A DNA stretch of 64,000 nucleotides from contig JARDYH010000002.1 in NCBI GenBank assembly GCA_029215795.1, positions 200,058,310 to 200,122,309 of the forward strand, in the 5' to 3' direction. Under the pieces are notes generated by a model, which did no database searches, had not been told where the DNA came from, and was given only the letters and a program-made list of their open reading frames with translations. Source of the stretch: Anniella stebbinsi (lineage: Eukaryota; Chordata; Lepidosauria; Squamata; Anniellidae). Of the stretch, positions 1-64,000 are shown piece by piece (positions within the stretch are counted from its first letter, which is position 1; each line of letters begins with the position of its first letter). Both the position numbers and the translations under genes were made by a program.

Positions 1-1052
1 GTGTGACCCAGAGATGGCTGGTTGTCTTTGTAGTGTCTCTCACCAAGTTCTCATCTTGGCCATGCTGCCTGGAAGGCTGGTCTCTCATTTTGGAACATCA
101 AGATTTAAATAAACTTGCTACACTAAGTGGAATAAAGTCTTTTGAACCCTGAAAAAGGAAACACATCAAAAGGAAGGGTAGATCAACAACACTCAGGCTA
201 TCCTGCTGTCTTAATTTGCCACCTAAGGCAGCTGATATCCTATACCCAATAAGTGGTCCAATCTGTCTTCCAGGATAGTTGCTTGGTATTCTCATGTCAT
301 ATTAGAGGACGTTGCATTTTTCATTTAGTAGCTTCTTTTTCCTAGTAAATTGCCTCCATTTACTTAGAGTTGGGCTGGTGGCTACTTACAGCTCAAGCAA
401 TAAGTGCTTAAAACTACTGACATGATGAATTGACTCAAGTGGACAGTTTTCATGTGAAAAGCTGGGTTTGGGGCACCCAGCATGTTCATCATCCCCTCCC
501 TCCCAAGCATGCCTCTTTTGTGTCTGTTTGGTTTCCTGTCACTGCCAGCAGTGCTTCAGTTGCATTGCTTCTTGTGCAGTTAGGTGATGGGAGCCAACCA
601 GGAATCACATCAGCAGCAGGATGATGTATTACACTACATACCCCAATTCGATTTGGTTACATGCTGTCATGCTAAAATTACAGGCTATCCCTCCTTGTCA
701 AGCAGTAGTCTAGTCCTTGTCTTGCCATGCTCCTACACTGTCAAGTAGGTTGTATGCCACTGTAGTGCAGCAAGATGGAGTAAATGGGTTGACCCCCATT
801 CCCACTCAGCCACAGTTTCATACTCTTCCAAAACCATCTAAAAAAGGGAGCGTATGAAAATATTCCCCGAAATTAACATCCTCCCAATAAACCCTCTCCC
901 CAGTCATGATCCATTGGTTTTAAAACTGGGTTGTATACACTCCAGAGCTTACATTCCTTGACTGAGCAGAGGAGGCAGAGGATATGGGGAAACATCATGT
1001 CCAAACAATTTCATTGAAATGCACACTTTCATGGACTAAAGCAGTGATCCGG

Positions 1053-1056
<4 letters not shown>
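1..1056. other. Unassigned non-coding DNA
   Basis: No coding frame, RNA gene or clear repeat family is recognised here. The short open frames lack motifs and look like chance. Confidence 0.5.

Positions 1057-1097
<41 letters not shown>
1057..1097. repeat. (TA)n microsatellite
   Basis: About 41 bases of uninterrupted TA dinucleotide. Confidence 0.97.
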
Positions 1098-1100
<3 letters not shown>

Positions 1101-1459
1101 CTCTGCATAGAAATGTGACAGACCTATCCTTGCATTTCTTTGCCTTTGGGGTCCATTTTTTACAACCTTTTTCCCCCTCTGTACCCATGAGTTTGTCAGG
1201 GCCAGCCCTACCATTAGGCAGAGTGAAGCTATCACCTCAGGCAGCAGATGTTGGGAGGTGGCAACCAGGTGTTGGAGAAGAAAGCTGTGTGCCACGTGAT
1301 CCGCTCTGCACTTCCTAAGTTAGCCTGCTGCCTTCAGGTACAGTGGAGGATGCTGTTTTATCATCAGGGGTAAGATAGAATCAGATAGAATCATCTGCTA
1401 GTCCAGCTTTTGTAAATGGAATAGGAGGGGACGCCTTGTTCTTTGTTTCTTTGTTCTTT
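1098..1459. other. Unassigned DNA with a possible hAT remnant
   Basis: Around 1198-1290 the motif GCCAGCCCTACCATTAGGCA resembles the edge of the hAT-like repeat at 52932-53560 and a piece near 55195. The rest is unassigned. Confidence 0.35.
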
Positions 1460-1792
1460 GTTCCAATTGTGGAACGATCTCCCCGACGAGGCCCGCCTGG
1501 CGCCAACATTGTTATCTTTTCGGCGCCAGGTCAAGACTTTCCTCTTCTCTCAGGCATTTGGCAATATCTGAGGAGCCTGGGTTTGTTTTGTTTTGCTTTG
1601 TTTTTGTAGTTTTTGAAGTGTTGATGTGGTTTTTAAATGTATAGATTGTGTGTATGTTGTATGTTTTTGCTGTTTTAATTTTTGTATATTGTTTTTAATT
1701 GTTTTTAATCCTATGTAAACCGCCCAGAGAGCTTCGGCTATGGGGCGGTATACAAATGTAATAAATAAATAAATAAATAAACAAATGTCTTA
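1460..1792 (+). mobile_element. L2-like LINE, 3' end only
   Basis: The fragment starts inside the last codons of the LINE ORF2; its translation has the LWN-LP and FRRQVKTFLFSQ signatures shared with the larger copies at 1793-3700 and 48771-50165. It continues through the 3' UTR to the family terminus (CCGCCCAGAGAGCTTCGGCT) and a TAAA-type tail. It is strongly 5' truncated and non-coding. It lies tail to tail with the next, opposite-strand copy, so the two tails form a potential stem. Confidence 0.85.
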
Positions 1793-3700
1793 TTTATTTA
1801 TTTATTTATTTATTGCATTTTTATACCGCCCCATAGTCGAAGCTCTCTGGGCGGTTCACAAAAATTAAAACCATGAAATCATTTTAAAATATATAAAACA
1901 AGGCACAATCTAAAAACACAGAATAACATACAATATAAAAAACACAACCAGAATAAAACCAAGCAGCAGGAATCAATACAGATTAAAATACAAATTTAAA
2001 ACAGTAAGGATTAAAATTGAGTTAATTTAACTTTTAAAATACTGGGAGAATAAAAAGGTCTTCACCTGGCGACGAAAAGAGTACAAAGTAGGTGCCAGGC
2101 GAACCTCTCTGGGGAGCTCATTCCACAGCCGGGGTGCCACAGCAGAGAAAGCCCTCCTCCTAGTGGCCACCTGCCTCACTTCCTTTGGCAGGGGCTCACG
2201 GAGAAGGACCCCTGTAGATAATCTTAGGGTCCGGGCAGGTACATATGGGAGGAGGCGTTCCTTTAGATATCCTGGCCCCAAGCCGTTTAGGGCTTTAAAT
2301 GTTAGTACCAGCACTTTGAATTGGGCCCGGACCTGGATCGGCAGCCAGTGAAGTTGGAAAAGGACTGGCGTAATATGGTCTCGTTGGCCAGTCCCCGTTA
2401 ACAATCTGGCTGCCCTGTTTTGTACCAGCTGAAGTTTCCAGACCGTTTTCAAAGGCAGCCCCACGTATAACGCATTGCAGTAATCCAAACGAGAGGTTAT
2501 GAGAGCATGGATAACTGTAGCTAGGCTATCTCTGTCCAGATAAGGGCACAGTTGGTATATCAGCCTAAGCTGGTAAAAGGTGCTCTTTGCCACTGAGTTC
2601 ACGTGTGCCTCAAGCGACAGTTCTGGATCCCAGAGCACCCCCAAACTACGGACCCGATCCTTTAGGGGGAGTGCAACCCCCTCCAGAACAGGGTGAACAT
2701 CACCTCGCCGGACAGACGAACCACCCGCTAACAGTACCTCCGTCTTGTCTGGATTGAGTCTCAGTTTGTTAGCCCTCATCCAGTCCATTACCGTGCTCAG
2801 GCACTGATTCAGAACAGCCACTGCCTCACCTGGGTTTGTTGAAAAGGAGAGGTAGAGCTGGGTGTCATCCGCATATTGGTGACATCTCAGCCCACATCTC
2901 CGGATAACCTCTCCCAGCGGCTTCATGTATATGTTAAACAGCATAGGGGATAAAATAGAGCCCTGTGGAACCCCATGGCTTAAATGCCACGGCACAGAGC
3001 AATAATCCCCCAGCACCACCTTCTGAAAACGGTCATCTAAGTAGGAGCGGAACCACTGCAGCGCAGTGCCTCCAACTCCCAGCCCAGACATCCTATCCAG
3101 AAGGATACCATGGTCGATGGTATCGAAAGCCGCTGAGAGGTCCAAGAGAACCAACAGGGTCGCACTCCCCCTGTCCCTCTCCCGGCAAAGGTCATCCCAC
3201 AGGGCGACCAAGGCAGTTTCTGCTCCAAAACCAGGCCTGAAACCCGATTGAAATGGATCTAGATTTCGCCACCGGCCTATAGTTGTTAACATCTTCCAGG
3301 TCCAGGTTAGGCTTTTTCAGGAGTGGTCTGATTACCGCCTCTTTTAATGAGGCCGGCACCACTCCCTCTCTCAAGGTGGCATTTACAACCTCCTGGACCC
3401 AGCCGGCGGTCCCATCCTTATTTGATGTAATTAGCCACGACGGGCAAGGGTCAAGCACACAAGTGGTCGACCGGACTTGGCCAAACACCTTGTCCACATC
3501 CTCAGGCCTCAGTAACTGAAACGCATCCAATAAAACTGGACCAGACGGTGCTCTGAACGCCTCTACTAGCGGAGCTGCATTAAGCGTGGTGTCCAATTCA
3601 AGACGAATCTGAGCGACTTTATCTTCAAAGTGCCGTGCAAACTCATCACAGCGTGCTACCGAGGGTTCCACCATCTCTCGCCCTGGCCCAGAGCTAGCCT
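1793..3700 (-). mobile_element. L2-like LINE, 5'-truncated copy
   Basis: A non-LTR retrotransposon on the minus strand. The TTTATTTATTTA tail is at about 1793-1815, followed by the same 3' terminus as the neighbouring plus-strand piece, then a 3' UTR of about 200 bases, then the ORF2 remnant. No endonuclease domain is present, so the copy is truncated upstream of the RT linker. The RT style (LLVLLDLSAAFDTIDH, YADDTQLY) fits the L2 clade better than CR1 or L1; the clade call is from motif memory. Confidence 0.88.
2027..3674 (-). pseudogene. L2 ORF2 reverse transcriptase remnant
   Basis: Two overlapping minus-strand frames (3674-3192 and 3292-2027) together hold the region before the RT, the RT palm and the C-terminal part. 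RT motif A (DLSAAFDTIDH), motif B (GVPQGSILSPMLFNIYM) and the YADD box (plus-strand 2864-2880) are intact, so the catalytic aspartates remain. The frame breaks near 3240-3290, where about 30 codons between NNYRPV and LDPFQSGF seem to be deleted compared with the copy at 39 kb. There is no N-terminal endonuclease. It cannot encode a working protein. Confidence 0.88.
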
Positions 3701-5230
3701 TGGTGTGCGGATATGTCTGTTATGTGTGTGTGATCTACCAGCTGAGGATAGGACATCATGCTAGTCCATACTGATGCTGGAGGCAGAGCGAGTAGTCAGA
3801 TATAAGCCGAGTCCAAACCTTCTTTGAAGTTCAGGCTGAGCTCAAAATAGCCATGGTCCCTGCACCATTCTTCTTGCACCTGCAGCCTTCACCTTTTCTT
3901 TCCCATTCAAACTCTCTTGCCAACAGCAGCAATATGGTGGACTGGCACAGGGGCCTCCATTATGTCCTAGCATCGTTGTTGCTATAGTGTCTCAAGCACC
4001 AGAGCCTCTGGGAAACTGCATTTTCCAGGAGTTATAAATGCCTGAGCTGCCACTGCCGTGGATGGTACCGAGCAGCACCAGAAGCACGACAGGATTCATA
4101 CTTCCAAGTAAGTTTCCGTATTTGGAAACAATATGATTATTCTCTGTTGTTCAATTTTAAAGAAAATAATTCGTTTGAGCGACGCCTATTCGCAGACAAA
4201 TGCAGGTCACGTCACACCCATTATTACTAGCTCATGAAAGCAATAAGTTTGTTGAATGTTGATGAAGATATCTGCATTTTTTGTGAACCAGAGAGGTTCG
4301 GCTATTGGGTGGTATAGAATGAAATAAATAAGTGAAATGCTGCCTTTTGTGTGTGTGGGGTGGGGGGGAAAACGTGGCCTTCTAATTTAGAAACAAATTT
4401 CCTATGGAAGCAAAGGATGTCTCTGGCACTGCCACTTTCTTAAACATTCAGCCCAGAGTTGTTATGGCTGTAGACTGCCTTTCCATGTGTGTTCAAGTGT
4501 CCTGCCCTAAAGCAGCTGTTCTCATGGTTTCCAGAGAAGAATTGATAGCAAGCACCAAATATGTTACCCATGTGATTTTATTTGCTGGCTAACCCGCAAG
4601 GTTTGTGGAAGTGATGTTTTGCATCATTCTTTTGGGACACAACCCACCAAACATCTCCCACATAGGCCTGGTAGAAATGTGTGGAAGTTGCACATCAACA
4701 GCACCTCTGCTGCTGTGTTGCTCTTATTGTGTTGCTTCAGTGGGGGCTGCGCAGACATCCCAACAGATTGTGCCCTTGAATTTAATGACAGCATTTTAAT
4801 TTGGAAACATTTGTGATTAGCACCATTTTGTAAACCAGATGTGGTTTGCTCTTTGGGATTGCATGACTATTTTTTTGTCTTTGTTTCAGAAAAGCTTAAA
4901 ACAAACAGAGCGTTAGTCAAACAGCTACAAGCTAGAAAGCTGAAAGCTAGAAAGCTCACTGACCTAGAATACATTTTCATGAGTTTAAAATGTTATAGAA
5001 CTATTCAGTGGTGCTTTCATGCCCCCTGCAGTTGGACTATTTATTGAGATTGTGCTTAAATAAGCAGATGCAGTTTTCCTTTGAATTCAATTTGTCAAAC
5101 CTCTCAGTGCTGAGGAGTTTCAAGGGAGTAAATCCACATGCTGAGACTCTGTACCTGACTCTATATCTGATCGCTAGGTTGCGATTGCATTACTTACAGC
5201 TGCAGCTGACAGTCAGCCTTGTAGAACAGA
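3701..5230. other. Mostly unassigned DNA with one L2 tail
   Basis: A degraded L2 3' terminus (AGAGAGGTTCGGCTATTGGG, then AATAAATAA) sits at about 4283-4335 on the plus strand. No gene is seen elsewhere; the ORFs at 4404-5280 have no recognisable motif. Confidence 0.4.
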
Positions 5231-5231
5231 T

Positions 5232-5560
5232 AAATAAATGTAAGAAGTGCCATGCCGGATCAGACCGAGGGTCCATCTAGTCCAGCACTACGTTCACAGT
5301 GGCCAACCAGCTGTTGGTCAGGGACCAACAAAGCAGGGCACGGTGCCACAGCACCCTCCCTTACTGCCTCAGATACTGGAGGTACCACACAGCCTTCAGG
5401 GCTAGTAGCCATTAATTGCCTTCAGGAATTTATCTAACCCCCTTTTAAAGCCATCCAAATTGGTGGCCATCACTACATCTTGTGGAAGTGAATTCCATAG
5501 TTTAACTATGCACTGTGTGAAGAAGTACTTCCTTTTATTTGGTATTCTGCACTGTGTAAC
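5232..5560 (-). mobile_element. CR1-like LINE 3' end
   Basis: On the minus strand the last ORF2 codons read as a CR1-type C-terminus (KYFFTQCIVKLWNSLPQ, then FKRGLDKFL), followed by a 3' UTR seen again at 9985-10207, 42780-43160 and 47938-48060 (CTGGACTAGATGGA, GGTCTGATC). It is 5' truncated to the final 50 or so codons. Confidence 0.78.
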
Positions 5561-5796
5561 TAACAGCAAAAGCTCAAAGAAAAAAAGATTGTTACTGTGC
5601 ATGATGAATAGGAGCCAGCTATTCCCCCCACCACCACCCTCAGAAGTCCACATGCCACTGAGTACAACAGCGACACACCAGGAAAAGCCAGGGAGGCCTT
5701 GCTGCTCCTGCAATGTTAACAGTTAAAACTGCAATATAAGGCTCTAAGCAGAATGTAAGGTGTGAATTGTGGGTGTGATGAGGCCCTGACAGGCTG

Positions 5797-6059
5797 ATAT
5801 AGAGTAGGGTGACCAGATACAATCCAGGTCAGGGCTCATGTAACTTTAACAGTTGTAGAGAAAAGGGAATTTCAGCCAGTGTCATTTGTATGCAATTGGT
5901 TCCTGGTGAAATTCCCTCTTCATGACAACAGTTAAAGTTGCAGAGGCCCTGCCGTCTTTTGTATATGGTCACTCTAGTATAGTGCCTGCACCTTTAACTG
6001 TTGTTACATGAGTTACATGAGCCCTGACCTGGATATTATCTGGTCACCCTAATATAGAG
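5797..6059. mobile_element. Fold-back hAT-type MITE, family F, with 8-bp TSD
   Basis: The element spans 5805-6051 with terminal inverted repeats TAGGGTGACCAGATA and its complement. It is flanked by the exact 8-bp duplication ATATAGAG at 5797-5804 and 6052-6059. An 8-bp TSD and TA(G)GG-type ends fit hAT. The interior is nearly self-complementary, so the single strand would fold into a long hairpin. No coding capacity. It is one of about eight family F copies in the window and is shorter than the 318-320-bp ones. Confidence 0.9.
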
Positions 6060-6176
6060 AGAACTCCTGTTTATGTGGTCATATATGGTCCACTAGTAGC
6101 AACTGAAATGGGGAAACCCAGTGAGGTGGACCAATGTAGGTATTCCCTGTGTCAACACCACATCTCTCTGGGGATC

Positions 6177-6371
6177 AGTTAAAGCTGCAGGAGCTATACT
6201 AGAGCAACCTGGTACAAAAGAAGGCAGGCCTCCTGCAGCTTTAACTGTTGTGATGAAGAGGGAATTTCACCAGGTGCTGCATGCATACAAGTGACACCTG
6301 CTGAATTTCCCTTTTCTATACAACTGTTAAAGATACAGGAGCCCTGTCCTCCTTTCCATATGGTCACCCTA
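6177..6371. mobile_element. Family F MITE, truncated
   Basis: It shares the central and right arm of family F (GAAGAGGGAATTTCACCAGG; right end GGTCACCCTA) but lacks the left terminus. Confidence 0.8.
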
Positions 6372-6464
6372 TTACTGTGTTATACGTAGGGCTACCCAGG
6401 TAAATGGTTCAGGAGCCTCTAATTCCAGCTGATTTATCTAGATGGAGCCATGTTACATCAGTTC

Positions 6465-6572
6465 TGAAGAAACACAGACAGGCACATATGGGAGAACACA
6501 TTCTTTCAAATAGTTTGCTCCCAAGTCACCTATGGCTTTCTAGATCACAACCACTGCTATGAATTGTGCCCA
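6465..6572 (-). mobile_element. Old L2-like LINE fragment
   Basis: Matches, with many substitutions, the part of the 1793-3700 element near 2236-2340 (ACATATGGGAG, CCCAAG, GAATTGTGCCC). Too decayed to code. Confidence 0.55.
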
Positions 6573-7000
6573 GAAATGCCCCAGTTTATGCAATCCCACT
6601 AAGCCTATTCTGCCCACCACAGGCCCTGAATGGCTTCAGACTCAGGGAACATCTCCTCCCACATGGACCTCTTAATGCAGTAACATCAGCCTCGGAGAAT
6701 CTTCTGGAGATCCTGCCATTGCCAATGCTGACGGGGGTGGTGACTGGAACAAGGCCATTAGTCATGGAGTCTTGGCTTCAGATCCTCCCCGGAGACCTTT
6801 TGCCTGGCCCAGAGTCTGTTGTTGTCTTTCCTGAGCCAGGCACATGGTCTTTGTTAGATCTTTGTTTTTAAATGCCGCTTTTATCTGGTTGTGTTGTTCT
6901 CTTAAGTTTTTGCTATAATTTTTTTAAAATAATGTGTTTTGTTGTTTTTGATTTATTTATTTTTATTGGAAGCTGCTCTGAGCAGTTGTATTGAAGAGCA
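6573..7000 (+). mobile_element. Old LINE 3' region
   Basis: The translation has a weak LINE C-terminal signature (ALNGFRLREHLLPHGPL, compare ALNGLGPGYLKERLLPY in the L2 copies), then a T-rich 3' UTR ending near 6980 with GAAGCTGCTCTGAGCAG. The 101-codon frame at 6566-6871 is a remnant, not a gene. Confidence 0.5.
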
Positions 7001-8084
7001 AGACATTTGAATACCCACGTTTTGAAAATAAATCACTAGTAATTTGAAGGGAAACTCTATGATTTGTACATTTGGGAATCTTTCATGACTAATGCAATGC
7101 ACATGTAGTTTGGACTTGGGAATCCTTTCCCAAGTACAAAACATCTCCTATGACATGCCATTGGTTCCAGTGTCACTTATATGCAAAGCCTATGCAGCAA
7201 TCTAATCAGGCTGTGGAAGCTCCAGTAGAGGCATCGGATCTCCCTGTTTTCATAATAGCTGTAAATAACTAGGGCACCATTTATTCAGTATGTTTTAATA
7301 ATAATAAAAAAAGGCGATGGCATCCTCATCCTCATTTAGTGATTATTTTGGATATGTTCAATTAATTATAACTTGGGTTATATTTTAGATTTTGTCTAAT
7401 TATCATTTTTTTAGTATGACTGTTATTTCTTATATTAATTGCTTTAAAACATCCTTTTAAGAAATTCATATTCTATTTTATCTTCAAGAAGAATCCAAAG
7501 TAGCTAACAATAAGAATAACATTAATTGCTTTTGTATTATTTGTTATTTATTTGGCTATTTTTATATTTGAACTACTGTCCTTTCCCTTAATATAGATAA
7601 CATGCTTGCTTTGATAGTTGGCTGTCAACATTTGATGTTGATGAATAGGTCCTGGGAATAGCGAGGTCCAAATTTAGACAGGAATGCAAGTATAACTTCA
7701 GGTCCAGAATCGAACAGGCTCAGGCCTTATGTGCAGATGTCTACCTAGGGATACTCAAGGATTTTTTTTCCAATCTGCATTCTGAAGCAAACCAATGTGA
7801 TCCACACCTCCCAGGGTAACGAATGATTTGGAATGCAGTTATCGTTCACATTTTGCACTTTTTTCAATGCCCATTCTCTGCTCAAAAAAACAAAAACAAA
7901 ACAAAAACCCCAAATCTGTATAAAATGCATATTAGAAAATGCACTTAGAAATTTGTGTGAGAGAAAGTACATTTTGAAATGCGTATTTTGTGAGAACATA
8001 CATTCAGAAATATGTATTTAAATACAATTTTTGGTGCAGATTATTTTTTTTAAAAAAATGCAGATGTTTGCCATGAGTGAACAG
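7001..8084. other. AT-rich unassigned DNA and MITE remnant
   Basis: No gene is seen. 7740-8060 has the AATGCATATTAGAAAATGCA style of an AT-rich hAT-like family also seen at 10890-11240, 17986-18240 and 43240-43890. Confidence 0.4.
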
Positions 8085-8460
8085 CCAATCAGCTGTGAGG
8101 GGCGTGTGCATAGGTATTGGAGTGTTTTACCGCCGAGTGTGTTTAGTTTTTTAAAAAATACAAATATATCTCTGCACAGGAGCGCATATTCAGCAGAGTT
8201 CCTACCCCCCCATCTGTTGCTACAGTTCTGCGCTCATGTGCATCCCTCATGAGTCCTTAAAAAAAATCTCTGTCCCTTAGCCATCTGCCTAGCCCTGCCC
8301 ACTTTTATCAATACACGTGCAGAAGTGCCTGCAATGGCACTCCTGTAATTCTGGTAAAGATCAGTCCCGTGTGCCCCGTGAGTACTGATCGCGTAAGCGG
8401 AGAGCATTTGGAAGCATCCCTCTTCCGTAGTGAAAGGGCTACAGGTGTAGCCCTTTGTAC
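8085..8460. mobile_element. Non-autonomous DNA element, related to 45475-46165
   Basis: Long matched stretches with the 45.7-46.1 kb element: ATATATCTCTGCACAG, GCGCATATTC, GCCATCTGCCTAGCCCTGCC, AATGGCACTCCTGT. The right edge AGGTGTAGCCCT resembles the Harbinger-type ends described at 51977. The left edge is uncertain. Non-coding. Confidence 0.65.
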
Positions 8461-9984
8461 TGCAACGGTCTTCCATTGCTTGCCCTGGCAGCATGCACAA
8501 CTCCAAGCAGCATCTCATTCCTGAGTCCACCTGTTGTAGTGACCTTCACCATCACCAGTGCCTTCAGCTGCACCCATCATGAACTTGATCCAACCAATGG
8601 TGCCACATGATGATAGCAGTAGAATAGATAATCCTGGTGCTCCCTGCCAGACAGTGGAATTAACATTAGCATTGAGAAGGATTTTTGATCTGGGCATTGA
8701 TATAAAATCAAAAAATCTGGTTTCCCTCAAGCCTCAAAGGAACGTTTCAAGAGGCGGCAGAGACACTTAACACTAAACCAGGCTAAAGTTCACACCTCAC
8801 ATTCTAGCATTTCAAAGAAAGAACACAGAACACCATAACCTAAAACATCCTTTCCTGATAACAAGTCTCACAAGTTCAGCCACAAATGGTGTTGTAAATT
8901 AAATATGACTCAACGGCCCTCAAAACACAATCTTACAGACAAGATGGCACCTATAATGTAAACATTTTCAGATTCTTCCCAAGAAAAGCTGGCCATTAGA
9001 TGAAACCAAACACCACCAAGTATCAGTAATCGAAGGTTATCAGGATGCAATAAATTACATTGAGGCATCAAATGCCCGGGATATTGTTTTATTATGGTTT
9101 AGGAAATAGTTTAGTTGAAACATTTATTGACATGTGGTCCATCACAGGAGGGAGGGGTGAGTGGTATGCAACATCAAAGCCTGAAACAGAAATAAAATAA
9201 AACAGTTTTGCCTTTGTGATTCAAAGAGATTTGGTACTACCGATGTCCCACATCTCTCTCCTGCATATGTTGTATTGAATAAACCTGTTGGATCAGACTT
9301 TGCCTGTTCCTGGTGATTCTTCAACTCGAGGATTAGGGAAATTTCCTTAACAGCATCTGCCCTCTGCAATTTTATGTGAGTCATGTTTGAGCTTTGCGTC
9401 TGCATCTTCTACCATGGGTGTGTCTTCCTAAGTTCATTTCTTGCCTTAAAGGCACATTGTTCTTGTCTCCACTCTCTGCCTGTGGTATGCTATTGTCTTG
9501 ATGGTATACTCTCTTGATAAGAGAAGGGAGCTTTCAACAACAGCTGCAAAACCAAAAGAGAGAGTTGAATAGCTAACATTGTGTTCTGGATGTTAGGTAA
9601 CTGGCAAATGGCATGCCATCACTGTGCTAAGCAGCAGTGCAGCAGCAAACCTAGCTTGGATTTAAATGACTTTTTACTCTTGGCTGTTTGTTGACTTCAC
9701 AGGTATCCAAAGATGCCTCACTGTGCCATCTATGCTGTATATCAAGTCACAGGAGTCTGTACTTAGAAATCAAAGGAACTGTCTCATTAGTCAAGTGTAT
9801 GTTGCTTTTCCCTTTGTCCAGCAGAGGGACTATAGTATTAAAAATGAAGGCTAAAGGTAAGAATGTTTTCCCTCTATTTAAGCGGTACTGCAGAGCTGCT
9901 TATCCATTCCATCCTTGTCATTCTGTATCTCTCTTGTTGAGGGTAGACTATCATTTAGAACTCTCATGAGGAGGTGCAGGCAGT
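8461..9984. other. Unassigned DNA
   Basis: No gene, RNA or recognised repeat. ORFs at 8515-8770 and 9142-9405 lack motifs. Confidence 0.4.
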
Positions 9985-10207
9985 TCCTAGAAGAAGGAGG
10001 AGAAGGCTATCAATGGCTACTAGCCCTGATGGCCATGTGCTACCTCCAGGATCCGAGGCTGTAAATCTGTGTACACCAGTTGCTGGGGAACATGGATGGG
10101 AGGTGCTGTTGCACCATGTCCTGCTTTGTTGGCCCCTGGTCAACAGCTGGTTGGCCACTATGTGAACAGAGTGCTGGACTAGATGGACACTTCTTATGTT
10201 CTTATGT
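9985..10207 (+). mobile_element. CR1-like LINE 3' UTR
   Basis: From GAGAAGGCTATCAATGGCTA to the terminal CTTCTTATGTTCTTATG, matching the plus-strand copy at 42780-43160. Only the end of the ORF and the UTR remain. Confidence 0.78.
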
Positions 10208-12617
10208 AAGAAGAAAAACACGGGAGAAAGGGGTGTGGGGGAGGAAATGATCGTGTTTTGGGAGAAAACACCTCAGAAATAGATGAGAAAAGGGAAAAGA
10301 GAATATAGCTCATGCATTGCAAACAGCTGAGTACAGCTCACTCAGGTTCCCTCTAAAACGATTGTGCATAAAGTGGAGCTGTCTGAAGAACTCAAAATTT
10401 GGAACCTTCTGGGTTTTGTAAAGAAAAGGGAATAATTTCAGAATTTTCAAGATGGCACCTAGGGGCATCACAGCTCGTCGTCACTTAAATAGGCCATGAT
10501 GAGCCACGGTGATCATGCAAACCCAGTCATTTTCTCTAATGACAAAATTGCCTGGTCCAGGTACTGACTAAGAAGGTGACAGTCCTTGCATGGTGCAGTT
10601 GTGCTTCTCTCCCATCCACCATGTAATTAGTATTATGTGGATACTCTAGATACCACTTCTGTAGATCCCCAAGAGTCACAAAATTTCCCGGTTCCCCCCA
10701 AAAAGGGAGGGGGGACAGAACATACAAATCAGGCATCTGTATGACAGGGCGGCCATGTGGAGCACCTACATAATGTTAACTTATCTATATAGCGGCAGGG
10801 AAGGGGTATGCTCGCTTCTCTACCATGCAGGTAGTTAAACAAGCAGACCAGACTAAGGGAAGATTAAGCAGCACTCACACAGGAATAGAATCGGTTAAGT
10901 CCGGTTTTTCTCACTTTCTCATATTTCCAGTCTTAAATTTGGTCCATCTCAAACTTTAAGAAAAAAAATTGCATGAAAATTCATACATATTTTTTTTGTG
11001 TTCATTTCTCCTAATGCATTCATTTTTGTATGCAGATTTTGCAAGCATTTTCCCTAATATGATACAATTTTTACCAGTATTTCCACTAACATTCCTTAAT
11101 GTACACATATTTCTATGCACTTTTTGATTGGAGAATTCCACTGCAAAATTCAGAGAAGTGCAAATTTCAAAGGATAACTGGATGGTTCAAACATAAAATT
11201 AGATAAGTTCCCATTAAAATGTGACCTGAATGGATTTTCCCTCCATCCTTATTTCACATATTCTAAGAGCAGGATTTAGACATTAAAATCAACCAATATC
11301 ATAACAGGATTTCCCCTTATAATACTTATAATAATACAGTTTGATAATACTTAGGAATGCTTATTTCCATTTCATCCTTTCTCTTGTCCCTTCCATAATA
11401 CTGTGTTTAGCATCACATGAATTTGTCATACCCATCCTTGTGTAGAGGGATGTGTATATTTTGAAAAGTGTAAAGACCAAAGGATGTGAATCAAGCTGTA
11501 GATTTGAGCAACCACTTCTCAACATGTATGTGCATCACTTTTGAAAGAATGTGCTGGTATTTCTACTTTACAATTCAGTCAGCCGAATATATGAGGATCA
11601 ATGAATATATGTAAAAATGTACTATAGCTCAGATTTCTGTGAAAGGGGTATATGCACAGTTGCATATTATGAGAACCCACTTTCCCATATTGCTTTATAC
11701 ATCTGACAAAACATTTCATGCTACAGTTCAATTCATCACCTGACTATGTATGCCCTGACATCTATATTTGTAAAATTGCCATTTTACACATCTGAAAATT
11801 CTGTTGATTCCAGAGGAACTATGCATAAGCTGGACGCAGGTATGCAGAAATTCCCTTGGTGCTCCTGTCAATGGAGGCAGTCCATTCACTGCCTCCATTT
11901 CACTGGAATGAGACAATCTGAGTGAAAAGATGCATGTTGAAAGGATGCACATGAAGGGATGCATTGTAGAAACAAGCACAGCAGATTTTATGTGTACAGA
12001 AGTCCCTGTGCACAGCGTAGCCCCTATACATGGAACCAGTTTTTAGGTTGGGGCATGAGGCAGGGCAATCCTAACCTTTATCTCAGAGAGCTCCAACATC
12101 AGAGCCTCTGAGATATTCAAAGCTCTGCCAGGCCCATCCTGGCAGTGTTGACGTGAGGGAGCAGCAGCATTTCCACTTTCCCCCCTCTCTCCAGCCAGAG
12201 TTTAACTGTCAGGATGAGAATGAGTTTAACTGTCAGGAAAGAATGAGAAAGAATTAATCTACACCAGCTCCTGGGCAGGTATAGATTACTCCATGTCCAT
12301 AGTTCTCCCAAATCTTCCTCTGATGCACCTGCAGTATGCCTCCCCCCCCCCCCCCCGCGCAATATCAGAGTTCCAATGCTGGGGAAGTAAAGAGTGTGGA
12401 TGTGTCCATGGGGGCTGAGAGGGGGGAACTGAGGGCAGATCACTTTCTCTGAGAGTGGCCCTCTCTCTCCGTCCTCAGAGGGGGGAGAGCTGATATTTTA
12501 CCATAGCTCCTTGGATGCTGTCCCTGAAACCATAAGATTGCATCATATGTGTAGTACCTCACAGCCACAATATTGAAACAAACAAGTTGTGCTACCCATT
12601 ACAATGGAAGCTTAAAC
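10208..12617. other. Unassigned DNA with an AT-rich MITE remnant
   Basis: About 10890-11240 belongs to the AT-rich hAT-like family with ATTTCTCCTAATGCATTCAT blocks. A run of 15 C lies at 12342-12356. No gene is seen; the 108-codon frame at 12117-12443 crosses this C run and has no motif. Confidence 0.4.
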
Positions 12618-13231
12618 CTGCCCAAGGTTATTGAGATTTTGTTAGAAAGATGAAGACTAAGAAGGAATACCTGACTATTTAGGAGGTTTGTTAAAAGGAG
12701 ATAAAAATAGCATTTCTTTGGATATAAATGTATGTTATAATAGTAAGAGATATTGAATGAATATGTGATTGAAGCTGGAACATATGCTTTTAAGGCTTAG
12801 AGGGAAAGAATGGGGGGAATTCATTATTACATGTTTTAAAATAATTAAGTTTAATATTACTAAGTAGAAGAGGGCATGAAGTTATTGGAGTGGGGGGGAA
12901 TAGGGGAGGAGAAGGGAGGGAGAAAGGAGGGGTAAAGATATATTAAACCAAAAATGTTATGTTAATAATTAGTAAAACCCTTTATTGATTATGTGATGGG
13001 GGGGAAACTGTTTATCTGTGAATCCAACAAATAAGAAAGGAGTAAGTTTTAGAGAGAAAGAGGAAAAATTGGATTTAATTTATGTCTTTGCTGGGGAGAA
13101 GATTGGAATCCACTGTAACTTGGTTGATGACTCTCTTTTAGTGTGTTGTCTTTGTATAGTGTGTGTTTTAATTGTTTTTTATGTGTGGACAATAATAAAA
13201 ATCATAATGGCAAAAACTGCCCAAGGTTATT
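12618..13231 (+). mobile_element. 5'-truncated L1-type LINE insertion with 15-bp TSD
   Basis: The exact 15-bp direct repeat CTGCCCAAGGTTATT at 12618-12632 and 13217-13231 brackets 584 bases ending in an A-rich, AATAAAA-containing tail. The 3' UTR style (TTAATTTATGTCTTTGCTGG, then TGGACAATAATAAAAATC) resembles L1. Long TSD plus A-rich tail is the expected product of target-primed reverse transcription. The 71-codon ORF inside is not recognised. Confidence 0.82.
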
Positions 13232-13550
13232 AGTCATGGGGACCTGGGAAAATTATCCTTTTTGCTCTCATATAAATACAGATTTTATAGAATCTGATAA
13301 TAAATAAATACCTATTGATAGAAACTTCACCAAAGTATTTTCCCCCTTAATCTTTTCCTGATCACTTGTCCAAGAAACAATATCTGGTTCTCACCAATGG
13401 TGAGCCCTTGGCCAGATCTCCACCAGGCAGGATATAGCACTATGAAAGTGGTATGAAAGCAGTATATAAAAGGCAGGAGCCACACTACTGCTTTATAGTG
13501 GTATTAAAATGCACTGACAACTGTTGGGGCCCATTGACACATACCATATA

Positions 13551-14952
13551 CCGTTTTCTAGGGGTGTGCACGCCAAAAAATATCATTTTTTATCATTATT
13601 GTCATTTCGGACCAAAAAAATTATCGTCTTCATTCATATCGTAGGTGATCCGTATCGTCTTCACAATAATTATCGTTAAAAAACAATATTTTTGGCAGAA
13701 AGAAAAAACTGCCTATAACTTCTGTATTTTAAAAGTTAGAGGCTTGAAACCTGGTCACAGTGCTTCTGGGGTATGCCTAAGTATGTGTATGAAATTTGTT
13801 ATCGATCCCTCCAATCCTTGATTTTATATGAATTTTTTAAAGATCGTTTCCATTCTGACAGATCAGAATGACAGCTCGCCATGTGCGTTTATTCTGATCT
13901 GTCAGAACGGAAACAATTTTTAATAAATTCATATAAAATTAAGGGTTGGAGGGATCGATCTCAAATTTGGCACATATGTGTAGCAACATATGCTACACAT
14001 ACATGCCAAATTTGAGATCGATCCCTCCAACTCTTGATTTTATATGAATTTATTAAAGATCATTTCCGTTCTGAGAGATCAGAATGACATCTCGCCAAAC
14101 CTGTCAGAACAGAAACGATCTTTAAAAAATTCATATAAAATCGAGGGTTCGAGGGATCGACCTCAAATTTCATACACATACTTAGGCATACCCAAGATAC
14201 CTTTCTTTATTGTTGAGGCAACCTAAAATAGGTTTTAGCCCAATCTCACAATCAGCATCCTACAATACACATATTACAGAATAAAATGGAGTAAAATGGA
14301 GTAAAATGAAGTAAAATGGAGTAAAATACACATATTACAATACACATATTACAATACACATATTACAGAATAAAATGGAGTAAAATGGAATAAAAATATA
14401 TATAAATATATATGAGTACAAAATAATTTCTAAAAAACCCACAGTTATAGACCCCCCTTTCTTAGGTAGCGTCAAGGTCTTCTAGGGCTTCCCTAATTCA
14501 TGCTGCTTTCGCAGCAAACCTGGCCACATTTAGCATAATAGGTTTAGCTGTATTTGAAAGTAAATATATTATTTTATCTATATCTGAGAGGTTTGCCCTC
14601 GGTGTTAAAAATCTCGACAGATGTTTATCCCTAGGAGTTTTGTATAGTTTACAATATAGCACGTAGTGTATGGTATCCTCCACTACCTGGCTACCACAAA
14701 TACACAGGCGCTGTTCTCTACCCAAGAAGCACTGTGACCAAGTTTCAAGCCTCTAACTTTTAAAATACAGACGTTATAGGTATATTTATATGGCAGTCCG
14801 ATAAAATGATCAAATCGCCTGAAAATTATCATCTCCGATGATTATCGTAGGTTTTTCTATCATATTGTTATCGTAACTCACATGTGCGATAAAGAGCATA
14901 TTGTATCATTATCGTAATTTCTAACGATACGATACACATCCCTACCGTTTTC
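13551..14952. mobile_element. hAT-type MITE (TAGGGGTGTGC ends) with 8-bp TSD
   Basis: The element spans 13559-14944. It starts TAGGGGTGTGC, ends with the complementary CACATCCCTA, and is flanked by the exact 8-bp duplication CCGTTTTC at 13551-13558 and 14945-14952. The interior is an AT-rich long inverted repeat with ATTATCGT and ATCGATCCCTCCAA blocks on both arms. It is itself interrupted by a LINE at 14198-14718. No transposase. Confidence 0.92.
14189..14727 (-). mobile_element. Short LINE insertion inside the hAT element
   Basis: The exact 9-bp duplication TACCCAAGA at 14189-14197 and 14719-14727 brackets about 521 bases. On the minus strand the insert begins with a LINE ORF2 C-terminal segment (RLCICGSQVVEDTIHYVLYC, a zinc-knuckle-like C-x-C...H...C) of about 70 codons, then an AT-rich 3' part with ACACATATTACA and AATGGAGTAAA repeats. 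Without it, the hAT element's inverted arms align continuously. The clade is not resolved. Confidence 0.85.
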
Positions 14953-14998
14953 ATACTGCTTTCATAGTGCTATATCCTGCTTAGTGTGGATTAGACCC

Positions 14999-16012
14999 AG
15001 GTCTGAATAACTTGGTTCATACTGGGCTCCTCTGCAAAATGTCGACTGTGTAAACTCAGCAGTTTCTACTGCTATCCATTTAATATTAAAGTATCAAATT
15101 GGAGTCATGCCTTAGGTGAGCAATCAAAGGACCTGTAACTATAATAACTATTATCTAACTCTAATTAGTGCAGATGTTGACAGATAAGAAGATCAGAAAA
15201 TTCAAACAGACAAGAGCATACTTGAAACCAAGACCTGGATGGCTATGGATAGTGAACGATAAAACTGAACATTAATGCAAGACACAGGGATGGGTACTCA
15301 GGCTTTAGCCTTTGGGTGAATCACTATGGCATTTTTACAGAACAGTCCATTTGCTTTTAAAAATTGAACTCCTTGACTTTTTTTAAAAAAAAAACTTTTT
15401 GAAGCACTCTCCTTGCTTTCTCAATAGAAATATGCTATGTATAGAAAAGTTGCTGCTGGGGAGTGGAAAGCACAGAAGAACACAATAGTCCAAAACAAAA
15501 ATGGGTGACATTGCAGATGACTAGGAATTATAAAATGGACTGTTAATGTATCTGTTTCTTTTTAATGCTGGAAATAGCGGCAAAAGGAGCAACCCACTTC
15601 TGTTGAGATCAAGAACAAATTTGCCATTTAACTCTCTTAGGACATGGATTGTACCATGTGTAAAGAGGGAGATTATGTAGCTCACTTGATAAAATGTTCT
15701 TCTCAGTGGTGACTAAAACCTTAGGGGCAGCTCACTATCAAAGCAGGCGCTATCCCATTGTTCATAGGACAGTCACTTCATACAGTCATTCTTCCACATC
15801 CACCACTATACATCAGCACCAAGAAAGCAAAGCCAGTTCATGTATGTGAACATGAGCACACCCATGTACAGATCATCAGTGATCATGGGGGAAATTGTGA
15901 AATACGTGCGTATCTGGTTACAGCCAATGCTGGGGATATAATAAAGAAATGGCATTTTAACTTGTTTATGTATATTAAATCCTTTTCTTCTTCTTTATAC
16001 TAAACACTTGGG
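14999..16012. other. Unassigned DNA
   Basis: No gene, RNA gene or clear repeat is recognised. Confidence 0.4.
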
Positions 16013-16145
16013 GCCTCATCTACACCATGTGGGATACTGCACTATGAAAGTGGCATGAAAGCGGTATATAAAAGGCAGGAGCCACACTACTGCTTTATAG
16101 TGGAAATGAAGTGCACTGTTTGCAATGGAATTCAGCCCTTGGGCT
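16013..16145. mobile_element. Left part of the 13410-type MITE
   Basis: GGGGCCTCATCTACACCATG followed by ACTATGAAAGTGGCATGAAA and the AAAGGCAGGAGCCACACTAC block repeats 13410-13530. The right end is not found. Confidence 0.7.
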
Positions 16146-16419
16146 GAAACAAGTTCTGCATCTTTGATGTATTTCTTATTAGTTGTTATCTGCCCATCCG
16201 ATGTTGCAGCTCAGTATTGCTAGTAAATTCATTTGCAATTAACACTGGCTGCAATTGTCTCTATGCTTGCCTGCTTGCTGTTTGATCTCAGTTGGACTCT
16301 AGGTCAGTCGCATCATGAAGTGGACCATGTTGAAATTGAGAGTACAATCTGAGCAGATGGGTACAGAGTTTGGTACACATACTGAAATGTTTGTGTGACT
16401 TCTTCAGCATATGCCTAAC

Positions 16420-16556
16420 TAAGGCAGGATCTACACTACTGCTTTAAAATGGTTTATAACAGTACTGACAACCGTTGAGGCCCAGGACACACTCCATATA
16501 CAGTTTTCAAACCATTTTCAGAGTATCATATCCTGCTTGGTGTAGATCAGGCCTAA
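16420..16556. mobile_element. PIF/Harbinger-type MITE with TAA TSD
   Basis: The 131-bp element 16423-16553 begins GGCAGGATCTACAC and ends GTGTAGATCAGGCC, with the 3-bp duplication TAA on each side (16420-16422, 16554-16556). A 3-bp TWA target fits PIF/Harbinger, although 3 bp alone is weak evidence. Non-coding. Confidence 0.75.
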
Positions 16557-17985
16557 CATTGTCTTTAACCATGCCGCCACAACACTATGGAAAGTAGGTC
16601 AAGCATAGACGAACCAAACAAGGGTTACCCTGAGAGCAGTTCTTCTGCCAAGACCATTCCAAGATTTGTTTGAGGGCATGTCAAAATCTGCATGGATCCA
16701 CTTGAAGATTCACTGGTGAAGACACCAGTTTGGCTGTGTGGATTGGTTCTTAACCCCCAGCAAGTGTATGGAGAAGATTTCTGCCATGATGCTTAAGTGT
16801 CAGTTTTTATCTTATGTTGTCAATAATCAATGTGATTTAAGTTGCACCTTTTTGAAAGCAAGGAGAGAGAGAAAGAGAGTGCATCCTCCTTCTACTTCCT
16901 ACTATTTTTAATGATCTAGCCTTTCACACATTCAGCCTGCAGCCATCAAATGGACTCTGCCAAACCTAGGTGTTATGACCACCAGGCCTCGAGGGATCTT
17001 AGCCAGATGGTATTTTTTGGAAGAGGACACAGTTCATTTCAGAGCAATTTGAATGAGCAGATTTCTTTTTTCTTTATTACACCGCTGCATTTGGCAGCAA
17101 TCCACAAGAGGCAGATTCTCCTCTCTCAAAGGAATGATCTCCCACTCTGTCCATTTAGCAGGACATTCAGTCTGAAAATCCAGTCACCAACCACACATGT
17201 TGAGCAGATGTATGCACATGTGGAGTGGAAAAAAACCCGTCTCAGCAGTCTATAGGGGAAAACATAGCATAACCACTGGGAAACAGTGACACAAAATCCC
17301 TGCTTTTTCTTGGGTGGGTGTGTTGTTGTTATTTTAAACAATGAATATTGTTAGGCGAAATCTGGTCTTTTTTTGGAAGGCAAAACGGGGGCCACACAGG
17401 ACTCCTGTGTTTTGGGTGTACAGAAGTTATGCATGTTAGGACAACTTGGCTTTTCCTGTTCACTGAATAGAAAGCCATTTTGCAAAGTAAAGGTTTTGTT
17501 TGAATCAGACTATCTTTGGGCCAGGCTCCTCCAGAAATCAGCGCTGGAAACATTCCACTGGAAAAACACACACACACCCATTTTAAAGAGAGGATATCAG
17601 ACATATACATCCTTTTATCCCTGCCCCGCAAAGTTGCACATTAAAGGAGAGCGCCAGCTGTTTTTCTCGTGGTGAATCAGAGTTACTTGGGGAAATCTAG
17701 CTTCCTGTTTTTGCATGGACAGCTATACTGTTGCAAAGCCAGTTAATTTTGGTTAGGTCAATAGAGCAACTTTAATTATTGGAATTTTCCTTTCCATTCA
17801 AGTTGACTGTTGTAAGAAAATATTATTAAAGAATCTGAGACGGGTGTATACTAGCTGCGTTTAAGTCAGCTTTTCATCACTAATAAATGCAGCTTGCATT
17901 CTACAAGGATACATTCCCAACTGCTAATAGAGCTCGTTAAATGCAGGATTGTGTGAAGGGGGAACAGGGTCAGCCCAATGATGTA
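16557..17985. other. Unassigned DNA
   Basis: No gene is recognised. ORFs at 16950-17675 overlap on both strands without motifs. 17770-17950 is repeat-free and AT-rich. Confidence 0.4.
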
Positions 17986-18240
17986 ATTAGGGATGGACAG
18001 ATATGTCAATCTTGGCTTTTCTGTTTCTCATTTCCCCAATCTTAAGTTCAGTTTGTCACAAACTTTGAGAATTTCTCCAGTCTCAAATTCAATTCATCCC
18101 GAATAGCAAGAATGTATTTTTAAAAATTTCACATGAACATTTATAATTATTTTTATTCACATTTTGTATGCATTTTGGCCTAAAGTATATATTTTCACAA
18201 GCAATTTTAGTAATATAATGCATTTTAATGCTACATGAAG
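17986..18240. mobile_element. AT-rich hAT-like MITE fragment
   Basis: TTAGGGATGGACAGATATGT at the left edge, then TTCACATGAACATTTATAAT-type sequence shared with 43240-43890. No right end is found; it runs into the LINE fragment. Confidence 0.5.
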
Positions 18241-18925
18241 CCTCCCCAAGGCTGTTTACAAGATATAATTATAAAATATAGCATACAAAAGATTAAAACA
18301 GTTACATAAAACAATTCTTAAAATAAAATAAAGATCAGTATCCATTCATTTAAAAGTAGAGGGGAACATCCAAATATAGAAGGCCTATATAAAAACAGTC
18401 AGGGAGGGAGCCAGGCACACATAGGCTGACCATATGAAAAGGAGGACAGGGCTCCCGTATCTTTAACAGTTTCATAGAAAAGGGAATTTCAGCAGGTGTC
18501 ATTGGTATATATGCAGAACCTGGTGAAATTCCCTCTTCATCACAAAGTTAAAGCTGCAGAAGCCCTGCCCTCTTTTGTACATGGTCAAGAGACAGGGCCC
18601 CTGCAACTTTAACTGTTGTGATGAAGAGGGAATTTCACCAGGAACTAATTGCATACAAATGACACTGGCTGAAATCCCCTTTTCTCTACAACTGTTAAAG
18701 TTACATGAGCCCTGTCCTCCTTTTCATATGGTCAGCCTAGGCACACATCCTGGGGTAGTCTATTCCATAAGCATGGGGCCAATTTCAAAAAGGCCCTAAT
18801 TCTTGTGCACACCAAGATAATAGATCTCATTGGTGAGCATGTGAACAGAATCTGTTTGATGGGTGGCTGTGTCTGGAAGGTTTCCCATAATAGTCCCAAT
18901 GTCCCATCATACCAGGGCATTGCTC
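18235..18925 (-). mobile_element. LINE 3' fragment interrupted by a MITE
   Basis: Minus-strand LINE sequence. The C-terminal ORF signature FLKLAPCLWNRLPQDVCLG is encoded at about 18735-18800, and the 3' UTR runs towards 18235. The family F MITE 18422-18739 interrupts it. Truncated and non-coding. Confidence 0.65.
18414..18747. mobile_element. Family F fold-back MITE with 8-bp TSD
   Basis: The element 18422-18739 (318 bp) has ends TAGGCTGACCATATG and CATATGGTCAGCCTA and the exact 8-bp duplication GGCACACA at 18414-18421 and 18740-18747. The two halves are largely complementary. Confidence 0.93.
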
Positions 18926-18985
18926 CATGATGGCTGGGAATGGAGGAAGCTGCAGTCCAACATATCTGGAGGTGTAACAGTATGA
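18903..18985. mobile_element. Fragment of hAT-like MITE family W
   Basis: TGATGGCTGGGAATGGAGGA followed by GCAGTCCAACATATCTGGAG matches the GGAGTTGTAGTCCAAAACAT block of 24552-24672 and 29440-29577. Confidence 0.55.
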
Positions 18986-19034
18986 AGAAAGTACTGGATT
19001 TTTCTTCATACTGTTACACCTCCAGTACTGGATT
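18966..19034. repeat. 25-bp perfect inverted repeat with duplicated loop
   Basis: 18966-18990 and 19001-19025 are perfect reverse complements with a 10-base spacer (GTACTGGATT, 18991-19000). The spacer is repeated directly at 19025-19034. The arm-loop-inverted arm-loop order is what a template switch during replication would leave. Confidence 0.9.
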
Positions 19035-19346
19035 TGGCCTGAGGGTGTTGTGCTTCCTGGGAAGTGGGTCTGGCTTGAAGAGAGAGAGAGGTCACAGCCT
19101 GAAAGAGCTCAGTGGAAAGGCTTTGTTAAAATAAAACTTACGTTTATTTGGAAGGCAGAGAGAGCCCACCAGAAGGCATTTTCCCATGTGACCTCTCAAA
19201 TATGCAACCAGCACTGAGCCCCACTCAACGTCATAGAATGACTTCTGACTTGGCTTGCAGAAAATTCAAGATGTTTCTAGACATTTTTGAAAAAAGAGCT
19301 TGCCTTTGAGAGTTTTCAGAAGAGTTTAACCACGCCATATTTTGTT

Positions 19347-19383
<37 letters not shown>

Positions 19384-20484
19384 CAGAATGTTTCTCTTTC
19401 TGGAAGGGATGGAGTTTGATTCAGAACTTGATGGTGATTATCTGGAGTGGGTTTTTGTTTTTCTGGTGTGTGGGGAATCAAGACAGTTGAAAAATACAGC
19501 CCTAATGATTGGAAGTAAGCCATTAGTCTTTTCAACAAATTGTTAAAATAGAATGAGAAAATAGTTTGTGCCATCTAAATGCCCTGGTCCAAACAATCAA
19601 CGCTTAAAACTGAGTAGTGTGGAAAAAGTGTGAAGAATTAATTTAATTGCTTTATACTCTGTTCAGTGCCCCTTACAATTATTAGATTGTGAGCAGAGAT
19701 GCTTGAGTCAGCTGGCCTACTTTCTAAATTAGCCTATATTCACTTTCCTGCCTTCGGCATTTCTCCAGAGGTGGGAGGTCAGTCTGGCTATGAGGCTAAG
19801 CTCTTGAGTCTGCAAGTTCGTCAATCAAAATAGGTGCTTCAAATTAAGAGACTTATTTAGGATGATGATACAGAAGGGAATGTAAAGGAACAAGTTTCAG
19901 GTAGCATAAAAAGAAAACAATGTAACTTATTCCTGCTCACCTATACAATGGGGAATCTAGGTGGGTCCTACATTTCCGAATCCTCTCACACCATGAGGGG
20001 CAACATGTTTCCTTCCAGGCAAATCACTCATGATGTCCATGAGACAAACTGGAGAATTTCAGTTCTGCTATGTAGAGAAGTGCCCAACCACAAGGTGTAA
20101 ATGGGATTCCACCCACAAGCCAATGGAAAGAAATATTCCTGCTGCCAGGTGGTCTTGGCCACACCTTTTGAGGTTGGCCTTATGTAAGCAGCTCAAGGCA
20201 AGCTCTGCCTAATTCCTCAACAGGACCAATTTGATAGATCCAGTGGATTAGAAGGAGGGTAAACCTCCTTGGGAGTTGTAGGCCCAATAAGGTTGTCCAG
20301 CCCTGGCTTAGAAGTTTCCATTGCATGTTACTTCAATACAAAAGTCTATATAGTTACTCACGTCAGGCATTATGGCAGCTAAAAGGACATTACTTGTGGG
20401 CCAGCCCTAAGGGAAGAGAGCGATAACTGAATGAGTGTAAATAGCAAAGAGCTACAGGCATGGAATTCTTGGTCAGGCAATGGC
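19035..20484. other. Unassigned DNA
   Basis: No gene is seen. It contains the (AT)n run at 19350-19382. 20262-20310 (GGGAGTTGTAGGCC) may be a scrap of family W. Confidence 0.4.
19350..19382. repeat. (AT)n microsatellite
   Basis: About 33 bases of AT dinucleotide. Confidence 0.95.
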
Positions 20485-20496
20485 CAATGTAGATAT

Positions 20497-20937
20497 GCTG
20501 GAGAAAAAAGAGAGCAAAGCTCTGGTGCTATGTAAAAATATTTTTCTTTATTTCTTTTATCCTATCTTCTAGCTGCTCGACGTATTTCGGTTACAAAACC
20601 TTTGTCAGGAGCTACATAAAACAAATATAGTCACATTTTAGCCAACTCTAAGATCCAACTTAAAATCATTAACCATTATATTAAGCAAGCATGAAACAAC
20701 ACCCATGTCATACTGAAACACATCTTAGTTTACATTCCTTTGCTATCAAACACACTACAAATATTGAACATTTACACATTCAAATGAAAGATTTTATACA
20801 CTGACCTGGAGCACTTCTCTACAATTTTGTGATTGTTACTACGAAAAGCTGAATCTAGAATAAGAATTAAAGATCAAAATTTTCTGCTCATGTGATGTCC
20901 TAATAGGCTCAGTTGTCTCGAAATTCTGGGCTCAGGA
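20497..20937 (-). repeat. Penelope-like left arm (inverted pLTR)
   Basis: Reverse complement of the right arm with scattered differences, from GCTGGAGAAAAAAGAGAGCA outward to CTAATAGGCTCAG inward. It carries a minus-strand hammerhead-like motif at 20575-20612. Confidence 0.9.
20575..20612 (-). ncRNA. Hammerhead-ribozyme-like motif, left arm, mutated
   Basis: On the minus strand: GCTC, CTGACAA, a GGTT/AACC stem II with TTGT loop, GAAAT, then ACGTC and GAGC. Stem II is better here than in the right arm. The second core G of CUGANGA is A, and stem III is changed, so this copy is probably inactive. Confidence 0.65.
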
Positions 20938-20938
20938 T

Positions 20939-22348
20939 TTGTTGGTCACCATGGACGTTAAATCACTCTATACCAGTATACCACAGGATGAGGCATTGGA
21001 TATCATATTTGATAATTTACAAAAACGTGAAGTTAGACATCCGCCTTCACCCTTTTTAGTGGCATTAGCAGAATTAGCACTGCAAAAAAATTATTTCATG
21101 TTCAACAAGAAATTCTTTTGGCAGATGAAAGGGATAGCGATGGGATGCCCCATGGCACCAGAAATCGCCAATTTGTATATCCAGAACTTCGAACAAAAAT
21201 ATATCTTTTCCAGTAATTACTACAATCACCATCTGATCATATGGTTGAGGTTCATAAACAACATATTTTTCATGTGGAGAGGGATGAAGGAAAGGTTGAA
21301 TGATTTCATCAAACGGGTCAACATCAGGGATCCAATTTAAGTTTTGAAAGCATGTGTGACACACAACAGGTAAATTTTCTTAATATCACTGTTAAAAAAC
21401 AACATCACACTTTAGTTACAACAATGTTTAAAAAGCCTACAGACAGAAACACCTTGCTGAAGTATGGCAGCCATCATCCAGTGACCCTCAAAAACAACTT
21501 ACCATACAGTCAATTTCTGAGAATAAAACACAACTGCTCAGAACATCAGGACTTTTTTCATGAGTCTCAGATAATGACGCAACGTTTTCAGAGTAGAGGG
21601 TACCCGAAGAAAATTATCAAAGCAGCCAGATTCAAGGTGAGCCAATTCAACCGAGAACATCTCCTGCAACCAAAAGAAAAGATGGCCAATAACAAAGATC
21701 TCATGCATTTTACCTTTTGACCCAGTTACAAAAGATTTACAAAAGCATATATGTTTGAATTGGCATCTGCTTCAGGATCTGCCAGGTCTGTCTATGAAAC
21801 CAATGGTGACATTCAAAAGAACAAGAAATTTAAAAGATTGGTTAATCCACACTGATCATACAAAACATTATCATAAAAAAACCATGGTCCAGCAGATTTT
21901 ACTAAACCTACCCAGACCTCAAGGACACCACCCATGTGGACATTGTGTGTATTGTAGATTGACTAAAAAGATGCACTCTTTTAGTCATCCCATCAGTGGC
22001 AAATCGATACAGATTGCAGACTTTTTGAACTGTAACACCGCAGGGGTCGTTTATATGATTATCTGTCCCTGCAATAAGGTCTAGGTAGGTAAGACAACAA
22101 GACAACTGAAGATCAGGATAGGCGAGCATCTGTATAGTCTAAGACATCAAAAAACAGGGGTACCTTTGATAAAACATTTCACAGATAAAAAACATGGGCC
22201 TGAATCTTTGGTTTTCTGGGGGATAGAAAAGGTGAGAGGAGGTGAGACAGTACTCAGTAAAAGAGAACTTTTTTGGATTCTATCCTTAAAAAGCCTAGAA
22301 CCCAATGGATTAAATGATTCGTTAGATTTATTCTCATACAAACAATAG
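20939..22348 (+). pseudogene. Penelope-like RT / GIY-YIG protein remnant
   Basis: Three frames (20939-21340, 21352-21720, 21755-22084) plus a continuation to 22348. RT motif A (VTMDVKSLYT) is at 20945 onward and motif B (KGIAMGCPMAPEIANLY) at about 21127-21180. The catalytic box reads F-I-N-N-I at 21251-21265, so both expected aspartates are asparagine. A linker CGHCVYC cysteine cluster lies at about 21937-21957, and the C-terminal GIY-YIG endonuclease starts at GVVYMI (about 22045). An in-frame TAG at 22082-22084 replaces a residue just before VGKT. Frameshifts lie between 21340 and 21352 and near 21720. The RT N-terminus is absent. Dead copy. Confidence 0.9.
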
Positions 22349-22553
22349 TAAGACTTTACAATAAGGTTCTAGCATGAGAAGTAGCAGATGGGTAAAAACT
22401 TCCCCAAACTGCTACCAGAGTAAGTTCAAGATAAAACGCATTGGAAATGAAAATGAAGTGTGTAGATTGTTGAATGTTGACAAGATCATTGAGTTATAAG
22501 GCAACCAAGGCTGCCAGCTGTAGAATGAAATGATTTAAATTGCTTTCAAACTG

Positions 22554-22995
22554 ACCCTGAGCTCAGAATTTTGAGATGACTTAGCCTATTAGGACATCAC
22601 ATGAGCAGAAAATTGTGATCTTTAATTCTTATTCTAGATTCAGCTTTTCGTACTAACAATCACAAAATTGTAGAGAAGTGCTCCAGGTCAGTGTATAAAA
22701 TCTTTCATATGAATGTGTAAATGTTGAATATTTGTAGTGTGTTTGATAGCAAAGGAATGTAAACTAAGATGTGTTTTAGTATGACGTGGGTGTTGTTTCG
22801 TGCTTGCTTAATATAATGGTTAATGATTTTAAGTTGGATCTTAGAGTTGGCTAAAATGTGGCTATATTTGTTTTATGTAGCTCCTGACGAAGGTGTTGTA
22901 ACTGAAACGCGTCGAGCAGCTAGAAGATAGGATAAAAGAAATAAAGAAAAATATTTTTACATAGCACCAGAGCTTTGCTCTCTTTTTTCTCCAGC
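22554..22995 (+). repeat. Penelope-like right arm (pLTR)
   Basis: The matching arm in element sense, downstream of the ORF. It carries the better preserved hammerhead-like motif at 22880-22917. Confidence 0.9.
22880..22917 (+). ncRNA. Hammerhead-ribozyme-like motif, right arm
   Basis: In order: GCTC (22880-22883), the core CTGACGA (22884-22890, consensus CUGANGA), stem II AGGTGTTGTAACT, GAAAC (22904-22908), GC, then GTC (22911-22913) as predicted cleavage triplet, and GAGC (22914-22917), complementary to GCTC as stem I. Stem III would be only 2 bp, as reported for Penelope-like hammerheads (established: such ribozymes are described in PLE terminal repeats). Stem II is weak in this copy. Activity is untested. 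Confidence 0.75.
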
Positions 22996-23040
22996 TTGTT
23001 GGTGCTCCCTTCCCTCTTTGTTCCATCAATGTAGATGTGC

Positions 23041-23755
23041 GTCTTTTCCAACTGGAAAGGAAGGGAAGAGAGTTTACAGTATCATGTCCAATGCGTTTTC
23101 CTTAACCAGGTGCCCCTGCTAACCACATTATGGTTGACTTCACTAACCCTGTTATGCAGCAGTGTTAGGGGCACTAATTTTGGTTTAAGGTGTCTTGTGC
23201 GATGCACCTGTGGTTACGGGGCCAAAATCATAGAGCTAGCAGTATAGAGTGGCCCTAATCGCCCGGGCTGCTCTAGCCTTCAGGGTTGCTGGCTGCTCCT
23301 GATTGCTGCAGTGCTAGTACCTCAAAATGGCAGCCACATATATTAGAATGGATGACCCCCCCAAAATATTGGTAAGAGCGGGACAGCGCCACCGCACCTT
23401 CCATGTAAATAAATCTGCTGGCATAACTCCTGCTGCTGAAAGGGTGGAGGATCAATAATCCTGAATGGTGAATGAAACTAAAATGGCAGGCGCAACTGCT
23501 GGCTCTATTGGTGCAAGGACTGCTGGGATATGGGGCAGAGCATTTGGAGGACTCAGGCGCTCATCTAACAGGTTTGTGGTTAGCGTGTGGTTAAGGAAAC
23601 CAGGAACCAGACAGGTTTAGCAGTGCCATGTGTGACTGTTCCACTTGTGGTTAGTGCTAACCACAGAGAAGCATGGTTAAGCTAACCACAGAAGCCTCAG
23701 TGTCATCTGAATGGGCCCTATGAATGGTTCACACAAAATGGTAAGTCATGGTTCA
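23041..23755. other. DNA with degraded MITE sequence
   Basis: The CCTTAACCAGG motif near 23100 and GGTTAAGGAAACCAGG near 23590 are inverted and may be ends of a degraded element. From about 23640 there are GGTTAG/CTAACC blocks of another MITE that continues after 24094 and is split by the next entry. No gene is seen. Confidence 0.4.
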
Positions 23756-24094
23756 CACGACATTGTCTAGGCTGACCATATGAAAAGGAGGACAGGGCTC
23801 ATGTAACTTTAACAGTTGTAGAGAAAAGGGAATTTCAGACAGTGTTATTTGTATGCAATTAGTTCCTGGTGAAATTCCCTCTTCATCACAACAGTTAAGT
23901 TGCAGGCACTATACTAGAGTGACCATATACAAAAGAAGGCAGGGCCCCTGCAACTTTAACTGTTGTGATGAAGAGGGAATTTCACCAGGAACTAATTGCA
24001 TACAAATGACACTGGCTGAAATTCCCTTTTCTCTACAACTGTTAAAGTTACATGAGCCCTGTCCTCCTTTTCATATGGTCAGCCTACACGACAT
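23756..24094. mobile_element. Family F fold-back MITE inserted in another MITE
   Basis: The element 23768-24086 has TAGGCTGACCATATG ends. CACGACAT occurs at 23756-23763 and 24087-24094, but on the left four bases (TGTC) separate it from the terminus, so the duplication is off-register. Flanking CTAAGCCATA / TATGGCTTAG sequences belong to the host MITE. Confidence 0.85.
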
Positions 24095-24551
24095 GCTAAG
24101 CCATAACTTTAGCTCAAAATGATTAACCACTATGGCTTAGCGTATTGTCTGAACGATCCTTGGGCTTCTTTAAACGAGTAATTTATAACACACTTGTGAC
24201 TGGCCACTCGCAGAAGTTTGCGGGTCATTTTGACATTGTGGCCTTCCTGCGCTTCTCCCACTCCTTCGCTCCATTATTCTGCTTAAAAATAAACCTTGGA
24301 AAACCCAGTTGTTCTGAAATATATTGGGATTTCCTGCCGTGTGTAATTGAAGTTGCACTAGGGGGTGCTGTCCCATTGAACTATATGAGCTCAGAAGTTT
24401 TAATTTACAGACCACATGGTTGCTGTCCTCATCCTAGGTCATTTCAAATGTGGAAGAAAAGCAGGAAGCAAAGCGATGGTAAGCAAATGTGATTTTCCTT
24501 TAATCTAAAGGGCTTCTTTAATCTAAAGGGCTTTGTCTCCTTTCCTATGGA
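24095..24551. other. Unassigned DNA
   Basis: Right part of the host MITE to about 24165. The 115-codon frame at 24145-24492 has no recognisable motif, and opposite-strand frames overlap it. Confidence 0.4.
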
Positions 24552-24672
24552 TTTCCCAATCTGTGACCTCCAAATATTTTGGACTTCAGCTTCCATCAGC
24601 CTCATCCACCATGGCCAATGGACAGGAATGCTGGGAGTTGTAGTCCAAAACATCTGGAGGGCACAAAGCTGG
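24552..24672. mobile_element. hAT-like MITE family W
   Basis: Inverted arms: CTCCAAATATTTTGGACT on the left and AGTCCAAAACATCTGGAG on the right, around CATCCACCATGGCCAATG. The same family is at 29440-29577 and 32768-32897. Confidence 0.75.
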
Positions 24673-25654
24673 AGAATCCCTCTGTTCAGTTTAGCAACAA
24701 AATTTCTTCGTGTAAATCTATCACATGCACAGTTACAGTTTTTACTGCTGGTTTCATTCAATGCATCAATGGATAGGGACAGATTTCCCTCGATTTATAT
24801 GTTCACAGCTGTACAGTATTACATAACTTCAAAATATAAAGAGCGCCTGCTTGTATTATAACCCATCATAACTGTATTTTGTATGCAATGATTATTACAG
24901 CCGGAGAAGTGTAGCCAGCATTGTTACCGGGATTTGTTTTTCTTTTATTCACATCTTTGTTCTTAACACACAGAGAAAAATATTGAGCAGCAGCAAGCTG
25001 TAATAAAGAGACCAAAAATGGCAAAACCACGGTACTGAAGGAAGCCTACGTGAAAACTCTGGTTGTATCTTCCTGGTTACAGAAAACAAACAAAACTGTC
25101 AAAAGTGTTTGCCAATGAAGGCCTGCCAAATAAAATATTGCTTTATGAAGTCAGGAAAAAACTAATTTTAAAGGTTATTGTAGGTTATTTGTGGTCATCT
25201 CTTGTCCACATAAAACATGATGTCATCTTGAAAAAAAACCCTTCATTATAAACCTTTATCTGAGATGCTATCTCAACAACTGCCTAAATCCCTAAAATTC
25301 TCTTTTTATGAAATATTTACCACATTTACCCCCCTTACTTAACAAAATGAATGGAAAAGCAGAATCCAAATATATCTCAATATCTGAGTACCTTGGAGCT
25401 CATTATTTGAAATAGGAGAGGGTGGAAACAGTCCGTTCTTGTTACTATTTTAAAACATAACTTTAACCACTGTGGTTACACAGAACCTGATTTAACTTGT
25501 GAGGTTCATTGTCATAGACTGTTGCAAAGGTTAGATGGCCAAGGGTGAAAAGTATCTAATGGAGATAAAGTTATCACTTCCTTATTTGATGCCCTCTGCT
25601 GGGTAATAAAAACTCATGAGATGGTGATTTCTGTCATAATCAGAATAATGCTTG
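24673..25654. other. Repeat-poor DNA
   Basis: No repeat or gene is recognised. 24860-25250 has the AT-rich, repeat-free texture of possible conserved non-coding sequence. Confidence 0.35.
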
Positions 25655-26035
25655 ATGGGAGCTCACCCTGCCTATATGGCTCTATACTTCTATCATTCGC
25701 ACTACATGAAGCCCACTGTGGCCTAATATCCCCGCAGGAACTGCCGCATTGTGCTGGGTGCCCATGTTGCCTGGCTTGTCATATCATACAAACCCAGGCA
25801 GTAGGGGTTGTTTGTGGATAACCTTCAAATAACCATAGCTTTTTTTAGAGTTATTTGAGGGTTGTCTAATCTTCAAACAACCTCTGCTGCCTGGGATCGT
25901 ATGACACGACAAGCCACGGGAAGCTGGATGCCATGCAAAAATGGCGCACACAGGCACCAATACAACACAATAGCCCTTGTGGCTAATTTAAGCCATAGTG
26001 GGCTCTTGTGACATGCAAACAGGCCTAATGTCAGA
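25655..26035. mobile_element. Palindromic MITE-like repeat
   Basis: Arms CACTACATGAAGCCCACTGT and (complement) CATGTCACAAGAGCCCACTA are inverted about 300 bases apart; AACCTTCAAATAAC and TTATTTGAGGGTTG pair near the centre. Ends and TSD are unclear. Confidence 0.5.
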
Positions 26036-26932
26036 GGGAGAACAACTCAGCTTCTCAACGTTGTGAATTCTATAAAACTAAGCCATGCCAGTGTCTTGGT
26101 TGTATTTTTGTTTCTCGACAGTTAAAAGCCCCACATACTTAGCCTTTCCTCATAGGGAGAGTACTCCAGCCCCACAATCATTTCCCAAGTGTTAGAAGTA
26201 AATAGGAGACATGTCATGTGGATAAACAATCAGCGAGATCTCCCATTGCTGTTTCACAAGGGACCCAAGCAATCTACTGCCCAGTACAAACTTTCACCCT
26301 GCATGCCCTTCTCATGTTCTTCTCTCTCTGCTGGGCACTTAAAGGGATGGGATGAGGACCACTGTGTAGGGATAGGCAAACACGTCAGTTTTGCTTCTTC
26401 CTGCATTAGCTTTCTAAACAGAAAAAAAAGCCTCACATTCTTTCTCACCCATTTATAAAGAAATTTGGGAAAGTTCTTATCAAAACCTAACCGAATGAAT
26501 TTCTCATCCCTCTGTACTGGCTAAATTCAATAGGCGCAGTTATTCCCAGCATCAAGAGGAGCATGTTGTACCCTCCTGTCATCAAACTGTTAAAGATGAC
26601 GATGTTGTCAGAAAACAGAGGTGGCAATCCTGATCTGCACCACAAACATGTTTTAACATACAGGGATTCAAAACCAGATTTTTGAGATCTCTGCACACAA
26701 AGTGATGGGCTGGATGAATGACTGTCAGCTCCCACATTCAGGTTTTAAAGAATATTTTAAAATCTCACATTCGTTCCATCTGTTAATGAAGAAATTTGTA
26801 ATAAGTTCTTATAAAAAAGCAAACCCAAATGAAATTCATAACGATCCCTACTCTTGTGGGACTAGGAAAAGGATAATGCAGATGGTAGCCTCTTTCATTG
26901 GTGTCCTACTATCAGATGGGCCTCGCTTGGTA
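26036..26932. other. Unassigned DNA
   Basis: No gene or repeat is recognised. Confidence 0.35.
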
Positions 26933-27115
26933 GACTAGGCCAGTGGTCTTCAACTGGTGGGTTGCAACCCAAAAGTGGGTTGTGAGATCAGTCCAGATGG
27001 GTCGTGGCAAAGCTGTTAGGCAATTTGTGAAATTGTGAGAGTGGGACCCATGTTGCAGGTTGAGAGTCCAAAGTGGGTCTTGGGAATGGAAGAGTTGAAG
27101 ACCACTGGTCTAGCC
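26933..27115. mobile_element. hAT (Charlie-like) MITE
   Basis: The 167-bp element 26941-27107 starts CAGTGGTCTTCAACTGG and ends GTTGAAGACCACTG. Flanks GACTAGGC (26933-26940) and GTCTAGCC (27108-27115) match at 6 of 8 bases, plausible for an aged hAT target duplication with a CTAG centre. Confidence 0.8.
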
Positions 27116-28344
27116 TCTGAAAATTATTGTAGAGTGTGGTCAGAAAGCAGGTCTGCTTCCAGACTTTCTCTCAGTCAGACATCCTCCTGGTGTAGTGGTA
27201 AATTTTGAAGTGCAGGGGCTCATCATGGCAGTCCTCTATAGCCATGCCCCGAAGAAAGTCCAACCATGCTGGCAGCTATTTTGATTCATATCAAGAAGCC
27301 AGTTCTAGCAGCTTTCACCTCTACCAGGGGCAGGTCAGTTATCAAGCCACTGGGTCTTAATTGCCCACTCAAGACAAAGTCACCACAAAATACTTTGCCT
27401 TGCAACAGGGATACTCACAACTATATATTGTTCCTGAGAAAATTCATGCCCTCTGCTCCCCCCCAGCTACTGTGAGAACTGCAGCTAAGCTCAGAGGGAA
27501 CAGGGAATTCTGACTGGGGTGGCATATAACATCAGTGCCCCTGATACACACAATCCCCACAAACCCTGACTCATTACACCAGTGATACTAGGAGACACAC
27601 AAAGTGTGTGTGCGTGTGTATGTCTGTATGTCTATATCTGTGTGTGTGTGTGTGTGTGTTGAAAGGTTTATAAATTCTATATCTATATATTTATCTCAAG
27701 TGGGAGAACCATAGTAACCCTGCATGTTTATCTCCAAGCTGGGCCAACTGTGACTCAACTGAGCTGCTTGTGTTGGCAGCTGACAAACCTCACACAACTA
27801 CATTCAGGAACTGCATTTAGCCTCTTAGCAGTTTCACCAACTTGGTGGCTCTTTGTCATCATGTAATCAAGCCATACTCCCACCATCCCTTTTATTCAGT
27901 TGTTTCCAATGAACCAGCCCTCAGCCAGTAACAAAGAAAAAAAAAAGCTTGTTGTGTGCCTTCAAATGCATGATCTTACACTTGGTGCTATTGAATTTCA
28001 ATCCATTTATATTGCTCCAATTCATGAGGTCATCCAAATTCATCCTGCATAATTTCCTGCTCCCTCTCTTCATTAACAATACCTCTTAGCTTATTGTTAT
28101 CTACAGATTTCATCAATGCACCTCTGTTTCCATCACTCAGCACATTAAACAAAAATTGAGTACAACAGATCCTGTCAAGACCCCTGCTTTTCTGCTTTGG
28201 GGTGAGTTTTTTTACAGATTCCACTAATAGCCTTCCCTCAATTGAAAAAAAATATTATTTGACCCAAACATGATATTTCAATCTCTTTAACTCAGTGTGG
28301 TTCTCAGATTGTAAATTAGATTTGCCTGGAGGCTGATGGCTCAC
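27116..28344. other. Unassigned DNA with a (TG)n run
   Basis: A TG-rich microsatellite lies at about 27605-27660. No gene is recognised. Confidence 0.4.
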
Positions 28345-28545
28345 ATCTCAGTGGGGCGGTGAATCCGCTCTGGGTTTCAGTTGCACCTTGGATAGCTTCT
28401 TTAGAGTTCCGACTAAAAGCCGGAGCGGATTCACTGGTCCACTGACATGTGGCTCCAGTGTCAGTGGGTCTGCAAATCTGCTCCGGGTTTCAGTCAGAAC
28501 TCTAAAGGAGATATTCAAGGTGTGACTGAAAGGTTTCCAGTGGAC
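28345..28545. mobile_element. Palindromic MITE, family S
   Basis: GTGAATCCGCTCTGGGTTTC and the inverted GAGCGGATTCACTGG, plus GTGGGTCTGCAAATCTGCTC and TCTAAAGGAGATATTCAAGG, give overlapping inverted and direct copies of one unit. A second copy is at 51150-51280. Confidence 0.65.
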
Positions 28546-29359
28546 ATTAGGTTCCAGGAAATGGCGAGATCCTTCAGCATGCAGAAACGAGCATTGTAGC
28601 TATCCAAGCAAAGCAAAGAGATCAAGAAACTTTTCAGAAGTATCATTAATATAGGTTCCGAGCAAACACCCATCTATATGGTTCATGGACAAACTTCATA
28701 TCAAAAGTGTGCTTAGCACTAGAGCTCCTCTTTCCCCCAGTAAAAGGAGCTCCACAAAGCCCCAATCTGCACTAGGAGCAAGGGACGATGGATCTAACCC
28801 TTTCCACCCCAAGCTCGTTTTTGGCTGGAAAGCATCTCCTTCCACCTGACTTCTATTTACCGCCAAGGTTGTTGTATACTGCATGTTAGCCATAGGAATA
28901 TATGCACCGTTGAGTTAGATCCAGACCTAGTCGCATTTAAAGTAAATTGAAATTAAGGGGACTTAAGTTAATCATGAGTAACTGAAGCCACATTGATTCA
29001 GTGGGTTTACTTTAAGTAGAACTAAGTCTCGATTCAATCCAAAGGGGTTCAGGGAAATGTATTCATTTCATTCTCAAAATATTTGCTATCAATTTTTAGC
29101 ATGGGCTCATAATCCATTTGCAAGTTATATATCTTTGCCCAGCAGTTTAAGGTAAGATTCTCACAAGATTCCAAGAAGCATTTAGAGATAGTATGGAATT
29201 CTCAAGAATTCATATGAATTAAAGGGAGAAAATCATGGGTTTTCACATAATAAGGGAAAAAGAAAGTAAATACCCTGTAAAGTAAACAGTTTACAGGACA
29301 TTTATTTTACAAGGCATTTTTCAAGAAGCCTGAACAACTTTCTCTTTCTCTTATGGACT
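28546..29359. other. Unassigned DNA with short interspersed remnant
   Basis: 28910-29045 has the GTTAGATCCAGACCTAGTC ... TTCAGTGGGTTTACTT style shared with 31756-31840, 35980-36045 and 55266-55345. No gene is seen. Confidence 0.4.
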
Positions 29360-29412
29360 AGGCTCAGAGAGCTTTGGCTATTGGGCAATATAGAAATGCA
29401 ATAAATAAATAG
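29360..29412 (+). mobile_element. L2-like LINE 3' terminus
   Basis: CTCAGAGAGCTTTGGCTATT then AATAAATAAATA, the family terminus with tail only. Confidence 0.65.
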
Positions 29413-29439
29413 GCAGGGAGAGGGTTAGATATCTTATAT

Positions 29440-29577
29440 GCCAGACTTTCCCAATATGGGCACCTGACAGTAGTTTTGGACTACATTTTCCATCATCCCT
29501 GACATTTGGGCATGTTTGCTGGGGCTGATGGGAGTTGGAGTCCAAAACACGTGGACACCAGTTTGACAAAGGCTGTT
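29440..29577. mobile_element. hAT-like MITE family W
   Basis: Left arm TAGTTTTGGACTACATTTTC and right arm GGAGTTGGAGTCCAAAACAC are inverted around CATTTGGGCATGTTTGCTGG. Confidence 0.75.
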
Positions 29578-29614
29578 GTATGATAACAGAACACAAATAG
29601 TCTCCTAAATAGGG

Positions 29615-30895
29615 GTGTGCATTAGGGGTGTGCATGGACCCCCCGGATCGGATCGGGACCCGGATTGGGACCTCCAATTTTGTCACGGATCGGATCAGAC
29701 AAAATCGGAGGCCCCCCGGACCGGATCGAGTCCGATCCCGATCCAAAAATCGGACATTTTTGGATCGGCCGCCATTTTTTTCCCCATAGACTTGCATTGC
29801 AATGCAAGTCTATGAGGAAAAAATGGCGGCGGGTGGGTGAGGGGGGGCCTAACTCCCTCCCCCCGGGGCCATCTGCTTCCATCCGTTGGCGCCCGCGGGC
29901 GCCAGCGGAAAGAAGCAGACGGCCCTGGGGGGGGGTAAGCCCCCTCCCCCCTGCCACTGCTTACCTTACAGGGACGTCCACTCCCATCCGGCGCCGGCTG
30001 CTACTGCCAGCGGGCTTTGCGGCCTGCTCCAGAGTGGCACACCGGGTGACAGCGCGCCACCCTGGAGCAGGCCGCGAAGCCTGCTGGCAGTAGCAGCCGG
30101 CACCGGACGGGAGCGGACGTCCCTGTAAGGTAAGCGCGCTGCTCCGCGCGCCCCCCTCCTCCCCTCCCCCGCCCCCTGCTTACCTTACAGGGACGTCCAC
30201 TCCCGTCTGGCGCCGGCTGCTACTGCCAGCGGGCTTTGCGGCCTGCTCCAGAGTGGTGCGCCGGGTGATGTCATCACCCAGCGCGCCACCCTGGAGCAGG
30301 CCGCGAAGCCTGCTGGCAGTAGTAGCCGGCGCCGGACGGGAGCGGACGTCCCTGTAAGGTAAGCGCACCACTCCGCACGCCCCTCTCCTCCCCTCTGCAC
30401 GCCCCCCTCCTCCCCTCCCCCCACCCCCTGCTTACCTTACAGGGACGTCCGGTCCTGGCCGGCACCGGCTGCTACTGCGAGCGGGCTTCGCAGCCTGCTC
30501 CAGAGTGGCGCATTGGGTGATGTCATCACCCGGCGCGCCACCCTTGAGCAGGCCGCAAAGCCCGCTCGCAGTAGCAGCCGCGCCGGACGGGAGTGGATGT
30601 CCCTGGAAGGTAAGTGCGCTGCGGACAGCCCCGCTAGGGAAGGCCCCCCCCCCGCTGTCCACTTTCATCGGCGGGCGCCCGCTGGCGCCCGCCAATGGAA
30701 GCGGCGGTGGGCGCCAGCGGGCGCCCGCCGATCCGCCAATCCATCCGAACCGGATCGGAACCTTTTCGGATCGGTTCGGATTGGATCGGCCGATCCAGCT
30801 GTGAGATCGGAAATCGGATAATTTATCCGATTTCCCTCTGGATCGGATTCGGATCGTGGATCGGATCCGATCCAGTGCACATCCCTAGTGTGCAT
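29615..30895. mobile_element. GC-rich hAT-type element B with 8-bp TSD
   Basis: The 1265-bp element 29623-30887 has ends TAGGGGTGTGCATGG and GTGCACATCCCTA. The exact 8-bp duplication GTGTGCAT (29615-29622, 30888-30895) was copied from the host element's own terminal repeat. Subterminal regions are dense in GGATCGG/CCGATCC; the centre is very GC- and CpG-rich and holds three palindromic modules. Long frames here reflect lack of AT-rich stop codons, not a gene. No transposase. Confidence 0.92.
29960..30616. repeat. Three tandem palindromic modules with splice-like edges
   Basis: Units at 29960-30134, 30179-30364 and 30431-30616. Each starts CTTACCTTACAGGGACGTCC (the third continues differently) and ends with its near complement, GACGTCCCTGTAAGGTAAG. 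Units 2 and 3 centre on the palindrome GGGTGATGTCATCACCC (30263-30279, 30515-30531); unit 1 has lost it. C-rich spacers precede units 2 and 3. On either strand each unit therefore has a pyrimidine tract plus AG on one side and GTAAG on the other, framing exon-sized bodies of about 153-167 bases. Confidence 0.85.
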
Positions 30896-31076
30896 GCCCA
30901 AAATTATCGTATCGTTATCGGAAATCACTTTAAAAGAAAATCTCGGATCGGATCATATCAGAGATAAATCGTATCATATTTCCAATAATTATCGGATATA
31001 CGATATTTACTTTGCAGCCCCATTGTGCCCTATAGAGCTGATTTTTTTTTTTTAAAAAAAAAATGCCTATAACTTT

Positions 31077-31077
<1 letters not shown>

Positions 31078-31109
<32 letters not shown>
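31078..31109. repeat. (GA)n microsatellite
   Basis: About 32 bases of GA dinucleotide. Confidence 0.95.
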
Positions 31110-31112
<3 letters not shown>

Positions 31113-31528
31113 ATGCTCTAAGTTTTGGAATATTTCTTTCAAGTTTGGTTCATTGCTTCACACTTCACAGCACTGAAATGTTTGTACCATTGGTATAGAT
31201 GTTTTTCAGATGAAATTCTTTTCTTAGCTTCTGCTATGCAAGTATTGTGTTTCAGAGAAGTTGCAGGAACTATAGGTATAAATTGAGAAGTTAGTGATAG
31301 AGGAAGTAATGCTCAGAAAGTGCAGGAATAGTGCTTTCCCTCACTACTAGGTGACTGTGTTTTGCTTAAGTATTTCCACATGTGAGCTAACAAATGGCTT
31401 TTATATTCACTCCCTACTATGTGAAACCTATAAATCCAAGGCATACAAAGTGCCTTAATTTCATTTTTTTAACCTATCATTTAAACTACAATTGTCAGCT
31501 CATCTTCAGTTTAGAATAAATAGATACT
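31110..31528. other. Unassigned DNA
   Basis: No gene or repeat is recognised. Confidence 0.35.
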
Positions 31529-31755
31529 GGCTCAATTCAGATGACACAATAAACAACTGGTGCAGGGAAAACAATCTTCAGTTGTTTTGACTATCGTGTT
31601 ATCCGAATGCTGCCTAAGTCAACTCAGTGCTGATCCTAATCCACACCACAGTTGATTATTTATTACCATGTTGTAGGGGGAGTACCCCCCTAGAAGAACA
31701 ACTGTAAAGTTGATTATTACCCCACCATTGACTATCATGGCGTTCGAATTGAGCC
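31529..31755. mobile_element. MITE with GGCTCAATTC termini
   Basis: Starts GGCTCAATTCAGATGACA and ends CATGGCGTTCGAATTGAGCC (GAATTGAGCC is the terminal complement). Inner arms GTTGATTATT and ACAACTG repeats are inverted. No clear TSD. Confidence 0.65.
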
Positions 31756-31840
31756 ATAGAGTTAGATCCAGACTTAGTCATACTTAGAGTTGAGTAGACC
31801 CATTGAAATCTATGGGACTTCGGTTAGTCATGATTTTTTA
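31756..31840. repeat. Short interspersed remnant (GTTAGATCCAGACTTAGTC type)
   Basis: GAGTTAGATCCAGACTTAGT, then GTAGACCCATTGAAATCTAT. The same phrase recurs at 28910, 35470-36045 and 55266. The class was not determined. Confidence 0.5.
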
Positions 31841-31965
31841 AAAAAACTTTTCTGCATGAATTCAGGGTTGAGATATATAGTGCTTATATCACAAAAGAAA
31901 AGGGAACCTTTTAAAAAAAAATCTGCTTGCAAACGTCATGCCACAATGCCCTCTTCTGATAATAG

Positions 31966-32140
31966 TGTGACCATCTGAAAAGGAGGACAGGGCTCCTGCA
32001 TCTTTCACAGATGCATAGAAAAGGGAATTTCAGCAGGTGCCACTGGTATGCATGCAGCACCTGGTGAAATTCACTCTTCATCACAACAGTTAAAGCTGCA
32101 GGAGCCCTGTCCTCTTTTGCATCTGGACACTCTAGTATAA
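31966..32140. mobile_element. Family F MITE, one arm
   Basis: GTGTGACCATCTGAAAAGGA to GCATCTGGACACTCTAGTAT: left arm and centre of the fold-back family, right arm missing. Confidence 0.75.
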
Positions 32141-32199
32141 CTCCTGCAGCTTTAACTATCCTTTAAATCCTATGGCTTTTTGCTATACAGTATGCTACA

Positions 32200-32440
32200 G
32201 TTGATGTTTGACTGGAATTGAAACATTTTACTTGTGTATACTGATGATTTTACATGGGAATGATATAAAGCAATCAGCCCCATTTGATACAATTTTCTTA
32301 TGCATACAAGCCAAGATGTTTGGCCACTGAAGAAGACTTTCTGGTTGAAACACATCTGGCCACTTGAAAGAGAGCACTATTTTAGCAATTCATTGGATGT
32401 AAAATTTGGAACCACAAGTGCTCCTGGGTAAAAAAAAACC
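32200..32440 (+). mobile_element. Probable Penelope-type terminal-repeat remnant
   Basis: No RT is present, but the segment carries a hammerhead-like core in the context seen in the 20-23 kb arms: ribozyme core, then TTTTAGCAATTCATTGG. It differs in sequence from those arms, so it would be another family. Boundaries are approximate. Confidence 0.45.
32321..32362 (+). ncRNA. Second hammerhead-like motif
   Basis: TGGCCA (32321-32326), CTGAAGA (32327-32333, consensus CUGANGA), a weak stem II, GAAAC (32347-32351), AC, ATC (32354-32356) and TGGCCA (32357-32362), which pairs perfectly with the first TGGCCA as a 6-bp stem I. Stem III is A-U plus a C/A mismatch. Core order and stem I complementarity support the call; weak stems II and III suggest decay. 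Confidence 0.55.
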
Positions 32441-32767
32441 CTGTTATTTTAATTTATGTGTTTTGTATTAAATTTTGTACATTACATTCTCCTTCACTTT
32501 GTTCTTATCATTCTATTATTAAAGACAGTACAGAGATACCCCCTCTGTATAATTGTATCTAAGATCTATAAGATCTGTAAGAAACCAAATGTCAGTTTCA
32601 GTGTCTGCCTCAAAGGCTTTGGGGTGTGTGGACAATAAATATAAAAAAGATATGTAGCTACATATATTTCTGTTTGCCTCTCAGATGAGACTAACAGCGT
32701 TTTTAACGTACTTTCTCGACGTACTGGAAACTGAAATGTGGTACAAACTAAAATTTGGATTACTATA

Positions 32768-32897
32768 AAGCAGGCTTGGCCAACCTGCTGGCCCCAGATG
32801 GTTTGGATTACAACTCCCATCAACCAAGCTTGGTGGGAATGATGGGTGTTGTAGTCCAAACCACCTGGAAGGCAATAGATTGGGGAAGGCTTCTGTA
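32768..32897. mobile_element. hAT-like MITE family W
   Basis: CTTGGCCAACCTGCTGGCCC, TTTGGATTACAACTCCCATC, and the inverted GTTGTAGTCCAAACCACCTG, ending TTGGGGAAGGCTTC. The 173-codon minus-strand frame at 32566-33087 crosses it and is spurious. Confidence 0.78.
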
Positions 32898-33239
32898 TAA
32901 TGCTTACAAATGGGATGCACTTCCTGTTGCCATTTGTAAATAATTGTGTGGGGCAGCCATCATAAGAAGTGTTTTCTAAGTACCTGTGATGTTCCAACCT
33001 GATACAGGTGGGAGAAAAATACAAAAGCCTAAGAAGCTTGTAATATGATGGAAAAGTTCCACCTTCCTGTGTGATCCCTCCAGCCATTTTTTAAAACAAC
33101 AACAACAACAACGATTCCTACACATTAACATCCTCGTTCATTGCTCACACGTGTTTGAGCAAAAAAGCTCAAAGACACTTTGGCATGTGTGAAAATATAC
33201 TACACGGCTGCTCTTGGTGGATGTTTGGGTAGGCTGACC
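32898..33239. other. Unassigned DNA
   Basis: No gene is seen; a short (AAC)n run lies near 33097-33111. Confidence 0.4.
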
Positions 33240-33538
33240 AGATAAAATCCAGGTCAGGGCTCATGTAACTTTAACAGTTGTAGAGAAAAGGGAATTTCAG
33301 CCAGGGTTATTTGTATGCAATTAGTTCCTGGAGAAATTCTCTCTTCATCACAACAGTTAAAGTTGCCTTCTTTTGTATATGGTCACTTTAGTATAGTGCC
33401 TGCACCTTTAACTGTTGTGATGAAGAGGGAATTTCACCAGGAACTAATTGCATACAAATGACACTGGCTGAAATTCCCTTTTCTCTACAACTGTTAAAGT
33501 TACATGAGCCCTGTCCTCCTTTTCATATGGTCAGCCTA
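33240..33538. mobile_element. Family F fold-back MITE
   Basis: TAGGCTGACCAGATAAAATC to TTTTCATATGGTCAGCCTA, 299 bp, with inverted halves. Flanking 8-mers do not match, so the TSD is lost or this is a recombinant of subfamilies: the left end is of the AGATAAAATCC type, the right of the CATATG type. Confidence 0.85.
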
Positions 33539-34071
33539 GCCTTAGCAAATAGTGTAGGGAGCATTAGGACTCAGTGGATGAGGTGAGTATATTCATGGAT
33601 TCAAGCTGCATAACTTTGAATAGCAGCGTCTTTTTGGTCTGCTTAACATTATACCAGATTCAACAGACAGCTTAATGGATGATCCACAGCAGTGCATGGC
33701 TTTCTTTCCTTTCTTTTCCTTTCCCTTTCTTCTCTCTTCTCTTTTATTGGGACTTGCTGTGTGTAGTCACAGTCCTGAGACCCAGTTTGATGACCCAAGG
33801 CCAGCCCCCCATCTCCAAGTGCTGTCTTTTGCCTTTTGCCAATACAACTTATTACCCTGTCTGTTGCAGTTGTCTACGTTTCGCTACCCTATTTTGTCTT
33901 TTTAGAAAGAGTCTCAAATAAGTGAAGTAATTCAGCCAGAGTCAAGTGAGTTGTTTTTTCGTTTGATTGTGTGTGTGTGTGTCTAGTATGAATGAACAGA
34001 AAGCAGACACAGAAGTACTTTGAAACAGAAAAATCCATGCCCTTCCTGTCTGGAATGTGATTTGATGACAT

Positions 34072-34110
<39 letters not shown>

Positions 34111-34299
34111 TAGGGCCTGTATTCTGTATTCCATAATACAATCACAGTCTGCAAAAACCCAGAGCTCTGGGCATTAAAAAAGGGCATTTCCATGCACAAT
34201 TTAAAGTGTTGGTTCTTATATTTCAACTCCTAAATAGTTTGATTCCAGGTTATTTGAAGAACCACCTTCAGTTATGTGAACCTGCCTATAAGAAGCTTA
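33539..34299. other. Unassigned DNA with (TA)n
   Basis: Pyrimidine-rich stretch at about 33700-33745 and (TA)n at 34074-34108. No gene is recognised. Confidence 0.4.
34074..34108. repeat. (TA)n microsatellite
   Basis: About 35 bases of TA dinucleotide. Confidence 0.95.
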
Positions 34300-34423
34300 C
34301 TTATACTGAGTCAGACCATCAGTCCATCTAGCTCAGTATTGTCGAAACTGGCTGGCCAAGGTATTAGGTGGGATTCTTTCCTAGCTCTGCCTGGAGATGT
34401 TGCAGATTGAAACCGGAATCTTC

Positions 34424-34463
<40 letters not shown>

Positions 34464-34668
34464 TATTATTTATTTCATTTCTAACCCGCCTCTCCATCTA
34501 GATCGAGGCGGGGAACAACACCAAATATAAATATAAAACAATAAAATAGATAAACCGTTAAAACAGATAAAAACAAATACATTATTAAAAACATCTTAAA
34601 ATTAAACTGGATAGGCCTCCCTTCTACATGCAAACCATGTGCTCTACCACTGAGCTACGGACCCTCCT
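34300..34668 (-). mobile_element. tRNA-headed SINE, split by a LINE tail
   Basis: On the minus strand the head starts GGAGGGTCCGTAGCTCAGTG (A-box-like TAGCTCAGTGG, about 34647-34658), followed after the insertion by a B-box-like GGTTTCAATC near 34402-34417 and the body ending near 34300 with TCTGACTCAGTATAAG. The anticodon-arm region resembles a tRNA-Ala(UGC). It is a SINE, not a tRNA gene: the intact fold is interrupted and followed by a SINE body. Confidence 0.75.
34420..34626 (-). mobile_element. L2-type LINE 3' end inserted in the SINE
   Basis: (ATT)n tail at about 34424-34462, then the AACCCGCCTCTCCATCTAGA terminus of the same subfamily as 38985-41052 and 43388-43651. CTTCTA at 34420-34425 and 34621-34626 brackets it; the SINE reads through once one copy and the insert are ignored. 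Confidence 0.82.
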
Positions 34669-37600
34669 TTTAAAAGATGAACCACAGAGGTCTCCTTACA
34701 AGTCTGCCATTAAAATCTATCAGGTTGCAGGCACAATAGGCAGGGCCTTTTAAATGGGGATCCCATCCCTGTAGAATTTCCTCTCTTGGGATGTGCATTT
34801 GGCTTTTTCTCTGGCTGTTTTTAAATAGGCCTTAATTACTTGATGACAGTGATTCCAATCATCCAGAGGTCTTCCTTTGCTTTCATTTCAGCGATACAGC
34901 ATTTCACAAAAACTATAGTTTGTTATGGCGGCATGGGGGAATGCAATCCTTTCTTCATCTAGCAGGGCATTTGCAATTTAGAAATTGAGTAATCTAAAAT
35001 TTACTGCTCAGGTGCCAATATAACTTGTGAATTAAAGGACATGGATATTAATACACATTCTATAGTTTTTTTTAAAAAACAGCTGGTGTCCTGATGTGGA
35101 TGTGAAAACAACTAGTGAGAGAGGGAAGAAATTCATTATCAAGCAGCATAGGCTCTGGAACTAAAGCAGTATATTCACAGCTATAAGCATAAATAGAACG
35201 GATGTAGTTAATTGATTCATCAGTTATATCAATGAACTGAGACAAAATTTCATTGTTTTAAAAGGTAGTCATGATGATTTAAAAGGTAGTTAGACAGCGC
35301 TTTTTTAAAAAACAACTGAATTATTTTTAATAAATGTTCCTAAGAACTGCAGGTACCATCTCAAAAAATGTTTTCATTCCTGTTCAAATTTATGCAAATG
35401 TAAGAGATGAATTGATTTACTAAAACACATACAATTTATTGAATAAGGCTGCACACCTATGTGGGAGTAAGGACCATTGAACTCAATGAGGCTTATTTTT
35501 GTACAGGCATGGAAAGAATGTGGTCCCGTCCAAGTCTATGGGTTGGATCAGATTTAGCCATGCTTAAAATATTTATTTATTTATTTGAAGAATCTCCCTC
35601 TCCTACTCTTCAGCCAAATAAGACTGCCAGAGTGGCTTACAGAAGTCAATAATAAGACCCTGCCCTCAGGCCTACAATGTAAAAGGCATGGCACAAAAGG
35701 AAAAGCCATTAGGAGGAAAGATGGGGGGAATCAAACACAGGCTCTAGTTCTTAATTACAAAGTTCTTATAATGACCTGCTGGAATGGAAAATAGTTCAAG
35801 GAGAGGAGAAGCCAAATACCACTGGTCTCTCCTTCCCCTCTTTCACCCCCTCCCTCTGTTTCAGCCTGATGGAATGGCTGTTGAAAAGCAGTAGTTGTCG
35901 GGAAGGATGAGCCTGATGGAGGTTGCATGTCAACACAGTTGATGGTGTCTCAGCTTCCCTTCACTCCCTCTGATCTCTAATTTATCACATTGATTTCAAT
36001 GGGTCACTTCTAAGCATGATTATGTCTGGATCCAACTCTTTAATTCTATGATCCACTATATGGCCACAAGCCTACTAGGGACTTACTAGGGACTTCCATT
36101 GAACACAGTGGGATTTAATTTGTTCTGAGTCAACATGCATAGAAATCTGCACTGTAAGATTTATTATTATTTTAGTGACTACCCTAGTAAACAGGGTTGG
36201 CATCAAGGGTGGGCATGATTGGGCACATCCTAACAGCCCAACCACAGCAGGGGCCCTCTGGCAAGAACCCCCTTGACTTGCTTCTCCTCTTCACCATTGC
36301 ACTCTGCTTGTTCACCTGCCCCTCACTCTGGCCCAGACAACAGCGGTGGTGAGAAATATAAGCAGTAGAAGCCACTACCTACTTGCTCACTGTTTCTCTG
36401 CCTTTCGAACAAGCGAGTGGTAGCAGTAATGGAGAGGAGGAGGAGCAAGAGCAGCTGATGACAATGGTGGTGAGAAGACAGACAGACGGACGGAGGGAGG
36501 GAGAGAGGGGACCCATTCAGGGTGCCTTGCCTACAGGCCCTCTATAACCTGGAGTTAGCACTTCTAATAAATAATTTGCCAATATGTTCATTGTGTTAAT
36601 CAGCATATGTTGCAGAAAGCACCAAAGAAGTAAGAAAAGAAGAAGAATGTAGCTATTTTAACAGGAATTCCTCCAGAGGGAATTTGACTTTTTTTTTTTT
36701 TTTTGGTTTGTAGTAAAAGTAACTTCCCGTTCTTTCAGGTGATTAATTTTAAGAGATTGGTCCTGCTGGAGTGACTAATACATCTATTTGTCCAATTATA
36801 TTTTAGTGTTAATTATACCACAGTGTTCCAAGCCTTTATTACGACACCTGAGAACTCATTGGGAGAGTCAGCATGTAAAGTCTCTGGGGCTTTGAAATGA
36901 GAGCATCTCTTTTTATAACTTCCAGACTTGCTACAGTCCTTTGGTGAGGATTTATAACTTCGCTGCATAGCCAACAGAGCCATCCTGCTACCGATTGAAT
37001 TGAGGCACAGGGTTGGATCCAGGATCTGCGTTCCTTGAGAGGAAGGGACATTCTCTGAGAGAAAGGGCTGTGCTCATGGAAGCTCCCCCTCATCCAATTT
37101 TCGGGATTCCCCCTCTTGCCCACACCATAAGTTAGCCCATTCAGCATGGTCTCCTGATTCTCTGTATAGCATTTTCAGGGGGCAGGAGGAGCTGCCATAG
37201 AAGAGGTCGGGGACGTCCACTTCCATCAGTGCAATTTGTCCAGCATCAATCTGGATCCAACTTCAGGCAGTGAAATGTCTGGCCAAATATTTGTAATTAA
37301 CATGATGAAAATACGTATGCTTTGAAAGAGATTAGTTCTTTGTATGGGGTGTGGACACTTACCCAAAAAACAAACAAACAAACAAACAGTAAAAGTAAGT
37401 CTTAAAAATCTATCCAAGTTTCAAATTTAAATTTAAAAACACACTTTTTAATTAGAATAGAGCCATTGATACCCTGTGGTATCACTGCTTCTTGGGCTGT
37501 ATATCATAGGAAAATGTAGCTTGTTATTTCAATCAGCACAGAGTGCAATCCTATGCATGTTTACTCAGACATATGTCCCAATGTGTTCAATAAAGCTTAT

Positions 37601-38689
37601 TCCCAGATATGTCTTCATAATAGTGTAACCTTAGAGCCAAGTTTTAACTGTGTTGGTAGTTGCACTGCCATTTTATTGCACAGTATTTATTCCTTAGGTT
37701 GATTTAACATCATTGATTACAGATGAGGTGTTGGTACCTCTTTCAGTTAAGAGTCAAATTCAATTTTGGAGAAGCTCCCATATCCTCATATTGTCGCTTA
37801 AAGCTCTTGTTGCCAGTAAGAGCCTTCCTACACGAGTCATTTAATGTGCATTCCTGATTCCTCACTCACAGTAATTTGTGAGTGCTTTATATGACTTTGT
37901 CATCCTCCAGGGCCTCTCCCATGCTTTGCAACCATTATAGCAGGGTTTTTTTTTTCTAATAAGGAAAGTCTAGTAGTTTTGTGAATGGCAGAATGAAACC
38001 CTGCTGTATTTGTGCAATTCCACTATACAACAGCACCACCTAGTGGTTGTGTAACACATGTAAAGAAGCAATCTTAAGCCCACAAAAAATCCGGAAGCAG
38101 GATTCTCAGTAAAATGACAGGTTAAATGCTTCATGTAGAAAAGCCCTAAGTAACTCTTAGGAGAGAGCACTGTAATGTTTTAGAACGTGGGAAAACTGCA
38201 CGAAACCAGGAATCCACCCAACAACAGGTGGTCAAGGAAAGGGGGAGAAAAGGGAAGAAGTTATGGCCATATGAGGCCAGACTGTAACAACAGGTGAGTG
38301 AGATTTGGCCCACAGGCCTAAGGTTCCACCGTTTATGCTGGTATCCTGCAATTCATTGATTTTACAGTGGTATTATTAAAGTTCAGAGATCCTGAGCTAG
38401 ATGGACTTGACAGAAGGCTCTGACTTGACATAAGGCAGTTTTCTATGTTCTGTTGGCTCTGGACTTTAGCTGGACAAAATTCCAGCGGTGCATCAAGTGG
38501 TAGGCCCAGGATGTCTCTAGATCATAGCAGCAGTAGTGTTCATCCATCCACACTCCTGCTATGGCATTGAGGAAGAGCTCCGTATGCTATAACAGGCCTG
38601 ACTCTTTTTCCTTAGGGATTCTTCTCTTTGTTTATTTGCCCTTTTGTCCTATTGTTGGTCCCTCAGGTTACTTGTTTTGGAACATTGGC
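34669..38689. other. Low-repeat intergenic DNA with scraps
   Basis: No gene is found. Recognised scraps: interspersed remnants at about 35470-35560, 35983-36045, 36085-36150 and 37546-37610 (GCAATCCTATGCATGTTTAC); a LINE 3' tail on the minus strand at about 35570-35660 (TTCAGCCAAATAAGACTGCC); a purine-rich patch near 36425-36510; a T run near 36690-36705; SINE-like tail sequence at 38395-38455. ORFs at 36184-36375 and 36839-37147 show no motif. Confidence 0.4.
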
Positions 38690-38945
38690 CTTTATTTACA
38701 TGTTTTGTTTGCATTTTTTTAATATTTGGGGGAGTTTCTCAAAGCATTGTTGGAAAGATTTTAAAATAGATACTTTATCCTGGCCATAAATTGGAATTTT
38801 TTGTTGTTGTGGAGGACATGGATGGATAAGGTATTTTTTACTTTGGATCAATTAATAGGTTCAGAAGATGAGTTTATGCCATTTTCTGATTTGTGTGTTA
38901 AGTATAATTTACTGCTATGGCTGAATGGCAATACTTGTTTTGGAA
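38690..38945 (+). mobile_element. L1 ORF2 fragment, upstream copy
   Basis: Encodes FFTLDQLIGSEDEFMPFSDL, an L1 ORF2 C-terminal-half segment that is encoded again at 41215-41350. Ends near the start of the L2 insertion. Confidence 0.7.
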
Positions 38946-38984
38946 TCCTTATGGTTAGAACTGCTTTATGGGGAAATCTGATGG

Positions 38985-41052
38985 CGGAAAACTCGACTTA
39001 TATCTGATAAGACACGACATAGAGAACATCTTCGTTCCTATGGAGTGGCAATATGTGTAGCGAAGGAAGCTTTCTTCTCTGCAAGCATTGCATCTGCAAA
39101 CTCGCATCCAGCAGTACTGTTCAGGTTGGTGAGGGGTCTAACTCAGGCACCTTCCCCCCTGAACCCGATTTTAGAGCCTTCGGTAGTTTGCTGTGATGCC
39201 TTTAACGATCATTTCACAGATAAAATCTCTCAGATAAGAGCCAATTTAGACGCCATCGTTATAGCAGAAGCTCACAATGGAGTGTCCAGCAACTCTGCGA
39301 GTAGGATTACACTGGATCAGTTTCAGTTGGTGAGTACCAAGGATGTGGACAAGCTGCTTGGACGAGTGAGGAAGACAACTTGCTCTCTCGATCCCTGTCC
39401 TTCTTGGCTGGTCGTACAGGGAGGAGATGCAGTTAGATCACATCTACAACATATTATTAATGCATCTCTCAGGGAAGGGAGTTTTCCAACATGTTTAAAA
39501 GAAGCGGTAGTATGGCCGCTTCTAAAAAAGCCCTCCCTGGATCCCCTGGACCTTAATAACTACAGGCAGATATCAAACCTTCTGTTTTTGGGCAAGGTGA
39601 TCGAGAGGGTGGTTGCCTTCCAACTCCAAGCAGTTTTGGATGATACAGATTTTCTAGACCCATTTCAAACCTGCTTCAGGGCAGGATACAGAGTTGAGAC
39701 CGCTATGGTTGCCTCAGTGGATGACCTATGCCTGAGTATTGACAGGGGGAGTGTGTCCCTGTTGGTACTTCTGGACCTCTCAGCGGCTTTCAATACCATC
39801 GACCATGGTATCCTTCTGGAATGCCTGAGGGGATTGGGAATTGGGGGCACTGTGTTTCAGAGGTTCTGGTCCTATCTCTCGGACAGGTTCCAGATGGTGA
39901 TGCTTTGGGATACTAGCTGCTCTGCAAAGAAGGAGCTGCTGTGTGGTGTACCACAAGGTGCCATTCTTTCCCCAATGCTGTTTAACATTTATATGAAACC
40001 GCTGGGAGAGATCATCCAGAGGTATGGGGCTGGGGGCTATCAGTATGCTGATGACACCCAAATATATTTCTCTATGCCTTCGACAACATCGTCAGCTAAG
40101 GATAGTGTGTTTCCTCTGAATGAATGCCTGGAGATGGTAATGGGCTGGATGAGGAAACACAAACTGAAGCTGAATCCAGAGAAGACAGAGGTGCTCCAAC
40201 CTGGGATTGGAGGTGTGTCAACCAGTTCTGGATGGTGTTACACTCCCCCTGAAAGACTGTGTTTGCAGCTTGGGGGTACTTCTGGATCCGTCACTCCAAA
40301 TGACAGCTCAGATAGATGTGACGGCCAGGAGTGCCTACTATCAACTTTGGCTGATACACCAGCTGCACCCCTTCCTAGAATTGGAAGACCTAAAGATGGT
40401 AGTGCATGTACTGGTAACTTCAAGGCTCGACTTCTGCAATGCACTGTACATGGGGCTACCTTTGTGCCTAGTCCGGAAACTTCAACTAGTTCAAAATATG
40501 GCAGCCAAGTTGGTCACCAGTATATCTAGGAGGAGTGACCACATTACACCAATCTTAAAATCACTCCACTGGCTGCTGATTCGTTTCCAGGTGAAGTATA
40601 AAGTGTTAGTTATTACCTTTAAAGCCCTACATAGTTTGGGTCCAGGCTACCTGCGGGATCGCCTTCTCCCATATAATCCACCCCACACACTCAGGTCCTC
40701 TGGGAAGAATTTTCTACAGTCAGCCAAAACTAAGCTGATGAGTGTTACCCAGAGGACCTTCTCTTCTGCTGCTCCCAGACTGTGGAATGGCCTGCCGGGA
40801 GAGATTCGACAACTTAGCAGTCTTCTTGAATTTAAGAGAGCCGTGAAGACTGATCTCTTCCAACAGGCCTACCTAGTTGAATTTTAATATGTTTTTAATA
40901 ATGTATTAGTTTCATTTGTTTTAATGTTTTATCTATTTTATGGTCTTTGTATTTATATTTATTTTTGTTCCCCACCTCGATCCAGAGGGAGAGGCGGATA
41001 ATAAATAAATAAATATATTATTATTATTGTTATTATTATTATTATTATTATT
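38985..41052 (+). mobile_element. L2-like LINE, most complete copy in the window
   Basis: Begins in the linker before the RT (RHREHLRSYGVAICVAKEAF), carries the whole RT and C-terminus, then a 3' UTR ending CCCCACCTCGATCCAGAGGG and an ATT-type tail to 41052. No endonuclease, so 5' truncated. It sits between two L1 fragments. Subfamily (TTATT tail, GGCGGATAATAAATAA) differs from the 1.8 and 48.8 kb copies. Confidence 0.88.
39003..40887 (+). pseudogene. L2 ORF2 reverse transcriptase, frameshifted
   Basis: A 494-codon frame (39045-40529) contains the RT: the LNNYRQISNLLFLGKV region, motif A (LLDLSAAFNTIDH; first catalytic Asp kept), motif B (CGVPQGAILSPMLFNIYM) and YADD at 40044-40055. The natural downstream part (PVLDGVTLPLKD to the stop at 40887) is in another frame at 40207-40887, so a frameshift falls near 40200. 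The C-terminal end has LWNGLPGEIRQ and FKRAVKTDLF. All RT catalytic residues are present, but the copy is truncated and shifted. Confidence 0.9.
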
Positions 41053-41464
41053 ATGACACTCGGTTCTCGACATGTTAGATTAAATAATCCTCCTCCTGCA
41101 ATCTTGGCTGCTAGAGAGGTATGTTGCATAGTATCGCGTCAATTGCAATTTTACCCATTTTCTCATGCAAAATTGACTTTATGGGGAAATCCAGATTTAA
41201 AAATTGGAAAAAAAAAATTGTTGTGGAGGACATGGACGAATAAGGCAATTTTTACTTTGGATCAATTAATAGGTTCAGATGATGAATTTATGCCATTTTC
41301 TGATTTGCTTGTTAAATATAATTTACCTGCTACAGCTGAATGACAATACTTACAATTCCAACATTTGCTGAAATCTAGGTTTGGGCCAGCTGCTTTTCAG
41401 CCTCAGAGCCTCCATTACTGTTAGAAACACTTATAGTAGCTGAGCAGACACGTTGATCCAAAAC

Positions 41465-41503
<39 letters not shown>

Positions 41504-42250
41504 TTTAGTAGTAGTAAATAAATACAACACTTGTAATTTAAGACAAGATTGTAATCGAGAATTATAGTGTCCTATTTTGCCCAATCAATGGACTGTTGCC
41601 TTAGAGACTGTGTCTGAAGTTTCTATGGATCTTAGGCTACGTCTTATTCAGCAAAAAATCCTGTTTCGGGTCTACTGGACCCCACAACGTCTTTTCAACA
41701 AGGGTCTACCTAATTTACATAATTGTTGGAGATGTAATGCACCTAATGCTTCTTTAACTCATATATTTTGGCAGTGCTCAGTAGTCTCCTCCTTTTGGGA
41801 GGAGGTTAAAATAAGGATAAATCTTGTCCTGAATCAATCTTTAATATGGAAGGATGCTCATGCCCTTCTAAACTACCTACCGGTTTCTTGGAAACTAACA
41901 CAGGGTCAGCTCAAATGGATTTTCAGAGCCCTCATGACAGCCAAGAGACTAATACTAACATATTGGAAGGATAAATTATCACCTCTCATAATACAATGGA
42001 TTGAGGACTTAATAACCTTATCAACATTTGAATGGGTGATATACAGGAGCAACTTGCAAATGGATAAATAAATGGCTATATGGTCTGATTTTTAAAAAAA
42101 CTATGTATAATTCTCTTTTTTAAAAAAATATATTCGATGAAAAATGATTACATCGTTGTATATATAATGTGTTTTTTTCATTTTTCACTATTTGTTTTTG
42201 TTTTTATTGTTCTATATTTTTTGAAATTCACAATTAAAAAAAAGGATATT
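41053..42250 (+). mobile_element. L1 LINE ORF2 3' half, decayed
   Basis: 41053-41343 encodes LTLWGNPDLKIGKKKLLWRT and the LDQLIGSDDEFMPFSDL segment. 41577-42071 encodes the C-terminal domain with the L1-type zinc knuckle (CWRCNAPNASLTHIFWQCS) through FEWVIYRSNLQMDK before a stop. The segment between includes a (TA)n run at 41467-41499. A T- and A-rich 3' UTR follows to about 42250. Frames are disrupted. Confidence 0.82.
41467..41499. repeat. (TA)n microsatellite
   Basis: About 33 bases of AT dinucleotide within the L1 remnant. Confidence 0.95.
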
Positions 42251-42438
42251 TTTTTTTTTACTATTTTGAGGCCAAGTACTTGGTGGGAAACCAATCCTAG
42301 GTTTTCTTGGAAGACACTGACCATTTAGATGTTTTCCAACCTGGTTGCCAGCCTGGCTTTTGGATTGAACTATTCTTGGTCACTTTGGTAGATGACTTTC
42401 CTTGGAAATGAACCAGGGTGCATCCAGGTGAAGCTTTT

Positions 42439-42631
42439 AGGGCAATATCCAATCAGACACTAGCACTAATGTAAATTATTTTGCGCTATCATATGAAACC
42501 CCTAGTGCAACAGAATTCCCTGGAAAATTCATCACACCAGCTAATGTTATTGGCATTGCATGTGCGTTAACGTAAATTGCAAGCACAGTGCAATTGACAT
42601 TGACACTAGCATCCAATTGGACACTGCCCTT
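42439..42631. mobile_element. MITE with AGGGCAATATCCAAT termini
   Basis: AGGGCAATATCCAATCAGAC on the left, ATCCAATTGGACACTGCCCT on the right as its inverted partner, and CTAATGTAAATTA / TAACGTAAATT inside. No clear TSD. Confidence 0.7.
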
Positions 42632-42779
42632 CTTGTGCAATCATCCTGCCAGAATTTGACAAGGGTTCTTCCACATGTAGCCCACCTGTATTTCCACTGC
42701 TTTCTTTTTTCTTTTTCATAAAAATCTATAAAGGATACCACAGTTAAGGATAATACTAGAACCCAGGGTCATCCCATGA

Positions 42780-43160
42780 AGCTGATTGATGGGAGATTCA
42801 GGACAGAAAAAAGGAAGTACTTCTTCACATAGCACATAGTGAAATGCTGGAATTCACTACCACGAGATGTGGTGATAGCCACCAATTTGGATGGCTTTAA
42901 AAGGGGTGGTAGTGGATAAATTCCTGGAGGAGAAGGCTATCAATGGCTGCTAGTCCCAATGGCTAAGTGCAACCTCCAATATCAGAGGCAGTAAGCTTGT
43001 ATACAGCAGTTGTTGGGGAACATGGGTGGGAGGGTGCTGTTGCACCATGTCCTGCTTTGTTGGTCCCAGGTCAACAGCTGGTTGGCCATTTTGTGAACAG
43101 ACTGCTGGACTAGATGGAACCTTGGTCTGATCTAGCATGGCTCTTCTTATGTTCTTAAAA
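42780..43160 (+). mobile_element. CR1-like LINE 3' end
   Basis: Last ORF codons (AAAGGAAGTACTTCTTCACA, a WNSLP-type region as GGAATTCACTACCACGAGAT) then the UTR, ending CTCTTCTTATGTTCTTAA. Best of the four CR1 ends here. Confidence 0.82.
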
Positions 43161-43239
43161 GATGAAATAGTTGCAAAATAGTTTTGATCAACAGTGCTAG
43201 GACTAGTAATGGGGGAAAATTCATTCAGTTCTTACTGAT

Positions 43240-43620
43240 GCAAACTTACCTAATTTTGCGCTTTTGAACCACTACGCAAACCAAAATTCAGTTAACCTTT
43301 AAATTTCACACTTAATTGAATTTTGCAGTGGAGTTCTCCAACCAAAATATGCATACAAAATTCATTTATTAAGAAAGAATGTTACTGTTACCCAGAGGAC
43401 CTTCTCTTCTGCCGCTCCCAGACTGTGGAATGACCTGCCGGAGGAGACTCGTCAACTTAACAGTCTTTTAGAATTTAAGAAAGCTATAAAGACTGTTCTC
43501 TTCCGGCAGGCATATCCAGTGTAATTTTTAGAATGTTTTTAGGATGTTTTAGTTTATGTATTTTATCATGTTGTTGTTCCCCGCCTCGATCTAGACGGAG
43601 AGGCGGGTAAGAAATAAATC

Positions 43621-43651
<31 letters not shown>

Positions 43652-43890
43652 GGATGCCTTATGTTAGGAAAATTGGTTGCAACAATGTGTATATTAGGCA
43701 AAAATGCATGTATTAGGAGAAATCTGCACAATAATACTTATGAATTTTTATGCGAACTTTAAAAAAAGTTCAGGATGGAATGAATTTAAGACCGGAGAAA
43801 TTCTCAAAGTATAAGATGGACTGAATTTAACGGTAGAAAAATGGGAAACTGAGAGAAACTGAAACTTACAGATTTGTTCATCCCTAACTA
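43240..43890. mobile_element. AT-rich hAT-like MITE, split by an L2 fragment
   Basis: AAAATTCATTCAGTTCTTAC and AATTTTGCAGTGGAGTTCTC on the left, with inverted counterparts on the right ending TTTGTTCATCCCTAAC. The host sequence is interrupted at about 43388-43651. Confidence 0.6.
43388..43651 (+). mobile_element. L2-like LINE 3' end
   Basis: Starts in the terminal ORF codons (RTFSSAAPRLWNDLPEET region), has the CCGCCTCGATCTAGACGGAG terminus and an (ATT)n tail. Same subfamily as 38985-41052. Confidence 0.85.
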
Positions 43891-45474
43891 GAACCCGTCC
43901 ATCTGGAAGCAACCTCTATTGATTTCCTTGGATCTCTTAGCAGGTTTTGACCCAGATCATGGTGTCTGGGTCAAAATACCAGGACTGCCTGGTATTTTGT
44001 GGTGACTCCAGTCCTTTCTGGAGGGTAATGCTCGGAAGATGTACTTCTTTTCCACTCATAACCTTTGGCATATCAGGTGCCATAAGGTTCTATCTTGCTC
44101 CACCCCATTCTTTTAAACATGTACATAAAACCATAGGATGAGATGATATCGAGATTTTAGCCTGTTATCATCAGTATATGACTTCCTGATTTGCTTGAGT
44201 GATTTCTGTATAAGTTTTATAGTTTTATTGTAACCCCACCCCAGACATAAGTTACATGAAGGTGGGATATAAATTGCAATAACAACCAAACAAATGCTGT
44301 GGGGTTCCTTTCCCTATTTTTTTTTAATGAAGCCATACACTGATTGAATTTACTTCAGTGCATGTTGTGTTGTCATTTTGCTTTTAGTGAATGAATCTGG
44401 TTTCTCATGCTCTTTTCATATCATGTGTAAATCAATTTCAATCCTCTGATCTCCAGCGAACACCTGTCCTCTAGACTTTGGAAGGCCTTTGGTTCCACAC
44501 ATAATTATACTCAGAGGAATGCATGTTTCCAGATCAGCCCTTTTCAAAACCATGTTCTGACCCCATAGCATGGGGAACGTACACAGACCATTCACGGATG
44601 CAAGTAACTGTCAAACTAGCTTTGTTTTTCCCCCTAATGTTACTTGGCTCCAATTCTGTTAATGGAAGATAGTTTGTAAAATGAAGATTAGAAGAGTCAT
44701 GCACTTCAAATACATTTTACAGACCCGTGTGCTAGTCCTTCTCACCTCATGAATTCAGAAGTGTCTATGAATTTGGGGATTGTTGTTGGAGGATGATCTC
44801 ATCTCCCAGCTTTACAAATTCTCTTGTTTCATTTTCCCCTGCAACTCATTCTGTGTATTTACAGCCAAACTTTGCTGACAAGGACAAATTAACCCCTTCT
44901 TCCTTTTATATTTTCTATTGTGTTCACCACCCAAAGGCAAAATGGGCCACAGGTTTCTGTTCAGAATGAGCTATTCATTGTGGTGGTTTCAATCATTTAT
45001 ATGACTTCAGAAGTGGGACTTTACAATACTACAGGTAAAAAACAACAACAACAACAGACAGCTTTCAATGGTGACATCAGCAAAATGGTCATTCCAACAT
45101 GGCAATTGCAGTTGCCAATTAGGCTTTAACAAGTGATCTAGAAAAACCAGCTTCAGTGTCTAGCTGCTCAAACTGAGAAATGTAAAGTGTATATATGTTT
45201 CTCCTATTATGCAGTGCATAGTAGAAGGAAAGCTTTTCATGAAACTAGATTATAGAATGTATAGAACTAGAGTATTGGAAAGGTGAGATGAACCATATTT
45301 CTATTGAAGTCATTATAATTATTTCTAAATTTGCAATGATAGATATTAATTAGTATATGCAAAATTTTGTGCAAATCAGTATCCCCTTTCAATCTCTATT
45401 TTGCATTTCCTCTTCTTTGGCAATTCATAAATGGCCACCCTACTTCTGCATGAATGTGTGAGAGCTAAAAATAG
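43891..45474. other. Unassigned DNA
   Basis: 44230-44295 resembles a LINE or SINE 3' end (AGGTGGGATATAAATTGCAA). No gene is recognised elsewhere. Confidence 0.4.
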
Positions 45475-46165
45475 GGCCTTGTCTACACCAGCCGTTTATT
45501 CCAGGATAATATCAAAGTCGTTCCTACTGGGCCACAGGATGCACAGCTGATCCCACTGTGATCTCGGGTCGACCCCTCAGTTATTCAGGAATATCGCTGA
45601 TTGTTTTTGTCATTTTTTTTGGCTCTCTTGCTATAATCTGGAAGTCCGTGGCTGGTGTGCCCCCCCTTTGCAAAGTTGTTCCTGTTTGGCATGAGTTCCT
45701 GGCTTGGCGAACAGCCAACCCGCTCTCAGGGGTGTGTCCAGCGGTTTCGGAGGTGTGTGGGAGTGGATCCGTCCGCCATTTTTGGCACATTGATTGGTTA
45801 TCAGCATATTTTGGTGCCGACCATGCGTATTTTTTTAACACAAACATATCTCTGTGTAGCATCGCATATTCGCTGGACCTCCTATCCACCCCATGCGTAG
45901 CTGTGATTTTGTGTTAATGCGCATCCCTTCTGATTCATAAAAAAATCCCATAGCTGCGTCATCTGCCTAGCCCTGCCTACTTCTCCCAATTCACATGCAG
46001 AAGCACTGACAGGGGACACATGGCCTCCCACAATGGCACTCCTGTCACGGCGGGAAACTTCCCTCGTGTGTACCCTATGAGTGGCGATTGCGGAAGCAGG
46101 GAACCATCACAATCACCTCTCCTCTGTTGCGAAATGGCTGTAGGTGTAGATTAGCCCTGGGGATG
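45475..46165. mobile_element. Harbinger-like non-autonomous element
   Basis: GGGCCTTGTCTACACC on the left and GGTGTAGATTAGCCC on the right are inverted ends like those of 51977-52483. The interior shares long blocks with 8085-8460 (GCCATCTGCCTAGCCCTGCC type). The flanking triplets do not match. The 119-codon frame at 45558-45917 is internal and unrecognised. Confidence 0.72.
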
Positions 46166-47937
46166 TCCCCATGCAGAGCCTCAACCCTAGTTTTAGCCCT
46201 CATGTGTTCAGGAGAGAGCTAGAGAGAGTGATTGGTCCAAGGTCACCCAATAGCTGAACAGTAATCACATGTGTGCACTCTAAAGTTTGTTTTATGACCC
46301 ATTTCTGCATTATTTCAGCTGCAGCAGTATTGAAGCAGCTGAGATGTGTCTACCTTCTGCACCACTACACTAACGTATTCCTGAGGTCATGTGGTAGGAG
46401 TCAAGAGCATGCCAGTGATGCTCAACTGCACAAACCCAGGGAAGAAGTATAAATAAGCAAATTGGATTTCAATACTACACCACTATCAAAAACATCTCAT
46501 TGGGAGTTGACATACTACATGCATTCAACACTTTCCCCCAGGAAATAATAACTGTGAAGTCATCTCAATTAATCAGTGACTCTACCTGTACATTCAAATT
46601 GATGCAAATGTAACATTTTGAGGTTATTTCAGAAGTGTTGATCAGCAGCCATTACTTGCAGCATGCCCCAATATCAAATCAAGAAGTAATCTAGCTCCCT
46701 AACCTGCATATTAAAAAGGCTTCACAAATAAAGCATGCTATTTGCAGAGCTATAGCTTTATTTAACAAATTATTCTGGCAAAACTCTGTGTTTAATCTGG
46801 GAGCTATTAGAAAGTGTGGCGCAACAGATGAAAGGAACCAGAAAATTCCATATCATGATGCAGTTTGATCAGTAATTCATGGGGTAGGTAATCCACAATG
46901 ACTTGACAGCCCTTTGATTGTGCATGGTTTATGGCTATTAGCAGTTTCCCCTTTCAAATTTGTTTGCCTCCATACTTCCTTTCTGAACTCTTTTTCATCA
47001 TTTACGATCCAATTTTGTCATGAAAAAACATAACTGCTGTTCAGGGGCATGGCTGTCATTCAAACCCCATTACCTTGCCAAGGCGTTTGTGACTTTGTGG
47101 AGGGGGGAGGGGGACATTAAGCAGGTGTACAGAACACTAACCAGGTGCCTTTAACAATGCTTTATGGGATTCACAGCTTGCCTCCTGGCTATAAACCTGT
47201 TTCAATCTCAGTTTCCAATATGCATTGAACTTTAATATTTAGTATTCCATGCAAGCCAAACAGAAGTTGTAATGGTATGTAATTTGAATATCAACTACAG
47301 GAATTGGGCTCAGAAGTGTTAAAACGTTAACAATGGTTTGGAAGGAATTTAGGAATGATTGGCCAGATCTTTGCCTTTGTTGCTCCCTCATTATATATAA
47401 AAATGTTGAAAACTTTTTTAAAAAACAAAAACAAAACTCATGGTATTTGCAGGGGATCCATATTGGTTCACCTCTAGGTGTACCATAAGCACCGAGTGCA
47501 TTTTATTGCACTATGGAACATATTGTGGATGATAGCCAAGGAAGGTTGTGCTACATATATAATACGATTGCTATTGTTACAGCCATGACCTTAAGCCCCC
47601 TTACTTGGAAATAAGTTATTTTAAAAGACCTTTGGACTGCATTCCTATGTATTTCTATGGAAACATGCTTAGGACAGCACCACTTAATAGCAATACTAAA
47701 ATAAATTTATGACAACAATGAAAAATGCATGACTTTATCCTCACATATTATTTTAGTGCATCACAAACATAGACCAAGGTTCTGCAAACTTATCTCCACG
47801 ATTACACTCCTATATTATATATTAATTTCAACCTAGATACTACAATCTATACTCTTTTAAACCATCCCGATATTACAAAAAGTACATTCTATTGAAATGA
47901 AGGGTATGATCTCTGGGAATTCTAGTTCCCCAGATGA
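46166..47937. other. Repeat-poor DNA, possible conserved non-coding block
   Basis: 46560-47330 contains no recognised repeat, has TAAT- and ATGCAAAT-rich composition and no ORF. This resembles vertebrate conserved enhancer sequence, but conservation cannot be seen from one sequence. 47633-47680 is a short interspersed remnant. Confidence 0.35.
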
Positions 47938-48060
47938 GAGGAGCCATGCTGGATCAGACTGAGGATCCATCTAGTCCAGAACTCTGTTCACACTGTGGCC
48001 AACCAGCTGTCAATCAGGGACCAACAACACCCTCCCACCCATTTGAGGATTTCCCCAGTG
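47938..48060 (-). mobile_element. CR1-like LINE 3' UTR fragment
   Basis: GAGCCATGCTGGATCAGACT, CCATCTAGTCCAGAACTCTG and GTGGCCAACCAGCTG match the complement of 42980-43145. Confidence 0.75.
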
Positions 48061-48770
48061 GGGGCATGACACGCAGCAATGCATGAACCCCTTCATGCAA
48101 GGGGTAAGGGAAGGGACACAGGAGGAAGAGGCACTCAAGCCTGTGACTTATTCCAACCTCCAAAATATTGATAGGTCATTGTGTTGCTTTTCAACTAATT
48201 TAGGATTTCTGCAACTGGTACTGATGGGTAACAGTTATAGGCTGCAATTTATGCAGTTCTAGGTACCCCAAATTTTCTGAGTCTGCTCCCCAACAACAGT
48301 TTATGATGCTTCATCATTTCAAAAGTAGCTTGTGGATCATGGCCAAGGTGAGAAAGACTCTTCTTAAGAGAACTATTCATGAAATTTGGAGGTGTGAGAT
48401 TGTAGCAGACTCTATATTCTCAAAGAGGATTGTCTGTGACCAGAAACCAGTTTCGGAAAGCACATCAATCATTGGATCAAGTTCCAAAGAGATCACATTA
48501 TAAGCAGAATGTCACTGTGGCATTTTTTAAATTGTATGAAAAAATATCAAATTTAATTTTTGACATTTCAAAAAGTATTTTTATAGGAGGGGTTACATGA
48601 AAATGCTCAATTTTGTAACATACCCTTTTCACCAGTCATATTCATCAATATTTGTAAATATTTATCATATAGTCATATTTATCACTATTTGCAAATCAGA
48701 GATATTACTTTAAAGATGTTTTGGTGAGTTGGAGAGAGAAATTGCAATATATTTTTATTTCCAGAATATT
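48061..48770. other. Unassigned DNA
   Basis: No gene or repeat is recognised. Confidence 0.4.
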
Positions 48771-50165
48771 TATTTATTTATTACATTTGTATACCGCCCC
48801 ATAGCCTAAGCTCTCTGGGCGGTTTACATAGGATTAAAACAATTAAAAACAATATACAAAAATTAAAACAGCAAAAACATACAACATATACACATACATT
48901 TAAAACCGCTACAACAGCCCCAAAAAGCTACAAAAAACAACAAAAAACAAACAAACCCAGGCTCTTCAGATATTGCCAAATGCCTGAGAGAAGAGGAAAG
49001 TCTTGACCTGGCGCCGAAAAGATAACACTGTTGGCGCCAGGCGGGCCTTATCAGGGAGATCGTTCCACAATTGGGGGCCACCACAGGGAAGGCCCTCTTC
49101 CTTGTTGCCGACCTCCGAGCTTCTCTCGGTGTAGGCATTCGGAGGAGGGCCTTAGATGTTGAACGTAGTGTTCGGTAGGTTCATGTCGGGAAAGGCGTTC
49201 CGTCAGATATTGTGGTCCCAAGCCGTGTAAGGCTTTATAGGTTAAAACCAGCACTTTGAATCGGGCTCGGAAACATATAGGCAGCCAATGCAAGCGGGCC
49301 AGAGTAGGTCTTATATGCTTGAACCTTCTGGTTCCAGTTATCAATCTGGCCGCTGCATTTTGCACAAGCTACAGCTTCCGAACCACCTTCAAAGGCAGCC
49401 CCACGTAAAGTGCATTGCAGTAATCTAACTTGGAGGTTACCAGAGCATGGACAACTGAAGCCAGGTTATCCCTGTCCAGATAGGGACGTAGCTGGGCCAC
49501 CAACCGAAGTTGGTAGAAGGCACTCCGTGCCACTGAAGCTACCTGAGCCTCAAGTGACAGAGATGGTTCTAGGAGAACCCCCATGCTATGAAACCACTCC
49601 TTCAAGGGGAGTGCAACCCCATCCAGAACAGGTTGAAGAACCTCCATCTGGTCAGCATAACCACCTACTAACAGCGTCTCAGTCTTGTCTGGATTGAGTT
49701 TCAGTTTATTAGCCCTCATCCAGTCCATTGTCGCAGCCAGGCACTGGTTCAGCACATCCACAGTCTCACCTGATGAAGATGAAAAGGAGAAATAGAGCTG
49801 CGTGTCATCAGCGTACTGATGACAACACACTCCAAAACTCCGGATGACTGCACTCAACGGTTTCATGTAGATGTTGAACAGCATGGGGGACAAGACTGAC
49901 CCCTGCGGAACCCCATACTGGAGAATCCACGGGGCCGAGCAATGTTCCCCAAGGAATGCAGTGCCTCCCACTCCCAGCTCAGCCAGTCGTCCCAGAAGGA
50001 TACCATGGTCGATGGTATCGAAAGCCGCTGAGAGATCAAGGAGAATCAACAGAATCACACTCCCCCTGTCCTTCTCCCGACATAGGTCATCATACAGGGC
50101 GACCAAGGCTGTTTCCGTACCAAAACCAGGCCTGAAACCCGACTGAAATGGATCCAGAAGCTGTT
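48771..50165 (-). mobile_element. L2-like LINE, 5'-truncated
   Basis: TTTATTTATTTATTAC tail and CCGCCCCATAGCCTAAGCTC terminus at the left, then 3' UTR and an ORF2 remnant up to about 50165. Same subfamily as 1460-3700. The upstream sequence beyond LDPFQSGF is not clearly L2, so truncation falls within the RT. Confidence 0.88.
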
Positions 50166-50199
50166 CCAAATTTATATATTTTATTATTTCTTTAACCAT
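49051..50199 (-). pseudogene. L2 ORF2 reverse transcriptase remnant
   Basis: Frames 50199-49369 and 49365-49051. Motif A (LLDLSAAFDTIDH), motif B (YGVPQGSVLSPMLFNIYM) and YADD (49804-49815 on the plus strand) are intact. Between GVGGTAF and LGEHCSAPW about 15 residues present in the other copies are missing, an in-frame deletion. A frame break lies at about 49366. The final LWN-LP region is degraded. The first codons (MVKEIIKYINLEQL) may not be L2. Confidence 0.87.
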
Positions 50200-50609
50200 A
50201 ATTTCCTTCCAGATTTTACTAATAAATTATGGTATGGCTGGGTGTTGTTGTTGTTGTTGTTTTAAAAAATTGTCTTCATTTCCTGCTTACTTTTTCATTT
50301 TCTCTGTCTTCCCTTCCACATGCTTATGTAACTCACATTTTTTCTGTATATTACACTTTTCTTTCTGTGACCTTTAATCCTCTCCTTGTACATTTCTTAC
50401 TACATATGCAACACACATACAGGATATTATACATCTAAGGATATGATACTATGCTCTGTTACCTTAATGTAAAGGTCAATCTACATGTTTATTTATTTAT
50501 TTATTGTATTTCTATACTACCCAATAGCTGAACTCTTTGGATGGTTTACATTAAACACGAAGCATGCAGCTGACTCTCTTGCTCTTTTTTTTTTTTTTTT
50601 ACTTGAAAC
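50166..50609. other. Unassigned DNA with an L2 tail
   Basis: 50486-50560 is a minus-strand L2 3' terminus (TTTATTTATTTATTGTATTT, then ACTCTTTGGATGGTTTACAT). A T run lies at about 50585-50600. No gene is seen. Confidence 0.5.
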
Positions 50610-51005
50610 TAAGGGACTGTCTATATGTGCTCAAATCCCCACGGTGGCTGCGAATCTGGGCTTCGTCAGCTATATGACACAGCATCAGATTCACAGCCAC
50701 TGAGGGGCTTTTCTGTGAAGCTGCAAGATAAAAAAGTCAGGACTTACCCTGACTTTTTCAGTGGGAGTGAGGTCATCCCAGCTCTTCCAGCATCTCACCT
50801 CCCTCCATGGCCAATCTGGGGGGGGCAGTCCTGGCAGAAGGCAACTGGAGATTGGTTGCCGGAAGCCAGGAAGAGGGCAGGGGCAGCAGCTCCAGTACCT
50901 GGTAATCCTTAGCATGGAGATTACTCAACGCCAACCTGGGCAAGTGAAACCACAGAGTTTTGGGGGAACATGGCACCAACTCAGCGCCATGAAGACAGCC
51001 CCTAA
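50610..51005. mobile_element. PIF/Harbinger-type MITE with TAA TSD
   Basis: The 390-bp element 50613-51002 begins GGGACTGTCTATATG and ends CATGAAGACAGCCCC, flanked by TAA at 50610-50612 and 51003-51005. Overlapping ORFs on both strands (about 87-96 codons) have no transposase motif. Confidence 0.75.
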
Positions 51006-51149
51006 GTGTGCAACCTCTGCTCCAGACTGGAGCCACTGCATGATGAAATGAAAATTTCTATTGATGCCAACACATCTTTTTCTTTTGAAACCCTGTTTCT
51101 GGAAAGAAAGGAGCTGTGGGGGGGTAGGTTTTAACTTCCCTCCCCACGT

Positions 51150-51280
51150 GGCAGTGGAGACTGGTGACTCCGATGTCAGTGGGGCAGTGAATCTGCTCTG
51201 GGTTCAGTCAGAACCAGATCTCTAAAGGAGTTTTACATCTTGGATAGCTCCTTTAGAGAACTGACTGGTTCAGATTGATA
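51150..51280. mobile_element. Palindromic MITE family S
   Basis: GTGGGGCAGTGAATCTGCTC, CTCTAAAGGAGTTTTACATC and the inverted GGATAGCTCCTTTAGAGAAC match 28345-28545. Confidence 0.65.
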
Positions 51281-51976
51281 CCCACCCCCCAGCAGCTACC
51301 CACCCACCCCCGGCAGCTCCTTGCTTTCCAAAAACAGGGTTTTAAAAAGAAAACGTTTGTATCGGTATCAATGGAATTTTCTTCTTTCTTAACCCCTGCA
51401 CCGGGGGGGGGGTGTAATTTAGAGAAGATAGTGGATAGAAGGGGATGGTGTAAACCTCCTCTCCCTGCAGGGTGGTCCAAATCTGGTTCGGAATCCCACA
51501 TGCTTAATTTCAAGTTAAAAAGAAAGGGGTCAGCTGCATGCAATATAATGAACATAACATGTGGTTCAACGTAAGAGCTATTGATTAATGCTGCCCTGCC
51601 ATTGGTGCTAGTCTAATATATGTTGCTGCCTGACCAAATGCCCTCCCCACTTTAAACAAGTCTTGCTGCCACCTCTCTCATGGTCCACCTGAAGTAGGCT
51701 TCTTCACTATCCAGCATGGCATATCTGACTCAGCTTAAAATATGAGTCAATGTGTTCAAAATTGTAGACTAAACAACACAGGTGGATGAGGTGGCGCATT
51801 GGAAGGTAAAAGGCAGCTACTGCTGAGAGAGGAACTCAATGTCCTTGTATTATAGAAACATGAAGGAGAAGAAGGAAGAAAAAAGAATGAGAAAATGGAG
51901 GGAAGAGAGAAAGGAGAGCTAAAAAAAAAACCTGTAGGAAAGGTTAGCTCACACTGCTATCGTTCCGGTGCAAAGC
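51281..51976. other. Unassigned DNA
   Basis: No gene is recognised; a G run lies at 51404-51412 and a purine-rich patch at 51860-51930. Confidence 0.4.
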
Positions 51977-52483
51977 TAAGGCCATGTCTACACCATGCAG
52001 TTATCCCGGGGTCATCTCTAGGCCATCCTTGTGCATCCAAATGACGTACAGGGAATCCTGGGATCACCCAGGGATGACTACAGACTTTCCCCGAGATTAC
52101 TGAAACAGGATGTCCCAGTTTTTCTGCAGTTCCAGGACAACACTGAGGACCACGGATGGTGTGGCGCGTGCTCCCGGGTCCACAAACAGGCACAGATCTG
52201 AGCAAGGTGGCTCCATGCCCATGGGGGTGGGGTGGGAGCAGCAATTTTGCCATCCCTGGGATGGCAGGAGGGGGTTTGGGCACGGAGTTTGCTGCGTGGG
52301 AGTTTTAATCACTTTTTTGCTGTGTGACTGGCTCCTCTTTAAAAAAAAATGGTGCCTGTGACATCCATCTTCCCTTCCAGGATGTCGCACAACCGTACAG
52401 ATGCAGGGAGGATCACGGAAGCAGGTAAGTCCGCGATCCTCCCCCTCCCTCCTGCTACACCCTTATGTGTAGATGAGCCCTAA
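51977..52483. mobile_element. PIF/Harbinger-type MITE with TAA TSD
   Basis: The 501-bp element 51980-52480 begins GGCCATGTCTACACCATG and ends TTATGTGTAGATGAGCCC, with TAA at 51977-51979 and 52481-52483. Interior GC-rich. Overlapping ORFs on both strands lack motifs. Confidence 0.78.
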
Positions 52484-52923
52484 GACTTCATTGTTCTTCC
52501 AGGCTTTTATTCCCCCCCACACAAGTTTTTGAAATTATTTTAAAATATTTTAATGCTTTTATGTTTTTTATCTTCATTCCTGCAAGGTTGCTTATTACCA
52601 TAGTCCCTGCAAGGTGACATTGAATTTTAAGTTTCTCGTCACATCCATTCATTTTATATTGTTTTTTTTGTCGTGCTTTTATTTGTATTTTTATCATTAT
52701 TGTAAAATGCATAGAGAAATTTATTTTATGAGCCATTTCATACATTCAGTCAATAAAATAAAATAAATGATACGAATAAAGAAACAGGTTGCTTAATACA
52801 TCCTTCTTACAAGGAATTAGACACAAAACCTTACCAGTGTGGCTGTCGTAGGCAGAGACCAAGGCTTAGGATTAGGATCATAAAGATGTACAGATGCTTG
52901 ACTGTAGGTGGCATGCAGAATGG
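52484..52923. other. AT-rich unassigned DNA
   Basis: 52500-52780 has T-rich sequence with AATAAAATAAAATAAATG near 52750 and could be an old LINE 3' end. No gene is seen. Confidence 0.35.
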
Positions 52924-53568
52924 GGATGGAGCAGGGGTGGCCCATTCATATAGGCAAACTAGGTGGTTGCCTAGGGCACAAAGTAAAGTGAGGCACTAAA
53001 TTTGAGACAAAAAACACAGTCCATTTCCCCCCCCCCCCCCGATCCCAAAGAAGTCATTATTTCAATTCCTATGCACATAGAGAGGGAATATGACTGAGGC
53101 TGTGGAGGTGAGCAAGGGAAATACTGGGGATGGTGGTACTAAGTTAGGTCATCCGGCCATCTTTGAGACCCAGTTCTTTTCGATGTGGGAAATCCTCCTG
53201 TTCCACTACTGCTCTCAATCAGAGGCAAGGAGTGAAAGCAGCCATTTCCTTTGCCCTTGGAGGACTGAGTTTAGGGGCTGGTGGTGGCTTGCTGGCCAGG
53301 TCGCCCCAAGGCAGGTCTCCGTCTTCCAGGGACCTGCCTTGGGCGTTATGGATAGGACTTCTCTTCCTTTGCAGAGGAGACAGTTGTGCGAATGTCCTTT
53401 GTTGTTTTTAATCAGACCCTCTGTGGTTATACAGTGCTTAGTAAAAAACAAACAAACAAAACCTCAGTCTAGATATGCCCTTGGGGCTTGGGGTGGGGGC
53501 ACCAATTGCATGGTTTGCCTAGAGCGCCAACTGCTGGTATCTAGTCTAGGGCCGTCTCTGGGATAGAT
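52924..53568. mobile_element. hAT-like element with CAGGGGTGGCCC ends
   Basis: The 629-bp element 52932-53560 begins CAGGGGTGGCCCATTCA and ends GGGCCGTCTCTG, with inner inverted AGGCAAACTAGG...GCCTAGGGC and GCCTAGAGCGCC. Flanks GGATGGAG and GGATAGAT match 6 of 8. The 158-codon frame at 53090-53566 lies inside and runs through the right end; it shows no transposase motif and overlaps other frames, so it is not called as a gene. Confidence 0.65.
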
Positions 53569-55104
53569 GGTGACATCAGTAGCTTATTTTGGGCATTTTT
53601 GGCCAATCAGCACAGAGACCCTGCATGGTGCTGACCTAACAGCCCACATCCTTCCACTGCCACCTAGTAGCGCCTACTGAAAAGGTCTGTCCCTCTTGAT
53701 CGCCACTCAAAAATATTAACATCTCAGCACACGACTTTGTTAGCGATAAGTTCATTTATGAACTTAACATAAATTAAAAATATGAATTCCTTCTCCATTA
53801 AAATGTATTTTTGCAGTATATATTTAACTTTAGGGTATCTATTACAGAGTACCTTATCTATTTACATGGCTTGGAAGGGTGGGAAAGGTTAAGAGGTTCA
53901 ATTCTGACACACAGCCATCATATTTACAGTTTCTATTTCATGAAGAAGCCAAGGAGTGACATCATTTCTACTGTATCTCTTTTTGCATCTTAGCTGCAAA
54001 CTTTTCTGTATGGTGGAAACGTGAAAGGGGTTGATTGATCTTGACTTTTACCAGCCCTGTAGTAAAGCAAAGGTAACAAATGGTGTCATTGCTGAAACGG
54101 GTAAAACAATATTTTCAGTCATGGTTACAGTCGGAGGCAGAGTCTGGGGCACTGAACCAGAAACTAAAAGGGAAATCAAAATATTCAACATTTGCCCAGG
54201 ATTTGGGATGATTGTTTTAAGTCAGCTAAGTAAGTTTTTGATCACAAAACCATGACCTCTCTGCTTAACAGTCCCGGTGATTTATAGGATTAACCAAAAT
54301 AAGAGCAAGTCACGAGTAATTTTATATACAGTTATTCTAATATATATATTTGTTTAGCATTCCCCGCTTTTCCTCAGCAGCTTAGTATCCATGATTTATT
54401 TATCAAGATTGTTTACGCAGATACACTTTGGACAGCTAAGTACTTCATTTGTCCTTGTTGTGAGCGTCCAGTGCCTTTAATAACTTTGTACGTTTCACAT
54501 AAACGTATATAGTGTTGTTCTGTTGAAACTCAGGTTGAAGGCAGAAAAATTACATTTTACTGTGGTTATTCTTTCCTGCACACCATCAAAGCCAGCATTC
54601 TAATTTTAATTGATTTCAACACTCCAGAGTGGGTCCAGCTACAATAGCGATGTTTTGAAAGAAACCACAGATTTATTGGTGAGTGTGCAGGGACAGTGGA
54701 AAGAAATGTTATTGCTAAGTTGCATAATGCAATGGCAAATAAAATGTAACTACCAGATGCAGCATTGTTCCTTCATTTCCATTTCAGCTATTTCCCACTT
54801 TGAAATACAACAAGGGATCTTGCATGCTTCAAAGGGGGGGGGGAGAGCACAAAACATCTGGCATGTACAACCCAAAAGCAATTGTAATATGAGCTCTATT
54901 CAGCGAAGCCAGTGTTCAAATCCAGAGATTACCTGCAAGTGAAGCCTATGTAGCTGCCCCACATTTTATACGTTTATCCAAATGTTCAAATTAGTCGCTA
55001 GCCTTACCTATAAAGTAGCAGGTATCATTTTTAATAACAACAGCAATACTCAAACAACAATAAATCCAAATCAGCTCCACCCTAAAAAGTATTATAAACA
55101 CATG
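53569..55104. other. Repeat-poor DNA, possible conserved non-coding block
   Basis: About 53750-54700 holds no recognised repeat and only short frames, in AT-rich sequence with TAAT and CATTTAC-type motifs. The ORFs at 54031-54255 and 54610-54942 have no motif. Confidence 0.35.
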
Positions 55105-55345
55105 AATGTGGCTTATACTGAATCAGATCACTAGTCCTTCTAGCTGAGGTTTGTCTGGACAGCAGGTCTGTCTCCAGGATCTTAGGCAGAGCCGGCTCTT
55201 CCATTAGGCAGCGCGAGGCAGCTTTTTGGTGCAACAAAAAGACAGCAAATGGATAATTATTACTTTATTGTATTGGGTTGGATCCAGTCCCTTTAAGTCC
55301 CATTCATTTCGATGGGTCAATTCTAAATATGACTAAATGTGGATG
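55105..55345. repeat. SINE scrap and interspersed remnants
   Basis: 55105-55180 (GGCTTATACTGAATCAGATC, then TCTAGCTGAG) is a minus-strand SINE body like 34300. 55195-55245 resembles the 52932 hAT edge (TTCCATTAGGCAGC). 55266-55345 is the GGTTGGATCCAGTCCC remnant. Confidence 0.5.
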
Positions 55346-57869
55346 CAACACATATTTTTACTGCCAAGAATGGGGGAGAGGTGTTGGTGGGATTTTCTGG
55401 TTCAGGTGACAAAATAACTTGGTTGGCCTTGGATGTATGACCATCTATTGGACCATTTACACCTACAATTTTGTGGAAATCATGCTATTTTTGGCTGCCA
55501 TTTAGTACAAAATGGTAATTTACATAAATGGCTCACCCACAATTTTGCACAAAATGGTGGCTTGTGAAACAATGGGATACCATGAGCTCTTGCCAGGCAC
55601 CTGCAGACCATCTGGTGGCTAAGGTTTAGGTGAGTGGAGTGCGAGGCAGGTGTGGGGGAGTTCGCCCAACCCTACATATGGCTCCTCCTCTTAAAAATAT
55701 GGATGGCCATTTCCTCTCTTTTATAGAGAGCAGTCCTTTGTTTGAAAGGCTGTGTCCAGTACAAGTCCAGTTTAAAGATAAAGTACCATGAGAGCTGTTG
55801 CCCATCAACAGTGAACACCTGGATAGCAGACCGAATAGGTCTGCATCATGGTGAGATTTACTATTGAAATCACAATTCGGAATAATTATTATGATTATTG
55901 TTTCTAAATTTGCATATATTTTAGCATAAGCAAAATGCATGCAAATTTGTGCTGTCTGTAGTTCCTCCCCTTTTGGAACAAAAAAGTGTCAGCCCTAGGG
56001 TAGGTACCACAATCATATATCCCTTAGTAGGAACTGAGGAGGGTAGAGGTAACTGCAATGTTTTGGATCATCTTTTCTACAGTAGGTGCTTTACGGTTTT
56101 ATCATAAATTCCTCATTATACTCTCAGCTGGAGAATTTATACTGAATCAGTATGATTGCACCAGCTATTACTTTGAACACTGTGAATATTTGGGCTAGTC
56201 CTCCCTCACTTCCTTCGTCACTTCAGATTAGCACTTCTAGGCTTCATCATGAGAAAATTAGTATCTACTTAGCCTTTTAGTAACCCACACACAAGTCCCT
56301 TGAATTGTTTGAAGAAACATTGCTGAACCTCCCTCCCCATTTCTGCTCCTGCTTTTCCCCTTCTCCATTGCTATGAGCTTTTCTTTATTCTTTTTTTAAA
56401 AAAACATTGTAAAGTAAACATTTCTCTCTGCATGCATTTGGTGATGGGTTTCATTTTGTTTTTCCTTCGAACTTACTGCCATAAATGTATTATTCTGATA
56501 TTGAAGTATCTTCACTGGCTCCTGGATTGTTTCAGGCACAATTCAAAATCTGCTTTTCAAAGTTGTAACTGGGCCCAGGGCCTTGGCATCTAATGGACCA
56601 TTTTCTCCCATAGGAACCTGCTCGTTGATTGAGAACTTCCTTTAATACCCTTTTCCTCTGCCCTTCCCACTGGAGTCTATGTGGGTGACAATCAGAAAGA
56701 GGACCTTTTCGGTGGTGGCAGCCTAGTTATAAAACTCTCCGTAGACATATTCATCTGGCAACATTGTTACTATTTGTTACAACAAAGCAAAATAATTATT
56801 TGAGGTTGGACCCAGAGTTCCTGTGAGGGATACTGCTCACAGGATAGTTCCACTGGAGGAAAAGGGGGAGCAATTTTTTTTTTTATTCCTCCTTCCTGCT
56901 GTATGGGAAAGGTTGGGGGAATCTAGCAGAACAGTGAGGAGGTGGAGGAAGAAGAATGGAGAATTATTAGTCCCAGAGCCAGACCAGGATTTATTTACCC
57001 GAAGAATGCAAAAGCTTTGTGAATATTTTTTGTTTATATATGACAAAGTGTCTCAGAAAAGTGAGTCTTACAAAATTCCAGTAAAGGGGGGGGGGCTGCA
57101 TGATGATGTCAACAATATGGCTGCTGCGCTATTATGTAGTTGCCACATTTAAACATGCATAACTTCTCACCCGTTTATGCTACTGAGATGATTTTTTTCT
57201 GAAATGTTTCAAATTTAATGCCAAATACTTTTTGTAATTACACATTTTTGTTAACTCCATTAGTTTTTGAGATAATTTCATTTGGTGCGCCCCTGCCTGG
57301 AAAACTGTAGTAAGGCTATTTTTGTGAAGGAGGGGCCAGAGCTGGTGCATCAGAGATACTTCATAGCATGGGTATTACTCAGCACTCCAATGTCAGGGCA
57401 GATCTAGCTGCACCCTCAAGCTGTGGGCTTGGTCTTTGTGGGCTACCCCATGCTGTATTTCTACAGTGTGCATGTAGTGAATAAAACACATGGAGCCATT
57501 GTGGGACAGAAGCAGGCCTATGCTCTTACTGTGATATGTGAAATGATTCTCAAAACCTGTCTTAGCATACAGTCTACTGGACCACCTACCCCAGCTGTAA
57601 ATCTAACCACTCTACCCTTTTTCAAACAATCTAAAACACAAAACAGGAGGTCCTTTGACATAACACCCAGATAAAAAAGCTAGAGCTACATATCAGTAAC
57701 CTTATTGAGTTAAAACCTGATTGGAATCACCAACTCTTTAAGGCCTATTTTAAAGCTAGGACACAAATTCCCAAGGAAGGGAATCCCACAGGGATGAAGC
57801 CACAACTTAAAAGGTTCTCTCTTTTGTGACTGCCAGCATGATGATATATCTTAATGGAATATATCTTAA
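55346..57869. other. Unassigned DNA
   Basis: No gene or clear repeat. The 109-codon frame at 56823-57152 and the frame at 57423-57674 have no recognisable motif. Confidence 0.35.
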
Positions 57870-58195
57870 TGGTCTAGGTTTAATTCTTGGCATCTGTAGG
57901 TAGGCTAGGAAAGAATCCGGCCTGAAACCCTGGGAGCCACTGCCTATCAGTGTCAACAGTACTGGGCTAGATGGACCAATGGCTTGACTCAGTATAAGCA
58001 GGGTGACCACACGACAAGGAGGACAACAGTTATTTGCATGCATGAAGCACGTGATGAAATTTCCTCTTCGTCACCACAGTTGAAGCTGCAGGAGCCCTGC
58101 CCTCTTTTGTATCTGGTTACTCTAGCTATACTATAATAATGCTGGGCTAGATGGCTTGACTCAATATAAGGCAGCTTCCTCTGTTCTTAGCCTAG
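57870..58195 (+). mobile_element. SINE body split by a family F MITE fragment
   Basis: GGCATCTGTAGGTAGGCTAG, then GGGCTAGATGGACCAATGGC and CTCAGTATAAG, resuming after the insert with GCTGGGCTAGATGGCTTGAC and ATAAGGCAGCTTCCTCTGTTC. Duplicated GGGCTAGATGG on both sides suggests duplication or two SINE copies. Confidence 0.65.
58003..58128. mobile_element. Family F MITE fragment
   Basis: CAGGGTGACCACACGACAAG to TTTGTATCTGGTTACTCTAG; one shortened arm plus centre. Confidence 0.65.
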
Positions 58196-58237
58196 TCTGG
58201 TTCACATATCTGTCGCTTGTGCTTCAAATAACATGAA

Positions 58238-58770
58238 CTCAAACCACCTAGGGCTTTAAATGTAAACACTAGCACTTTAAATGGGGCCTGTAGTAGGGAC
58301 AGAATAGGTGTTAAAGACTCTATTTGCAAGCAATCAGGCTGCTGCATTCTGCAGCAGTGACACTTCCAAACTGTCTTTAAAGGCAGCCCAACACAAAGTG
58401 TATTACTAGGCTGACCAGATAAAATCCAGGTCAGGGCTCATGTAACTTTAACAGTTGTAGAGAAAAGGGAATTTCAGCCAGTGTCATTTGTATGCAATTA
58501 GTTCCTGGTGAAATTCCCTCTTCATCACAACAGTTAAAGTTGCAGGGGCCCTGCCTTCTTTTGTATATGGTCACTCTAGTATAGTGCCTACACCTTTAAC
58601 TGTTGTGATGAAGAGGGAATATCACCAGGAATTAAACGCATGCAAATGACACTGGCTGAAATTCCCTTTTCTCTACAACTGTTAATGTTACGTGAGCCCT
58701 GACCTGGATTTTATCTGGTCACCCTATGTATTACAGAAGTCTTAATTTGAATGTAACAACTTCAAATATA
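58238..58770 (-). mobile_element. Old L2-type LINE fragment split by a MITE
   Basis: CCTAGGGCTTTAAATGTAAA, GCTGCTGCATTCTGCAGCAG and TCTTTAAAGGCAGCCCAACA match the complement of the L2 C-terminal region (compare 2280-2470). The match resumes after the MITE with ACAGAAGTCTTAATTTGAATG. Confidence 0.65.
58399..58734. mobile_element. Family F fold-back MITE with 8-bp TSD
   Basis: The element 58407-58726 (320 bp) has ends TAGGCTGACCAGATA and ATCTGGTCACCCTA and the exact 8-bp duplication TGTATTAC at 58399-58406 and 58727-58734. Full inverted-half structure. Confidence 0.93.
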
Positions 58771-59021
58771 TACATTTAAAGTGCTGATTTTAAGTCTAGA
58801 ATATTGTAGTGAGTGTTTTCTCCCAAATGTTCTTTCCAATGCTCTGGTACCCTAGTGTTTGAAGGTAACTCTAACACATACCAGGAGCAGAGGCGTTTCC
58901 ATGGTGGCCACCACTCTTTGGAATTTGTTGCCTGGATCTTTTACTAGTGGTTTTAGATGGATAGCAAATGTTCTTCCCTTCCATGGAATTTTAGGTGGCA
59001 AGTGGCTTTAATTTCTTATGA

Positions 59022-59084
59022 AACATAGAATGGTAGAGTTGGAAGGGGCCTATAAGGCCATTGAGTCCAACCCCCTGCTCAATG
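59022..59084 (-). mobile_element. CR1-type 3' scrap
   Basis: ACATAGAATGGTAGAGTTGG, then GGCCATTGAGTCCAACCCCC, a phrase typical of CR1-family 3' regions in reptiles and birds (from memory). Confidence 0.5.
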
Positions 59085-59334
59085 CTGTGCTGAAATTTTT
59101 GGTATCTTATATTATGTTTATTATGGTGTTGTAATGTTTTTACTGGGGGGGGGCAACTGTTTTTACTGGGGGGGAAATTTTTTTTATTGGAGGCAACACT
59201 GAGGGCTTCTTTGGACCATAATGGTGGCTTATAAAGTTGATAAGTAAAATAAAGGCCTCCTACCCCGCCCTGCTTGCATGGGTGGGGGGGAGGAGGTTGC
59301 GAGTGGGGACAGGGACAAGGCATGGAGGCCAGTG

Positions 59335-59392
59335 ATTGGCTGGCCTCCGGCATGGTGCCACCGGAGAAGGGAGGGGCAATGGGCTATTTAAA
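59335..59392 (+). promoter_or_regulatory. CCAAT and TATA-type core promoter
   Basis: ATTGG (inverted CCAAT) at 59335-59339 and TATTTAAA at 59385-59392, 46 bases apart, with GAGGGGCAATGGG between. Expected start near 59415-59425. Confidence 0.5.
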
Positions 59393-59946
59393 GCCGGGAC
59401 CCCTCCCAGCTCATCTTCTTGCTACGCGGCTCCCTCCCACCTTCCCTGTGGACAGTGTGGGTTCGCTGGTCGTCTTTTTGAGGCCGAGTAGGAATTTTTT
59501 GCTCACAATCTAACTTGGTTGTGAGTTTTTTCTCCTACTCCACACTGTAAAACAGGTTGGGTGTTTAAATAGGTTAATTTGGCTAATTGGTCACTTTGAA
59601 TGGCAGTAGGTGCGGGCATTTTAAACTTTGTTAATGGTGAGCATTCATAGGCACTGTTCGGGTGATTGGTAACGCCTGAGGCCAACCACTGAGAGCCCTG
59701 CGGCATCAGTTGGGGGGATAAGGCTTACCTTTGAGGCCAACCCTTCTCGCCTACTCGGAGCCCTGCGGCACAAGGGGAGGCGACACCGGAAGGCCTCCCA
59801 CCTCAGATTGAGGAAGCTCGGGGGGTGGCGAATGTGCAGGCACCACTTCCTGGGCTGTGAATGCCTCGCCCGATCCCCGCTATGGCCAATGCTGGCCATG
59901 TCAAAGTGCCCGCATAGGTATTCACCTCCCCCTTTTCTTTCTGCTG

Positions 59947-59956
59947 AATAAATAAA
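59947..59956 (+). terminator. Tandem AATAAA poly(A) signal
   Basis: Two overlapping AATAAA hexamers, followed by GTGGCCCATGTTT and a T/GT-rich TTTTCTGTGTCTC downstream element. Confidence 0.5.
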
Positions 59957-59985
59957 AGTGGCCCATGTTTAATCCCATTTTCTGT

Positions 59986-61453
59986 GTCTCGACTCATCAT
60001 TTCTCGTCCATCTCTTCGCAAATAAATCTTTGGGAGGATAAATAGACGGAATTTTTTTTGAAAGTATTTTTCTGAAGATGTCAATCTGTTTCCATGTCAG
60101 GATTTTACCTCTGGATATTGCTGATTTAGGAATACATAGTGTCACATAGTTGGACGATGCATAAAATTTTAGTTTTTTTAAAAGCATCTTCTCCCTACAA
60201 TTAGCAACAACACTAGAAAGACAGTAAGTGGCCATGGAATCCCACAAACCAATCAAAGTGACTTTAACCCATAACAGGTCCTTGTTTGGGGAACATGCTC
60301 AAAAAACGTATGTGCCTTTAAGAGGTCTTGAAAGAATTTACACCCATGGACCATTACCATTTCCAAACTCCCTGCAGCTTTACCAGCCCACCATATGCTG
60401 GCTGTATATCACCACAACCTTTTTACTAAAGCCCCTTTGACTGGAGTGCTTTTAATACCCACTTTCTCAGCTGAGCTCAAGAGTGATTTGTTTTACATGC
60501 CACATTAATCCTTTCCACATTTTCTGGATGAGGCAACCACAATTCCACTTGTGAGGTGTTTCTAAAACAGAGTTATAGGAATAAAGCAGTGGGGTCCCTT
60601 ACTTGACAACTTCCCTCCAGGCAGCTGACAAAGTGGTTTTCACGACCAGGTATAGCTGTTTAAAAACCAGCATTTGTGCCCAGCAATCATGGTGGGCCGG
60701 CTTCGGTGGCTGGTAGGAGGCCCAATTATTGGGAGCTATTCTGTCACAATTAAAACCCAGTAGGGTGCTTTGAAGATTTAATGCCCAGTGAATACTGAAG
60801 CAGATTAATAAAATTGAGGGGTTTTTTTTTATAAGGTTGCAATGCAAGAGAGAGCAGACAGGCCGAAAATGTAAATCTCAGCTTCATAAAATTCAAGACG
60901 TTTATGCCTCACACCTACATGATGGTAGAAAAGAGCTTTTTTATATTAGCGTTCAGCAATTAGCATTCAGTACCCTAGCTTTTATTATGTGGTAATTTTA
61001 CAGTTTTTTACTATAAGGAATCACACACATACACACAAAATCAAAGAGCAAATGAATTTTTGTTGTATCCATTAATGAGCTTTCCACATTTACAATGCTG
61101 TTACCAAAGCAGGTTTCTGAAATTCAATGTTGTCAACAGGCCATCGGATCCACAAATTATATGTGTGTGTGTGTGTGTGTGTTTGTGTGTGTGAGCACTG
61201 TGCTAATTTTATTAACAAGTGTGTATTCTACTCTTTTTTATGTGTTAAACTTGACTGCACAACCAACTAGAGGTCCAAAGTTATACTTCCATCCAGTTTT
61301 AATTTATTGCCCTTTCCCTGTAAAATTTAACTTGTAAGCTCAATAGTAGAAACTGAACTATAAATTTAAGTGAAGTTAGCCTCACACATATAAATGAGAT
61401 TAAATTTGTAATTCTTGAATGAAATCCATGTATCATATTACATGCACTTGAGC
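59986..61453. other. Repeat-poor DNA, possible conserved non-coding block
   Basis: 60230-60830 has no recognised repeat and includes homeodomain-like CAATTATT and ACAATTAAAA motifs. (TG)n lies at about 61162-61192. No gene is recognised. Confidence 0.35.
61162..61192. repeat. (TG)n microsatellite
   Basis: About 31 bases of TG dinucleotide with one interruption. Confidence 0.9.
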
Positions 61454-61871
61454 TAGGGTGACCAACTGTCAGGATTTCCCCGGATTTGTCCTGGTTTTTG
61501 TTCTATTCTGGGTGTCAGGGGGGATTTTCTGTAATTTTCTATAATGTCCTGGAAAGACACGCTTTCCCTTTAAAGGCTGCATTAGCATGGTGGGAAGGAA
61601 TGACACACCTTCTGGAGGTGGGTCATTTCCCTCGCACTGCTCCAATCAGGGCCTGAAAGGGGAAAGCGTGACATTCCCAGACATTATAGAAAAGGCCCTG
61701 TTTGGCGCAGTGGAGGGTGGGAATTACACACTTTCCCCTCCTCCACCCCATTTCGGGCCTTTAAGGTGGTGGGGGTGAATGACATGCATCCCAGAGGCCC
61801 CTGAAAGCTGCTTTCCCACCCCCACCCCACTGGGTGTCCTCTTTTTTAGTTTCCCAAATGTGGTCACCCTA
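61454..61871. mobile_element. hAT-type element with TAGGGTGACCA ends
   Basis: TAGGGTGACCAACTG on the left and TGTGGTCACCCTA on the right. The flanks CACTTGAG and CACTTGAC match at 7 of 8, one base off the terminus on the left. The interior (GGAAAGCGTGACATTCCC blocks, partly inverted) differs from family F, which shares the terminus only. Confidence 0.75.
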
Positions 61872-62630
61872 CACTTGACTATCCTCTCCACAGATAATGC
61901 ACACAGCAGGGAAAATATATTGTGATCTAACTGAGGCATTTTCTTTGAATTAAGGGATTTAATTTGTATTGAAAATTAAAAAGTATTGAGCAATAGCATG
62001 ATTATCACCAGAGGCAGTTCTTCCTAGGAGTACTTATATTTCTGATAGGATAACCACTTATGAATTATCAAAAAAAGAAAAGAGGAAATGTATCACCAAA
62101 AAAAGGAGATGATGTGCATAAATTGTGCATATGATAATTTATATGTATAGATCCAAATTTACAATAATTTAAATAGAAATACAGTACATCTCACCATAGT
62201 GAGGAAGACTATGAACAGGTGACTTGTGTGCCTACCTGTTCAGTCTGCTGCCCAGGTGCCCATCCACAGTTCTTATGGATCTTTATTTTTAAACTTGAAT
62301 TAGGCAGGGCAGCCCTTCAAATAGAGGACAGTTTCAAACAGAGGACAGTCCTCTGCCATCCATCCAAATAGAGGATGGTTCTCTGTAAAAGAGGACATAT
62401 GGCCAGCCTAAAATTTGACCAACTCACTGGTTATACGCCCTGAGCAGCTATTGTTATAAATGATGAACTGTGTAACCCCATAGGCCCTGGGAGGCTGTCC
62501 CAAGTATCATAGGATTGATAGGATATCTCCCTTTGAGGGCAGACAGAAAGGTCTGACCTCAGAGGGGGACATTCAACTTCAGACCCCACCCCCAGTGCCT
62601 GTAGAAACTTCTGGAGTGCTAACTTATCTG

Positions 62631-62978
62631 TTAGTGCTTCAGAATTCTTACAAAAGAAAGGAGGGAAAAGGGACCATTGTTTTGACTAGTTTCGATGACC
62701 GCTGTAGATATTATGAGATATAAACAAGCAACCACAATCATAACAAATGATCGTAAGATATATCGGGAGTATTTTTGGCAATTGAACGTTTTCTCTTTCA
62801 TACATGTTTCAGGCCACTCCGACTCTATTTTTTCTATGTGATTTATTAACTGCGCCTCCAAGTCAAAAGAACTAAGAGGGACACGAATATCAACAACAGT
62901 AAATATTATGTGTAGCCGTCGGGAAGGAGGAGATAAGGAAATATCATATGCCAAGCCTAAAGTCATAACTGGTCCCAC
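62631..62978 (-). CDS. Unidentified reading frame with one membrane segment
   Basis: A minus-strand frame of about 115 codons whose first listed codon is GTG; the first ATG is four codons later (MTLGLAYDIS). Residues 1-75 are polar, and one hydrophobic stretch (FVMIVVACLYLIISTAVIE, about residues 77-96) is followed by 19 residues. An upstream in-frame stop lies near 63015. No family is recognised. It could be an exon, a retroelement piece or chance; low confidence. Confidence 0.15.
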   Translation of the reverse strand: MGPVMTLGLAYDISLSPPSRRLHIIFTVVDIRVPLSSFDLEAQLINHIEKIESEWPETCMKEKTFNCQKYSRYILRSFVMIVVACLYLIISTAVIETSQNNGPFSLLSFVRILKH

Positions 62979-63152
62979 TTTAGGGGGAAAAAACTTCCTT
63001 CCTTGCTATTGAACTATACCTTATTACTGCTGCTTCCAACTATAGGGTTGGTGGTGGTTGTGGGTATCAGAATTTATTTAAAGGAATATGAAAATAGCAG
63101 ATATCTTCCAATTACACTATTTCCACCTTTGACTGTCAGTGTAATGCAGTAG

Positions 63153-63194
63153 CTTATCTAGCATGCTTATCTAGCATGCTTATCTAGCATGCTT
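63153..63194. repeat. 13-bp tandem repeat, about three copies
   Basis: Unit CTTATCTAGCATG, three perfect copies plus CTT; each contains the 6-bp palindrome GCATGC across the unit boundary. Confidence 0.92.
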
Positions 63195-63394
63195 CCAGTT
63201 TCTAAATTATTTAATTCTTTCTCATTCTAATAGGGCATTGTTGTACATTCATATACACTGTCCTTAATGACCACCGAGGAAAGGAAAAATTAAGGCTGAC
63301 ATGCAGTGGACGAGTATTAGTGCTTAAGGGCTGATTCAAGCTTGATATACACCTACAGAAAAATAAAATGGCAATGAGGTGGTACAGTTTTGAG

Positions 63395-64000
63395 GAGATA
63401 GAATGGAGTTGAGACTGCTATGGTCGCCTTAGTGGATGATCTACGCCTTAGTATTGACAGGGGGAGTGTGTCCCTGTTGGTACTTCTGGACCTCTCAGCG
63501 GCTTTCGATACCATCGACCATGGTATCCTTCTGGAACGCCTGAGGGGATTGGGAATCGGGGGCACTGTGCTTCAGTGGTTCCGGTCCTACCTCTCGGGCA
63601 GGTTCCAGATGGTGATGCTTTGGGATACTAGCTGCTCTGCAAAGAAGGAGCTGCTGTGTGGCGTACCGCAAGGTGCCATCCTTTCCCCAATGCTGTTTAA
63701 CATTTATATGAAACCGTTGGGAGAGATCATCCGGAGGCATGGGGCGGGGTGCTAGAAGTATGCTGATGACACCCAAATATATTTCTCTATGCCTTCGATA
63801 ACAGCACCAGCTAAGGATAGTGTGTCTCCTCTGAATGAATGCTTGGAGGCGGTAATGGGCTGGATGAGGAAAAACAAACTGAAGCTGAATCCAGACAAGA
63901 TGGAGGTGCTTGCTGTCAAAGGCCACAACCTGGGTTTGGAGGTGTGTCAACCGGTTCTGGATGGGGTTACACTCCCCCTGAAAGACTGTGTTCGCAGCTT
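63395..64000 (+). mobile_element. L2-like LINE, truncated by the window edge
   Basis: Begins abruptly at the GVETAMVA position of the RT and matches the copy at 39.70-40.27 kb closely over the whole shared length. Motif A (LLDLSAAFDTIDH) and motif B are intact. An in-frame TAG at 63753-63755 lies just before the YADD box, which is otherwise present. A second difference downstream keeps AVKGHNLGLEVCQPVLDG-type sequence, suggesting the 39 kb copy has lost some bases at its frameshift. It continues beyond base 64000. Confidence 0.9.

Follow-up and report, generated by a model that had tools for sequence, protein, structure and literature searches.

Minimal type I hammerhead ribozymes of Penelope-like elements were reportedly described by Cervera and De la Pena in 2014 and by Lunse et al. 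in 2017, and the title of the latter study is said to name the dimer cleavage of small Penelope-associated hammerheads. In a published account, the function of these hammerheads is given as unknown (PMC7761336). For Poseidon_Ac (PAc) from Anolis carolinensis, the hammerhead has been reported to cleave in vitro when its protein is added and not without it, and insertion in vitro was unaffected in hammerhead mutants (PMC11167929). The hammerheads of the axolotl have been described as dimer-dependent (PMC7229834). Furthermore, optional tails of 30–40 bp have been published for Penelope-like elements, which correspond to the stretch between two start sites of reverse transcription (PMC11167929, PMC3846280).

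Here, a motif of 38 nt at 22880-22917 on the plus strand was analyzed within the window, the whole stretch of 64 kb under study. Very probably it is a minimal type I hammerhead that sits in the pseudo-LTR of a GIY-YIG Penelope-like retrotransposon and is preserved as a partly decayed genomic copy, a reading that includes the scheme of cleavage and dimer formation proposed below for live copies. A preliminary description had placed such a hammerhead in the right arm of the element and had called the kind established in Penelope-like terminal repeats; the former is backed by the family copies and by a second, covarying family, and for the latter published examples exist, one of them in a lizard element (PMC11167929). 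The hammerhead in the window is an ordinary, decayed member of a kind already known and leaves the knowledge of the mechanism unchanged. It provides a verified case of a decaying hammerhead from a vertebrate-type genome, and with two families in one window the stems changed in step around constant catalytic letters.

The motif and its dispersed relatives in the host genome, termed family 1, resemble the minimal Penelope-like hammerheads in the core, the type I order, the minimal stem III, the location in a pseudo-LTR arm and the dispersal of the copies (PMC7761336, PMC6155905). An apparent difference is the additional A that separates A9 from stem II in all 40 rows of family 1. With Poseidon_Ac they share the vertebrate GIY-YIG Penelope-like element, the hammerhead at the pseudo-LTR or leader, the GAAAC..GUC arrangement and a tail of 30–40 bp, and the Poseidon_Ac sequence in the Methods can also be read with a single additional U at the corresponding place, after A9 and ahead of stem II (PMC11167929). 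On the contrary, the arms of both elements seem unrelated by eye, the start codon of Poseidon_Ac lies inside the hammerhead whereas the family-1 majority sequence has no ATG between hammerhead and tail end, and the stem III strand is ACGU in Poseidon_Ac and ACGCGU in family 1; cleavage of Poseidon_Ac was observed by experiment, that of the window copy is predicted. The newt and axolotl satellite and retrozyme hammerheads are similar in their weak helix III, in the better cleavage described for dimers and, for one axolotl motif, in a palindromic loop; they sit in tandem repeats of 330–350 bp, a size matched by the second family of the window (~345 bp) (PMC7229834).

Anatomy of the Penelope-like element

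Pseudo-LTR arms, an optional tail and a target-site duplication, as expected of a Penelope-like insertion, were found around the motif. The left copy of the duplication, CAATGTAGATATGC at 20485-20498, is identical to the right copy, CAATGTAGATGTGC at 23027-23040, in 13 of 14 positions, and no other plus-strand site in the window matches this 14-bp sequence at 13/14 or better. Between them, an inverted repeat of 447 nt with 21 differences (20497-20943 and 22549-22995) defines the two arms. The left, inverted arm occupies 20499-20943 on the minus strand and has no tail, its outer end being taken from the ends of family copies. The right arm occupies 22549-22993 on the plus strand, its end being placed at 22993 in line with the tail-less copies, and is the only one followed by a 3' tail, of 33 bp at 22994-23026 (+), as delimited by the ends of the family-1 rows. 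Among the 40 rows of family 1, which include both arms of the window, 17 end at arm positions 443-448 (22991-22996), 16 at 477-481 (23025-23029) and seven elsewhere. These two classes of ends and the 33-bp tail fit the published optional tail. A similar arrangement of an inverted 5' arm, a tail (31 bp in Pen2a) and a target-site duplication is described for the inverted-pLTR copies of Pen2a from Adineta vaga, the relatives of which are 5' truncated, as is the element in the window (PMC3846280); in the available part of this account the word hammerhead does not occur.

A relic of the Penelope-like ORF was recognized by its homologues at 20944-22348 (+). It is 5' truncated, comprises the reverse transcriptase from DVKSLYTSIP onward followed by the endonuclease region, and is broken into three pieces in two frames with an in-frame TAG at 22082-22084 in the endonuclease region. 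FINNIF sits where an Asp pair would be expected, and the intact ORF that marks an autonomous element is lacking. Of 3390 candidates, 61 were homologous to the read-through of the relic at E up to 1e-3. The best of these homologues has 39% identity over 99% of the query, and those naming an organism are all amphibian (Ambystoma, Xenopus, Pseudophryne, Ranitomeya, Ascaphus). PF00078 and/or PF01541 (GIY-YIG) are present in several of the homologues; one protein (P0040) carries both, and another bearer of PF01541 (P0019) aligns to 21923-22339. In the pieces from the window, the Pfam search gave a match to RVT_1 in the first piece (24.4 bits, E 2.7e-5), which lies under the cut-off of 29.6, and none in the other three pieces; GIY-YIG was not found in any piece. 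The relation to elements combining a reverse transcriptase with a GIY-YIG endonuclease is seen through the homologues, despite the weak Pfam result of the pieces themselves.

The link between arm and element is given by a second insertion in the host genome (L115), a contiguous homologue of 21791-23000 with 94.5% identity over 1210 bp. Here, the endonuclease region runs straight into the arm, which shows that the arm belongs to the Penelope-like element. In four other 8-kb loci of family 1 no Penelope protein was found, and most copies of both families that lie without such a protein nearby may be solo arms. In one locus (L113, 3376-4212), two family-1 arms lie head to head with 80 bp between them and no Penelope protein in the locus; this is an inverted solo-arm insertion.

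The motif and its copies in family 1

The letters, order and spacing of the motif are all as the preliminary description had given them. The stem I strand GCTC (22880-22883) is followed by the core CTGACGA (22884-22890), the extra A (22891), the stem II segment GGTGTTGTAACT (22892-22903), GAAAC (22904-22908), the loop GC (22909-22910), the cleavage triplet GTC (22911-22913) and the stem I partner GAGC (22914-22917). The type I hammerhead core (CUGANGA, GAAA and UH at the cut) is complete at 12 of 12 positions, and with C17 at 22913 the predicted cut falls between 22913 and 22914, in agreement with the position proposed before. Stem III is reduced to 2 bp with the GC loop and lies in the palindrome ACGCGT, which the right arm has kept and which by computation is self-complementary; a diminished stem III and the location in a Penelope-like pseudo-LTR, the traits of the minimal hammerheads, are thus combined. 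In one respect the motif departs from the usual core, since stem II does not directly abut A9 and G12: the extra A is found in 40/40 rows of family 1 and in 38/40 of family 2. Among the references of PMC6155905 is a title that names a viroid hammerhead in which the core has one nucleotide too many.

Could 38 nt merely happen to fit a loose motif? The core pattern taken without stems occurs at three sites in the window, compared to 0.72 on average in shuffled sequences, and since 4 of 100 shuffles also reached three, this pattern alone is weak evidence. In the stem-aware scan of both strands, which required at least 4 bp in stem I and at least 3 bp in stem II, thresholds that were chosen after the site had been seen, 22880-22917 was the window's sole match. 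When 64 kb were simulated 60 times with a first-order Markov model, a single match arose in all. 

In the host genome (1.89 Gb), a 131-bp query gave at least 41 matches, the best 40 of 883 candidates being scored, and 38 stretches were fetched that represent all 39 listed family-1 matches outside the window. Of 46 BLAST rows, 40 span the hammerhead and 20 nt on each side, and these, from 38 loci and both arms of the window, form the family-1 set. Its majority motif reads GCTC CTGACGA A GGTT TTGT AACC GAAAC GC GTC GAGC, with perfect 4-bp stems I and II. The core is intact in 24 of the 40 rows, or in 28 when position 17 may be any H, which speaks against a chance match. The observed 60% of intact cores exceed the 32% expected at the substitution rates of the flanks (p 0.0003); little weight is given to this excess, since the query by which the copies had been ranked for similarity itself included the motif. 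The copies of both families are the best-ranked ones against such queries, and their apparent conservation is inflated. Within family 1 no covariation beyond that of shuffled alignments was detected.

The Rfam hammerhead models gave no match at the gathering threshold in the 64-kb window. With E allowed to reach 10, they were still silent in both arms, in four family-1 copies with the majority motif and in four copies of family 2. This silence would suit a chance resemblance, and the preliminary description had named the lack of a model hit above threshold as grounds for rejection. Formally, this outcome occurred. However, since the four majority copies were missed as well, the silence does not refute the hammerhead, and Rfam was dropped as an arbiter. 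We infer that the models are blind to a variant whose stem III has 2 bp and whose stem II is separated from A9 by an additional A; as the variant was missed in every copy tested (both arms and four copies per family), annotation by Rfam only may undercount it.

Similarly, folding of single strands was set aside. As a monomer, the hammerhead is not the minimum structure, either for the majority motif (-6.3 vs. -11.9 kcal/mol) or for the right arm (-4.3 vs. -9.1 kcal/mol). The published active motif of Poseidon_Ac, as paired in this analysis, fails likewise, which makes this an unfair test.

Searches were also run with R1, a covariance model for which only family 1 served as seed (39 of the 40 rows, L048 remaining unplaced). 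Its match at 44109-44131 (-), with 16.2 bits and E 0.088, was regarded as noise, and a model of both families (R2) was silent there at E up to 10. Relatives in viral contigs were rejected too: of eight stretches, seven are by eye without hammerhead stems and the match in L007 begins at the contig edge, and R1 reported none of the eight loci at E up to 1.

A second hammerhead family and covariation of the stems

The preliminary description had not mentioned the left-arm copy of the motif, the extra A, the stem II mismatch or a second hammerhead, which lies at 32322-32361 (+) and reads GGCCA-CTGAAGA-A-GACTTTCTGGTT-GAAAC-AC-ATC-TGGCC. The latter was found by R1, which, although it contains family 1 only, detects 32318-32371 (+) with 27 bits and E 9.1e-5 under rough calibration. 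It belongs to a copy, at 32169-32512 (+), of another dispersed repeat family, older than the first and ~345 bp long, the extent of which was set by comparison with the loci L104-L110, the ends varying among copies. The genome search gave at least 49 matches for this family, with the best 40 of 80 candidates scored, and 39 further copies were fetched; 40 of 57 BLAST rows cover the motif. The majority sequence of these 40 rows is GGCCA CTGAAGA A GAC TTTCTG GTC GAAAC GC GTC TGGCC, the core is kept in 20 of them, and R1 finds the hammerhead in 7/7 loci of 8 kb (E 1.9e-6 to 0.014). No Penelope protein was found in these seven loci, and family 2 may consist of solo arms or represent a non-autonomous repeat. 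Several family-2 matches, e.g., in L079, L083 and L101, are interrupted directly ahead of the hammerhead by ~80-115 bp of inserted sequence, the two parts covering ~1-50 and 55-166 of the query. A partial repeated arrangement was noticed in a single locus, L105, in a non-systematic look at the family-2 loci.

For the comparison of both families, 34/40 rows of family 1 and 35/40 of family 2 were joined in one alignment; six and five rows, respectively, were left out owing to indels in the motif or as an unplaceable fragment. Of ten pairs compared, four, located in stems I and II, have different letters on both sides in the two families and nevertheless remain pairs, so that both 4-bp stems of the family show covariation across families. 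In the joint alignment 92.0% of the cells are paired, compared to a mean of 79.8% after shuffling and 32.2% for the best slid version. Since the rows fall into two families, these are to be counted as four compensatory changes and not as 126 independent cells. Taken together, the scan of simulated windows, the motif of the second family with its compensated stems and the covariation across families lead us to reject a chance match, which is hardly credible.

A different explanation would be that the stretch is kept for another reason, such as protein binding, the start of reverse transcription or a promoter, with the hammerhead fold being vestigial in both families. Low variation is indeed not confined to the motif, as an upstream stretch of family 2 (32260-32289) is also low in variation, and the poor monomer fold would be in line with this. 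In favor of the hammerhead, sites outside CpGs vary less in the motif than beside it. The family-2 motif varies at these sites at 5.9% (78/1326) compared to 13.6% (330/2420) in the 3' flank and is the lower of the two in 33/39 copies; in family 1 the corresponding counts are 20/1092 for the motif and 111/3627 for its neighbors within the query span (p 0.035, 39 rows). The catalytic letters and both stems are kept, and the stem letters change in step between the families, which a binding site for primary sequence would not predict. We therefore regard this explanation as improbable and retain the minimal hammerhead.

Proposed cleavage and the state of the right-arm copy

In a head-to-tail transcript of live members, the motif would stand at the junction of two units, behind the 3' end of the first and ahead of the 5' leader of the second. 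Motifs could pair two by two via their stem III strand ACGCGU, which is self-complementary, and/or fold with the aid of the protein of the element. A cut after GUC would then leave a 5'-OH end starting with GAGC and separate the tandem units. Being self-complementary, the strand suits a dimer, and so would match the dimer cleavage reportedly named in the title of Lunse et al.

It might further be proposed that the ribozyme functions solely in the form of an RNA dimer and that the stem III strand stays self-complementary for this reason. In family 2 (32350-32355 of the window and the copies L065-L103), a palindrome (ATGCAT or ACATGT) is present in 14 rows in which both CpGs of ACGCGT have decayed and absent in five (p 0.064), a retention that could be explained by subfamily structure; family 1 has only two doubly decayed rows, one palindromic and one not. 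The proposal appears rather unlikely. If true, dimer-only cleavage would be a selected property readable from genome copies.

The copy in the right arm is probably inactive or very weak, since its stem II consists of a G.U closing pair, G-C and U-A, followed by a G.A mismatch, and since the left arm would be antisense in a read-through RNA and pair with it over 447 nt as a hairpin. An active, perhaps co-opted ribozyme in this arm could be argued from the 12/12 core nucleotides, the intact stem I and the intact palindrome of stem III. Yet the stem II hairpin alone drops from -1.9 kcal/mol in the majority motif to -0.2 kcal/mol, the G at 22895 occurs in 1/40 rows, namely the right arm itself (the T at 22903 is found in 11/40), the inverted left arm would sequester the motif, and the coding part is broken. 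An active right-arm ribozyme is accordingly very improbable, and a decayed copy is the preferred reading.

The left arm carries a second copy of the motif at 20575-20612 (-), in which the core is broken: G8 is changed to A, GAAAC to GAAAT, and the palindrome of stem III is lost. R1 scores 87.8 bits on the left arm (20565-20622) and 84.9 bits on the right, with both copies being part of the R1 seed. Between the arms, 5/38 positions differ within the motif compared to 16/409 elsewhere (p 0.025). The 38-nt motif contains five CpGs and the other 407 nt of the arm four, and much of the excess can be ascribed to CpG decay. The preliminary description had stressed that the core survives although the coding part is dead. 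Both observations hold for the right arm, but given the divergence of the arms in the motif, the lost G8 of the left copy, the damaged stem II of the right one and the 24/40 intact cores of the family, the intact right core is no sign of function.

Other repeats were noticed in the window. A foldback repeat at 23765-24089 has arms of 134 nt that are 98% complementary. The stretches 31955-32157 and 33218-33539 match the same stretches of L106 as each other and are by eye similar to this foldback repeat; all three may belong to one palindromic, MITE-like family. A GC-rich tandem array is suggested at 29378-30822, where similar peptides (LPYRDV..., CSRVA...) recur in open frames of more than one phase.
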